This document shows, one piece after another, positions 1 to 50,203 of a DNA stretch of 50,203 bases. The position numbers were made by a program, and so were the translations under genes. Origin of the DNA: Bacillota bacterium. Its GTDB lineage: Bacteria; Sysuimicrobiota; Sysuimicrobiia; Sysuimicrobiales; Segetimicrobiaceae. How positions within the stretch are numbered: the stretch's first letter is position 1; each line of letters begins with the position of its first letter. The notes beneath the pieces were generated by a model. It searched no databases. It had not been told where the DNA came from and was given only the letters and a program-made list of their open reading frames with translations. The DNA lies in assembly GCA_021324975.1 (NCBI GenBank), contig JAJPIA010000094.1, positions 1 through 50,203 of the forward strand. The letters run 5' to 3'.

Positions 1-78
1 GGGATTCGAACCCACGGACCCCGGTTAAGGGGTCACGGTTTAGCAAACCGTTGCCTTGGACCGCTCGGCCACCCCTCC
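1..78 (-). tRNA. tRNA-Ser (GCT), 3' end cut by window edge
   Basis: Read on the minus strand, the segment starts with a GGAGGGG acceptor arm, has a GGCCGAGCGG D-arm, an anticodon loop TTTGCTAAA (anticodon GCT, serine AGC/AGU codons), a long variable arm typical of tRNA-Ser, and a GGTTCGAATCC T-arm. The 3' acceptor strand lies outside the window. Confidence 0.93.
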
Positions 79-145
79 GGCCTCCTGGCGCTCTTATCCT
101 ACCCGCCAAGGGAGCCATTGGCAAGCACTCACAACGCCGCTCGAA

Positions 146-1375
146 TCAAGCCGGTTCAAGCCCCGGTTGCCGTTGGAGCCCCGGCACGGGCGACGCTAGG
201 ATGATAATCACCTGCGCGAGAAAGCCGAGCGCCGCCGCGAGCAGGCAGACCTTCGCGCCGAACAGTCCGCCCACGACCGCGCCCGCCGCGGCTCCGAGCG
301 GGCGGCTCCCGTAGGTCGCGGTGGTGATGATCGCCGAGGCGCGGCCGAGCAGGTGCGCGGGTGTCACTGCCTGCCTGAGCGTCGTCGTGCTGATGACCCA
401 CAGCATCGGTCCAACGCCGATCAAGAACCAAGCCAGGCCGGCGAGTCCGGGCCACGGGAGCCAGATCGTGAGCGCTAGTGTGGCCGCTGCGGCGAGCCCG
501 GCCAACGGTCCCACGACGATTACGGCGCCAAACGGTAAAGCCCGCGCGATCCGCGGCGCAAGCACCGCGCCCGCCAGCATGCCCCCGCCGTAGGCGCCGA
601 GGGTCGCACCCACGCCGGACGATCCGAGACCGAGGTGGTGGACCGCGTACGGAACATACACGGCTTGCAGCATGAAGAACGAGGTGTTGAAGACGAGGGC
701 AGTCATCAGGATCGGCCTGAGCAGCGGGTGCCCGAGCACGAATGACCCCCCGGCGCGGAGACCATTGACGAGACCGCCTTCGCCTTTCGCGGAGTGAGGT
801 TCGGGGATCCCGCCAAGGAGGCACACGGCGGTCATCGAGAGCGCCGCGGCCAGGGCAAAGGCGGGTGCCGCGCCGGCCCAACCAACGAGGGCGCCCGCCA
901 TCGCTGGGCCCGCGGTGAAGGCCACGCTGCGTGCCAGTTCCAGCCGTCCGTTTGCGGCGGCCAGCGCCTCACGTGCGACGAGGGCGGGGACGAGCGCCGG
1001 TGCCGCGACGCTGTAGGTGACCGTGCCCGCCGCGCCGGTGAAGCCGAGCAGGGCCAAGAGAGGCAAACTCAACTGATGGAGCGCGATCAAGGCGAGCGTC
1101 GCCCCGAGAGACGCGGCGCGTACTCCTTCAGCGAGCACCATCAGCCGGGAGCGCGACGTGCGGTCGGCAGCCACGCCGGCCGGCACCGCGAGCAAGAGAA
1201 ACGGCAGCGTCTGCATGGTTTGGAGAAAGCCAGTCTGCGCGGCGCCGGCGCCGAGCGAGAGCACCGCCACGATCGGTGCCGCAGCGAGAGAGATCTGCTC
1301 CGCCGACTGCGCGGCAAGGTTGGACCACGTCAAGCGGTGGAGCGCGCGCGGAAGCGCGGCGATCGGAGAGTGCAT
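146..1375 (-). CDS. MFS exporter (EntS-like, MFS_3 type)
   Basis: Membrane transporter of the major facilitator superfamily, about 409 residues, the usual length. The protein is hydrophobic throughout, with about 12 predicted membrane helices. It has the MFS loop GVAADRTSRSRLM after the second helix and a central cytoplasmic linker near residue 200. The arrangement resembles the enterobactin-exporter/MFS_3 group of drug or siderophore exporters, but nothing shows the substrate. I chose the ATG at 1375 because GGAGG lies 11 bases upstream. An ATG at 1429 would add 18 residues but has no ribosome site. The gene is alone on its strand, between a tRNA and an SRPBCC gene. Confidence 0.85.
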   Translation of the reverse strand: MHSPIAALPRALHRLTWSNLAAQSAEQISLAAAPIVAVLSLGAGAAQTGFLQTMQTLPFLLLAVPAGVAADRTSRSRLMVLAEGVRAASLGATLALIALHQLSLPLLALLGFTGAAGTVTYSVAAPALVPALVAREALAAANGRLELARSVAFTAGPAMAGALVGWAGAAPAFALAAALSMTAVCLLGGIPEPHSAKGEGGLVNGLRAGGSFVLGHPLLRPILMTALVFNTSFFMLQAVYVPYAVHHLGLGSSGVGATLGAYGGGMLAGAVLAPRIARALPFGAVIVVGPLAGLAAAATLALTIWLPWPGLAGLAWFLIGVGPMLWVISTTTLRQAVTPAHLLGRASAIITTATYGSRPLGAAAGAVVGGLFGAKVCLLAAALGFLAQVIIILASPVPGLQRQPGLEPA

Positions 1376-1517
1376 GGCGGCGAGGACCTCCGCATCTTTG
1401 GAGTCTCGTGGCCGAAGCCACGCCGCCATTGTGTGGGAATGCGTATGCGCGTTCTATCCGAGTCTTGCGCTCATATTGCGGAGGCGCGGGCACGTTCGTC
1501 TGGCCGGCGCCTCGACA

Positions 1518-1973
1518 TCATCCCGCGCCCCAGGGGTCGGGTCCGGGGTCGCCTCCCGACGACGCGGCCGCGAGCCTCGGGAGATAGTGGTCCCAGATCT
1601 CCGCGTGGCCCTGGCCCGCTTTCGTCACCGGGTCCCGATGGGTGAGCTGGAGCTCTGTTCCGCCGCCGTCCGGCCGCAACTCGATCTCCACCACCGCGGA
1701 CCCCGGCGGGAGCTTCTCGCTCCCGACCCACCCCCAGGTACACACGATGCGGACGCCCGGCACGACCTCGAGGTAGGTGCCGCTAACGACGTGGCCCGCG
1801 TTGATGACCCGGCGGTACGACCCTCCGGGCCGGGCATCGCCGTGGGCCTCCGCGCCGAACCACCGGCCGATCTTCGCCGGGTCGGTGAGGAAGGCAAAGA
1901 CCACCGGTGGAGGCGCGGGGATCCGGACGGTGCGGCGAACCGATCCGGCCTCGTCATCGGGCTCCGTCAGCAC
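1518..1973 (-). CDS. SRPBCC / AHSA1-domain protein
   Basis: Small START-like (SRPBCC fold, Hsp90-ATPase-activator-homologue family) protein of about 151 residues. Typical family features are the early RTVRIPAPPPVVFAFLTDP strand-helix element, the WFGAEA segment, and the C-terminal EIWDHYLPRL helix. Such proteins bind hydrophobic ligands or act as stress-related accessory proteins, and the ligand cannot be read from sequence. The start is the GTG at 1973, which has GGAGG four bases upstream. The longer open frame back to 2102 is Arg-rich and unlike a protein N-terminus. It is divergent from the downstream LysE-type gene. Confidence 0.82.
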   Translation of the reverse strand: MLTEPDDEAGSVRRTVRIPAPPPVVFAFLTDPAKIGRWFGAEAHGDARPGGSYRRVINAGHVVSGTYLEVVPGVRIVCTWGWVGSEKLPPGSAVVEIELRPDGGGTELQLTHRDPVTKAGQGHAEIWDHYLPRLAAASSGGDPGPDPWGAG

Positions 1974-2117
1974 ACGCCCTCCGCGGGCATGGCCCGCACC
2001 GAATCGACATGGTGTCGCACCGGATGTCCGAGCGTGTGGCAGGGACCGGTCGCGCGCCCGTGAAACTCTAGGCGTTCGGCGTGCGCCGGAAGCGCGACGC
2101 ATGCTCTGGAGGTCGGG

Positions 2118-2753
2118 ATGCCGGAACCGTCCACCATCGGGTTGTTTCTGCTCGCGGCGCTCACGCTACTGCTCATCCCCGGTCCCGCGGTGTTGAACAT
2201 CGTGACGTGCAGCGCCGCCCACGGCAGGCGCGCGGGGCTCATCTGCGTCCTCGGGACGCACGCCGCGACGCTGATTCACGCGACGGCCGCTGCAGCCGGA
2301 CTTTCGGCGCTCCTGGTATCGTCGGCGCTCGCGTTCAGCACGGTGAAGTACGCGGGCGCCGCGTACCTCATCTACCTGGGGATTCACGCGCTCGTCGCGA
2401 GCGAGACCCGTGGGCCGGAGTCCAACGTGGCGCCCAGGCGGCCCCATGAGCTGCTCGCGCAGGGATTCTGGGTGAACCTGCTCAACCCCAAGACCGCGCT
2501 TTTCTTCTTCGCGTTCCTGCCCCAGTTCGTCGACACGACGAGAGGCGCCGCCGCGGCGCAGATTCTCGCGTTCGGCGGCTTGTTCGTGATGCTCGGCATG
2601 TGCACGGACGGGGCCTACGCCATGGCCGCCGGTTCCGTCGGCCGGTGGATCCGGGGAGGGACGCGGTTCGGGCGGACCCGGCGCATCGTCACGGGCGGGA
2701 TCTATATCAGTCTCGGGGTCGCGTCGGCGTGGGCGACACCCGAGAAGAGCTAA
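2118..2753 (+). CDS. LysE/RhtB-family amino-acid exporter
   Basis: Inner-membrane efflux protein of 211 residues, the normal size for LysE/RhtB transporters that export amino acids or their derivatives. The N-terminal signature LIPGPAVLNIVTCSAAHGRR is followed by about six hydrophobic helices and the conserved FWVNLLNPKTALFFFAFLPQ segment in the middle. The start ATG has GGAGG-like bases about seven bases upstream. It stands alone, convergent with pdxH downstream. Substrate is unknown. Confidence 0.9.
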   Translation: MPEPSTIGLFLLAALTLLLIPGPAVLNIVTCSAAHGRRAGLICVLGTHAATLIHATAAAAGLSALLVSSALAFSTVKYAGAAYLIYLGIHALVASETRGPESNVAPRRPHELLAQGFWVNLLNPKTALFFFAFLPQFVDTTRGAAAAQILAFGGLFVMLGMCTDGAYAMAAGSVGRWIRGGTRFGRTRRIVTGGIYISLGVASAWATPEKS

Positions 2754-2824
2754 CCGTCCTCGCGGCCGCAGCGCCGGAGGGCTGCCGAAGGGCCGCCGGG
2801 ATCGCAGGGGCGCACCGGACGGCG

Positions 2825-3475
2825 TCAGGGCGCCAGCCGCTCGATGCGCCACCGCTCGTCTTCGCGACGATATCGAAGGCGATCGTGGAGCCGGTTGGGC
2901 CGGCTCTGCCAGAACTCAAACGACTCGGGGATCAAACGGTATCCGCCCCAGTGCGGCGGCCGGGGCACCTCGCGATCCTGATATTGCAACGCGAGTCGTT
3001 TCACCTCGTCTTCGAGAACCGCCCGGCCGGGCAACACCTCGCTCTGGGGTGATGCCCAGGCACCGATCTGGCTGTCGCGGGCCCGCCCGCGGAAATACGT
3101 GTCCGACTCCTCACGGGACGCTTTGACCACATGCCCCTCGACGCGAACCTGGCGGCCGCTCCGCGCCCAGTAGAACAGCGCCGAGGCTACCGGGTTCTCG
3201 GCCAGTTCCTTCGCTTTGCGGCTCTCGTAGTTCGTGTAAAATACCAGGCCGCGGGCGTCGAGCCCGTTGAGCAGGACGGTGCGGACGGACGGGCGGCCGT
3301 CGCCCGTTGCCGTGGCAACGATCATGGCGGCGGGCATCCGCAAACCCTCGCGGATTTCGTTGTCCAACCACAGCCGGAATTGCGTGAATGGATCGGGGTG
3401 AACGTCGGCCTCGCTCAATGCGCTCAACAGACCCTCCTTGGGCGCACCGCGGCGCGAGCCGCTGCGCGCATTCAC
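2825..3475 (-). CDS. pdxH: pyridoxamine 5'-phosphate oxidase
   Basis: FMN-dependent cytosolic enzyme that oxidises pyridoxamine/pyridoxine 5'-phosphate to pyridoxal 5'-phosphate (vitamin B6 synthesis and salvage). It has 216 residues, a typical length. Family blocks are in order: DPFTQFRLWL near residue 27, the FMN-binding RPSVRTVLLNGLD, FYTNYESRKAKEL, RVEGHVVK, SQIGAWASPQS, PRPPHWGGYR and the C-terminal RPNRLHDRLRY with the substrate-binding Arg. The start codon is GTG and no clear ribosome site is visible. It is convergent with the upstream exporter and divergent from the peptide-transporter gene. Confidence 0.95.
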   Translation of the reverse strand: MNARSGSRRGAPKEGLLSALSEADVHPDPFTQFRLWLDNEIREGLRMPAAMIVATATGDGRPSVRTVLLNGLDARGLVFYTNYESRKAKELAENPVASALFYWARSGRQVRVEGHVVKASREESDTYFRGRARDSQIGAWASPQSEVLPGRAVLEDEVKRLALQYQDREVPRPPHWGGYRLIPESFEFWQSRPNRLHDRLRYRREDERWRIERLAP

Positions 3476-3620
3476 GTACAGTAGCTTACGCGGCGGCGGT
3501 ACCCGGGAGCAAGCTCAGGCGCCGGGGTACGCGCGGCGGTTGTCGGTGGAGAGGCCTGCGTGGCCGTGCCCTCGAATGGTGGAACGCGTGCGCGGTGCTT
3601 GCTTCCGGCGCGAGGTCACG

Positions 3621-5225
3621 ATGCTTCATTGGAAGGTGATCCGGCAGGCACTCATCTTGTTCGCTGGGTGCGGTTGCGGTTTGCTGGCGCTGCTTGGGCC
3701 GCAGTTCGCCGGCGCCGTGCCGGCCCCGGGCACGTTCGTCCTGGCCGTCTCGGATAACCCCGACAATCTCAATCCATACCTGCACAGCCTGCTCGCCAGC
3801 CAACAGGTGTATGGGTTCGTCTTCGACAGCCTGTACCGCGTGAATGACCGCGGCCATTGGGAACCGGCGCTCGCCACCAAGGAAGAGGTCAGCGCCGACG
3901 GGTTGACGTGGACCTATACGCTGCGCCCGGGCGCCCGTTGGTCCGACGGCCAGCCGGTCACGTCGGCGGATGTCAAGTACACCTGGCAGCTCGCCACCGA
4001 CAAGGGTGTGCACATCAGCTACGCGACGGGCTTCGACCGGATCGCGGGGGTGGCGACACCGACGCCGGGCACGGTCGTGTTTCATCTCAAGGCGCCGTAC
4101 GCGCCGTTTCGTGAGCAGGTGGCCGGGGCACCGATTGTCCCGCACCACCTCCTGGCAGGGCTCTCGGCAGATGAGATCAACCGCGCCGCGTTCAACCAGA
4201 GGCCCGTGGGGACGGGCCCGTTCGCGGTATCGGAGTTCGTCGCTGACGACCATGTGACGTTGCGGGCGAACCCTTACTATTGGGGACCCCGGCCGAAGCT
4301 GCGCCAGATTGTCGTCCGAATCGTGCCCGACCAGAACACCCAGGTCAACCTCTTGCGTGCGGGCGACCTGAGCGTGCTCCAGGGCGTGCCGCCGGCGCGG
4401 CTCGACGAGGTCCGCCGGTTCCCGGGCGTCGCCCTGCAGCGGTATCTCTCCTCGACGTACGCGCTCATCCAACTGGACGAATATCAGTTTCTGCGCGACG
4501 TGCGGGTGCGGCAGGCGCTGGATTTCGCGACGCCCAAGGCGCTGATTATCAAGGATGTCATGCGCGGGCAGGCCGCGCCTGCGGTGAGCGACATGGTGCC
4601 GGATGGCCCCTGGGCGAACCGCGGCCTCGCGGCGCGTCCCTACGATCCGGAACAGGCGCGCGGGCTTCTTCGCGCGGCGGGGTTTGTGCGCGGCGCCGAC
4701 GGGATGTTCACGAAAAGCGGCGCGCGCGTCGAGGTGCCGTTGTGGACGGTCTCGTCCCGGCTCTACTTCGTGCAGGCCATGCAGATCATCGCCCAGGCGT
4801 GGCGGGCCGTGGGTGTGTCGACCGAGACCCATGCGGTCAGTTCGGCGGCGTTGTTTGGACAGAACGGTCCGCAGTGGAACGGCAAGGATGCGGCGCTGAT
4901 CTTTTCGTGGGGCCAGGGCGTCTTCCCCGAGAACCGCATCAACTGGGGCTCCGCGTATATTCCCGCCGATGCCAACAGTGCGGGCGAGAATGCGGAGCGG
5001 TACCGCAATCCCGAGATGGACGCCCTGCTCGACCAAGCCGACGGCGCCGTGGACCTGGCGCGGCGCCGGGAGATCTACCTGCGCATCCAAGCTTTGGAGC
5101 AGCGCGATGTTCCGGTGATCTTTTTGTTCTGGTATGTGAACAACGACGCGGTCGCGGCGAACGTCCAGGGGTACGCCGCGACGACGTTCGGCACGACGCC
5201 CCCGGAGACGTGGAGCACGCGGTGA
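3621..5225 (+). CDS. peptide/nickel-type ABC substrate-binding protein
   Basis: Extracytoplasmic binding protein of the SBP_bac_5 (DppA/OppA) family, about 534 residues. An N-terminal signal sequence (Lys-Arg followed by ALILFAGCGCGLLALL) precedes the mature domain, which begins near GTFVLAVSDNPDNLNPY. Family landmarks include EVSADGLTWTYTLRPGARWS and VDLARRREIYLRIQALEQ near the end. The start ATG at 3621 has GAGG upstream; the frame is open further 5' but lacks a better site. Two permease genes follow at 43 and 49 bases, giving an uptake operon. No ATPase subunits are present, so these must come from elsewhere. Confidence 0.9.
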   Translation: MLHWKVIRQALILFAGCGCGLLALLGPQFAGAVPAPGTFVLAVSDNPDNLNPYLHSLLASQQVYGFVFDSLYRVNDRGHWEPALATKEEVSADGLTWTYTLRPGARWSDGQPVTSADVKYTWQLATDKGVHISYATGFDRIAGVATPTPGTVVFHLKAPYAPFREQVAGAPIVPHHLLAGLSADEINRAAFNQRPVGTGPFAVSEFVADDHVTLRANPYYWGPRPKLRQIVVRIVPDQNTQVNLLRAGDLSVLQGVPPARLDEVRRFPGVALQRYLSSTYALIQLDEYQFLRDVRVRQALDFATPKALIIKDVMRGQAAPAVSDMVPDGPWANRGLAARPYDPEQARGLLRAAGFVRGADGMFTKSGARVEVPLWTVSSRLYFVQAMQIIAQAWRAVGVSTETHAVSSAALFGQNGPQWNGKDAALIFSWGQGVFPENRINWGSAYIPADANSAGENAERYRNPEMDALLDQADGAVDLARRREIYLRIQALEQRDVPVIFLFWYVNNDAVAANVQGYAATTFGTTPPETWSTR

Positions 5226-5268
5226 GGCGCCCCGCCGGCGTCCCTGACGGCCGCCGGCCGGAGCGGGC

Positions 5269-6219
5269 ATGACGAGCTACGTCCTGCAGCGGGCGGCCCA
5301 GGCCGTGGCGCTGCTGGCGCTCGTGTCGCTGGTCGGGTACGCGATCATGAACCTCGCGCCGGGCGGTCCCCTCGCGGTGTACATGCACAATCCGCAGGTC
5401 ACGCCGGAGCGCATCGCGATCCTGCGGCATCAACTGGGGTTCGACCGTCCATGGTACGCGCGCTACGTGGTCTGGGCGGGGGCCTTGCTGCGGGGCCAGT
5501 GGGGCGACTCCTATTACACGGGGCGTCCCGTGCTGGCGATGATCGGCGAGCGCCTCCCGGCCACCTTGGCTCTGATGCTGAGCGCGTTCGGCCTGGCGAT
5601 CGCCCTGGCCATCCCGCTCGGCACGTTCGCCGCTACCCACAAGTACTCGTGGGGCGACACCGCACTGTCGCTCGGCTCGTTCTTCGCGTGGGCCATGCCG
5701 ACGTTCTGGTTTGGGTTGATGCTGCAACTCCTGTTTGCGGTTCGCTGGCGGCTCCTGCCGGTCGCCGGGATGCACGAGATCGGCAACGCTTCGCTGCCGG
5801 ACCTCGTGCGCCACCTGGTCCTGCCGGCCCTCGTCTTGGGGCTCGGCTCCATTGCGAGTTGGAGTCGCTACCTCCGGAGCAGCCTCCTGGAAGTGCTCTC
5901 GCAGGATTACGTCCGCACCGCACGCGCCAAGGGACTGCCTGAGACGCGCGTCCGGCAGCGCCACATGCTGCGGAACTCCTTGATCCCGATCGTGACGCTG
6001 ATCGGACTGGACCTGCACGCGCTCTTCAGCGGGGCGGTGATCACCGAATCGATCTTTGGCTGGCCGGGAATGGGACGGTTGTTCCTGGAGGCGCTCAACA
6101 ACCGCGACTACCCCGTTCAGATGGCGGGCTTGATGCTCAGCGCGGCGCTGCTGGTTGCCGGCAACCTCATGGCCGACTTGGCGTACGTCGCGCTCGATCC
6201 CCGCATTCGTTACCGCTGA
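5269..6219 (+). CDS. peptide/nickel-type ABC permease (DppB-like)
   Basis: First membrane subunit of the dipeptide/nickel-type importer, 316 residues, normal for DppB. It starts with a membrane helix (QAVALLALVSLVGYAIMNLA) followed by the DppB-type external loop containing LGFDRPWYARYV. The BPD_transp_1 domain occupies about residues 95-315. The EAA loop that docks the ATPase is visible as YVRTARAKGLPETRV. It sits between the binding-protein gene and the second permease, with which it would form the channel. Confidence 0.92.
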   Translation: MTSYVLQRAAQAVALLALVSLVGYAIMNLAPGGPLAVYMHNPQVTPERIAILRHQLGFDRPWYARYVVWAGALLRGQWGDSYYTGRPVLAMIGERLPATLALMLSAFGLAIALAIPLGTFAATHKYSWGDTALSLGSFFAWAMPTFWFGLMLQLLFAVRWRLLPVAGMHEIGNASLPDLVRHLVLPALVLGLGSIASWSRYLRSSLLEVLSQDYVRTARAKGLPETRVRQRHMLRNSLIPIVTLIGLDLHALFSGAVITESIFGWPGMGRLFLEALNNRDYPVQMAGLMLSAALLVAGNLMADLAYVALDPRIRYR

Positions 6220-6268
6220 TGTTCGTCAAGCCGGCACGGGTGCTCGCGCATGGCGGTGTCCCCTCCCC

Positions 6269-7108
6269 ATGATGGCCGCGCGCATCTGGAGGCGTTTCCG
6301 CCGGCACCGGGCGGCCGTCGCCGGTGCCGTTGCGCTCGCGCTCGTCATGGGCGGCGCCGTGCTCGCCCCGCTTCTGACGCCGTACAGTCCCACCGCGCTC
6401 GATCCCGACCACGCGCTGGAAGCGCCGACCCCACGCCACCCGCTCGGCACCGACGATCTCGGCCGCGACGAGCTGGCGCGGCTGCTGTACGGGGGCCGCG
6501 TGAGCCTGCTGGTCGGCATCACCGCGATGCTGGTCGGGAGTGCGATCGGGGTGACGCTCGGGTCGGCGGCGGGATATCTCGGCGGCCGCGTGGATGCCGC
6601 CGTGATGCGCCTCGTGGATCTCGTGCTCAGCTTTCCGGCGATCTTTCTGCTGCTCATCCTGCTCAACTGGACGGCCGGGCGTGCGCCGGTGGCCTTGATG
6701 GTCGGCTACCTGGGCCTATTCGGCTGGACGGGCTTGGCGCGCATCGTGCGCGCGGAGTATCTGTCGCTTCGCGAGCGGGAGTTCGTCGAGGCCGCCCGGG
6801 CGGGCGGCGCCGGCGTGCGGCGCGTGGTCTTTCGACACATCCTGCCGAACGCCATGGCGCCCATCCTGGTGCAGGCGGCGTTCGCCGTGGGTGGTGCGAT
6901 GCTGGCGGAAGCGGCGCTCGACTTTCTCGGGTTTGGGCTGCCTCCCGAGATCCCGACGTGGGGTAATCTCATGACGCAGGCGGAGAGCTATCTCACCTCG
7001 AACCCTGTGCTCGTGATCGCGCCCGGCGCGGTCGTGACCCTCAGCGTGGTCGCGGTGTTCTTCATCGGCGATGCCCTGCGCGACGCGCTCGATGTGCGGG
7101 CGCAATAG
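6269..7108 (+). CDS. peptide/nickel-type ABC permease (DppC-like)
   Basis: Second membrane subunit of the importer, about 279 residues. It shows the N-terminal RRFRRHRAAVAGAVALALVM helix, the DppC hallmark HPLGTDDLGRDELARLLYGG, and a BPD_transp_1 domain whose EAA loop reads FVEAARAGGAGVRRVVFRH. Two adjacent ATG codons (6269 and 6272) could start it and neither has a strong ribosome site. It is the last gene of the operon and a GC hairpin follows at once. The absent ATPase genes are notable, since dpp-type operons usually carry two. Confidence 0.9.
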   Translation: MMAARIWRRFRRHRAAVAGAVALALVMGGAVLAPLLTPYSPTALDPDHALEAPTPRHPLGTDDLGRDELARLLYGGRVSLLVGITAMLVGSAIGVTLGSAAGYLGGRVDAAVMRLVDLVLSFPAIFLLLILLNWTAGRAPVALMVGYLGLFGWTGLARIVRAEYLSLREREFVEAARAGGAGVRRVVFRHILPNAMAPILVQAAFAVGGAMLAEAALDFLGFGLPPEIPTWGNLMTQAESYLTSNPVLVIAPGAVVTLSVVAVFFIGDALRDALDVRAQ

Positions 7109-7119
7109 GCGAGGCTTGG

Positions 7120-7141
7120 TCCCGGGGTGACCGCCCCGGGA
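7120..7141 (+). terminator. GC hairpin after the transporter operon
   Basis: TCCCGGGG and CCCCGGGA form an 8-bp perfect stem with a 6-base loop 11 bases after the last permease stop codon. There is no T-tract, so it is either a weak terminator or an mRNA 3' end stabiliser. Confidence 0.4.
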
Positions 7142-7169
7142 GCCGGGAGTGCCCGGCGAAATTTTGTGA

Positions 7170-7370
7170 AAGTTCGCCGCTAAACGGGGAACATAGCTTA
7201 GTAGAAGCGAGTTCGAGTCGCGACATCGCGGCAACGCACAACGTGCCGAATCCCCGAGGACCGTGCGGGGAACGGGGGACCCAAGTTTTGTGGGGCGTAG
7301 CCTGTGTGTGCGCGCAGGCAGGGCAAGTCTCTCGGCCCGAGCCCGTCAGCTAACCCCGTAGGCATCGAGA
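7170..7370 (+). promoter_or_regulatory. ydaO/yuaA-type c-di-AMP riboswitch
   Basis: The leader contains the conserved blocks of the ydaO motif in order: CGCCGCTAAAC near 7175, CCGAATCC at 7246-7253, GGGGAACGGGGGACCCAA at 7267-7284, a GGGGCG strand near 7292, and GTCAGCTAACCCCGTAGGC at 7345-7363. This aptamer class binds cyclic di-AMP and normally turns expression off by favouring a terminator. A strong intrinsic terminator follows within about 25 bases, and the next gene encodes an osmolyte-synthesis enzyme, matching the class's known link to osmoprotection and potassium balance. The block assignment is from memory of the consensus; the ends are approximate. Confidence 0.92.
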
Positions 7371-7391
7371 GAAGGCCAGCCGGGCCCTGAA

Positions 7392-7425
7392 CCACCCGGA
7401 GACCTTCTCCGGGTGGGTTTTATTT
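7392..7425 (+). terminator. intrinsic terminator of the riboswitch
   Basis: CCACCCGGAGA and TCTCCGGGTGG form a perfect 11-bp stem with a 3-base loop, followed by GTTTTATTTT. It lies between the riboswitch and the start codon at 7478, so it is the expected regulatory terminator (expression platform). Confidence 0.93.
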
Positions 7426-7477
7426 TGCGCATGGGCCTCATCGGCTCGGCGAAGTCCGCGCGGCGGAGGTGTGATGC

Positions 7478-9847
7478 ATGGTCATCGCACGAGGGCGCCT
7501 GGAGCAACTCGACGGAATGCTGAAAGGGCGCCAACTGGTGATCGTCAGCAATCGCGAACCGTACGCACATCGGACCAGCCCGGGGGGCGTCAGCATCGAG
7601 CGCCCCGCGGGGGGATTGGTGGCCGCGCTGGATCCGGTGATGCAGGCTGTCTCGGGCACCTGGATTGCGTGGGGCGACGGCGACGCGGATTTTGCGGTTG
7701 CCGATGCGGATGGCCGGCTACAGGTGCCGGATGATGATCCACGCTACACACTCAAGCGCATCGCGCTCTCCCGGCCGGACGTCGACGGGTACTACTACGG
7801 CTATGCGAACCAGGTGTTGTGGCCGTTGTGCCACATGGTCCTGGATCAAGTCCGCGTACGGACGCGGTACTGGGAGACCTACGAGGCGGTCAACAGGCGG
7901 TTCGCGGAGGCGGTGGCCGTGGAGGCCCCCCGCGACGCCGTCGTGTGGCTGCACGATTACCACCTCGCGACCTGTCCGCGGACGCTCCGAGAGCTTCGGC
8001 CGGATTTGTTCCTCATGCATTTCTGGCACGTTCCGTGGCCCGCGTGGGATGCGTTTCGGGTCTGTCCGGAGCGGGTTCCGCTCCTCGACGGCCTGCTGGC
8101 CAACGACCTCGTGACGTTTCAGCATCCCCGGCACGTCGCGCACTTTCTCGAGTGCGTGCAGCGCGATCTCGGCGCGCACGTCGCCGGCAATACCGTCTGG
8201 TACGCGGGGCGGCGCACGGTGGTGGAGGCGTTTCCCATTAGCGTGGACGCCGCGGCGCTCGACGAGGTTGCGCGGTCATCGCAGGCCGAGCGTTGGATGG
8301 ACGGCTTTCGCCGCGTGCTCGGCCTCGATGGGCGGCGCATCGTGCTCAGTGTAGATCGGCTGGACTACACGAAGGGCATTCTCAAGCGGCTCCGCGCCAT
8401 CGATCAGCTGCTGTCCCGGTGGCCGGAATACCGCGGCCGGGTCGTGTTTATTCAAAAGCTCGCCGCGAGCCGGGGACAGATCAAGGTGTACCGCGATCTT
8501 CGGGCCCGGATCGAGGAACGGATCGAGCGGCTCAACGCGGCCCATGGCACGCCGGATTGGATCCCGATCATCGCGCTGCCCGACCCGCTTCCGCCGGCCG
8601 GCATGGCTGCGCTGTATCGGCTCGCGGACTTGTGCGTCGTCAGTTCCATTCAAGACGGCATGAACCTCGTGGCCAAGGAATTCGTGGCATGCCAGGTGGA
8701 TGCGGGCGGTGTGTTGCTTCTGAGCGAGTTCGCCGGTGCGCACGACGAGCTCACGGGTAGCGTGTCCGTCAATCCGTACGACGCGGCCGGCTGCGCCGCC
8801 GCGATGGCGCGGGCACTGGCGATGCCCGTGGAAGAGCGGCGGCAGCGGCTCGACCACCTGCGGCGGCACGTGTTTGCGCAGGACGTGTATCGTTGGATGG
8901 GCAAGCATCTCGAGACCGCGTCCCACCTGCTCGACGCCGCTGCGGCGGTGCGTCCCAAGGCCGAGGCGGCCGTGGTCATCGGGCGCGCGTCGCGGAGCGG
9001 CCGTCCACTGGCCGTGTTCCTGGACTTCGACGGGACGTTGGCGCCGTTCCACGATGATCCGGCGCAGGTGTCTCTACCGTCCGATGCCCGAACGGCGCTG
9101 GTCCGGCTGGTGGAGCGCCCCAATACCCTGGTGGCCATCGTCAGCGGCCGCGCGCTGGACGACTTAACGGCGCGCATCGGATTGGACGGGATCGTGTACG
9201 CAGGGAACTACGGGTTGGAAATAATGGAGGGGGACGGAACCTGGGTGCTGCCCGACGCGGAGCGCGTGCGTCCGGCGATCGAGGCGTGCGCCCGGCGGCT
9301 GCAGCGGCGGCTGCGGGAGATTCCCGGCGCCTGGTTGCAGGACAAGGGGCTGACCCTCACGGTGCACTACCGGCGCACACCACACGCCTTCTTCGAGCGC
9401 GTGCGCGACGCCGTGTTCGAGGAAACCGGGCAGGCGCCGGCCGGGCAGATCGGCGTGCAGCTCGGTGCGCGCGCGCTTGAAGTGCGGCCCAAGGCCGCGT
9501 GGGACAAGGGCGCCGCGGTCCGGCGCATCCTGATGCAAAAGTTTGGAGAAGCCTGGGCGATGCGCGTTCAACCGATCTACATCGGCGACGATTGGGCGGA
9601 CGAGGATGCCTTCCGTGCACTGCCTGAGTCGGCCCTCACCATCAAGGTAGGCCACCGTCCGCCGCAGACCTCTGCACGGTACCGTGTCGCCGGGGTGGAT
9701 GACGTGCATCGGCTGCTGTCGGTGTTAGTGCTGACCGATGGGATGGGCGACAGCGCCGATCAAGCAGGCGATGTCGCGGCGCTCCGCAACGACGTGGCCC
9801 GCGCGCGGCGGACGCTCGACTCCCGACTGGCTCACACGCCCCGCTAA
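7478..9847 (+). CDS. otsAB: bifunctional trehalose-6-phosphate synthase / phosphatase
   Basis: Fusion of a GT20 glycosyltransferase (about residues 18-480) and a HAD-type phosphatase (about 505-760), 789 residues in all. It would make an osmolyte sugar phosphate and dephosphorylate it in the cytosol. GT20 marks include LVIVSNREPYAH, WLHDYHLATCP, HVPWPAWDAF, RLDYTKGI near 295 and NLVAKEFVACQ. Phosphatase marks are FLDFDGTLAPF near 516, IVSGRALDDL, GNYGLEI and IYIGDDWADEDAF. The REPY and HVPWP variants differ from E. coli OtsA (NRLPV, HIPFP) and also resemble glucosylglycerol-phosphate synthases, so trehalose is the likely but not certain product. GGAGG lies eight bases before the ATG. A c-di-AMP riboswitch and terminator precede it. 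Confidence 0.9.
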   Translation: MVIARGRLEQLDGMLKGRQLVIVSNREPYAHRTSPGGVSIERPAGGLVAALDPVMQAVSGTWIAWGDGDADFAVADADGRLQVPDDDPRYTLKRIALSRPDVDGYYYGYANQVLWPLCHMVLDQVRVRTRYWETYEAVNRRFAEAVAVEAPRDAVVWLHDYHLATCPRTLRELRPDLFLMHFWHVPWPAWDAFRVCPERVPLLDGLLANDLVTFQHPRHVAHFLECVQRDLGAHVAGNTVWYAGRRTVVEAFPISVDAAALDEVARSSQAERWMDGFRRVLGLDGRRIVLSVDRLDYTKGILKRLRAIDQLLSRWPEYRGRVVFIQKLAASRGQIKVYRDLRARIEERIERLNAAHGTPDWIPIIALPDPLPPAGMAALYRLADLCVVSSIQDGMNLVAKEFVACQVDAGGVLLLSEFAGAHDELTGSVSVNPYDAAGCAAAMARALAMPVEERRQRLDHLRRHVFAQDVYRWMGKHLETASHLLDAAAAVRPKAEAAVVIGRASRSGRPLAVFLDFDGTLAPFHDDPAQVSLPSDARTALVRLVERPNTLVAIVSGRALDDLTARIGLDGIVYAGNYGLEIMEGDGTWVLPDAERVRPAIEACARRLQRRLREIPGAWLQDKGLTLTVHYRRTPHAFFERVRDAVFEETGQAPAGQIGVQLGARALEVRPKAAWDKGAAVRRILMQKFGEAWAMRVQPIYIGDDWADEDAFRALPESALTIKVGHRPPQTSARYRVAGVDDVHRLLSVLVLTDGMGDSADQAGDVAALRNDVARARRTLDSRLAHTPR

Positions 9848-9967
9848 CCACGGGGAATGCCGACCTGCCGCCGCGACCCGGGTCGCGCGGCGGCGGGCCG
9901 GCTCGTGCGGGCGGTCAGCCTGGGAGCTGCCCGCGACGTGCCGGACGTGCGGGGCCGGGGGTCGCGC

Positions 9968-10489
9968 TCACGGGGTCTGCTGAAAGATCGTCTTGTACTG
10001 GCCCGGGTTGAAGACGAAGATCGCCGAAACGCGACTGCCCAGCGCTCCCGTCTTGTCCACGAGAAACGCCACGCCGATCTTGTCGTACACCAGGGTATCG
10101 TCGTCCTCATGGCTGTCCACACTGTCTTCCTGGCCGTAGGCGCTCCGAACCGACTCCATCTCCGCGCCCGCCGCGATGCCCTTGTCGGTCCGGTAGCCAT
10201 CGTCCATCGAGACGACGAGTGCCACCACCTTGCTCGACGTCTTGTCGGCGATCGCGCCGATGCGCCGCAGCGGCCAGAAGTATGCCGTGAGGTTGCTGCT
10301 CGGAATATCATCCGCGGAGTGGACCGGACCCAGCGACCTCACCATGTTGTTGACGTCTTGGCCGAGCCGAAATCCGCCGATGGCCTGGCCGGGAAGAATA
10401 GGATTGATCCCCTGCGCGTACGCGGTTGCCCCTGCCGTCGCGAGCGCCAAGGCCGTGAAAGAGATAATCCGAAGCCACCGCCGTATCAT
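9968..10489 (-). CDS. secreted protein of unknown function
   Basis: I do not recognise a family. The 173-residue protein has a clear signal peptide (Arg-rich start, then ISFTALALATAGATAYAQG, with cleavage likely after AYA). The mature part is a soluble, mixed alpha/beta-looking domain with no cysteines. It begins LPGQAIGGFRLGQDVNNM, a pattern reminiscent of small periplasmic domains that open with a 'G-x-x-LG' strand-helix, but that is only an impression. The ATG has GGAGG five bases upstream. It is a single gene, convergent with otsAB, with a plausible promoter just upstream. Confidence 0.8.
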   Translation of the reverse strand: MIRRWLRIISFTALALATAGATAYAQGINPILPGQAIGGFRLGQDVNNMVRSLGPVHSADDIPSSNLTAYFWPLRRIGAIADKTSSKVVALVVSMDDGYRTDKGIAAGAEMESVRSAYGQEDSVDSHEDDDTLVYDKIGVAFLVDKTGALGSRVSAIFVFNPGQYKTIFQQTP

Positions 10490-10527
10490 CGCCGCCTCCC
10501 CCGCGCGCCAGCGGGCCGTCGCGTTGC

Positions 10528-10556
10528 ATTGTCGAGCCGGTGCCTAGAGAAAGCAA
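10528..10556 (-). promoter_or_regulatory. putative sigma-70 promoter for the 9968-10489 gene
   Basis: On the minus strand TTGCTT (10556-10551) is separated by exactly 17 bases from GACAAT (10533-10528), 39 bases before the start codon of the secreted-protein gene. The match is moderate. Confidence 0.4.
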
Positions 10557-10591
10557 CCACGATTTGCTAATATTGGTGCGGTACCGAGCTC

Positions 10592-10667
10592 GCGCCCGTA
10601 GCTCAGCGGATAGAGCGCCGGACTACGAATCCGTAGGTCGGGGGTTCAAATCCCTCCGGGCGCGCCA
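10592..10667 (+). tRNA. tRNA-Arg (ACG)
   Basis: A 76-base cloverleaf: acceptor GCGCCCG pairs with CGGGCGC, D-arm GCTCAGCGGATAGAGC, anticodon loop CTACGAA (ACG, arginine CGN codons), T-arm GGGGGTTCAAATCCC, and an encoded CCA at 10665-10667. Confidence 0.96.
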
Positions 10668-10704
10668 ACAATGCCGATAATATCAAGCGTCCTGAACGGG
10701 CGCT

Positions 10705-10749
10705 CAGTTCCTCCGTAGGCAGTTCCTCCGTAGGCAGTTCCTCCGTAGA
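10705..10749 (+). repeat. three tandem 15-bp repeats after tRNA-Arg
   Basis: The unit CAGTTCCTCCGTAGG occurs three times head to tail (10705-10719, 10720-10734, 10735-10749), with the last base of the third copy changed to A. The array starts 38 bases after the tRNA and lies in a locally AT-richer stretch. Confidence 0.9.
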
Positions 10750-11075
10750 CTGAATTCTAATACTTTTCTGGTGAGACCGCATTAAGATCGTGTAACGACG
10801 TTAGAATCTAACGGCTATGCAAGGCGTCCTGCAAGAATATTCAGAGCCGGTCCACAAACCCGCGGCACTCAGCCTTTACGGCCGACGAACACCGCTCGGT
10901 TGAGGCGAAGATACACTTCGACCGCCACGCTCGGGAGCATTGAAGCAGGCACACCACAATGCCAGGACTCGCAACGCCTCAGCGCAGGAAAGCCGTGTAA
11001 CGGTTCCCGGAGGAATCGGTGATGACGGGGCGGCTGCTGCGGGCGGCCGCCCGGACCGCGCGGTGTCGGGTGCGT
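10750..11075. other. intergenic stretch, no supported gene
   Basis: This 326-base stretch is less GC-rich than its surroundings and contains no reading frame with convincing codon use. A GGAGG followed by ATG at 11022 would open a 39-codon frame running into the 3' end of the next gene; I do not accept it as a gene. The lower GC next to a tRNA could be a remnant of an insertion, but no integrase or att repeat was found here. Confidence 0.5.
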
Positions 11076-11702
11076 TTAGCGGCCGCTTCCGACTGTCGCC
11101 CTGGCTTGGCGGAGGGTCAAGTCCTTCGTATACACTGGTGAGCCGGGTTGCTGCAGCAAGCCACCGTCGTAGAGCGACCCCGTGTCGAAGGGCGCAAAGC
11201 CGATCTCCTCGATGAGGTGCGCGACCACGGCCTTCGCGTTCCGGTCGTCACCGGCGACGTAGAGAGCGAGCCGGTCCTCCAGCGGGCGATCCGGCAGCGC
11301 CTTGCTGCCGAGCGTCTTGTACTGCATGGTGTTGAACGACTTCACCACGCGGGCGCCCTTGAGATGCCGGGCCACGAGCTCGCTGGACGTCAGGCTGCCG
11401 AAGTTAACCTCCCCGTCTCGCTCCGGGTAATAGTTCATGGCATCGATCACGATCTTGCCAGAGAACGGCGGCGCCGGCAGCGCGCGATAGCGACCGTACG
11501 GAATCGCCACCACGACGGGTTCCCCGAACCCCGCCGCCTGCTCGACCGTGCCTGTCGCGGCCGTGGGCCCGAGCTCCCGAGCGAGCTCGGACAGCGAGTC
11601 CGGACCCCGTGAATTGCTGAGCATGACATCGTGCCCGGCTCGAACGAAGAGTTCCGCGCATGTCGCGCCGATGTGCCCAGCTCCGACGATCCCGATTCGC
11701 AT
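11076..11702 (-). CDS. NADPH-dependent F420 reductase-like oxidoreductase
   Basis: Rossmann-fold protein of 208 residues in the F420-reductase/NAD-binding group. The dinucleotide-binding start MRIGIVGAGHIGATCAELF (GxGxxG) is followed by the NADP-phosphate-binding NSRGP segment near residue 30. Further family landmarks are VVVAIPYG, VIDAMNYY and VVKSFNTMQY. In archaea and actinobacteria the family reduces cofactor F420 with NADPH, but many homologues lack F420 and have unknown substrates, so the exact reaction is open. No F420 synthesis genes are present in the window. It is a single gene on the minus strand. Confidence 0.85.
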   Translation of the reverse strand: MRIGIVGAGHIGATCAELFVRAGHDVMLSNSRGPDSLSELARELGPTAATGTVEQAAGFGEPVVVAIPYGRYRALPAPPFSGKIVIDAMNYYPERDGEVNFGSLTSSELVARHLKGARVVKSFNTMQYKTLGSKALPDRPLEDRLALYVAGDDRNAKAVVAHLIEEIGFAPFDTGSLYDGGLLQQPGSPVYTKDLTLRQARATVGSGR

Positions 11703-11908
11703 GGCGAAGCCTCGGTTGTTGACGCGTGACGCCTGTGATGACTCGACACTATCTTGTCAAGGAATTCCCATCCAAGGGCCGGGCGAAACGCCTCCATCGT
11801 ATGGTGGGCAGCCGCGCGTGTACCTGGCACGCCCCCCATGCGGTTGAGCACACGAGCGGGGCATGCCCGTACGGCATGCCCCGCTCGAGGACGATCACGG
11901 TTCAGGCG

Positions 11909-13549
11909 CTAGTTGTTGTTGCTCCCGCCTGAGCCGCCGCTCCCACCGTGCCCGCCGTTGCCGGAGCTGCCGCCGTTGTTGTTCCCGCCGGCACCGCCGT
12001 TACCGCCCGCACCGCCGTTGCCGTTCCCGCTTGTGCCGCCGGTGCTGCCCGAGGCGTTGCCGTTGCTGTTCCCGCCGGCGCCGCCGTTGCCGGCTGCCCC
12101 GCCGTTCCCGGAGCCGCCCGTGTTGCTGTTGCCGCCGGCGCCGCCGTTCCCACCCGCACCACCGTTGCCGTTGTTGCTGCCGCCGGCTCCACCGGTCGCA
12201 GTGGCGGATCCGTTGCCGCCCGTGCCGTTGTTATTGCCGCCCGCGCCGCCGTTGCCGGCCGTGCCGCCGTTCCCGGAGCCGTTCGTGTTGCTGTTGCCGC
12301 CGGCACCGCCGTTACCGCCCGCGCCGCCGCTGCCGTTGCTGCTGCCGCCGGCGCCGCCGGGATGGAGGCCGGTTCCGCCTGTGCCGCCGATCCCGTTGTT
12401 GTTGCCACCGGCACCGCCCTTACCACCGGCACCGCCGTTACCCGAGCCACCGAGACCGCCGACGCCCGTGTTGCCGACATTCAGGTTCCCACCGGCGCCG
12501 CCATTCCCGCCGGCGCCACCGTTGCCGTTGCTGCTACCACCGGCCCCGCCGGCCGCGCCCGCAGCCGTCGCTGTGCCCGCGCCGCCCGCACCGCCGGTGC
12601 CGTTCCCGTTCCCGCCGGCTCCACCAGCGCCACCTGCGCCGCCGTTGCCGGACGAAACGCTGTTGGTCGAGCCGCCCGCGCCACCCTTGCCGCCGGCGCC
12701 GCCGTCACCGTTATTGTTGCCTCCATTGCCGCCCGCGCCGCCAGCACCGCCGCCGGTGCCTGCACCGCCGGCACCGCCGGCACCGCCGTCACCGTTGTTG
12801 ATGCCGCTCGCTCCGCCGGCGCCACCCGCGCCGCCGTTGCCGGACGCACTCGTGTTGGTGCTTCCACCGTTTCCGCCGTTGCCGCCCGCGCCGCCGTTGC
12901 CGTTCCCATTACCGCCGGCGCCGCCCGCGCCGCCGTTGCCGCCGTGATTTGCGCCACCCGCGCCGCCAGTGCCGCCGTTGCCGTTCCCGCCGGCCGGGCT
13001 CGCCCCCGTGCTGTTCGACGCGTTGCCGCCGGCGCCGCCGGCCCCGCCGTCACCGGAGCCGGTCACGTTGAAGCTCCCGCCGTTGCCACCGGCCCCGCCG
13101 TTGCCGCCGTTGCCGTTGTTCGACCCGCCGGCCCCGCCGGCGCCACCATTACCGCCAGAGGTGGCACCACCCGCGCCGCCGTTGCCGCCGTGGCTGTTGC
13201 CATTGCTCCCGTTACCGCCGGCCCCGCCATTGCCGCCGTTGCCCGAGGTGTTCACGTTGTTGCTGCCGCCGTTTCCACCGGCACCACCCGCGCCACCGCC
13301 GCCGCCGGTCGTGCCAGCGGCCCCGCCGGCTCCACCCGTACCACCACCGACCACGGTGGTTCCGGGACTACCCGGGAGCCCGTTGCCGCTACCGCCGGTA
13401 CCTCCCGCCCCACCGGCGCCGCCGTTGCCCGACGTCTGCGCGTGGGCCACCGTGGCGGCCGCGTTCACATAGAGGGCAGGGATCGCGAGGGCGAGCGCTA
13501 CTGTGAGGAAGAAGTACCAGATCGAGCGTGTCTTGCGACCACTACTCAC
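11909..13549 (-). CDS. glycine-rich PGRS-like secreted repeat protein
   Basis: About 546 residues. A short signal peptide (SIWYFFLTVALALAIPALYV ... AHAQ) is followed by some 490 residues of almost uninterrupted Gly-Gly-x repeats with Ala, Asn, Ser and Thr, such as GGAGGNGG and GGSNNGNGG. Composition matches the PGRS half of mycobacterial PE_PGRS proteins and would form a glycine-rich polyproline-II or beta-roll-like fibre. There is no PE domain, no anchor and no enzyme domain, and the chain ends GGSGGSNNN. AAGGAGG at 13565-13559 places the start at GTG 13549 or TTG 13552; the open frame beyond that is not protein-like. Function unknown: surface coat, adhesin or matrix protein are guesses. Confidence 0.82.
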   Translation of the reverse strand: MSSGRKTRSIWYFFLTVALALAIPALYVNAAATVAHAQTSGNGGAGGAGGTGGSGNGLPGSPGTTVVGGGTGGAGGAAGTTGGGGGAGGAGGNGGSNNVNTSGNGGNGGAGGNGSNGNSHGGNGGAGGATSGGNGGAGGAGGSNNGNGGNGGAGGNGGSFNVTGSGDGGAGGAGGNASNSTGASPAGGNGNGGTGGAGGANHGGNGGAGGAGGNGNGNGGAGGNGGNGGSTNTSASGNGGAGGAGGASGINNGDGGAGGAGGAGTGGGAGGAGGNGGNNNGDGGAGGKGGAGGSTNSVSSGNGGAGGAGGAGGNGNGTGGAGGAGTATAAGAAGGAGGSSNGNGGAGGNGGAGGNLNVGNTGVGGLGGSGNGGAGGKGGAGGNNNGIGGTGGTGLHPGGAGGSSNGSGGAGGNGGAGGNSNTNGSGNGGTAGNGGAGGNNNGTGGNGSATATGGAGGSNNGNGGAGGNGGAGGNSNTGGSGNGGAAGNGGAGGNSNGNASGSTGGTSGNGNGGAGGNGGAGGNNNGGSSGNGGHGGSGGSGGSNNN

Positions 13550-14212
13550 CAAACATCGCCTCCTTGTGACTGGTGCTGGGAGCTTTTCTGCCTTGATGCT
13601 GCACCGCCGATTGCAGGAGCCTTGTCGCCGCAAACAGGCAGCGCGAACCCGCTCGCGACCGGGGGCGACCGTCCCGTGTGGCTCCACGCGCACGCGCCCC
13701 AATGGTCCCCGTGTGGTGCGCGGGCGCGCGTTGTACGCAACGAAGGACGAAGACGAGGTGGAATTCGTGAGCCCGCAGCCGGCGTCCGATAAACAATAAA
13801 GCGGCCGTCCGCGAGAACAACATCGGAGCGGCACGCCCGGTCAACGGTCGAGAGCACACGGCAGAACATCTGCCGATATTTTCCCAGGCCATGTCGCAAC
13901 GCTCTTCGTTTCGTCACCCCAAGGGACTAGGCTCTTCGGCCATTTCTTCATGCTTGAGTCGCGAGTGCCTGAGGGTCTCGACCGCCGGCCTCCGCAGAGC
14001 AACGGCGCACGGCAATGCCCGTGCGCATATGACTGACGCCGTACCGCATCGGGCCGGCTTGGAGGTAGCGATCCGGGACGCCACTCCGGCTTGCTATACT
14101 AACTCCATGCGGTATATGGGGTGTGCGGGGTGAGGCGGCTGGACGGCGGCGTGCCACGACGGGCCCGACGATCGACACAACGGACCGCGTGTGATGCCGT
14201 GGGCTCGTCGCA
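13550..14212. other. intergenic region between divergent genes; extended -10 at 14092-14100
   Basis: This 660-base region separates the glycine-rich gene (minus) from the HTH/LAGLIDADG gene (plus). It holds the ribosome site AAGGAGG for the glycine-rich gene and an extended -10 element TGCTATACT at 14092-14100, about 113 bases upstream of the next plus-strand gene, with no good -35. Open frames here look like chance. No RNA family was recognised. Confidence 0.5.
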
Positions 14213-14980
14213 ATGAGTCTCCGAGGTCGCGAGCTGGCACCGGAGGCCCGCGCGCAGATCGCCGCGATTCGCGCGGCCGCGCGCAAGGGTTTGGCGGCCA
14301 CCGAGATTGCTGAGCGCTGTCAGTTTTCCATTACGGTCGTCAATCGCGTGCTCGCGCCGGCCAACCATGCGCGGCTGTCCGATCCTGCGGAGCTGTTGAG
14401 CGCGCGCATCCTCTCGCCGGGACGGGCTCCTGCCGAGGTGCAGCTCTACTGGGTAGGGTTCCTGACTGCGGCCGGACGCATCCTGGGACAAGGCCCGTCC
14501 ATGGCTATTGTCGTGACGCTGGGAGATCGCGCCGACGCCCACATGATGCGGTTCATGCAAGAGATCACGGGCCCCGGCGTACGGCAGGAGTACTGTGAGA
14601 GCAGCCTGCTCGGGTGGCAGGCCTACGTGCGGGAACCCGGCCTCTGCAAGGCGCTGATGCCCTGGGGCATCCCTTCTGACGCCCACGGCGAGGACCCGGC
14701 CCTGCTCGATGACATCCCCGAGGACCTTGCGGCGCCGTTTCTCGGCGGCTACGTGGATGGAAACTGGCCTGCCGGGACGTTCCCTCACAGCGGCCGCCTG
14801 ACCTGGCACGGTACCCCCGCGGTGCTCGCGGCGGTGAATCGGCTGCTGTCGCGGTGCTGGCAGATCCCGGAGGGGCGAATCGTGTCGCGCGGGCCGCGCG
14901 CGACCCTCCGGCATGCGACGCCGCGTATTGATCGGCAGATCTGGGAGCGCGTGCGAGCCTACGCACCGCGAAGCCAGTAG
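14213..14980 (+). CDS. HTH protein with degenerate LAGLIDADG endonuclease-like domain
   Basis: 255 residues. Residues about 25-48 form a helix-turn-helix (GLAATEIAERCQFSITVVNR). Residues 79-215 look like a LAGLIDADG homing-endonuclease fold: motif 1 is YWVGFLTAAGRI, where the catalytic Asp of the usual 'YADG' is Ala87. Motif 2 is FLGGYVDGN with Asp182 intact. The linking part carries the usual ALMPWGIPSD and LLDDIPEDL segments. With one of two catalytic acids lost, DNA cleavage is unlikely and a DNA-binding role, as in WhiA-type regulators, is more plausible (inference). The S41 peptidase gene starts 38 bases downstream. The start ATG has no strong ribosome site. Confidence 0.78.
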   Translation: MSLRGRELAPEARAQIAAIRAAARKGLAATEIAERCQFSITVVNRVLAPANHARLSDPAELLSARILSPGRAPAEVQLYWVGFLTAAGRILGQGPSMAIVVTLGDRADAHMMRFMQEITGPGVRQEYCESSLLGWQAYVREPGLCKALMPWGIPSDAHGEDPALLDDIPEDLAAPFLGGYVDGNWPAGTFPHSGRLTWHGTPAVLAAVNRLLSRCWQIPEGRIVSRGPRATLRHATPRIDRQIWERVRAYAPRSQ

Positions 14981-15017
14981 CCTGCTTGGGGCTGTGCGGC
15001 GGACGCGGAAATGGGCC

Positions 15018-16418
15018 ATGGCGCGCGCGGCGTTGCTCGCGCTGCTGCTCTGTGCCGGCGTGGCGCTCGCGCCGGCGCACGCTGCGGACGGCAACCTCGT
15101 GGTGGCCGCGCTCCAGGCGCTCGAGCAGCACTATGTGAAACCCGTGGACGACGTGGGCCTGCTCAACGCGGCGATTGGCGCGCTGCGGAAGTCGGCGCAC
15201 CTTGATGCCGACGCGCTGCCCGACATCCCTCCCGGCACCGGCGCATCCGCGTCGGGCATGTTTCTCGACGCCTTCGACCGGGCGGTCCAGAGCGCTACGG
15301 GCTCATCGACCGATCTCGCCTACGCCGCGACACGCGCCATGCTCGCGTCGTTGCACGATAGCCACGTGAATTTCTACGCACCAGCGGCGTTCGTCGAGCT
15401 TCAGCGGAGCTTGGCCGGGCAGGCCAGCTACGTGGGCATCGGTGTGTACGTCAAAAGCATCAAGATGCCGAATGGCAAGAGCGTCGCGTTCGTGGCGGCG
15501 CCGTTCCCGGGCGGCCCGGCGGCTCGCGCCGGCCTTCAGCGCTTCGACCGCATCCTGCGGGTCAACGGGAAGGATACGACCGGAATGACGGCCGGCGATC
15601 TCGTCGGCGTCCTGCGCGGGTCTCCCGGTTCGCCGGTTGCGGTGACGGTGAAGCGCGGGAACGGTCGCACGGTGACCGTGTCGATCGTCCGCCACGCCAT
15701 CAACATCCCCCCCGTGGCGGCGTCCTTCATCCGGCCGGGCGTAGCCTACGTCCGCCTCTTGGGCTTCCCCCAGGGGACCGGCCGCACGTTGCGGACGGCG
15801 CTCCGCGCCATGGCCGCGCGCGCCGCGATCTCCGCGATGATTCTGGACCTCCGGAGTAACGGCGGCGGGCTGATCCAGGAAGGACGCCGCGTGGCCGGAA
15901 CGTTGCTCCCGCCCGGCACCGTGTTGGGGCATACGCTCGAGCGCGCGAACCCGCCCGCGGAGCTGACATCCGACGGAGCGCCCATCGTTTCGGCGGACAC
16001 CCCGCTGATAGTCCTGATCGACGACGGGACGGCGTCGACGGCGGAACTGCTGACGGCGGGCCTGCGCGATGCCCACCGCGGCACATTGCTCGGGGAGAAG
16101 ACCGAAGGCGCGCTTGGAGTTGCCCTGCGATTTCCGCTGCCGGAGGGCGGGATGGAAATCACCGTGTCGCAAGTGAGCGGTCCGCGCTACGAGCAAATCG
16201 AGGGGGTGGGGATCACCCCGGACCTTCCGGTCGATCTTACGGTGGCGGACGTGACGCGGGGCGAGGACACGCAGTTGGAGGCGGCGCTGCGGAGCCTCGA
16301 GCGGCCGCGCGCTAGCAGCCCCCGTGTCCCGGATCGTAGATGCAGTACGTGGCGTTCACCCCTGGGTCCCACGATACCGTCTTTGCCGTGTGCCGTTGCT
16401 GGTCTGTGGAATCCGTGA
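15018..16418 (+). CDS. S41 family C-terminal-processing-peptidase homologue lacking the catalytic Lys
   Basis: About 466 residues: a signal peptide (ALLALLLCAGVALAPAHA), an N-terminal helical region, a PDZ domain (about residues 135-225, containing GGPAARAGLQRFDRILRVNG), and an S41 tail-specific protease domain (about 240-420). Catalytic Ser340 is present in DGTASTAE. The Lys normally 25 residues later, in the 'TxGKG' motif, is Ala365 (GEKTEGAL). The protein may be inactive or use another base; K361 is nearby. The last 30 or so residues are unlike the family and overlap the convergent gene at 16312, so the stop may have shifted. It follows the LAGLIDADG-like gene by 38 bases. Confidence 0.82.
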   Translation: MARAALLALLLCAGVALAPAHAADGNLVVAALQALEQHYVKPVDDVGLLNAAIGALRKSAHLDADALPDIPPGTGASASGMFLDAFDRAVQSATGSSTDLAYAATRAMLASLHDSHVNFYAPAAFVELQRSLAGQASYVGIGVYVKSIKMPNGKSVAFVAAPFPGGPAARAGLQRFDRILRVNGKDTTGMTAGDLVGVLRGSPGSPVAVTVKRGNGRTVTVSIVRHAINIPPVAASFIRPGVAYVRLLGFPQGTGRTLRTALRAMAARAAISAMILDLRSNGGGLIQEGRRVAGTLLPPGTVLGHTLERANPPAELTSDGAPIVSADTPLIVLIDDGTASTAELLTAGLRDAHRGTLLGEKTEGALGVALRFPLPEGGMEITVSQVSGPRYEQIEGVGITPDLPVDLTVADVTRGEDTQLEAALRSLERPRASSPRVPDRRCSTWRSPLGPTIPSLPCAVAGLWNP

Positions 16419-16674
16419 CCACGATGGCCTCGACGCGGTGCGCACCGGGCGATGCGGTCGCGTAGACCGACTCTCCGGGCCCGGCCGAGCCCTGCGGGAC
16501 GTCGTCGATGAGAAAGCGGACCGTCCCCTCGGCGAGTTGGTTCCACAGGCGGACGCACACATAAGAAGGATGCGCGGTGCCGCAGGCGGGAGAAAACCCG
16601 GGTTGCGCCTGGCCCCACGCGGTCGCAGGGCACACGATCACCAGCGGCAGCAGGACCACCGCGACCGTCTTCAT
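16312..16674 (-). CDS. small secreted protein of unknown function
   Basis: 120 residues with a signal peptide (VAVVLLPLVIVCPATAWGQA) and a mature part of about 98 residues holding four cysteines: C31 and C40 near the start of the mature part, C111 in TYC and C120 as the last residue (GHGGC). Two exported disulfides are plausible. The middle (VRFLIDDVPQGSAGPGESV) suggests a small beta-sandwich. No family was recognised. GGGAGG lies about 10 bases before the ATG. Its 3' end overlaps the end of the convergent S41 gene by 107 bases. Confidence 0.72.
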   Translation of the reverse strand: MKTVAVVLLPLVIVCPATAWGQAQPGFSPACGTAHPSYVCVRLWNQLAEGTVRFLIDDVPQGSAGPGESVYATASPGAHRVEAIVVTDSTDQQRHTAKTVSWDPGVNATYCIYDPGHGGC

Positions 16675-16843
16675 GAGGGTCCACCTCCCGCTCCTATTTT
16701 ACCTCTTTTACCTCGCGCGACATTTAGGTGCGCGATGGCGGAGGCCTCGGCTGCTACGGCACAAAACATGCGGTGCTTGCGTACACTACGATCGAGGCCG
16801 GCAAGCGCGGCCGTTGGGGTATAGTTAGGGAGGGGACGATCAG

Positions 16844-17578
16844 GTGATACACGGGACAAGCCCTATGCAGAGCCGAGGAGTGCACGGACGCAAGAGCGGA
16901 AGGGTCGTGGGCCGGGCCGCCGGCCTCGCGGTCGTCCTGTACGTGCTGGTGGTCGGTGTGACCATCGCGGCCATGTTCGGAGCGGCCGGCATGGGGGCGG
17001 CGCAGGCGCAACCCGGCGCCGGGGTCGTCTCGCCCGCAGAGATGGCCGGAACGTGGCAGTGGTGGTGCTGCGGTGCGAGTCACGGATCTGTGATCCTGAC
17101 CGTCAGGCCGGATGGTACGCTCGACGGCCGCATCGTCGAGGACGGCCAAGGAGCCGCGGCGCCGATCCGGCACGTGCGGGTTGATCAAAACACGGTGACC
17201 TTCACCCGGGCAACGGCATCGGGCTGCCTCCAGCAGTGGACGGGGGTCGTGAGCCGGAGCACGGGGGGCAATGGCGGCGCGGGCGGTGCAGGCGGCGCGG
17301 GCGGTGCAGGCGGCGCCGGCGGCGCGGGGGGCGCCGGCGGTGCAGGCGGCAACGGAGGTAACGGCGGCAATGGCGGAAGCGGCGGGGGTGGGGGCCAGGC
17401 TGGCGCCGGAGGAGCTGGGGGCCAGGCTGGCGCCGGAGGTATCGGCGGCACGCCCGGCATGCCGGGCCGTCCGGGCGTGCCGGGAGCACCGGGTCGACCC
17501 GGTCTCGTCTGGAGTGGTCAGGTGAGCGGCTGCGGGGTTACGGGTTCCGCGGCGAACTTCCGGGCCTGGAAACTCTAG
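16844..17578 (+). CDS. exported protein with glycine-rich and collagen-like repeats
   Basis: 244 residues. A signal peptide or membrane anchor (AVVLYVLVVGVTIAAMFGAA) precedes a small domain (about 65-140) that begins MAGTWQWWCCG and reads like a beta-barrel lipocalin-type 'TWxW' opening. Then come (GGAGGA)n repeats, GGQAGAGG units and a short collagen-type tract GMPGRPGVPGAPGRPG. The C-terminal VSGCGVTGSAANFRAWKL holds one more Cys. The start is GTG 16844 with a strong GGGAGGGG eight bases upstream. Function unknown. It shares its glycine-rich composition with the protein at 11909-13549, 3.3 kb away. Confidence 0.78.
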   Translation: MIHGTSPMQSRGVHGRKSGRVVGRAAGLAVVLYVLVVGVTIAAMFGAAGMGAAQAQPGAGVVSPAEMAGTWQWWCCGASHGSVILTVRPDGTLDGRIVEDGQGAAAPIRHVRVDQNTVTFTRATASGCLQQWTGVVSRSTGGNGGAGGAGGAGGAGGAGGAGGAGGAGGNGGNGGNGGSGGGGGQAGAGGAGGQAGAGGIGGTPGMPGRPGVPGAPGRPGLVWSGQVSGCGVTGSAANFRAWKL

Positions 17579-17660
17579 GGCCTCGTGTCGTATCTCCGAC
17601 GAGGGTAGGCGGGCTGGGCGGACGTGACCGAAGAGTAATGCGGTGGTGCAGTAGCGGGTA

Positions 17661-18446
17661 TCACGTCCCCAGCGCATCCAGCCGAGCCATATCATCCGCG
17701 GTGATCTCGAAGTCGAATACCGCCGCGTTCTCTTCCATGTGCGGGGCGTGTTCGGATTTCGGCAGGGCGATGGTCTCCTTTTGCAGCGCCCACCGGATGA
17801 GGATCTGCGCCGGCGATTTGTCGTAGCGTCGCGCGATCTCGCCCAGCCTCCGGTTCCGGAGATTGCGGCCCTTGGTTAGCGGGCTGTACGCTTCGACCGC
17901 GATGCCTTCCCGGCGGCAGTAGTCTGCGAGCTCCTGGTCGAACCCAAACGGCGAGCATTTGATCTGGTTGACCGCCGGCGGGATCTTCGCCATGCGCAGG
18001 ATCTCGGCAAGTTGGTCGATCGAGTGGTTGCTGACGCCGATGGCCCGGCACCGTCCGTCCGCGCAGAGCTCTTCCATCGCCGACCATGTCCGGGTGACAA
18101 GGCCCGGCGCCGGCCAGTGCACGAGGTACAGATCGACGTAGTCCAGGCGGAGCCGCGCCAGGCTCTCGTCGAACGCCTTGCGGGCATGCGGCTGATCGCC
18201 GTTCGCCAGCTTGGTCGTGACCCACACGTCTGACCGCGGCAGGCCGCTCGCGCGAACTCCGTCCCCCACGCCTTCTTCGTTGCCGTACATCTTGGCCGTG
18301 TCGATGTGCCGGTATCCGAGGCGGAGGGCCTGGACGACGGCCTTCGCGGTGGGTTCTCCATTCGCGATCGGCCAGGTCCCCAACCCCAAGACGGGAATGG
18401 CCGTGCCGTTGTTGAGCGGGACCCGAGACTGCGGGCCGGTGACCAT
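17661..18446 (-). CDS. aldo/keto reductase
   Basis: NADPH-dependent (beta/alpha)8-barrel oxidoreductase of about 261 residues, closest in pattern to bacterial diketogluconate-reductase-type AKRs. The catalytic tetrad can be placed: Asp and Tyr in YRHIDTAKMYGNE, Lys in TTKLANG, and His in LYLVHWPAPG. Other landmarks are IGVSNHSIDQL, AYSPLTKGRN and the nucleotide-binding ALPKSEH. I chose ATG 18446, with AGAAGAGG five bases upstream, over an upstream TTG at 18470. It is a single gene; the physiological carbonyl substrate cannot be told. Confidence 0.92.
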   Translation of the reverse strand: MVTGPQSRVPLNNGTAIPVLGLGTWPIANGEPTAKAVVQALRLGYRHIDTAKMYGNEEGVGDGVRASGLPRSDVWVTTKLANGDQPHARKAFDESLARLRLDYVDLYLVHWPAPGLVTRTWSAMEELCADGRCRAIGVSNHSIDQLAEILRMAKIPPAVNQIKCSPFGFDQELADYCRREGIAVEAYSPLTKGRNLRNRRLGEIARRYDKSPAQILIRWALQKETIALPKSEHAPHMEENAAVFDFEITADDMARLDALGT

Positions 18447-18632
18447 GGGGACCTCTTCTCGGCGCCGCAACCGCGTCCCTCGTTCCCATTTTGTTCTTTC
18501 TTGCGCTCGCCGGGCGGCGATCTTCGCGACTTTCGCAGAGCGTATTCACGACCTCTTCACGCCGTCCGTTTACGATCGGGCACAGAGGCTGGGGGTGGTG
18601 AACGCTGCCCGGCCCGAAAGTGAGGGATAACG

Positions 18633-19166
18633 ATGCGTCGAGTGACCGCGGTAATCACAGGGCTTCTGGTGGCGTGCTTGGGGTTTGCGAGCGTCGGCAG
18701 CGCTCAAGCGCCGCAACCGCTGCAGGTTCAAGGAACGCTGCAGGCGGCAAACTGCCAGGCGCAGGAGCTGACCTTGAACACATCCGGCGGTGCCACCACC
18801 TTTCCGATCACCAATCAGACGGCGATCTACGTGAACGGCCGGCTGACGTCCGTGTGCGCGCTGGCGTCCTTTACGGGCGCGCCGGTGACGGCCTACCTGG
18901 TCCCGGAGAACAGCCAGTTCATTCTCGGCCGCGTGGACGTGAACGCGCCTCAGAGCGCGTCCCAGCCCGCGCCTGCGGGCGTGGCCGCGCCGTCGTCGAG
19001 CTCGACGGCCGTGGGGATCGCAGTCGGCGCGCTCGTCCTGGGTGGTCTTGCCTACCTGATCCTGCACAACGCCGCGTCCCATCCCGCGCCGGCCTACGAC
19101 TACGGTCATCGGTACGATCGACGCTACTGCGGCAGTGATCGCTACTGGAACGCGAGGTGCCCGTAG
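18633..19166 (+). CDS. secreted, membrane-anchored protein of unknown function
   Basis: 177 residues. A signal peptide (AVITGLLVACLGFASVGSAQA) is followed by a domain of about 80 residues opening with LQVQGTLQAANCQAQELTL that looks like a small OB or beta-barrel fold, with two cysteines. Then come an Ala/Pro/Ser linker, a membrane helix (VGIAVGALVLGGLAYLILH) and a short Tyr/Arg-rich tail containing two cysteines. GAGGGA lies about eight bases before the ATG. A perfect 16-bp hairpin follows the gene. I recognise no named family. Confidence 0.75.
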   Translation: MRRVTAVITGLLVACLGFASVGSAQAPQPLQVQGTLQAANCQAQELTLNTSGGATTFPITNQTAIYVNGRLTSVCALASFTGAPVTAYLVPENSQFILGRVDVNAPQSASQPAPAGVAAPSSSSTAVGIAVGALVLGGLAYLILHNAASHPAPAYDYGHRYDRRYCGSDRYWNARCP

Positions 19167-19206
19167 CGCTCCGCAGAGGGAGCGGATCGCGCAAGGACGG
19201 ATGTCG

Positions 19207-19241
19207 CATCGGCTTCCCGGCGCCGCGCCGGGAAGCCGATG
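19207..19241 (+). terminator. 16-bp perfect hairpin downstream of 18633-19166
   Basis: CATCGGCTTCCCGGCG pairs perfectly with CGCCGGGAAGCCGATG around a CCG loop, 40 bases after the stop codon. There is no T-tract on either side, so factor-independent termination is uncertain; it may serve as a 3' stabiliser. Confidence 0.5.
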
Positions 19242-19355
19242 GCCCATGGATGCGGGGTGGGCGTCCCCCGGGCGCGCCCGCAGATTTGGGCGCGCCGTGC
19301 AGGGCGGTCGCCCGAGCAGTTGTCGGCTGCGCGAGGGGATACGGGCCGCGGCGCG

Positions 19356-19922
19356 TTAATGCGAGGGATGCGGGACCAATTCCGCGGCGGAGCGTAGGGC
19401 GTGCACCATTTCCTCTAGACCCCGCTGGGCGTCGTCAGGGACGCCCCCGGCCAGCGGAAGCAAGATCCCCTGGAACACCTCGTGCGCGTCCAGCTGCACC
19501 CGATCGGACCCCACCGGGTCGATAGAGAACGTGAGCGTGCGTTGTAGGTTGTGCCCCAGCATCCAGCCGCCCCAGCTCAACTCCTGCTCCGGCTTGACGC
19601 TCAGCACCGTCTCCTCGATGACGACGGTTTGATTGCCGTTGTGAAGCGTGAGCTCGAGCTGTGCCCCTTCGCGGAGCTCGCCTTTCGCGGGTGAGATGTA
19701 GGGGTTCCACGCAGGGTAGCGGGGTAGATCGGTCAAGAGGTCCCACACGGTGTCGGCGGACGCGTTGATCACGACGAGCGACCGCGCCTCGCGGTGCGTG
19801 CTGAGATTGGGCAGGCTTAACGTCTGCGCCAGGACCATGAGCGTCGCCATCACGCCGGCGTGGAGCCGGATTCCGGTTCCGCCTGGGCCGCGCCGCGGCA
19901 GGGCGCGGGAACCGATGCCCAT
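19356..19922 (-). CDS. SRPBCC family protein (polyketide cyclase/dehydrase-like)
   Basis: 188 residues from ATG 19922, or 164 from ATG 19850. The N-terminal part is hydrophobic (VMATLMVLAQTLSLPNL). The SRPBCC domain (about 45-180) shows the standard VVINASADTVWDLLTDLPRY opening, then WNPYISPAKGEL and WGGWMLGHNLQRTLTF. Such ligand-binding domains have varied roles and no substrate can be inferred. It is divergent from the pyrophosphatase gene and shares the short AT-rich interval TATATCATG with it as a possible promoter zone. Confidence 0.8.
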   Translation of the reverse strand: MGIGSRALPRRGPGGTGIRLHAGVMATLMVLAQTLSLPNLSTHREARSLVVINASADTVWDLLTDLPRYPAWNPYISPAKGELREGAQLELTLHNGNQTVVIEETVLSVKPEQELSWGGWMLGHNLQRTLTFSIDPVGSDRVQLDAHEVFQGILLPLAGGVPDDAQRGLEEMVHALRSAAELVPHPSH

Positions 19923-20035
19923 GGGCTCACTATATCATGTCCGCGGTCGGCCGGCGCCGCAGGTCGCGCCGCCAGGAGAGATCGCCCGCCGAGCGGAATC
20001 GTCGCTCGCCCACGCTTTCCCCGACGAGGTGTGCC

Positions 20036-20563
20036 ATGGGGTGGTCCACGCTGTCGATCGGCGCCCGCGCTCCCGAGATCGTCAACGCCGTGGTCGAGAT
20101 CCCGAAAGGCTCCAGCAATAAGTACGAGTACGACGAGACGCTCGGGGTGATCCGCCTGGATCGCGTCCTGTTCTCGCCCATCTACTATCCCGCCGACTAC
20201 GGGTTCATCCCGGAGACGCGGTCGCCGGACGGCGACCACCTCGACATCATGGTGTTGATCTCCCAACCGACGTTCCCCGGCTGTGTGCTCGAGGCCGCGC
20301 CGGTGGGGATCCTCGACATGCGTGACGAGGCCGGGCGCGACTGGAAGATTATCGGCGTCGCCGTCGGCGACACGCGGATGGCGTCCACGCGGACCATCGA
20401 CAGCGTCAACCAGCACACGCGCCGCGAGATCGAGCACTTCTTCGAGACCTACAAGAACCTGGAAGGCAAGGCCGTCACGGTGACGGGATGGCGCGGCCAG
20501 GAGGACGCCTACCGGGTCATCACCGAGGCGCGGGCGCGGTATCGGGGCGCCCAGGCCCGCTAG
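20036..20563 (+). CDS. ppa: inorganic pyrophosphatase
   Basis: Family I soluble pyrophosphatase that hydrolyses PPi to two phosphates with Mg2+, 175 residues, the normal size. Active-site blocks are VEIPKGSSNKYEYDE near residue 20, YPADYGFIPETRSPDGDHLD near 55 (with metal-binding Asp residues), and the later DSVNQHTRREIEHFFETYK helix. The ATG at 20036 has GAGG seven bases upstream; the open frame before it is Arg-rich and not protein-like. It is convergent with the two permease genes, with only 4 bases between the stop codons. Confidence 0.95.
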   Translation: MGWSTLSIGARAPEIVNAVVEIPKGSSNKYEYDETLGVIRLDRVLFSPIYYPADYGFIPETRSPDGDHLDIMVLISQPTFPGCVLEAAPVGILDMRDEAGRDWKIIGVAVGDTRMASTRTIDSVNQHTRREIEHFFETYKNLEGKAVTVTGWRGQEDAYRVITEARARYRGAQAR

Positions 20564-20567
20564 GCCG

Positions 20568-21470
20568 TTATCGCTGGAGGCCGATGTTGGCCTTGGGGTC
20601 GAGGAAGCTCGCCACGGCTTCGCCGAACAGATTGAACGCCAGCACCGCCAACATGATGACGACGCCCGGGAGCACGGACTCCCAGGGCGCGATCATGAGC
20701 GACTGCCGCCCCTCGTTGATGATCGCGCCCCAGGTCGGCGTGGGCGGGAGCACTCCGAGCCCGAGGTAGTCGAGTCCCGCCTCGATCAAGATGGCGATCG
20801 GGATGGAGAACGTCCCGTACACCGTGAGAACCTGAAAGAGGTTCGGCAGAATGTGCCGCAACATTACGCGCCCGAGCCCCGCGCCGCTCGCCCGCGCCGC
20901 GGAGACGAACTCCATCTCTCGAAGTGAGAGCGTGCACGCGTGGGTGATCCGCGCGAAGCGGGGGACGTAGGCGATCCCCACGGCCAGCATCACATTCTGG
21001 ACGCCCGACCCAAAGAACGCCAGGATCAGGATCGCGAGCAGGATGAACGGGAACGCCAGCGCCACGTCGATGCAGCGCATGATCGCCTGCTCCGCGCGCC
21101 GCGCGCTGATGCCCGCCATCATGCCGAGGAGTGTCCCGCCGGCCGCTCCGATCGCGACCGCGAGCACGCCGACGAGCAGGGAGAGGCGCGTGCCGTAGAT
21201 CACCCGCGACAGGATGTCCCGGCCGAACAGGTCCGTGCCGAACGGATGCTGCCACGTGGGCGGTTGGAACGACGCCGCCGGGGACACGAGTGACGGGCTG
21301 TAGGGCGCCAGGAGCGGCGCGAACACCGCGGTGATCACGAGGAGCACAATGAAGCCCAGCGACAGGAGCGCCGGGACGTTGCGCTGCAGGTTCTTGCCGA
21401 ACGCGCGCCACCGCGATCGCGTGGCCGGCGCGGCCGGGGCGAGGGCGACGGACGGCAGCGCTTGGACCAT
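20568..21470 (-). CDS. peptide/nickel-type ABC permease (DppC-like)
   Basis: 300 residues with an N-terminal helix (NVPALLSLGFIVLLVITAVF), the DppC hallmark WQHPFGTDLFGRDILSRVIY, and a BPD_transp_1 domain. Its EAA loop reads FVSAARASGAGLGRVMLRH, and PTPTWGAIINEG is near the end. It follows its partner permease by 4 bases and would pair with it. No binding protein or ATPase is adjacent. The 3.6-7.1 kb set also lacks ATPases but has its own permease pair, so this is a separate transporter. Confidence 0.92.
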   Translation of the reverse strand: MVQALPSVALAPAAPATRSRWRAFGKNLQRNVPALLSLGFIVLLVITAVFAPLLAPYSPSLVSPAASFQPPTWQHPFGTDLFGRDILSRVIYGTRLSLLVGVLAVAIGAAGGTLLGMMAGISARRAEQAIMRCIDVALAFPFILLAILILAFFGSGVQNVMLAVGIAYVPRFARITHACTLSLREMEFVSAARASGAGLGRVMLRHILPNLFQVLTVYGTFSIPIAILIEAGLDYLGLGVLPPTPTWGAIINEGRQSLMIAPWESVLPGVVIMLAVLAFNLFGEAVASFLDPKANIGLQR

Positions 21471-21474
21471 GCGG

Positions 21475-22416
21475 CTACTGATATTGGATCCGGGGGTCCA
21501 CGGCCGCGTAACAGAGGTCCGTCACGAGGTTCATCACGACCAACGACACGGCGAGGATGATGACGCACGCCTGGACCTGCACGTAGTCGCGGCCAGTGAC
21601 CGAGTTCACGAGGAGGCTCCCGATGCCGGGACGCGCGAACACGGTCTCGATGACGGCGGTCCCGCCCACGACTTCCCCGACGGCCAGTCCGAGGATGCTC
21701 AGCACCGGCAGCATGGCGTTGCGCAGGGCGTGGCGGAAGACGACGGAGGCGCCCGCGAGCCCCTTGGCGCGGGCAGTCCGGATGTAGTCGTCCCGGAGCA
21801 CCGACAGGAGCGTCGTGCGGGTGATCCGCGTGAGGTAGGCAAGGAGACCGGCCGAGAGCGCCACCGCCGGCAAGATGGTGTGCGGAACGATCGAGGCAGG
21901 CTGGGCAAGCGTGCCGGCGCCGATCGATGGCACCCATCCCAGGCGGCCCGCAAAGACGATGAGCAGCACAATGCCGACGAGGAAGTTCGGCGCGGAGATC
22001 AGGAGCAGCGACAGGAAGAGGGACAGGCGGTCCGCCACGGTCTCGTTGCGTACGGCGGCGGTCACCCCGAGGGGAATGCCCACGCCGACGGCGATTGCCA
22101 GCGCGGATAGGCCTAGGATGACCGTGTAGGGCAGGGACGTCACGATCTGGTACGCGGCCGACTGCCCGGTGAGAAACGATGTGCCGAAGTTGCCGGCGGC
22201 AACGTTGCCGAGGTAGTGAAGGTACTGGACGACAAGGGGTTGATCCAAGCCCCACATGTGACGCAATGCGACCTCGCGGTCGCTCGTCGCGAACGGTCCG
22301 AGGAGGACGGCTGCGGGATCGCCCGGGAGGAGGTGGATGACGAGAAAGACGCTCGTGACCACCCCCCAGATTAACGGGATGATGAGAATGATGCGGCGGA
22401 TGACATACAGTCGCAT
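21475..22416 (-). CDS. peptide/nickel-type ABC permease (DppB-like)
   Basis: 313 residues, typical of DppB. Starts MRLYVIRRIILIIPLIWGVV as a first membrane helix, then the external loop with HMWGLDQPLVVQYL, and a BPD_transp_1 domain with EAA loop YIRTARAKGLAGASVVFRH and the ending CYAAVDPRIQYQ. It is the first gene of a two-gene unit with the DppC-like gene. About 110 bases of non-coding DNA separate it from the DUF3048 gene upstream on the same strand. Confidence 0.93.
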   Translation of the reverse strand: MRLYVIRRIILIIPLIWGVVTSVFLVIHLLPGDPAAVLLGPFATSDREVALRHMWGLDQPLVVQYLHYLGNVAAGNFGTSFLTGQSAAYQIVTSLPYTVILGLSALAIAVGVGIPLGVTAAVRNETVADRLSLFLSLLLISAPNFLVGIVLLIVFAGRLGWVPSIGAGTLAQPASIVPHTILPAVALSAGLLAYLTRITRTTLLSVLRDDYIRTARAKGLAGASVVFRHALRNAMLPVLSILGLAVGEVVGGTAVIETVFARPGIGSLLVNSVTGRDYVQVQACVIILAVSLVVMNLVTDLCYAAVDPRIQYQ

Positions 22417-22529
22417 GAGAAGCGATTAGGCTCCGGCCACCGCTGCCGCGGCGCCGCACGGCGTCGCGCGTCCGTGAGGTTCGACGAGCCGGCGGGGCGT
22501 CCTGCCGCCGGGGCAATGCCGCGGTCGGG

Positions 22530-23594
22530 CTATGGCGAGAAGGTCTGGGAGACTTCGGGCGGGACGATTTCCACCCACTGAGGCCCGCGGTCGAAGGCGA
22601 TCTCATGTCCCGCGCCATCGAAGAAACGGAGGCGGTCCGCGCGGGTCGGCTTTCGCCACGTGCCCGGGACCGCGGTGCCGTCCTGCAGGACCCAGGCCCG
22701 GCCGGAGCCGATGTCGGCGAACGTCCAGGTGTCTTCCCCGATGACCGTCCGCCCGTGGGTGCGGGGGACCACGGCGATGGCGATCGACTTCGCCCTGAGG
22801 ACCAGGCCGGTGGCGGCGTCCGTGTCCGGAACGCCGCCCAGGCTGCGGGCGTAGTCGTTGGTCGCCGGCTCATAGGTCCACGTGACCGCGTACTCGGGCA
22901 ACGAAAACGCGATCGATGCGCTGCCGGCGGCCGGCCGCTGCGCCGCGGGGGCGTCGTCCTTCCAGCTCGCGGGCGCGACGGCGATGCCTTCCAGCGCGAC
23001 GCGCTGATCGATCACGCTACGGAGCGCTGCGGTTGACGTAAAGACGGTGTGCTCGAACGCCACGTGCGGCGCCGGGATCCGGCGAAACGCGGCAGCGTAC
23101 CGGAATTCATCCAGGTTCATGATCGGCAGTTGGTGGATGAGCGCCAACGCGTCGGCGTTGCCGCCGACGTGCGCAACGCCGGCGTCGATCTCGAGCGCAT
23201 AGTCAAGAAACTGGGTGCGCACCGACCGTACCGGACCGATGCGGTCGGCATCGTTCTCCGCGAAGACTGCCAGGTACCGCGTGATACCGCCTTCGGTGAT
23301 GGCTTCGTAGACTCGCGATGCGGCCGACAGCCCCCATTGGGGGCGCGCCTGCGTGAAGTTGTCGATGATGATCGCGATCGGCCGTCGTGCGGCGAGCTGG
23401 TAGGGTACGAGCAGACCGTCAATGGGATCCGGAACGAGGCCTTGAGGCGGACGCGGCGCCGTGGGCGGTCCGGGTCGGGCCTTGTGCACGGAGACCGGGT
23501 GATGCGGTCGCGCCGTCCACAACAGCATTGCGACGACGAGCACGAACGCCGACCCGGCGACCAAGCGAAATGCCCGGAGAGAACGATTGTGCAT
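22530..23594 (-). CDS. DUF3048 domain-containing exported protein (YerB-like)
   Basis: 354 residues with an N-terminal membrane or signal helix (AFRLVAGSAFVLVVAMLLW) and a DUF3048 domain. Characteristic strings are RPIAIIIDNFTQARPQWGLS, ITRYLAVFAENDADRIGPVR, DAGVAHVGGNADAL and the late TWTFADIGSGRAWVLQDG. B. subtilis YerB is a membrane-associated family member of unknown function that is common in Gram-positive-type bacteria. The ATG at 23594 has no ribosome site but lies only 14 bases from a strong -10 box, suggesting a near-leaderless mRNA. There is no lipobox Cys. Confidence 0.88.
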   Translation of the reverse strand: MHNRSLRAFRLVAGSAFVLVVAMLLWTARPHHPVSVHKARPGPPTAPRPPQGLVPDPIDGLLVPYQLAARRPIAIIIDNFTQARPQWGLSAASRVYEAITEGGITRYLAVFAENDADRIGPVRSVRTQFLDYALEIDAGVAHVGGNADALALIHQLPIMNLDEFRYAAAFRRIPAPHVAFEHTVFTSTAALRSVIDQRVALEGIAVAPASWKDDAPAAQRPAAGSASIAFSLPEYAVTWTYEPATNDYARSLGGVPDTDAATGLVLRAKSIAIAVVPRTHGRTVIGEDTWTFADIGSGRAWVLQDGTAVPGTWRKPTRADRLRFFDGAGHEIAFDRGPQWVEIVPPEVSQTFSP

Positions 23595-23607
23595 GGCGGA
23601 TGACGCC

Positions 23608-23636
23608 ACTATATCGGGCGTCCTGTGGCCTGGCAA
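23608..23636 (-). promoter_or_regulatory. sigma-70 promoter of the DUF3048 gene
   Basis: On the minus strand TTGCCA (23636-23631), a 17-base spacer, and TATAGT (23613-23608). The predicted start of transcription is near 23601, about seven bases before the ATG at 23594. Confidence 0.7.
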
Positions 23637-23832
23637 GGCGAACGAATGTCCACCATGTGCGCGCTTTGCTTCGCCGGTGAGCGTCTCCGCCCGCGGCATT
23701 TCACGTCGCCATGCGCGTCGCCGTGTCGAACAGTGACGCGGTACAGCACTCGTCCGCCGCCCCGCGGAAGAGGAACCGGCTCGGCGCGCTCCGTATCGTG
23801 CAATCGCGATTTCGCAAAGGGGCGGAGGCACG

Positions 23833-24447
23833 ATGACTCGACGATCGGCTTGGTGGATGGTCGTCGCGGCGGCCGGTGCGTGGTTGTTTGCGGCCGCGCC
23901 CGGCGACCTTGATGCACAGCCCGCGCCGAGCGCCACGCTGATCCGCGTTTACGCGGCGTTCGGCCCAGGCGCGCTGCGGCCGGGCGTGCTCGTGACGCGG
24001 CGGGTTTCCGGGGAGTGCTTCGCGGCGTCGATCGCGGATCAGGCCAGAGACGACGCCTGGCGGTGCATGAGCGGCAACGCCATCATGGATCCATGCTTTC
24101 AGGGATTCGAGGGCAGCGTGCCGGTGCTCGCGTGTCCGGAGACCCCGTGGTCCCCGAGGGTGACGCTGCTGCGCCCCACCAAGGTGCCGGCACGCGGGCA
24201 AGCCAACGAGTCGAACATCGGTCGCGGAATGCCGTGGGCCCTCGAGATCGGCGACGGCGCGCGCTGCACATTCTTGACCGGCGCCACCGCGGGTGTGGCC
24301 GGCATGCGCGTCAACTATGGATGCGTGGACGGCAAACGGAGCGTCATTGGCGACATAGATCGGACGCTCCCGCGGTGGCGGGTCTTTGTGGACCCCGGTA
24401 CGGGAGTGACGGTGCCATTACAAGATGTCGCTATCGCGTGGTACTAG
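23833..24447 (+). CDS. secreted protein of unknown function
   Basis: 204 residues. A signal peptide (WWMVVAAAGAWLFAAAPGDL) is followed by a mature domain with six cysteines (in GECF, RCMSG, DPCFQG, ACPETPW, RCTFL and GCVDG), suggesting up to three disulfides. Strings such as FEGSVPVLACPETPW and PWALEIGDGARCTFLTGAT recall secreted proteins of actinobacteria, but I cannot name a family. GGAGG lies about five bases before the ATG. It is convergent with the selenoprotein gene, whose stop codon is 123 bases away. Confidence 0.75.
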   Translation: MTRRSAWWMVVAAAGAWLFAAAPGDLDAQPAPSATLIRVYAAFGPGALRPGVLVTRRVSGECFAASIADQARDDAWRCMSGNAIMDPCFQGFEGSVPVLACPETPWSPRVTLLRPTKVPARGQANESNIGRGMPWALEIGDGARCTFLTGATAGVAGMRVNYGCVDGKRSVIGDIDRTLPRWRVFVDPGTGVTVPLQDVAIAWY

Positions 24448-24569
24448 TGCCGCGCCGCCGCGCTCCTTCAACACAACTACCGAGACGCCGGACGAGCGTA
24501 GTCGCGCGAAGTTTTTCGCGACCGTCGGGGGGCAGGCGCACGCCGGCCCCCCGAGCGCATGCGCTGCTA

Positions 24570-24818
24570 TCAGGCCCGGCTGGCGAAGAGGCCTTGGAGG
24601 ACCTCCTCGGGCTCCGGCCGCCGGCCCGTCTCCTTTTTCGAAAACACGAGACGCCCGTTTGCGGACACCTCGAATACCCCTCCTGAGGACGGGATCAAGC
24701 GCAGCGAGCGAACGTCTTGCGGCTTTTCTTTGAGGATCGACTCCGTCACACGGACGGCGTGGCCGAGGTACCCTCAACTCGTGCAGTATTCGATGGTCAC
24801 GTCGAGCTTATCTGCCAC
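24570..24818 (-). CDS. SelW/Rdx-like selenoprotein (in-frame UGA as Sec, CxxU)
   Basis: Reading through one UGA gives an 82-residue protein: start GTG 24818 (GGGGAGG seven bases upstream), UGA at 24776-24774 as residue 15, stop TGA at 24572-24570. The N-terminus is VTIEYCTSUGY: a beta-strand followed by Cys12-x-x-Sec15, the hallmark of the Rdx (SelW/SelT/SelH) thioredoxin-like family. The rest fits the small SelW fold, with GGVFEVSANGRLVFSKKETG as the two-strand hairpin and EEVLQGLFA as the last helix. A hairpin downstream of the UGA resembles a bacterial SECIS. The alternative is a pseudogene or a UGC-to-UGA error. No selA, selB or selC is in the window. Probable thiol-redox role in the cytosol. 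Confidence 0.8.
24743..24776 (-). promoter_or_regulatory. putative bacterial SECIS element
   Basis: After the UGA (24776-24774) and 16 intervening bases, CCGTC and GACGG form a 5-bp stem around the loop CGTGT (24757-24743). Distance to the loop (about 21 bases) and a G among the first two loop bases match the loose rules for bacterial SECIS hairpins that bind SelB. The stem is short, so this is suggestive only. Confidence 0.5.
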
Positions 24819-24900
24819 GTTTTCACCTCCCCAGGCGACGATATAATCCTCGTCTACATGTAACGTCCGGAAAGGCCCCCTGCATCCGGGGCGGCATGCG

Positions 24901-24929
24901 TTGACCTGCGCGCATCCGGAGCGCATAAT
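24901..24929 (+). promoter_or_regulatory. sigma-70 promoter, probably for the cold-shock-domain gene
   Basis: TTGACC (24901-24906), a 17-base spacer, and CATAAT (24924-24929) make a near-consensus promoter. The next plus-strand start codon is at 25340, so the mRNA leader would be about 400 bases. Confidence 0.6.
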
Positions 24930-25339
24930 TTGTGCAGGCGGTGAGGCCTGTTGCCCGGGATGGCGGGTCGGGCTGAAGACGCGGTTTGAGTCATGAGAGC
25001 CTGCCCCGGTCAGGGTTTGCATTCGTTGGGTGGGTCCGAGTACTCCGCGCAGCGGGAACTAGACCGGTCGATCCCTGGTCCGTCATTGGGCCTGGCGGGT
25101 CGTTCACGGGAGATCCGCGTTCGGACTTCGGTGTGACCGGCTGAACATGAAATGCGGCGAGAAGGGTGTAGGATTGCTTCCGATCGGGTATGTGTGTTCA
25201 TAGAGGCGAGCACGTGACACATCAACTACTCGGGCCTCGGTTTCTCCGTGGACCCACCACACATGAATGATTGATTGATTGTCCCTCATGAGGCGTCCTG
25301 GACGCGTATTAGCATACAGCGAGCATGGAGGTCATCACG
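24930..25339 (+). other. long untranslated leader or unannotated RNA
   Basis: The 410 bases between the promoter and the cold-shock-domain gene contain no convincing reading frame and no RNA family that I recognise. Cold-shock genes often carry long structured leaders, so a 5' UTR is the simplest reading; an independent small RNA is also possible. Confidence 0.35.
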
Positions 25340-25822
25340 ATGGCTCAGCAATTGGATCGAATCGAACAGATGCTTCGCGCGTTGTGCGCCCATTTGGGCG
25401 TACGCGAACGTGATCTGGAACAGATGGTGACATCTACCAACGGAGCCGACTCCGCAGTCGGCGACGGCCGCCGCTATATGGGCGTGGTGTCTCGCTTCGA
25501 GCATGGGTGGGGCTTTATCGAGTGCGAGGCCATGAACCGCAACTTCTTCGTGCACTACAGTGATATCGAAGGCACCGGCCTCCGGTCACTCGAAGCAGGC
25601 GAGGGGGTGTCGTTCGAGATCGCGCCTGGGAAAGACGGCCGCCCAAAGGCGGTCAAGGTCAAGCGCCATGGGAGCGCGCGATCGGCGCAGAGACCGGCGC
25701 GAATCGAAGCAATTCCCCGGCGGGCGCCGATCGCTTACACCAACGGCGACGAGGCGATGGACACGGAAGAGGACGCCGACGAGCAGGACATGCCGCAGCC
25801 GACCGGGCCGACGCTGCCCTAG
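25340..25822 (+). CDS. cold-shock-domain protein with extended ends
   Basis: 160 residues, longer than the 65-70 of a plain Csp. An N-terminal helix (QLDRIEQMLRALCAHLGV, possible coiled coil) precedes a cold-shock domain at about residues 45-107. RNP1 reads HGWGFIEC (usual KGFGFI) and RNP2 reads FFVHYSDI, so RNA or single-stranded DNA binding is expected. The C-terminal 50 residues are disordered, basic then acidic (DTEEDADEQD). The ATG at 25340 is preceded by GGAGG at eight bases; the ATG at 25325 overlaps that site and is less likely. A long leader and a good promoter lie upstream. Confidence 0.85.
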   Translation: MAQQLDRIEQMLRALCAHLGVRERDLEQMVTSTNGADSAVGDGRRYMGVVSRFEHGWGFIECEAMNRNFFVHYSDIEGTGLRSLEAGEGVSFEIAPGKDGRPKAVKVKRHGSARSAQRPARIEAIPRRAPIAYTNGDEAMDTEEDADEQDMPQPTGPTLP

Positions 25823-25901
25823 CCCGAGATTTCGCCCACCGTGCTACACTAACAGCGATTGCCAGGCGCCCCGCCGCTGCCGGCGAATTACGCCTGACAA
25901 C

Positions 25902-25977
25902 GGGCCCGTAGCTCAGTGGATAGAGCAGGGGACTCCTAAGCCTCTGGTCGGGGGTTCGATTCCCTCCGGGCCCGCCA
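25902..25977 (+). tRNA. tRNA-Arg (CCT)
   Basis: A 76-base cloverleaf: acceptor GGGCCCG with CGGGCCC, D-arm GCTCAGTGGATAGAGC, anticodon loop CTCCTAA (CCT, arginine AGG), T-arm GGGGGTTCGATTCCC, and CCA encoded at 25975-25977. A tyrosine-recombinase remnant lies 51 bases downstream, so this tRNA is a likely former integration site. Confidence 0.96.
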
Positions 25978-26027
25978 TATTTTTCAGGCCCTAGCGAAGG
26001 TGCCCAACTCCCGGAAGCCCCGTCTTG

Positions 26028-26162
26028 CTAATCCCTGCTAATCTGGGCCGCGAGCTGCGCGCTGGCTTGCTCCTCAAGGCCGGGCAGCATGTGGCTGTAC
26101 GTGTCGAGGGCGGTCGAGATCTGGGCGCGGCCCCCGGGGAGCTGCCGGGCTTCTCTTGAGAA
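26028..26162 (-). pseudogene. C-terminal remnant of a tyrosine recombinase (integrase)
   Basis: On the minus strand, 44 codons ending at TAG 26030-26028 read ...ISTALDTYSHMLPGLEEQ followed by ASAQLAAQISRD. This matches the end of phage-type integrases (usually 'SISTTLDTYSHVLPGLQ'), including the catalytic Tyr at 26099-26097. Upstream the frame closes at TAA (26165-26163) and the N-terminal and core catalytic domains are missing. Integrase genes typically sit beside the tRNA they integrate into, with the 3' end facing the tRNA, as here. I see the remnant directly; the history is inferred. Confidence 0.72.
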
Positions 26163-26467
26163 TTAGTCGTGCGAAGGCATGGAAGCGTCAGGTCGGGAAC
26201 GGGCGCCGCGACGGCGATGAGTCCGATTGGTAGTGTTACGCTGTTGGTATGCAGTTTCTGTAACGGAAGACTGAGAAGATACGCTCATCTGCATCGCTTT
26301 TCGCGGTCAAGGCGGCACTCGCCGCTACGTCGTCGAAAGGCAGGACGTTGCTCGCGTGAAGGGAATATCCGCCTCTTCACAGCGGACACCCGTGGCGCCC
26401 ATACGCGGACGTTGCCGCTTGGAACCAAAGTGAGGGCGGGACGTGAGAAAGTTACACGGTGCTGGCC
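26163..26467. other. intergenic, AT-richer, nothing recognised
   Basis: About 305 bases with lower GC than the flanking genes and no supported reading frame on either strand. It may be decayed mobile-element DNA linked to the integrase remnant. Confidence 0.45.
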
Positions 26468-28207
26468 CTAGTCGTTGAACTCGCGACCGGCTCGCACCTC
26501 CTTGACGTAACCGACACGAATGACGAAGTCGCCAAAGCGCTCGGCCGGGAGCCGCTCGGCGGCGTAGCGTCGAATGACCGGCGCGAGCGCGTCCAGGATC
26601 TGCGCCTCCCCCACGTTGTCCAGGAACAGCTTGTTGAGCCGCTGGCCGTGAAACCCGCCGCCGAGATACACGTTGTATCTGCCGGGCGCGCGCCCCGTGA
26701 ACCCGATCTCGGCGACGTACGGGCGCGAGCACCCGTTGGGGCAGCCGCTCATTCGAATGATAATAGGGTCGCGCTCGAGCCCGCACGATGACGCGATGGC
26801 CTCGAGCTTGGTGATGAGGGACGGGAGGTAGCGCTCGCTCTCCGCCATCGCCAGCCCGCACGTCGGCAGCGCGACGCACGCGACCGCGTGGCGGCGAAGG
26901 ACGCTCTGCCGCGCAGGATTCATGGCCCCATGCCCCTCAAGGATGCGCTCGATCTGGCTGCGGTGCTCGCTCGGGACGTTGGCCACGATCACGTTCTGGT
27001 TCGGCGTGAGGCGGAACTCGCCCGTGTGGATGCCCGCGATCTCGCGGAGGGCCGTCATCAATTGCAGGCCCTCGGCGTCTCGGACCCGCCCGTTTTCCAC
27101 GAAGACCGTGTAGTGCCAGTGGCCGTTCAGCGCCTTGGACCAGCCGTAGCGGTCGCTGTTGGTGTCGAACCGGAATGGCCTCGCGTCCGCGAGACGCCAG
27201 CCAAGGCGTCGATGCAGCTCGTCGCAGAACCACTCCAGCCCGCGGTCGTCGATCGTGTACTTCAGGCGCGCGTGCTTCCTGTCGACGCGATCGCCGTAGT
27301 CACGCTGGATGCCGACGACCTGTTCGGCAACCGCGACAACCCCCTCCGGGGCGCAAAATCCGATCACATCCGCAAGCCGCGGGTAGGTGGCGGGTTCGTT
27401 GTCGGTGCGCCCCATGCCGCCGCCGACGCTGACGTTGAAGCCCGCCAGCCGCTCGCCGTCGGCGATCGCGATGAACCCAAGGTCTTGCGTGTAGATGTCG
27501 ACGTCGTTGATCGGCGGCACGACCAGGGCCAGCTTGAACTTCCGGGGCAGGTACGTGCGGCCGTAGATGGGCTCCTCTTCACGGTCGCCGCCTGCGACCG
27601 GCGTTTCGTCCAACCAGATTTCGTGGTAGGCGCGTGTTCGCGGGAGCAGCGCGTCGCTGAGCTGCTTCGCCAGCGGATACACCTGTGCGTGGACTGCCGA
27701 CTGGTCGGGGTTCGGCGAGCACATCACGCCGCGATTGTCGTCGCCGCAGGCGCCGATCGTGTCCAGGAGCGTCGCGTTGATCCGCTGGATCGTTTCTTTC
27801 AGGTTCCGCTTCAGCACGCCGTGGAATTGAAACGTCTGCCGCGTCGTGAGCCGGAGGGTGCGGTCGGCGTGTTCGCGCGCCAGCGCGTCCAGCTTGAGCC
27901 ACTGGTCGGGCCGGCACGTGCCGCCGGGCAGGCGCACGCGCACCATGAACTGGTACGCGGGCTCCAATTTCTGCCGGCGCCGCTCGGCGCGAAGATCGCG
28001 GTCGTCCTGCTGGTAGACCCCATGGAATTTGAGAATCTGCGGCGCCTCATCCCCGGGAATCGCACCGGTCAGCGGGTCGACCAGGCCCTCCGCGATGGAG
28101 CCGCGGAGGTAGCGGCTCTCGGCTTTGATCGTCTCGTTGGGGTGCAACCGTTCCAAGGGTTGGCTGAGGTCCCGGCTCCGGTCCGTGCCACGATGCGCCG
28201 TCGTCAT
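26468..28207 (-). CDS. cysI: sulfite reductase hemoprotein beta-component
   Basis: Sirohaem and Fe4S4 enzyme that reduces sulfite to sulfide with six electrons, 579 residues, close to the family norm. Cofactor cysteines are visible as [16 protein letters not shown] and [10 protein letters not shown]. Other landmarks are [48 protein letters not shown] and [15 protein letters not shown] 28207 has GGAG about eight bases upstream; the open frame to 28297 lies inside the end of cysJ. The gap after cysJ is 13 bases, so the subunits are co-transcribed, downstream of the sirohaem genes. Confidence 0.95.
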
Positions 28208-28220
28208 CGTCGCTCTCCGT

Positions 28221-30116
28221 TCAGTAGACGTCGCGTTGATAGCGTCGTTCCCGCTGCAGGCCCTTGACGTACTCCTCCGCGCACGCATGCTCCACATGTC
28301 CCTGCCGCTCCACGATCGCGATCAGCGCCTCGTGGACGGACGGAGCCAAGCGGTCCGCGCTCCCGCACACGTAGAGGTGGGCGCCGTCCTGGAGCCACGC
28401 GTAGACGTCGCGCGCCGCCTCCAGCAGGCGGTGCTGCACGTACATCTTCTCCGGCTGGTCCCGCGAGAACGCCACGTCCATGCGGCTGAGTGCGCCCTCG
28501 CGGAGCGCGCGCTGCCACTCGAGCTGGTAGAGGAAGTCGGTGCGGAAGCGGCGATCCCCGAACAGCAGCCAGCTGCGCCCGGTTGCCCCGATGGCCTGCC
28601 GTTCCTGGACGAACGCGCGGAACGGGGCCACGCCGGTGCCCGCGCCGATCATGATGATGGGCGCCGCGGGGTCTCGGGGCAGCCGAAAGTGCTCGCTCCG
28701 CTCGACGTATACGGGGACGCTCTCACCCACGGCGCGCCGCTCCGCGAGATACGCGGATGCCACTCCTTTGTGTAGCCGCGCGTGCGTCTGGTAGCGCACG
28801 ACGTCGACCGTGAGGTGCGCCTCGTCTGGATACACCGTCAAGCTCGAGGCGACTGAGTAGAGCCGGGGTTCGAGCTTCCGGAGCATGCCGACGAACGCCG
28901 CGCCCTGGAGTCCTTTCACGGGGAACGCGGCGACGACATCGATGATCCGCCGCCCGGCCAGGTACGCTCTGAGACGGCTCTGCTCGTCCGGCCGGCTCAA
29001 CGCGCGAAGCGCTTCCGCCTGGGCAGCATCGCCGTAGCGCGCGACGAAGCGCGGCGTCAGCGTGGTGATTTCATAGTCCGTCGTCAGCGCCCGCGCCAGC
29101 GTGGTCTCGCCCGCGGCACCCGCGACCGCTTCGTCCGGGTTCAGGGCGAGCGTCTCGATCAACTCGTTGACGAGCGCGGGGTCGTTTTCGGCCACAACGC
29201 CGAGCGAGTCCCCGGGCTCATAGATCAACCCGGAGCTGCGGAGCGAGAGTTCGAGGTGTCGCGTCTCCTTATCCGAGCCGCGACCGTTCAACACGAGGCT
29301 GTCGACCATCTCGGCCGGGAACGGCCTCCGGCGGTCGTACGACGGAGCGGCGGGTTCCGTCGCCGGGGCATCGGGGACTAGCGTTCGAACAACGGCCCGT
29401 GCGCCCGACCCGTTGCCGGCCCCGTCCGCCGGCGCACTGCCGTTCGACGTGAGGCGGCCGAGCACTGCCTCCATCCAGGCCTCGGCCGGGTCCTCGTAGT
29501 CGGTGTCGCAGTCGACGCGATCGAGCAACCGGCGGGCTCCGAGCTCTTCCAACCGGCGATCGAAGTCCTTGGCCGTCTGGCAGAAGTGTTCGTAGCTGGA
29601 GTCGCCGAGACCCAGCACGGCAAACGTCGTGCCCTCGAGCCGTGGCGCCTTTCGGCTGTGGAGGAATTCGTAGAAGCCGGCCGCGGGGTCGGGAGGCGCG
29701 CCGTCGCCGTGGGTGGCCGTCACCACGACGAGGCGGGTGACGCTCTTCAGCTCCTGGGATCGAAACATGGCCATATCGACGGCGCGCGCCGAGAGACCGC
29801 AAGCGGTGGCGAATTCGCCCAAGCGCTTCGCTACCGCTGCGGCATGACCGGTCTCCGACCCGTAGAGGATCGTGATCGGCTCAGCGGCAAGTGGCGCGGT
29901 GGACGGTGCCGCCGGGACGTCGGCGCGTCCCTGCAGCGCAACCCCCGCCAGGTAACCGCTGATCCACAGCGCTTCCTCGCGGGACAGCGTTTCAAGGAGT
30001 GCCTCGAGTTGTCCGGCGTGCCCAGCCGTGAGCGGAACCCCCGGCCCGAGGAGCACGCCAGGTGCCTGACCAGGCCGGCGCAGCGCGGAGTCTCCCAGGG
30101 TGTCGCTCCTCCTCAT
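28221..30116 (-). CDS. cysJ: sulfite reductase [NADPH] flavoprotein alpha-component
   Basis: Diflavin reductase of 631 residues passing electrons from NADPH through FAD and FMN to CysI. Domains in order: N-terminal extension, flavodoxin-like FMN domain (about 78-225, with [12 protein letters not shown] and [11 protein letters not shown]), FAD domain (about 270-480, with [14 protein letters not shown] and RLYSVASSL), and NADPH domain (about 490-631, with [14 protein letters not shown] and [11 protein letters not shown]). It ends with the family's aromatic residue (DVY). Its ATG overlaps the stop of the methyltransferase gene as ATGA, so translation is probably coupled. Confidence 0.95.
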
Positions 30117-31027
30117 ACTTCTTCAGACCATCGCCCGCGGCATGCGGCCGGGGCCGGCACCGGAAGCCTCGTACGGGCGGGCACGACTGATCGGGCATCG
30201 AGCAGTGCGTGCGATCGCGGCGCGGGCGGGATCGGGATCGCGCTCGGGCTCGGGGAATCCCCGGGAATGCGGCGTTCGGGCGCGAACCAACGCAACGTCT
30301 GCCCCAGGCGCGCCACGTCCCCGACGATGAGCACGGTGGGCGCCGGCAGCGCCGCTGCGCCCACACGCTGCGCAATCGTCCCGAGCGTGCCGGTGATGGT
30401 GATCTGCCGCGGGGTCGTCCCGACGCTCACAACCGCCGCCGGTGTGCGGACGTCGCGCCCGTGAGCGATCAAGCACCGGCACGTCTCGGGAAGCGTCCGC
30501 AGGCCCATGAGCACCACCAGCACGGGCATTCGCGCCAGCGCGCTCCAATCGAGAGCCGGCCGGTTGCCGCCCACCTGGCCCGTGACGACCGCGAAGGCGG
30601 AGCCGTGCCGCCGGTGGGTGACGGGGATGCCCGCGTACGCCGGCACCGCGATCGCCGCGGTCACGCCCGGGACCACCTCAAAGCGAACGCCGGCGGAGCG
30701 CAGCGCTTCGCACTCTTCGCCGCCGCGGCCAAACACGAAGGGATCCCCTCCCTTGAGCCGTACGACGGTCGACCCCGCGCGGGCGCGGTCGATCAACAAG
30801 GCATTGATTTGATCCTGGCGTAGCGTGTGGTGCCCCGGTCGCTTGCCCGCGTAAATGAGCTCCGCCGCGTGCGGGGCTTCCCGGACGAGTGTCGGGTGGG
30901 CGAGCCGATCGTAGACGACCACGTCCGAGGCGCGGAGGACCTCGAGCCCGCGCACGGTGATCAATTTGGGATCGCCGGGGCCGGCGCCGACAAGATAGAC
31001 CGTGCCGGGCCGCACCGCGCCGGTCAT
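30113..31027 (-). CDS. cobA: uroporphyrinogen-III C-methyltransferase
   Basis: SAM-dependent enzyme that methylates uroporphyrinogen III twice to precorrin-2, the first step of sirohaem synthesis, here serving CysI. About 304 residues, a little longer than the usual 260 because of a basic C-terminal tail. Signatures: [49 protein letters not shown] and [13 protein letters not shown]. The start is ATG 31027. The gene overlaps cysJ by 4 bases and follows the precorrin-2 dehydrogenase gene by 85 bases. Confidence 0.93.
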
Positions 31028-31112
31028 GGATCCTGCTCCGGAGACCGCGCTTTGCACGGTAACGTTGGAGATGACACGGTGCCGGCACCCGTGACGCTGC
31101 CCGTGACCGGCA

Positions 31113-31754
31113 TTACCGGTCCGCTCCCGCGCGGACCAACGATGCGAGCCGCTCTCGCGCTCCCGCCGCGTCGCCGCGTCGCACATGGTCGAGCGCATCC
31201 GAATCAACGAGGCGGTACCACAAGGCTGCGCGGCGAGCGGGATCAGGCTCGCGTGCCGTGACCGCGGGCCGCAGCTCGCCCAGGATCTCGAGGAGAACCC
31301 CGTACTCCGGGCCGACGAGCTTGGCGATGCGGTTTCGCAGGCGGACGGCGAGCGCGGGGCTCTTGCCGGCGGTAGAGACGGCGATGGCGAGTTCGCCCTG
31401 GCGATGGATGGCCGGCGCGATGAAATGACAGTGCGGGGCGTCGTCCACGGCGTTGACGAGGACACGTTCGTCGGTGGCTTCATCCCACACGGCTGAGTGC
31501 GTCCCACGGTCGCCCGCGGCGATCGCCAGGAACGCTCCTTTGAGATCACCGCGCCGGTACGCGCGCCTGATGATCTCGACGCGTCCCTCCGAAGCGAGGG
31601 CATGCAGCGGGGGCGTGACCGAGTCGGCGATCACCACGACGCGTGCCCTCGCCTCCAACAATCCAAGAGCTTTTTGATGGGCGACCGGTCCACCGCCCAC
31701 CACGACACAGCGCCGTCCGGCGAGGTCAAGCGCGACGGGATAGTAACGGCTCAC
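31113..31754 (-). CDS. cysG: precorrin-2 dehydrogenase / sirohydrochlorin ferrochelatase
   Basis: 213 residues matching the N-terminal half of CysG (CysG-B, SirC/Met8p type), which oxidises precorrin-2 with NAD and in many cases inserts iron to make sirohaem. It begins [20 protein letters not shown], an NAD-binding fold, followed by [20 protein letters not shown] and ISTAGKSPA-like [19 protein letters not shown]. The start is GTG 31754, which overlaps the stop of a small upstream frame as GTGA; its own ribosome site is weak, so coupling is plausible. It is the first large gene of the sulfite operon. Confidence 0.92.
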
Positions 31755-31885
31755 CGGCGATCGCTTCCTGCGAGCCCAGCGCGCTCGTGCCGGTCGAGGC
31801 CCGGGCGGCGGAGCGACGGTCGAATGACGCAGGATGGACGGAAGCTCGCGGAGGCACGCTCCGCGTCGGGTCGCGGCAAATCCAT
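31751..31885 (-). CDS. putative 44-residue leader ORF of the sulfite operon
   Basis: ATG 31885 is preceded by GGAGG at five bases. The frame of 44 codons starts MDLPRPDAERASASFRPSC and ends with a TGA that overlaps the GTG start of the precorrin-2 dehydrogenase (GTGA). The peptide is Arg- and Pro-rich with one Cys and matches no family I know. Its strong ribosome site, in an operon whose first large gene has a poor one, suggests translational coupling or a regulatory leader peptide. It may also be chance. The promoter at 32085-32057 would transcribe it. Confidence 0.45.
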   Translation of the reverse strand: MDLPRPDAERASASFRPSCVIRPSLRRPGLDRHERAGLAGSDRR

Positions 31886-31901
31886 GGGATCCTCCCGTGC
31901 G

Positions 31902-31919
31902 CAGGCGACAAATCGCCTG
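31902..31919 (-). promoter_or_regulatory. leader hairpin before the putative leader ORF
   Basis: CAGGCGA and TCGCCTG form a 7-bp stem with a 4-base loop about 7 bases upstream of the GGAGG ribosome site of the 44-codon frame. It has no T-tract. A regulatory role is possible but unproven. Confidence 0.35.
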
Positions 31920-32056
31920 GCACTGTATGTCTAGCCGGAACGGCGAAGACGGCGGAGGAAGTCTGCTACGCGAGGACGACCCGGACGCAGGCAGGCTGCC
32001 TCCGCCGGGTACACATGCAGTGCGCGAGGAACGCTCGGTGATTCATTCTGTGCGGC

Positions 32057-32085
32057 AATGTACAGAACGGTCCGGGCATTGTCAA
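32057..32085 (-). promoter_or_regulatory. sigma-70 promoter of the sirohaem/sulfite reductase operon
   Basis: On the minus strand TTGACA (32085-32080), a 17-base spacer, and TACATT (32062-32057). Transcription would begin near 32050 and run through a leader of about 165 bases to the 44-codon frame, then to the sirohaem genes, cysJ and cysI. Confidence 0.75.
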
Positions 32086-32324
32086 GCGCGCGAATCAACT
32101 TTGTAATTGCTCAATGATTTTGTCCTCCGCTAACTGCTCAGTGATTCTGTCACCCTGGGGCCATGAACAGGGGGAGAGTCACCTTGAGCAAGCGGGTTCG
32201 TAGCGAGCACTACGTGTGCGGTGCAGCACGCATCAAGACCCCGGCGCGCTCCATTCGTAGAGCACGTTGGGTTCGCGCTCTTGGTTGTTCGATCCGTCGG
32301 TGAGCTTCACGGGAACGAATCCAT
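32086..32324. mobile_element. possible insertion-sequence scar with direct repeats
   Basis: Two copies of a 17-base motif, TGCTCAATGATTTTGTC (32107-32123) and TGCTCAGTGATTCTGTC (32134-32150), differ at two positions and lie 27 bases apart. They are in an AT-rich patch followed by an ATG (32163) with the Met-Asn-Arg-Gly start of a 46-codon frame. Repeated TGATTTTGTC-type motifs before a transposase start recall the ends of some IS families (IS1202/ISNCY-like, from memory). No transposase core follows. The -35 box of the sulfite operon promoter abuts this patch. Confidence 0.35.
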
Positions 32325-33128
32325 CTACGACTTTCCGCACGGCTGCGTGAAGGCATCGCTCGTCTCAGCGTAGCCGCGGTCAGGCTTGTTCGCATCGGTC
32401 CACGCCAACATGCCAACGGCCTGTCCCGCACCGTTGACCGCCGGCGCGCCGCTGAACCCCGCGCCTGGCGCCGACCGTTCGGGGAACGCGAGCACCCCCA
32501 CCCGCGTGCCATCCCGCGCCCGGTCGACCTCGAGGACCGTGCCCGCGACGCGATCCTGCGCTCCGGCCGAATTCGCCGCGCGGTACCCGATGACCGTGAC
32601 GGCGTCGCCGGGTCTCATCCCCTTGCCTGGGGGCAGGGCCGAGAAGGCCGGTAGCGCTGCCGTATGCGCCGGTGCCCAAAATTGCCGGCCATCGGGCGCC
32701 TGCCATGACAGCGCTCCACCCGGGAGCAAGAGATCGTTTGCCGGGCGAAGCTTGATCTCCGCCACGTCACGGCTCCACGCGTGAAAACTGTAGAGGCCCG
32801 GGACGGACGAGGTGGGGTCATAGGGCAGCCGCGAGGCACACACGATGTCGGCTGCGTAGGCTTCGCGATTTACCACAGCAATGAGCCGCTTGGCCCGGTC
32901 GCGGGTGACGACCGACGCGACGTGACTCGCCGTGAGGGCCGTCCCGTCGGCATTGATAAAGAATCCCGTGCCGGTTTGGAGCGGGCGGGTACTGTCGCGG
33001 TCAACCGCTGCAACGAAGAACACGGCGGGGTTTTCGCCCGCGGGCTGATCCCAGGCTGCCGTCGGCGCCGCGGCCAACGCCGTCAACACGAGCATGATCT
33101 GGACATAGACATGTCGAGGGGGTCGCAC
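32325..33128 (-). CDS. secreted trypsin-like serine protease
   Basis: About 267 residues from GTG 33128; the ATG at 33095 is an alternative. The N-terminus fits a signal peptide (basic RPPRH, then IMLVLTALAAAPTAAW). The chymotrypsin-fold domain shows His in GTALTASHVAS, Asp in SRDVAEIKL and Ser in GAGFSGAPAVNG (GxSG), so a complete catalytic triad is visible. The alternation of strands fits the HtrA/trypsin-2 group without a PDZ domain. It is exported and probably cleaves extracellular or envelope proteins. Single gene; the function of the host pathway is unknown. Confidence 0.8.
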   Translation of the reverse strand: MRPPRHVYVQIMLVLTALAAAPTAAWDQPAGENPAVFFVAAVDRDSTRPLQTGTGFFINADGTALTASHVASVVTRDRAKRLIAVVNREAYAADIVCASRLPYDPTSSVPGLYSFHAWSRDVAEIKLRPANDLLLPGGALSWQAPDGRQFWAPAHTAALPAFSALPPGKGMRPGDAVTVIGYRAANSAGAQDRVAGTVLEVDRARDGTRVGVLAFPERSAPGAGFSGAPAVNGAGQAVGMLAWTDANKPDRGYAETSDAFTQPCGKS

Positions 33129-33459
33129 TGTCCCGGGCACCCGCCGATGGGATGAGCAGCGCGCTATTCGCCGCAGGACGACGTTCCGCCTGGGGCGGGC
33201 GCGGCCGCTTCCCATGGCCCCGAGCGCGAGGCCGTGGTAGGCGCACGGGCCCGGCACACCGAGGGCCGATATACGGCAGTGTCGAGGTACGACAAGGCGC
33301 CGGCGCACGTCGATTTTGCAACGGACAGGAGGAAGGTCCGGTCGGACGCGGGCGACCTGGTCCCCGCCCGGCGGCGGTCTACCGCACCCCGGATGAGGGT
33401 AAGTTCTACTTCACCAGAGTTCGGTGGAGGGCGGGACCCGTTCCAAGAGCCGGCGGACG
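33129..33459. other. intergenic between divergent genes, nothing recognised
   Basis: About 330 bases between the protease gene (minus) and the HD-GYP sensor gene (plus). Several open frames exist but none shows a start with a ribosome site or a protein-like composition. No RNA motif was recognised. Confidence 0.45.
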
Positions 33460-36400
33460 ATGATCGCGAACATCGCGAGAATGCTTGGGCTCGCGGCGGC
33501 CTACTACATCACCGGGCGGCTCGGGCTCCTGCTGGCTGTTCCGCCCGGCTATGCGACCCCAGTCTGGCCTCCAGCCGGGCTCGCGCTGGCCGGCCTGCTG
33601 CTACTCGGATATCGCGTCTGGCCGGGGGTGTTCCTCGGCTCCTTTCTGGTGAACCTCACCGGCGTTGGCGGTCCAATCCATGCCGACGCGCTCCTGCGAT
33701 CCGGAGCGCTGGCCGGGTGGATCGCGGCTGGGGCCACGCTGGAGGCGTGCCTCGGGGCGGCATTGGTCCGACGGCTGGTCGGCTTCCCGACCGCCCTGGA
33801 CGAGGCCCGGGATGTCGCGCTGTTCCTGGTGCTCGGCGGCCCCGCCGCCAGCGTACTGAATGCCACGTGGAGCGTGACGGCGCTGGCGTTTCAGGGAGTT
33901 GTTCCGTGGCCGGCTTACCCATTTAATTGGCTGACATGGTGGGCGGGGGACGCGATGGGCGTCCTCGTCGTGACGCCGCTGGCGCTGATGTGCCTGGCCC
34001 CGCCGAGGGAGGCCTGGCGCGCCCGGCTGGTCCCCGTGGGGATTCCGCTCCTGGTGGCGTTTGTGCTCTCTATCGCGATGTTCATCAAGATGAGCGCCTG
34101 GGATCAGGCCGCCGCGAGATCTGACTTTGAGGAACACGCGGACAATCTGGGCGCGGTCCTCCGCGGCTCGCTCGACCGCTACCTCGAAGCTCTCTACTCA
34201 ATCGGCAGTCTCTTCGTAAGCGCCCAGGTGGACCGCCAGGCGTTCGACGAATTTGCGGGCAGGGAGTTGGCGCAGCATCCCGGGATCAAAGCCCTCGAGT
34301 GGATCCCCCGGGTGGCGGCTGCCAACCGGGATGCGTACGAGCGCGCGGCGCACGATGACGGGTACTGGATGTTTGCGATCCACGATGTAGCGGCGGGAGG
34401 TCGCGTGGTCATTGCTGGGACGCGCAGCGAGTACTTTCCCGTGTATTTCGTGGTTCCGTATCGAGGCAGCGAAGCGGCGTTGGGCTTCGATTTAGCCTCC
34501 GACCCGGTGCGCCGTGCCGCCCTGATCGAGGCCCGAGATTCCGGTGACATCGTGGCCTCCGGTCGCGTCACGCTCGTCCAGGAGACCGGCCAATCGTTCG
34601 GGGTTCTCCTCTTCGCCCCCGTGTACCATCGCAGCGCTCCGGTTTCCACGCACTCGGCGCGCCGCGACCACCTGCTCGGCTTCGGCCTGCTGGTGCTGCG
34701 GATGAAGGACTTCGCAGGCGCGACGTTTCCGGCGGAGCGACTCAACGGGCTGCAGGTGCGAATCGAGGATGACAGCAGCCCGCCGGCGGAGCGTCTGCTG
34801 TGGAGCTCGTCCGCGTCGGCTCGTCGGGACACGCCGGGGGACGCGCGTGCGTCCGAGTGGCGGACGAGCCTGCCGGTTGGGGGCCGCCACTGGACCCTGG
34901 TCGTGACCCGTCCGCCCGGTCTCGGGGGCGCGGGGCGGTTCTGGCAGCCGTGGGCGCTGTTGACCTTGTCGTTGTTCTTCACGGGGCTGCTGGGATCGCT
35001 GCTGCTCATCGTGACCGGCCGCGCGCTCAAGACCGCGCGGCTCGCAACCGAGAACGCCAAGCTGTACGATCGGTATCGGAGCTTATTCGAGGAGGTGCCG
35101 GCCGGGCTGTACCGGGCGTCGCCCGAGGGCGACCTGCTCGACGTCAACTCCGCGTTCCTTCGTATGCTGGGGTATCCCAACCGCCAGGCACTGGGGGCGG
35201 CCACCGCCGCGAGCCTCTATGTGGACCCCGCCGTCCGCCAGCAATGGCGGGCGCAGCTCGAGCGCGATGGTGTGGTTACCGGGTTCGAGTGCGAGCTGAA
35301 ATGCTACGATGGCGCGCGTATTTGGGTCCAGACCAATGCGCGCGCCGTGCGCGATTCCGCCGGCCGCGTCGTCGCGTACGAAGGCGCGATCGTCGATATC
35401 ACGGAACGGAGGCAGGCGGCGGCCCGGCAAGAGGCTGCCGCGTTGGAGAATGCCCGTCTGTACGAGGAGGTCCTTCGCCGCTCGTCCCAACTTCAGGCGC
35501 TGCGCGAGATCGACCGGGCCATTACCGGGAGCCTCGACCTGAGCGTGAGCCTCGACGTTGTGCTGACGAAGGCGATGGCCGAGCTAGAGGTGGACGCGGC
35601 GTGCGTCTTGCTCCTCAATCCCCATCTCCAGGCGCTGGAGTATGCCACGGCGCACGGATTTCGCACGATCGTCCTGCGCAGTCTTCGCATCGCGCTCGGT
35701 GACGGCCTCGCCGGCCGCGTCGCCCAGGAGCGGCAGCGTATGGGCATCGCCGACCTCGCCGCGGTCCCGGACCCGTTGGTCATGCTGCGGCAACCGCAGG
35801 GGCGCAGCGAAGGTTTCAGGACGACGTATGCCACCCCACTCGTTGCCAAGGGGCAGATCTTAGGAGTGCTCCAGGTGTTCTTCCGGCGCGTGGCCGAGCC
35901 GGGGGAGGAGTGGCTGGAGTTCCTCGACACGTTGGCCGGCCAGACTGCGATCGCGATCAGCGATGCCCGCCAGGTGCAAGCACTGCAGCGGTCCAACGAT
36001 GATCTCGTACGCGCCTACGATACGACCCTGGCGGGGTGGGCCCACGCGCTCGAGTTGCGGGACAAGGAGACCGAGGGACATACGCAGCGCGTCGCAGACC
36101 TGGCGGTGCGGCTGGCCGCCAGGCTGCGCATCGGGGACGCCGGCCTGGTGAATCTCCGCCGCGGCGCTCTGTTGCACGATATCGGCAAGATGGCCGTCCC
36201 CGACAGCATCTTGCTCAAGCCCGGCCCCCTCTCAACCGAAGAGCGGCGGATGATCGAGATGCACCCTGTGCATGCGTATGAGTTGCTCGCGCCGATCGAG
36301 TACCTGCGCGGCGCCCTGGATATCCCGTATGGCCACCACGAGCGATGGGACGGCACGGGGTACCCGCGCAGGCTCAGAGGCACGGATATCCCGCTGGCGG

Positions 36401-36723
36401 CCCGCATCTTTGCCGTTGTGGACGTGTGGGACGCTCTCACATCGCGACGTCCCTACCGGGCTGCCTGGAGTGCCGAGCGGGCGCGGCAGTATATCAAGGA
36501 GCGTGCCGGTATCCATTTCGACCCGGAGGTGGTCGGCGCGTTCCTGGGCATGCTGGACGAGGATCCGTTGCTCCTTCACGACGGGGTGGCGGACGCGACC
36601 CCACCGGCGGACGCGATCCCACCGGCGGACGCGGCCTCGCCGACGGGCGCGGCCTCACCGAGGGGCGCGGCCTCACCGAGGGGCGCGACCTCGCCGACGG
36701 GTGCGCGAAGACGCGAGCGCTAG
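33460..36723 (+). CDS. MASE1-CHASE-PAS-GAF-HD-GYP membrane sensor (c-di-GMP phosphodiesterase)
   Basis: 1087 residues. About 5-220: multi-helix MASE1-type membrane sensor. About 220-410: extracytoplasmic CHASE domain (FPVYFVVPYRG, DPVRRAALIEARDSG). A helix at 500-520 returns to the cytosol. PAS about 537-660 (LFEEVPAGLYRASPEGDLLD), GAF about 680-850, HD-GYP about 862-1035. The HD-GYP active site is complete: HDIGKMAVPD near 904 and HHERWDGTGYP near 956, so hydrolysis of cyclic di-GMP is expected. No GGDEF domain is present. The C-terminal 44 residues are 18-bp repeats (see separate entry). The start ATG 33460 has a weak GGA site; GTG 33424 would add 12 residues. Confidence 0.9.
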   Translation: MIANIARMLGLAAAYYITGRLGLLLAVPPGYATPVWPPAGLALAGLLLLGYRVWPGVFLGSFLVNLTGVGGPIHADALLRSGALAGWIAAGATLEACLGAALVRRLVGFPTALDEARDVALFLVLGGPAASVLNATWSVTALAFQGVVPWPAYPFNWLTWWAGDAMGVLVVTPLALMCLAPPREAWRARLVPVGIPLLVAFVLSIAMFIKMSAWDQAAARSDFEEHADNLGAVLRGSLDRYLEALYSIGSLFVSAQVDRQAFDEFAGRELAQHPGIKALEWIPRVAAANRDAYERAAHDDGYWMFAIHDVAAGGRVVIAGTRSEYFPVYFVVPYRGSEAALGFDLASDPVRRAALIEARDSGDIVASGRVTLVQETGQSFGVLLFAPVYHRSAPVSTHSARRDHLLGFGLLVLRMKDFAGATFPAERLNGLQVRIEDDSSPPAERLLWSSSASARRDTPGDARASEWRTSLPVGGRHWTLVVTRPPGLGGAGRFWQPWALLTLSLFFTGLLGSLLLIVTGRALKTARLATENAKLYDRYRSLFEEVPAGLYRASPEGDLLDVNSAFLRMLGYPNRQALGAATAASLYVDPAVRQQWRAQLERDGVVTGFECELKCYDGARIWVQTNARAVRDSAGRVVAYEGAIVDITERRQAAARQEAAALENARLYEEVLRRSSQLQALREIDRAITGSLDLSVSLDVVLTKAMAELEVDAACVLLLNPHLQALEYATAHGFRTIVLRSLRIALGDGLAGRVAQERQRMGIADLAAVPDPLVMLRQPQGRSEGFRTTYATPLVAKGQILGVLQVFFRRVAEPGEEWLEFLDTLAGQTAIAISDARQVQALQRSNDDLVRAYDTTLAGWAHALELRDKETEGHTQRVADLAVRLAARLRIGDAGLVNLRRGALLHDIGKMAVPDSILLKPGPLSTEERRMIEMHPVHAYELLAPIEYLRGALDIPYGHHERWDGTGYPRRLRGTDIPLAARIFAVVDVWDALTSRRPYRAAWSAERARQYIKERAGIHFDPEVVGAFLGMLDEDPLLLHDGVADATPPADAIPPADAASPTGAASPRGAASPRGATSPTGARRRER
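36589..36696 (+). repeat. six tandem 18-bp repeats at the end of the HD-GYP gene
   Basis: Six in-frame 18-bp units from 36589, followed by a partial seventh, encode the hexapeptides ADATPP, ADAIPP, ADAASP, TGAASP, RGAASP, RGATSP. They form a Pro/Ala-rich disordered tail and probably arose by slippage. Confidence 0.88.
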
Positions 36724-36799
36724 GTAAGAGGATTCGGGCGCAAGACCGGTGTAAGATCGATGCACGTCGGCACGATGGCTCCAAGCGGGGGGATCCACG

Positions 36800-37582
36800 C
36801 TGAACCAGCCGCTCCTCGGCGTTCTGTACCGCCTCTACGAACGTCGCCTGCTCAAATCGCTCCGTGAGGCTCGGCTTCCCCGGCACATCGGGCTCATCCT
36901 CGACGGCAACCGCCGCTACGGGCAGGCAGCGGGTTTGAGCGGCGCGGATGCGTACCGGCTGGGCGCGGACAAGGTCAACGATGTGCTGAAGTGGTGCGAT
37001 GAGCTCGGCATCCCCGAAGTCACGATCTGGGTCCTGTCCATCGACAATCTGGAGCGTCCCGAGGACGAGGTGCAGGCGCTGCTCGCGGTCATCGAGGAAA
37101 AGATTCAGGATCTGGCGCGGCACCCCGCGACGGCGGGACGGCAGCGACAGCTGCGCGCCGTCGGCCGCCTGGACGTGCTCCCCGAATCGCTCCGGCAGGC
37201 CATCGCGGAAGCAGAGCGTGCTACGGCCGACCATGCCCGATGCTGGCTCAACATCGCGGTCGGTTACAGCGGGCGTCAGGAGATCGCGGACGCCGTCCGG
37301 GCGCTCGTGCGGGCGCGCTACCGTGCCGGGATGACGGCCGACGAACTCGAGGCGTACATCACACCGGAGGAGATCGGGAGCCGCGTCTATGCCAACGGCA
37401 GCCACGATCCCGATCTCATCATCCGGACGAGCGGTGAGATCCGGCTCAGCGGGTTCCTGCTGTGGCAGAGCGTGTACAGCGAGTATTATTTCTGCGACGT
37501 GCCGTGGCCGGCGTTCCGCAAGGTCGATTTCCTTCGGGCGCTCCGGAGCTACCAGCAGCGGGATCGGCGGTTCGGGATCTAA
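36800..37582 (+). CDS. uppS: cis-prenyltransferase (isoprenyl diphosphate synthase, Rv1086-like)
   Basis: About 260 residues, cytosolic enzyme that extends isoprenyl diphosphates in the cis configuration, supplying polyprenyl carriers for wall polymers. The signature IGLILDGNRRYGQ carries the catalytic Asp, followed by GADKVNDVLKWCDELGIP, TIWVLSIDNLERP, LNIAVGYSGRQEI, DPDLIIRTSGEIRLSGFLLW (diphosphate-binding) and SEYYFCDVPWPAF. The pattern resembles mycobacterial Rv1086 (short-chain product) more than E. coli UppS. No ATG, GTG or TTG lies before the active site in this frame. CTG 36800 with GGGGGGA seven bases upstream is the likely start. An ATG at 36935 would remove the catalytic Asp. Confidence 0.85.
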   Translation: MNQPLLGVLYRLYERRLLKSLREARLPRHIGLILDGNRRYGQAAGLSGADAYRLGADKVNDVLKWCDELGIPEVTIWVLSIDNLERPEDEVQALLAVIEEKIQDLARHPATAGRQRQLRAVGRLDVLPESLRQAIAEAERATADHARCWLNIAVGYSGRQEIADAVRALVRARYRAGMTADELEAYITPEEIGSRVYANGSHDPDLIIRTSGEIRLSGFLLWQSVYSEYYFCDVPWPAFRKVDFLRALRSYQQRDRRFGI

Positions 37583-37687
37583 CGCGCGCCGGACCGCCGC
37601 TTCGGGCTGCCGTTGCTCGACGAGGGCGGCGCCGCAAAGCGTGCGCCGGCGACACGACCGCGCCGGCGCCGGGTACCGAGGCGCGCC

Positions 37688-38707
37688 CTACGGGTCGGTC
37701 CGGGACCCCGGGGTGGTCTTCTTGCCGCTCGCGCCGCGGGCCGGCTGCTTTGGGGGCAGCGGCGTGTGCGCCGCGGACCCGCTGTCGGCTGTCGGCGGCA
37801 CGCCGCTGATCAGCCACCGGGTCTTTGCGCGCAGATCGCGCGGGTCGGGCACCCAGAAGTCCAGGCGCATCCGGGCGAGGTTGTCGTACAGGACGGCCGG
37901 ACGGCCCTCGATCGACGCGGCCGTCACCTCCTCCGGCGTGAGCGGCTCGACGCGCTGCATCCATCCGAGGATCTCGGACGAGGTGAGATCGGTCTGGACA
38001 TCGCCGTGCGCCGTTTCCACGATCTGCGGGATGCGCACGACCACGCCGGGCTTGTGCACCTGAGCCAGTGCGGCGCGGACAAAATGCTGCTGCCGCCGGA
38101 TGCGCCCGATGTCCCCCTCGGGGTCGTGCCGAAATCGCAGATATTGCTCGGCATGGGCGCCGTCCAGCACCTGCGGGCCCGGATACAAATTGATGTAGAG
38201 ACCCTGCTCGTGGTCCGTGTATACCATTCGCTTTTCCACGTCGATGGGGACGCCGCCGATCAAATCCACGATCTCACGCATGGCCGGCAGGCTGAACACG
38301 ACATAATGCGCGATCGGCACATTGAGGAGCCGCACGACCGCCGCGCGCGCCCGCCCGATCCCGCCGGTGGCGTACGCATGATCGAGCTTGGTGACGGGAT
38401 CGCCGGGCAGGGCGATGGGGATGTCCCGCGGGATGCCGAGGATCCTCACCCGATGGTGCGTGTCGTCCCACTGGACGACCTCGACCGTATCGGTCCGTTG
38501 ACGGTCTTGGGTCAGGCCGACGATCAGAAACCGTGCGTCACCGCGCGGCACGACCACGACGACGTGGTTCGTGGATTGTGGCGTACGGCGAGCTTGTGGT
38601 CCGGACGGCGGCGAGGCGACGCTCAGCGCGAGGGCCAGCGCGAGCGCACAGGCTCCCAGGGCGATCCTGCGGATCGTCGTTGTGATGCTACGGGCGCGGG
38701 CGTGCAT
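37688..38707 (-). CDS. LytR-CpsA-Psr (LCP) family protein
   Basis: 339 residues. An N-terminal membrane anchor (IALGACALALALALSVA) is followed by an extracytoplasmic LCP domain that transfers polyprenyl-diphosphate-linked glycopolymers to peptidoglycan. Family marks: FLIVGLTQDRQRTDTVEVVQ (the 'D-x-R-S/T-D' region), ILGIPRDIPIAL, KLDHAYATGG, DLIGGVPIDVEKRMVY and the Arg-rich YLRFRHDPEGDIGRIRRQQ. The C-terminal tail is Pro/Lys-rich (KQPARGASGKKTTPG). It is convergent with the prenyltransferase gene, which would provide its lipid-linked donors. Confidence 0.92.
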   Translation of the reverse strand: MHARARSITTTIRRIALGACALALALALSVASPPSGPQARRTPQSTNHVVVVVPRGDARFLIVGLTQDRQRTDTVEVVQWDDTHHRVRILGIPRDIPIALPGDPVTKLDHAYATGGIGRARAAVVRLLNVPIAHYVVFSLPAMREIVDLIGGVPIDVEKRMVYTDHEQGLYINLYPGPQVLDGAHAEQYLRFRHDPEGDIGRIRRQQHFVRAALAQVHKPGVVVRIPQIVETAHGDVQTDLTSSEILGWMQRVEPLTPEEVTAASIEGRPAVLYDNLARMRLDFWVPDPRDLRAKTRWLISGVPPTADSGSAAHTPLPPKQPARGASGKKTTPGSRTDP

Positions 38708-38835
38708 CTACCCCCCCAGCTTGTGCGGCGATATCGACGAGGTTGGGCGCGTAAGATCCCTGTGGCACACGAAGGAGTATATCACGAGTGTACCCACGCT
38801 CATCCGATTTTTCATCGTCCGGGTCCTGGCCTGGG

Positions 38836-39483
38836 CTATTGAATGTACACGTCGCCGCAGAGCGCCCGCGGCACCGTCACCCGGTGCCCGTCGATCTCGA
38901 CGCGGCATCCGCTCGGACGCTGTGCCAGGATCTTGACCCTGACTCCCGGGAGGATGCCCAGGCCGGCGAGGCGGCGCAAGGTGGCCGGGTCGCGGTCGCT
39001 CACACGTGCTACCACGCCCGTCGCGCCGGCTCCGAACGCCGTCAGGGCAGGATAGCGGATATCGCGCATCGCCCCCGTCGTCGAGGGGATCGGGTCCCCG
39101 TGCGGGTCCGTCGTGGGATTCCCAAGGGCGGCGGCGATGCGGGCCTCGACGTCGTGTGAGAGGACGTGCTCCATCTTCTCGGCTTCGCCGTGCACCTTGT
39201 CGAGGTCGACCCCCAAGTGCTGCGCCAGGTAGAGTTCGATGAGCCGGTGATGCCGGATCGTCTCGAGCGCGATCCGTTCGCCGGCCGGCGTCAAGGTCAG
39301 GCCGCGATAGCGATGATAGGACACCAGCTTGAGCTTCGCCAGCCGCTGCACCATGGCGGTGGTTGTGGCTGCCGCTACGCCGAGCTCCTTCGACAACTCC
39401 AGGGTGGCCACGGAGCCGTGTCCCCGTTGAAGCTTGTAAATGGCCTTGAGATAGTCTTCCATCACGCCCGTGATGAGGGGCAT
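38836..39483 (-). CDS. DtxR/MntR-family metal-dependent regulator
   Basis: 215 residues with all three parts of an iron- or manganese-dependent repressor. The N-terminal winged helix (about 1-65, MEDYLKAIYKLQ and LSKELGVAAATTTAMVQRL) comes first. The dimerisation domain (about 66-135) contains RHHRLIELYLAQHLG and EAEKMEHVLSHDVEARI, whose Glu and His residues form metal sites. The C-terminal SH3-like FeoA domain (about 150-215) ends RALCGDVYIQ. It would repress metal uptake or storage genes; none is adjacent. ATG 39483 has GGTGAG upstream; the 42 bases before it are open but lie next to the promoter. Confidence 0.93.
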   Translation of the reverse strand: MPLITGVMEDYLKAIYKLQRGHGSVATLELSKELGVAAATTTAMVQRLAKLKLVSYHRYRGLTLTPAGERIALETIRHHRLIELYLAQHLGVDLDKVHGEAEKMEHVLSHDVEARIAAALGNPTTDPHGDPIPSTTGAMRDIRYPALTAFGAGATGVVARVSDRDPATLRRLAGLGILPGVRVKILAQRPSGCRVEIDGHRVTVPRALCGDVYIQ

Positions 39484-39522
39484 GATCTCACCGCACCCCG
39501 GCCGGCGCACACATATAGCACA

Positions 39523-39551
39523 CATGTAGCAGCCGCGGATACGGGTGTCAA
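39523..39551 (-). promoter_or_regulatory. sigma-70 promoter with repeated ATGTGTGC of the DtxR-family gene
   Basis: On the minus strand TTGACA (39551-39546), a 17-base spacer, and TACATG (39528-39523). The -10 region and the bases after it contain ATGTGTGC twice, 11 bases apart, one helical turn, and could be an operator for autoregulation. The -10 match is modest. Confidence 0.5.
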
Positions 39552-39570
39552 TGGGAATGACCTACGCGGA

Positions 39571-39594
39571 GGAGCCGGCCCACCGGCCGGCTCC
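39571..39594 (-). terminator. 10-bp GC hairpin
   Basis: GGAGCCGGCC and GGCCGGCTCC form a perfect 10-bp stem with a 4-base loop, located 31 bases after the stop of the small frame at 39625-39849 and upstream of the DtxR-family promoter. No T-tract follows on either strand, so termination is uncertain. Confidence 0.45.
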
Positions 39595-39624
39595 CCGTGA
39601 CGCGATCGTCCGCGCTAGGCCGGC

Positions 39625-39849
39625 TTAGCGGCCGTCGTAATAGAAATGACTGTAGCCGGGTTGCGGCTCGTCGTAGTAGCCAGCAAGAACCACGTCGCCC
39701 AGCTGGACATTGAACGCACCTCCTTCCATGTTCCTTACCTGAATTTTCTCCACCGGGCCGCCGCTCCCAAACGGGGTCAGGGACGGCGGTTGTCGGCCGG
39801 AGAGGGAACATGTACCCTGCGCCGTACCGTAGTATCGGGCGGTGTCCAT
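39625..39849 (-). CDS. putative small protein, Tyr/Gly-rich end
   Basis: A 74-codon frame from ATG 39849, or 34 codons from ATG 39729. The C-terminal part (VVLAGYYDEPQPGYSHFYYD) is unusually rich in Tyr and Gly, and the middle contains FNVQLGDVVLAG. It lies between divergent genes, followed by a hairpin. Ribosome sites are poor: GGTAAGGA is close to ATG 39729. Another frame starting at ATG 39714, with AAGGAGG upstream, encodes a 31-residue hydrophobic peptide that competes for the same DNA. No family recognised; could be non-coding. Confidence 0.3.
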   Translation of the reverse strand: MDTARYYGTAQGTCSLSGRQPPSLTPFGSGGPVEKIQVRNMEGGAFNVQLGDVVLAGYYDEPQPGYSHFYYDGR

Positions 39850-39875
39850 CAGATGATCACTCAGGGGTGCCCAGT

Positions 39876-40937
39876 ATGACCGACCGCGGCGCGCATGGAA
39901 CTGCGATGGACCGGCGGACGTTGTTGCGTCGAGGGCTGCAAACGGCGGCCGGCACGGCGGCGGCCGTCGTCGCCGCCTGGTGGCCGGACGGGCGGTCGTG
40001 CGCGCGGGCCCAGGCCCCGATCCGAGCGGCCGTGCAGTTCGGCTGGGTCAAGACCGTGGAGTTCGCCGGCAGCTTCATCGCCGACGACCGCGGCTACTAC
40101 AAGGCCGAGGGGCTGGACGTCGACATGCTGTCCGGCGGCCCCGGCATCGACGTGGTCACGGCGATCGTCTCCGGCAGGGCGATGTTTGGCTGCGGCACGG
40201 GCGCGCAGATCCTGGCCAAGGCCCGGCAGCAGGGCGCGCCGCTCAAGGTGATCGGCGTGCTGTATCAAAAGAGCCCGCTCGCCGTGCTCTCCTTGAAGAA
40301 GAGCCCGATCCGGACCCCGCAGGACCTGCTGGGTAAGCGGGTGGGGGTAGCGGCGGCCGACAGCATTCCGTGGACGACATGGCTCGCGCTCAACCACCTC
40401 GACGCGTCCAGGATCACGCGCGTGCCGGTGCAGTTCGACCCCGCGCCCCTCGTCACCGGTCAGGTCGATGCGTTTCTATCGTTCGCGACGGAACAACCCG
40501 TGGAGCTGCAGGTGCAGGGGGTCCCCGTGGAGTTTTTCCTGCTGGCGGACTACGGCTACTCATCCTACTCGGGATGCTACTACGTGCTCGAGGACACGCT
40601 GAAGGCCCGGCGCGATGAGGTTGTGCGGTTCATGCGCGCGGAGGTCCGCGGGTGGGAGGCGAACGTCGCCAACCCGTCCCTGGGCGCGAAGCTCTCCGTG
40701 GAGAAGTACGGCAAGGCCCTGGGGCTGAGTTACATGTCGCAGTACCTGGGCAACAAGGTTACGATCGAGCGGCTCATGCAGACGCCGGTCACGAAGCAAC
40801 ATGGGCTGCTCTGGATGGGCGACGGCGAGATCGCGGCCAACGTCTCCCTGTTCAAGCAAACCGGCATCGGCGTGGGTCCCGAGCTGTTCACGAACGACGT
40901 CTTGCAAGAGATTTACCACGGGCGGAACCGGGTGTGA
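39876..40937 (+). CDS. Tat-exported NMT1/THI5-like ABC substrate-binding protein
   Basis: About 353 residues. The N-terminus carries a twin-arginine signal ([20 protein letters not shown]). The mature domain opens [20 protein letters not shown] and continues [14 protein letters not shown], typical of the NMT1/SsuA/ThiY superfamily that binds thiamine precursors, pyrimidines, riboflavin or sulfonates. Further marks are [11 protein letters not shown]-like [14 protein letters not shown] and [14 protein letters not shown]. It is the first gene of a unit with an ATPase and fused permease, next to adenine deaminase, so a nucleobase-like ligand is possible (inference). ATG 39876 has GGGG upstream; ATG 39906 directly precedes the twin arginines. 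Confidence 0.88.
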
Positions 40938-40980
40938 TCGTGCCGGCCGCGCCTCACCCGGCTTCGTCCTGCGACGGGGT

Positions 40981-41805
40981 GTGACCGCGCCGGACGCGAG
41001 CCCGCCGGCCGTGCGGGACCGGCGCGGCGGGTTGGTCCTCGACGGCGTGTGGAAGACGTACCGGCTGGGGCGGCGCGAGATCCACGCGATCGCCGGCATG
41101 GATCTGCACGTTCCCGCCGGCGCGTTCGTGGCGCTGCTCGGTCCCTCGGGGTGCGGCAAGTCCACCGCGCTGCGCATCCTCGCCGATCTCGAGGTCCCCA
41201 CGGCGGGACGGGCGCTCGTGGAGGGCGCGCCCCCGTCGGTCGCCCGCGCGCAACACCGGCTTGCGATCGCGTTTCAGGATCCCGCGTTGCTGCCGTGGCG
41301 GACCGTCCACGGCAACGTGACCCTGCCGCTGGAGGTCACCGGCATCCGCGTCTCCCAGCACGACGTGTGGGACCTAATCGCCCTGGTCGGCCTCCGGGGC
41401 TTCGAGGGCGCGCATCCCGGTCAGCTGTCCGGCGGGATGAAACAGCGGGTCGCGATCGCCCGCGCACTCGTGACACGTCCACGCGTGTTGCTGCTGGACG
41501 AGCCGTTTGGCGCGCTGGACGAGATGACGCGCCAGCGAATGAACCTCGAGCTTCTCCGCATCTGGCACGAGCAGGAGCCGACCACGTTGCTCGTGACGCA
41601 CTCGATCGCGGAGGCGGTCTTTTTGGCGGACCGGGTCGTGGTGATGACGGCCCATCCGGGGACGATCCGCGCGGAAGTGCCCATCGACCTGCCCCGTCCG
41701 CGCGGGCCGGCCCTCGTGCGCACCGCCCCGTTTCACGCGTTGTGCGACCGGCTCAGCGAGTTGTTGTTTGCGGGCGCCGAGGCCGGGGATGCCGCCGGCC
41801 GCTGA
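40981..41805 (+). CDS. NitT/TauT-type ABC transporter ATP-binding protein
   Basis: 274 residues, a standard single-NBD importer ATPase of the nitrate/taurine/thiamine-precursor group. Walker A is GPSGCGKST near residue 56, the Q-loop region [12 protein letters not shown] is typical of the group, the signature is [15 protein letters not shown], and Walker B is [12 protein letters not shown], followed by the switch His in [11 protein letters not shown] use GTG 40981, with GACGGGG close upstream; the open frame before it overlaps the binding-protein gene. Its 3' end overlaps the permease gene by 17 bases, indicating one operon. Confidence 0.92.
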
Positions 41806-43429
41806 GCGCCCCGACGCGGCCGTTCGCGCAGCGCGCCGCTGGGGAGACAGGCTGGGACCCGTGTGGCCCCGGTGGGGCGACGCGATCGTGGGTCCGGTGT
41901 TGCTGGTCGCGCTCTGGCAGATCGCGGGAACCGTGCTGCCGTGGGCGCAGTACACGCTCTCGAGCCCGTGGGCGATCGTGGCGCGCGCATGGCACGATCT
42001 GCCCCTGTATCCGACAAATGTCGCCGCGACGCTGGGGGAAGCGGGCCGGGGGTTTCTCTGGGGGAACCTCGTCGCCATCGCGCTGGCGCTCGTCATCGTG
42101 CAGGCGCCGCGGGTCGAGGCGCTCGTCATGCAGGTCGCAATCGTGATCTACGCCACGCCGCTCCTCGCCATCGCGCCGATCATCGCGGTTGTCCTGCCCG
42201 GTGATGAGCCGAAGGTGGCGCTGGCCGCCCTGGCGGTGTTCTTTCCGACGCTGATCGCGACGCTGCTCGGTCTCCGCTCGGCCGGGAGCGCGCCGCTTGA
42301 ATTGCTCCACACGCTCGGCGGCGGCGGCCGGCACGCGCTCGTCAAGATCCGCCTGCCGGCCAGCGTGCCCTGGCTGCTCGCCGGCCTGCGCGTCGCCGCC
42401 CCCGGCGCGGTGCTCGGCGCCGTGCTCGGGGAGTTTTTAGGCGGCGACCGCGGCCTGGGGATCGCCATGGTCAACGCCATGGCGACGCTGGACACGCCGC
42501 GGGTGTGGGGCCTCGCGATCGCCTCGAGCATCCTCGCGGGCGCCGGGTTCGCCCTCGCCGGCGCGGCCGCGCGCCTGTTCGTCACGTGGGCGCCGCCGCT
42601 CGACGTCGCGCCTTCGATCACGAGGCTCACCGGCGCCGGCGGGGGCGTGTGGTTGCTGCGCCGGGCCGCGCTCGTGGCCGCGTCGATTGGGGTGATCCTG
42701 GCGCTGTGGCAAGGGTTCATCGTGATGTTTCACCTCAGCCCGTTCTTCGCCAAGGACCCTGCGGCGGTGGTGCGCGATCTCGTCTCCGGGCCGCAGGCGC
42801 CCGAAGCCCGGGCGCTCCTGGTCCATGGGCTCGGCGCGACGGTCGCGGACGCGGCTACGGGGTTTGCGGCGGGGACGCTCGTGGCCACCGCCGTCGCGGT
42901 GGCGTTTGTGATGTATCCGCGCCTGGAACGCGCGTTGATGCCGGCCGCGATCGCGTTGCGGTCGGTGCCCGTGATTGCGATGACGCCGCTGCTCGTGCTA
43001 CTGTTCGGCCGGGGAGTGCTCGGCACGACCGTGATCACGGGCATCATCACCTTCTTTCCGACCCTGGTGAATGTGATGCAGGGGCTGCGATCGGCGTCCC
43101 CGCAGGCGGTCGAGCTGCTCGCGCTCTACGGGGCGGCGCCGTGGATGATCGTGTGGAAGGTGCGCCTCCCGAGCGCGATGCCCGCCCTGTTTGCCGCGGT
43201 GCGGATCTCCGCGCTCGGGTCCATCCTCGGCGCGATCGTCGCGGAGTGGCTGGCGACCGGCCGCGGGCTCGGGTACGTGATGATCACGGCGCGCGCGCAG
43301 TTCCAGTTCACGATCCTGTGGGCGGCCGGGATGCTGGTGACGACCGTTTCGGTCGTGCTCTACGGGCTCATCTCGTGGGTCGAGACGCCGGTGTTGCTGC
43401 GCTACGCGCCGGGGCAGGCGAGACCGTGA
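41789..43429 (+). CDS. fused ABC permease with two BPD_transp_1 domains
   Basis: 546 residues, about twice the usual NitT/TauT permease (about 260). It reads as two complete permease domains joined head to tail: the first about 30-260 ([34 protein letters not shown]) and the second about 285-540 ([34 protein letters not shown]). Each half has its own EAA-type coupling loop. One polypeptide may thus form the entire channel instead of a homodimer. The ATG at 41789 overlaps the ATPase gene by 17 bases. It is followed by adenine deaminase 34 bases later. Confidence 0.88.
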
Positions 43430-43463
43430 AGCCCGGCCGGCGCAGCATCCGCCGGGATGCGCG

Positions 43464-45270
43464 ATGACGGCGTGGGACGACACGCCGGGGTACGATCGCG
43501 CGGCCCTCGTCGCCGCGGCCGCAGGGCGCCGGGAGCTCGACCTCGTCCTGCGCGGCCTATCCATCGTGAACGTGTTTACGGGCGAGACGCTGCCGGGTCG
43601 ACCTCGGCATCTACCAGGGCCGCATCGCGCACGTCGCCGGACCCGGCGATCCGCCGCTTCGGGGCCGGGAGGAACGCGATCGCCGGGGATGCTGGGCGAT
43701 CCCGGGGCTGATCGACACCCACGTACACATTGAGAGCAGCATGGTCACCGCGCGGCACTACGCGGAGGCCGTGCTGCCCCACGGCACCACCACCGTGCTC
43801 GTCGACCCGCACGAACTGGCGAACGTCGTGGGGCTGCGCGGCGTGCGCTATATGCTCGACGACTCGGCCGACCTGGCGCTGCGGGTCCTCGTGATGGCCC
43901 CATCGTGCGTGCCGTCCGCGCCGAGCGTGGAGACCGCGGGCGCGAGCTTCGGTCGCGCGGAGATCGAGGAGATGCTGCGGTGGCCGCGGGTCGTCGGCCT
44001 GGCGGAGGTGATGGACTATCCGGCGGTGATCCGTGGCGACCGGCGGATGCTCGACCTCATCGACGCCGCGGAGGCGGCGGGCGGCCTGGTGCAGGGGCAC
44101 GCGCCACGCGTGCGGGGCCGCATGCTCTCGGCGTACGCGGCCGCGGGGATCGACTCCGACCACGAGAACCGGGAGGTGGTGGACGCCCTGGCGAAGCTCC
44201 GGGCCGGCATGTACCTCGAGGTACGGGAAAGCTCGCTGTCGCCGAACGCCGCGGCGATGGCCGCAGCGCTGCGTGGCCGCGGCTACCTGCCCAACGTGAC
44301 CCTCTGCACGGACGACGTCGTGCCGGAGGACCTCCTCCGGCACGGGCACATCGACCACGTCGCGCGGCGGCTTGTCGAGGAGGGGCTGGATCCGGTTGAC
44401 GTCGTGCGCTTCGCCACGCTCAACGCCGCGAACCGCCTCCGTCGCCGGGACCTCGGCGCGCTGAGCCCCGGGCGGATCGCCGACCTGGTGCTGGTCAGCG
44501 ATCTCGGCCGGTTTGACGTGCACGAGGTCTATCGCGCGGGTCGCCTGGTGGCCGTAGATGGCCGGTGCGTGGCCGGAGTCGATGGGCCGGCCCGCCCCGG
44601 GGCCGCGCTGGAGCGCGAGAACACCGTCCGCCTGCCGGAGCACTTGACGGCGGAATCTTTTCAGATCCGCGTCCCGGAGATCGCCGACGGGGATGTCACG
44701 ATCCGGGTGATCGACTTCAACGGCCGGAGCGCACCCGTGCGCACCACGTACGGGGCGATGCCGGTCCGGGTTGCCGGCGGCGAGATCGTCCTGCCCGCCG
44801 CCGGCGGTGACGGGGTGGCGCTCCTCGCGGTCGTGGAGCGCCACGGCGGCCACGGCGGCGTCGCGTGTGCGGTGATCCGCGGGTTCGGACCACGCGCCGG
44901 CGCGCTCGCCAGCTCGGTCTCGCACGACTCGCACAACCTGACCGTGGTCGGGACCGACCCGCGCGACATGCTCACGGCATGTCGCGCGCTCGCCGACCGC
45001 GGCGGGGGTCTCGTGCTCGTCCGCGACGGTACCGTTGCCGCCAGCATCACGCTGCCGATCGCGGGGCTGCTGTCACCGCGGCCGGCCGCGGAGGTCGCCC
45101 GCGAGGTGGCGGCGTTCCGGCGCGCGGCGGAAGCCGCCGGGCTGACGGGCGAGCGCTCGTTTACCGGGATCGTCTCTCTCACGCTCGCCGTGAGCCCGGA
45201 GGCCAAGCTGTCCGACCGCGGCTTGGTCGACGTGGAACGACAGACGCTGCTGCCGATGGTGATACGATAG
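43464..45270 (+). pseudogene. ade: adenine deaminase, split by a +1 frameshift
   Basis: Metal-dependent amidohydrolase converting adenine to hypoxanthine and ammonia, about 602 codons in two frames. The first 45 codons (ATG 43464, ending FTGETLPG) and the rest (continuing VDLGIYQGRIAHV) match one protein, but an extra base in the GGG at 43595-43597 shifts the frame. Downstream the metal motif PGLIDTHVHIESSM, HGTTTVLVDPHELANVVG, GHAPRVRGR, SDHE and TDDVVPEDLL are all intact. The second part alone could start at ATG 43741 but would lack the metal site. It may be a true mutation, a sequencing error or programmed shifting. The operon context is a nucleobase-type transporter. Confidence 0.8.
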
Positions 45271-45299
45271 AAAGACGCATCGTTCGAGGGGGTGTCGGG

Positions 45300-46394
45300 A
45301 TGTTCAGCGCCGTGTTGCACCGTCTGTGGGCCACCGCCCGCGGCCGTGCCCGGATCGGTCTCGGCCTGCTGGCTCTGTTCGTCCTCATTCCCGCGGCGTG
45401 GTCCGTGCCGCAAAGCCCCGCATCCGCGCAGGCACGCCCGAAGGCGCCGTGGGTGATCGGCGTGAGCAACAACCTCGTGGGGAACGGATGGCGCGAGGAG
45501 ATGATCTGCTCGGTAAAGGCCGAAGCGGCGGCCCACCGGGCGCTCGTGCGGCGGGTACTCGTGAGCGACATCAACGGCGGAGCGGCCGAACAAATCGCGG
45601 GTATCCGCACGCTCATCTCCTCCGGCGTCAACGCGCTCATCATCGACCCGCCGGACGCCACGAGCCTCAACGGCGTGATTCAAGAGGCGACCCAGCGGGG
45701 AATCGTCGTCGTCATCGTCGATCAATTCGTGAGCTCGGACCTGCCGTACCAGGCCGCGAACGATCAGGTCGCCTACGGTCGTCTCGGGATGGCGTGGCTC
45801 GCCAAGCAGCTCCACGGGCAGGGCAGCGTCGTCCTGCTCCAGGGCATCGCGGGGGCGCCCGCGGACACGGACCGGTACAACGGGATCCAGGAGGCCCTCA
45901 AGGCCTACCCCGGTATCCACGTCATCGCCAAGCCCTACACCGGCTGGCAGTGGGCCCCGGGCGGCAAGGAGATGCTCGATCTGTTGAACGCCCATCATGA
46001 CATCGCGGGCGTATGGACGTCCGGGATCGACTACACGGCGGTCAATGCGTTCACGACGGCGCACCGCACCTTCGTGCCGGTCGTCGGCGCGGACAACAAC
46101 GAGTTCGTCCACCAGCTGATCACGATGCGGAGCAGGGGGCTCGTCGGCGCGGCGGTGACCAACCCCGCCACGGTCGGCGGCGTCGGCGCGGACATCGCGC
46201 TGCGCGTGCTCCAGGGGCAGACGGCTCCGAAGAAGACGTTGCTGACGCCGCAAGTGTGGGATAACGTCCACGATCTGGCCGCCCTCCAGGCCCACTACCT
46301 CCCGACGCAGGCGGCCACGTACAGCGTAGATTGGAGCGTGGCGGGGTACACGCACTACACGCAGCGGCAGCTGTTCTCCTGCAAAGGGATCTGA
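45300..46394 (+). CDS. sugar ABC transporter substrate-binding protein
   Basis: 364 residues of the ribose/galactose-binding (periplasmic-binding-protein type 1, RbsB-like) family. A signal peptide (IGLGLLALFVLIPAAW ... ASAQA) precedes the mature start WVIGVSNNLVGNGWREEM. Family segments include DINGGAAEQIAGIRTLISSG, VNALIIDPPDATSL, VVVIVDQFVSSDLPY and VVGADNNEF near the hinge. GAGGGGGT lies about six bases before the ATG. It leads a transporter operon with an ATPase and two permeases. The exact sugar is not evident. Confidence 0.92.
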   Translation: MFSAVLHRLWATARGRARIGLGLLALFVLIPAAWSVPQSPASAQARPKAPWVIGVSNNLVGNGWREEMICSVKAEAAAHRALVRRVLVSDINGGAAEQIAGIRTLISSGVNALIIDPPDATSLNGVIQEATQRGIVVVIVDQFVSSDLPYQAANDQVAYGRLGMAWLAKQLHGQGSVVLLQGIAGAPADTDRYNGIQEALKAYPGIHVIAKPYTGWQWAPGGKEMLDLLNAHHDIAGVWTSGIDYTAVNAFTTAHRTFVPVVGADNNEFVHQLITMRSRGLVGAAVTNPATVGGVGADIALRVLQGQTAPKKTLLTPQVWDNVHDLAALQAHYLPTQAATYSVDWSVAGYTHYTQRQLFSCKGI

Positions 46395-46488
46395 CGGGGC
46401 GACCGCCTACGCTGGGCGATAAAGCAACGCGGGGGCCCGGCCGGCGGCCGCGGCCCCCGCGCGCATGCGCCGGCATCTGACGCCGGCG

Positions 46489-48006
46489 ATGAACCTCCTG
46501 GAGGTCCGCGGGGTCTCGAAGCGATACGGGGCCGTCGTGGCGCTCCGCTCTGCGAGCCTGACCGTCGCCCCGGCGGAAGTGCACGCGCTGCTCGGCGCGA
46601 ATGGGGCCGGCAAGAGCACGCTCGTCAAGATCCTGACCGGCGTGATTCGCCCCGACGCCGGCACGATCGAGATGGGCGGCCGGCCGGTGCATCTCACGTC
46701 TCCGGCATCGGCGCCAGGCGCCGGGCTCGCCGCGGTGTTTCAGGATCCGTCGCTTGTGCCGGACCTCACGGTGCGCCAAAATCTCCGGCTGACCGGGGCG
46801 GACTCCGCGGCGGTGCGTCGCTGGCTCGCGGCCATGGACCTCCGCGTCGACGAGGACGACCTCGTCGGCGACCTCCCGCTGCCGCTGCTCCGCATGTTGG
46901 ATCTGGCCCGGGCGCTGGCCCGGGAGCCCCGGCTGCTGATTCTCGACGAGATCACGGCCGCGCTCCCCGCGGATCTCGTGGAACGCGTGTTCCTGGTGAT
47001 CCGGCAATGGCGGGAACACGGCCGGTCCGTGTTGTTCATCTCGCACCGGCTCGTGGAGGTGCGGACGATCTGCGATCGCGCGACGGTGCTGCGGGACGGA
47101 GCCGACGTGGGCACGCTCACGCTCGCGGAGCGCACGGAGCAGCACATCGTGGCGTTGATGCTCGGCCCGATGGCGACGAGCGACGACGCGCCGTGCCCGG
47201 TCGGGCCGGACACGGGCCCACAGCCCGAAGCCGCCGCGCCGGACCGCGCCAGCGCCGCATCGGAGGCACGGCTCCTTCTCGAGGCGCGCGGTCTCGCAAT
47301 GTCCGGCGCGCTGCGCGGCGTGTCGTTCAGTCTGCGCGCAGGTGAGATCCTCGGCATCGCGGCGCTCGAGGGACAGGGCCAGGACGCGCTCTTCGACTGC
47401 CTCGCGGGGAATCGCCGGGCCGACGCGGGCGAGATCCGCGTCGCCGGCCGGGTCCTTGCGCCGCGCAGCCCGTACGACGCGATCCGCGCCGGCGTCGTGC
47501 TCGTGCCGGCAGATCGCGCCCACGCGCTCCTCCCGCAGCGGTCCGCCCGGGAGAACATCGCGCTGCCGCTGTACAATCGGGCGACACGGTGGGGCCTCAT
47601 CGATCTCCGGGGTGAAGGGACGCGCGCCGGCGCCGCCATCGCGCGGCTCGCCATCGATACCCGCGCGCAGCGCCAAGTGCGGCGCATGAGCGGCGGCAAT
47701 CAGCAAAAGGTGGTCGTGGCGCGGTGGGTCGCCGCGGGGTTCCGCGTGGTGCTCTGCTTCGACCCCACGCGCGGCATCGACGTCGGAACGAAGCGCCAGA
47801 TCCACCGCCTGCTGCGCGACCTCGCGGGGGCGGGCGCGGCTGTGCTGCTCTTTACGAGCGAGCTCCCGGAAATCGCGCTCGTCTGCGACCGTGTCCTCGC
47901 GCTCTACGAGGGTCGCATCGTGCACGAGCTGCCGGCTCAGGCGGCCGATGAGGCGACGCTCCTCCGCCTGGTCCACGGGCTGGTGCGCGAGGAACCGGTG
48001 GGATGA
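46489..48006 (+). CDS. sugar ABC transporter ATP-binding protein, two NBDs
   Basis: About 505 residues, the RbsA/MglA type with two nucleotide-binding domains. NBD1: Walker A GANGAGKSTLVK, Walker B LLILDEITAALPADL, but its signature region reads LPLPLLRMLDLARAL instead of LSxGxxQ. NBD2: Walker A is the usual degenerate LEGQGQDALFDCLAG, signature MSGGNQQKVVVARW intact, then CFDPTRGIDVGTKR. The composite sites may thus be asymmetric. ATG 46465 would add eight residues; ATG 46489 fits the family start (MNLLEVRGVSKRYG). The stop overlaps the next ATG. Confidence 0.9.
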   Translation: MNLLEVRGVSKRYGAVVALRSASLTVAPAEVHALLGANGAGKSTLVKILTGVIRPDAGTIEMGGRPVHLTSPASAPGAGLAAVFQDPSLVPDLTVRQNLRLTGADSAAVRRWLAAMDLRVDEDDLVGDLPLPLLRMLDLARALAREPRLLILDEITAALPADLVERVFLVIRQWREHGRSVLFISHRLVEVRTICDRATVLRDGADVGTLTLAERTEQHIVALMLGPMATSDDAPCPVGPDTGPQPEAAAPDRASAASEARLLLEARGLAMSGALRGVSFSLRAGEILGIAALEGQGQDALFDCLAGNRRADAGEIRVAGRVLAPRSPYDAIRAGVVLVPADRAHALLPQRSARENIALPLYNRATRWGLIDLRGEGTRAGAAIARLAIDTRAQRQVRRMSGGNQQKVVVARWVAAGFRVVLCFDPTRGIDVGTKRQIHRLLRDLAGAGAAVLLFTSELPEIALVCDRVLALYEGRIVHELPAQAADEATLLRLVHGLVREEPVG

Positions 48007-48998
48007 CGGATCCGTCGGCCCCGGGCCTGGAGGTCCGCCGCCCGATGGCGGCGGGGCGCGCCATCCGGCGCAGCGCGTGGACCGTGACGATCGTGGGCCT
48101 CCTCGGGGCGCTCCTCGTCGTGGAAAAGCTCGTGCATCCCGCGCTCAACGTCTTCGATATGCAGTCGCTCGTGGACGGGGCGCTGCCGCTCTGCCTCGCG
48201 GCGATGGCGCAGACGGCGGTCGTGCTCTCCGGCGGCATCGACCTCTCCGTGGGACCGATGATGAGCCTCGTGAACGTCGTCTCCGCCCTGCTGATGACGC
48301 ACGCGACGAGCGGCCAGGCCGTGCTGATCGCGCTCGGCGTCGTGGCGGCCGTGGTCGCCGCGGGGGCGCTCACGGGCGCCGTCATCGTCGCGACCGGTGT
48401 GCCCGACATCATCGTGACGCTTGCGACGGGGTTCGTGTGGGGCGGGCTCGCCCTGCACGTCATGCCGATCCCGGGCGGCGCGGCGCCGGCGGGATTTGCC
48501 GCCCTCATGACGGGACAACTTGGGAGCGTGCCGTCGGGCCTCGTGGTAATCGTCGCGGCGCTCGCATTCCTCTGGGAGCCCGTGCACCGGTCGCCGGCCG
48601 GCCTGGCGCTGTACGCTGTGGGAAGCAACCGCGCGGCAGCGTATCTCAGCGGCGTCGCGGTCGGCCGCGCGCGCGTCGCCGCCTACGCCCTTGGCGGCGC
48701 GTTCGCAGCGCTGGGCGGGCTCGCGCTGACCGCCAGCACGACGAACGGGAACGCCGCCTCGGGGACCTCGTACACGCTGACGAGCGTCGCCGCGACGGTG
48801 CTCGGCGGGGTGAGCCTCGTCGGGGGGCGCGGCGGCATGATCGGGCCGGTGGCCGCCGCGCTGCTGCTCACCCTGATCAATACCCTGCTGACCTTCGAAG
48901 GGGTCGACCCGAACTTCAGCCTCGTCGTGCAAGGAGCCATCGTCGTCCTGGTCGTGATGGTGGCCGGTCTCGTGCTCGTCCGGAGGCGCGGCGCATGA
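48003..48998 (+). CDS. sugar ABC transporter permease
   Basis: 331 residues of the RbsC/BPD_transp_2 family, with about eight to nine predicted membrane helices. Family marks are VVLSGGIDLSVGPMMSLVNV near residue 75 and the late ALGGLALTAS and VLGGVSLVGGRGG segments. Its ATG overlaps the ATPase stop (ATGA) and its own stop overlaps the next gene in the same manner. It would form the channel with the following permease as a heterodimer. Confidence 0.92.
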   Translation: MTDPSAPGLEVRRPMAAGRAIRRSAWTVTIVGLLGALLVVEKLVHPALNVFDMQSLVDGALPLCLAAMAQTAVVLSGGIDLSVGPMMSLVNVVSALLMTHATSGQAVLIALGVVAAVVAAGALTGAVIVATGVPDIIVTLATGFVWGGLALHVMPIPGGAAPAGFAALMTGQLGSVPSGLVVIVAALAFLWEPVHRSPAGLALYAVGSNRAAAYLSGVAVGRARVAAYALGGAFAALGGLALTASTTNGNAASGTSYTLTSVAATVLGGVSLVGGRGGMIGPVAAALLLTLINTLLTFEGVDPNFSLVVQGAIVVLVVMVAGLVLVRRRGA

Positions 48999-50011
48999 CG
49001 CCGTCTCCCGCCGCGACCGACCGGCCGGACACCGGTGCGCTCAGGCCCCGGCCCGCCGTGCGCTGGTCCGCCGCGCGGCGCTCGCTCGCCGACCGGCCTG
49101 CCCTCACGCTTGCCGGCATTCTGGTGCTGTTGCTCGCCGCGACCGACGCGGTGAGCCCCGGTTTCGTGACGCCGCACCAGTTGTCGACCACGCTGTTGTA
49201 CGCGGCGCCGCTCGGCGCGCTCGCGGCCGGGCAGACGCTGGCGATGCTGACGGGCGGCATCGATCTGTCCGTGTCGGCGACGGCCACGGCCGCGGCCTAT
49301 CTGATCGCCGGGCTCGGCGCGCAGGGCACGCCGCGGGCGCTTGCGGTCGCGCTCGCGCTCGGCCTAGTCGTGGGGATGACGAACGGAATCGGCATCGGCA
49401 TCTTCCGGGTGCAGCCGCTCATCATGACGCTCGGGATGGCCGGCGTGCTCGGCGGCGCGCTCACGCTCGCCAGCCTCACGTTTACGAACGGGGTGCCCGT
49501 GGTGCCGGACGCCGTGCACGAGCTCGGCTCGGGCACGGTCCTGGGCTATCTGCCGCTAAACACGCTCGTGTGGGCGCCGCTTGCGGTCGTGCTCCTCGTC
49601 GGCCTCGCGCGCAGCGGCCTCGGTCGCGCCATCTATGCCGTGGGCGACAACCCGCTGGCGTGCCGCCTGGCCGGGGTCCGCGTCTGGCAGGTGCTGCTCG
49701 TGACGTATGTCCTGGGCGGGGTGTTGAGCGCGATCGCGGGCATCCTCCTCGTCGGATACACGAACGCCGCGGACCTGAACCTTGCGACGCCGTATCTGCT
49801 GCAGTCCGTGGCCGCGGTCGTGATCGGAGGGACGTCGATCCTGGGCGGAAGCGGGGGCTACGCGGGCACGATCCTGGGCGCCCTGATCCTCACCGTGCTC
49901 GACAGCCTGCTGACGATCCTGAACGTCTCCCAGGCCGGCAAACAGATGCTCTACGGTGCGATCGTGCTGGGGCTGGCGTGGATCTACGCCCGCACCGCGC
50001 TGGTCGAGTAG
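48995..50011 (+). CDS. sugar ABC transporter permease, second subunit
   Basis: 338 residues, BPD_transp_2 family. It contains [19 protein letters not shown] near residue 88, the middle [20 protein letters not shown], and [20 protein letters not shown] near the end. It is the last membrane subunit of the sugar importer. It starts within the stop of the preceding permease (ATGA overlap), so the four transporter genes are likely translationally coupled. Having two distinct RbsC-like permeases is typical of several carbohydrate systems and does not specify the sugar. Confidence 0.92.
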
Positions 50012-50072
50012 GAAGCCCCGGATTCCCGCGGGAAAGTACCGGGGACGCCGCACGCCCCCCAGGAGGCACTCG

Positions 50073-50203
50073 ATGCAGCTTGGGTTCGTGAGCGCGATTC
50101 TTCCCGAGCTCAGCCTCGAAGACGTGTTTCACGTGGCCGCGCAGAGCGGGTACGACTGCGTCGAGGTGATGTGCTGGCCGCGCGGCAAGGCGGAGCGGCG
50201 CTA
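50073..50203 (+). CDS. sugar phosphate isomerase/epimerase, 5' part only
   Basis: The first 43 codons of a gene cut off by the window edge. ATG 50073 has AGGAGG six bases upstream. The N-terminus ([19 protein letters not shown], then [15 protein letters not shown]) matches the xylose-isomerase-like TIM-barrel family, which isomerises or epimerises sugars and inositols. Its place 61 bases after a sugar ABC transporter supports a role in the catabolism of the imported sugar. Confidence 0.82.

Follow-up and report, generated by a model that had tools for sequence, protein, structure and literature searches.

A SelW-like selenoprotein gene with a predicted selenocysteine codon and SECIS hairpin in a genome of the phylum Sysuimicrobiota

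The gene and its predicted product

The window considered here (the whole stretch of DNA analysed, 50,203 nucleotides) carries on its minus strand a short gene that, with very little doubt, encodes a SelW-like selenoprotein, in which the in-frame UGA at codon 15 would be decoded as selenocysteine (Sec). The initial annotation had proposed this decoding, and it is supported, at the level of sequence, by the conservation of the UGA, by a bacterial SECIS element and by the presence of the Sec machinery in the host genome. The main features of the gene are as follows.

24570..24818, minus strand: predicted SelW-like (Rdx family, PF10262) selenoprotein gene, 82 codons plus stop
24818 (GTG) and 24570-24572 (UGA), minus strand: start codon and stop codon, the latter followed by UAG
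24826..24830, minus strand: Shine-Dalgarno sequence GGAGG, ending 7 nt upstream of the GTG start
24783..24785, minus strand: Cys12 codon TGC, opening residue of the CxxU motif
24774..24776, minus strand: in-frame UGA, codon 15, predicted to be read as selenocysteine

The coordinates proposed initially are correct for an 82-codon frame running across one UGA, and the strand, which had been left unstated, is minus. Translated with TGA as U, 24570-24818(-) reads VADKLDVTIEYCTSUGYLGHAVRVTESILKEKPQDVRSLRLIPSSGGVFEVSANGRLVFSKKETGRRPEPEEVLQGLFASRA. The redox motif, Cys12-Thr-Ser-UGA15-Gly-Tyr, is exactly the one that had been claimed, and it contains the only internal UGA of the gene. The good ribosome site noted earlier corresponds to the GGAGG sequence, and a GGAGG-like sequence is also found upstream of the start in most relatives of the gene.

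In the proposed mechanism, a stem-loop located after UGA15 would bind SelB carrying Sec-tRNA-Sec, and UGA15 would then be read as selenocysteine rather than as a stop. The product, 82 residues long, would fold like thioredoxin, its Cys12-x-x-Sec15 redox centre lying where the first strand ends. Its most likely role is that of a small thiol/selenol oxidoreductase, with a selenenylsulfide formed in the course of its cycle. The chain leading from UGA, through SECIS and SelB/Sec-tRNA, to a CxxU redox protein is well known from bacteria (PMC1794560), and a 2026 review describes SELENOW-like proteins as predicted with high confidence and largely uncharacterised (PMC13188914).

Family and fold

Assignment to the Rdx/SelW family was upheld by the profile alignment that had been suggested as a check on it. 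With U entered as C for the profile programs, the product matched the Pfam Rdx profile with E = 9.5e-22 (77.4 bits, for a cut-off of 22.6) over residues 7-75, a stretch that spans the UGA, and it scored above the cut-off for NCBIfam TIGR02174 (CXXU_selWTH; 70.9 bits vs 34.2). The cut-off for the SelTWH_Campy equivalog (NF041051) was missed, at 80.8 vs 88 bits, and the product is, thus, filed in the broad Rdx family rather than in this equivalog. Relatives with solved structures were recovered by sequence search (2fa8 at 6e-12).

The structure of the product was predicted with AlphaFold (five models, with input homologues derived from the loci described below). The model (pLDDT 86.6) has a strand at residues 5-12 (E5-12) and a helix at residues 18-31 (H18-31), in a thioredoxin-like fold with the CxxU motif at the end of strand 1, consistent with the fold expected from the outset. 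The model matched crystal structures of the SelW family with a TM score of 0.89 (E 5e-10), and the TM score to 2fa8 was 0.89; SelW-family structures from Agrobacterium, Pseudomonas, Bordetella, Vibrio and Streptomyces gave values of about 0.85-0.90. Weaker matches, to MIEN1, mouse SelW and thioredoxins, followed these bacterial proteins.

Conservation of the UGA codon

Loss of the codon in close relatives had been named as a finding that would speak against Sec decoding, and it was looked for in a set of 88 loci comprising eight genes from the same bacterial family and the best 80 of 213 relatives among genome contigs (four of the loci duplicate others). The homologous codon is TGA at 88/88 loci, including all eight same-family matches, and Cys12 is encoded by TGC or TGT at 88/88. 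Together with the Rdx match across the UGA, this agreement in the TGA goes far past anything expected by chance. These loci are drawn from many phyla, and the protein encoded downstream of the TGA is conserved, with PSSGGVFE invariant. Cysteine occupies the homologous site in nine other Rdx homologues. No relative of the gene was found on the viral contigs searched.

Within the same bacterial family, 8/12 genomes possess a SelW-like gene, each with one TGA. No Rdx gene was found in the other four (4/12), though selB is present there, and the gene is therefore not essential. Across the phylum Sysuimicrobiota (43 genomes), an Rdx gene was found in 19 genomes, 18 of which have the UGA form and one the Cys form. 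A tRNA-Sec scored above the cut-off in 16 of the 18 genomes with a UGA-type Rdx gene, the two exceptions being G009, with a completeness of 68%, and G032, where a full selB (361 bits) lies near a contig end. In the phylum as a whole, tRNA-Sec was above the cut-off in 36/43 genomes and selB was above its own cut-off in 31/43. Sec decoding is, thus, widespread in this poorly cultured phylum.

The SECIS element

A hairpin had been reported to begin 17 bases after the UGA, and its position was confirmed.

24743..24757, minus strand: upper stem-loop of the predicted bacterial SECIS, CCGUC-CGUGU-GACGG, with a 5-bp stem and a 5-nt loop

Published rules for bacterial SECIS elements (bSECIS) specify a loop of 3-9 nt, an upper stem of 4-16 bp, a G in the first two loop positions, a distance of 16-37 nt from the UGA and a minimum free energy (MFE) of <= -7.5 kcal/mol (PMC13188914). 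The hairpin agrees with these rules: the loop is CGUGU, the stem has 5 bp, the distance from the UGA to the loop is 21 nt and the local fold has an energy of -7.8 kcal/mol. This value was obtained for the 28 nt around the hairpin folded alone, a context in which the SECIS register wins, with a pair probability of 0.72; longer folding contexts favour a shifted stem, and the SECIS register is not the MFE structure there. Taken by itself, the folding energy of this one sequence does not reach significance (z -0.9 to -1.6); the case for a SECIS therefore rests on comparative evidence.

In the eight genes of the family, the wobble base is unvaried at each of the five codons 21-25, vs 6% of codons elsewhere, and the full stem is present in 8/8 genes, vs 1.6 expected from synonymous resampling. 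In an unselected set of genes, a SECIS-like hairpin was found in 72/83, whereas 500 within-gene synonymous permutations gave 27.9 on average and never more than 39. With the register fixed, the covariation score of the unselected set (0.354) exceeded those of all 300 permutations (maximum 0.344). Compensatory changes were seen in 4/5 pairs among 35 genes with the same register, counts that are inflated because these rows were selected for having the stem; weight is therefore placed on the tests with unselected genes. The full stem was found in 0/9 Cys homologues in the same register and in 2/2 UGA homologues from the same plasmid search as these Cys controls. By sequence comparison, the hairpin is identified as a bacterial SECIS element; the SECIS check proposed for the region downstream of the UGA thus succeeded on the published rules and on comparative support, and not on energy alone.

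Selenocysteine machinery of the host genome

The genome containing the window is that of a soil bacterium; its assembly is fragmented (4.43 Mb in 144 contigs), with an estimated contamination of 4.75%. SelA, SelB, SelD and tRNA-Sec had been predicted to accompany the gene, and all four genes (selA, selB, selC and selD) were found. The tRNA-Sec scored 74.3 bits and was called by ARAGORN as tRNA-SeC with the anticodon tca (UCA); selA (535 bits) and selB (336 bits) lie on the same contig as this tRNA. On another contig, selD (380 bits; 34566-35486 of C97) has an in-frame TGA, and its product reads ...VACAGUASKLSP..., with the UGA at the catalytic Cys/Sec site, such that SelD, too, appears to contain selenocysteine. 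The same genome encodes a formate dehydrogenase-like molybdopterin subunit (23310-24581 of C126) that reads ...CNRTUHAPSV..., its UGA falling where Sec is classically found. The Sec system therefore appears to be used by at least three genes of the host, those for the SelW-like protein, SelD and formate dehydrogenase.

The nearest named relatives are Centralia MAG_47 (93% identical) and ANGP1 (74%), the latter classified as Candidatus Segetimicrobium, phylum Sysuimicrobiota. Going by these matches, the window would itself come from a member of Segetimicrobiaceae. This phylum is the former CSP1-3 (PMC11604079).

Alternative readings of the UGA

The internal TGA could have arisen in a pseudogene, or through a sequencing error, from a Cys codon that was mutated or misread; a single-base change is sufficient to convert TGC or TGT into TGA, and the assembly is fragmented. 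However, the TGA is common to the 88/88 homologous loci, from many phyla, and is followed by a conserved protein (including the invariant PSSGGVFE) and a conserved SECIS. The probability of this explanation is close to nil, and it was refuted by the sharing of the TGA between independent genomes. The open frame across the UGA would also fit a reading of the codon as tryptophan or another residue, via a changed code or a suppressor tRNA, but this is exceedingly improbable, given that the gene's own stop is UGA, that the internal UGA lies at the redox position of the family, where the Cys homologues have cysteine, and that tRNA-Sec, SelA, SelB and SelD are present in the genome.

UGA15 might, alternatively, be a true stop, in which case a leader peptide of 14 residues would be made, together with the product of a second ORF further downstream. 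In the host genome, UGA also serves as an ordinary stop codon, and termination at Sec codons under low selenium is a general property of the system. This reading is nevertheless very unlikely: a protein begun downstream of UGA15 would be missing strand 1 and the active site, which the Rdx profile (residues 7-75) and the fold require, and codons 21-25 show, at their synonymous sites, the constraint that a SECIS should impose. The internal UGA almost certainly inserts selenocysteine, judging from these comparisons.

Annotation gaps and genomic neighbourhood

Genes of this kind had been expected to escape standard gene callers, and two plasmid records bear this out. In Thermomicrobium roseum, the annotated start of the Rdx CDS (WP_012642931.1; L129:301-537) lies past its UGA, resulting in a truncated protein without the active site. 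On a plasmid of Cytobacillus spongiae (L137:301-504), a UGA-containing SelW homologue adjoins selD and is unannotated. UGA-containing genes can, thus, vanish or be shortened in automatic annotation.

The gene has a divergent neighbour, which may be regarded as context only.

25325..25822, plus strand: divergent neighbour of selW, predicted to encode a cold-shock-domain protein extended at its N terminus

Two relatives (L030 and L032) retain the pairing of selW with this gene, which was not seen in a third. Elsewhere in the window, a c-di-AMP riboswitch of the ydaO/yuaA type (90 bits) is found at 7234-7378, and a minus-strand cluster at 26468-31603, with a sulfite/nitrite reductase, a flavodoxin-type reductase and a tetrapyrrole methylase, resembles an operon for assimilatory sulfite reduction.

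A SelW form with two UGA codons

A SelW with two in-frame UGAs, reading EYUAEUEYQ (UxxU), is encoded by L127:1486-1725 and by the homologous stretch of L128, both from one genus of the same order. Seven codons distinguish the two coding sequences, and six of these changes are synonymous; the SECIS stem is intact. For the SelW-like domain, a 2026 inventory of prokaryotic selenoproteins gives only CxxU with one Sec, and UxxU is unlisted (PMC13188914). On balance, the sequences favour an origin of the UxxU form (U-A-E-U) from CxxU by a Cys-to-UGA change within the order, and the two UGAs, 9 nt apart, may share a single SECIS, which would yield a diselenide SelW. The patchy distribution of SelW and this UxxU variant provide natural comparisons for determining what Sec adds to a small redox fold.

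Comparison with known systems

SelW-like CxxU selenoproteins have been catalogued in bacteria since at least 2006, when a survey noted that organisms using Sec have few Cys homologues of SelW-like proteins, or none (PMC1794560). Selenium is absent from the main text of the 2024 paper defining Sysuimicrobiota (PMC11604079), and no paper linking CSP1-3 with selenoproteins was found in the searchable literature. As far as this literature shows, the novelty lies in the report of a SelW-like selenoprotein from Sysuimicrobiota, the protein family being already known.

Mammalian SelW (2npb) and MIEN1 (2ljk) belong to the same superfamily and have the redox motif at the same position, but are distant (TM 0.65-0.74). 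In eukaryotes, the SECIS is located in the 3' UTR and differs in structure from the bacterial element. The Cys-type Rdx structures from Agrobacterium (2fa8), Pseudomonas (2oka/2obk) and Streptomyces (3dex) have the same fold (TM about 0.85-0.90); these proteins have CxxC, whereas the window protein has CxxU, and the Cys homologues examined have no SECIS stem. The closest counterparts are the bacterial SelW-like (SELENOW-like) proteins (PF10262 / TIGR02174), which share with the window protein the domain, the CxxU motif, a single Sec and the thioredoxin-like fold (PMC1794560, PMC13188914). The bSECIS directly follows the UGA in both. The window protein is about 93% identical to the nearest relative; with other members of its family it shares 65-75% identity, and 45-60% beyond the family. 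The gene differs from known bacterial SelW-like genes only in its sequence and in its host lineage (Sysuimicrobiota, Segetimicrobium-like).
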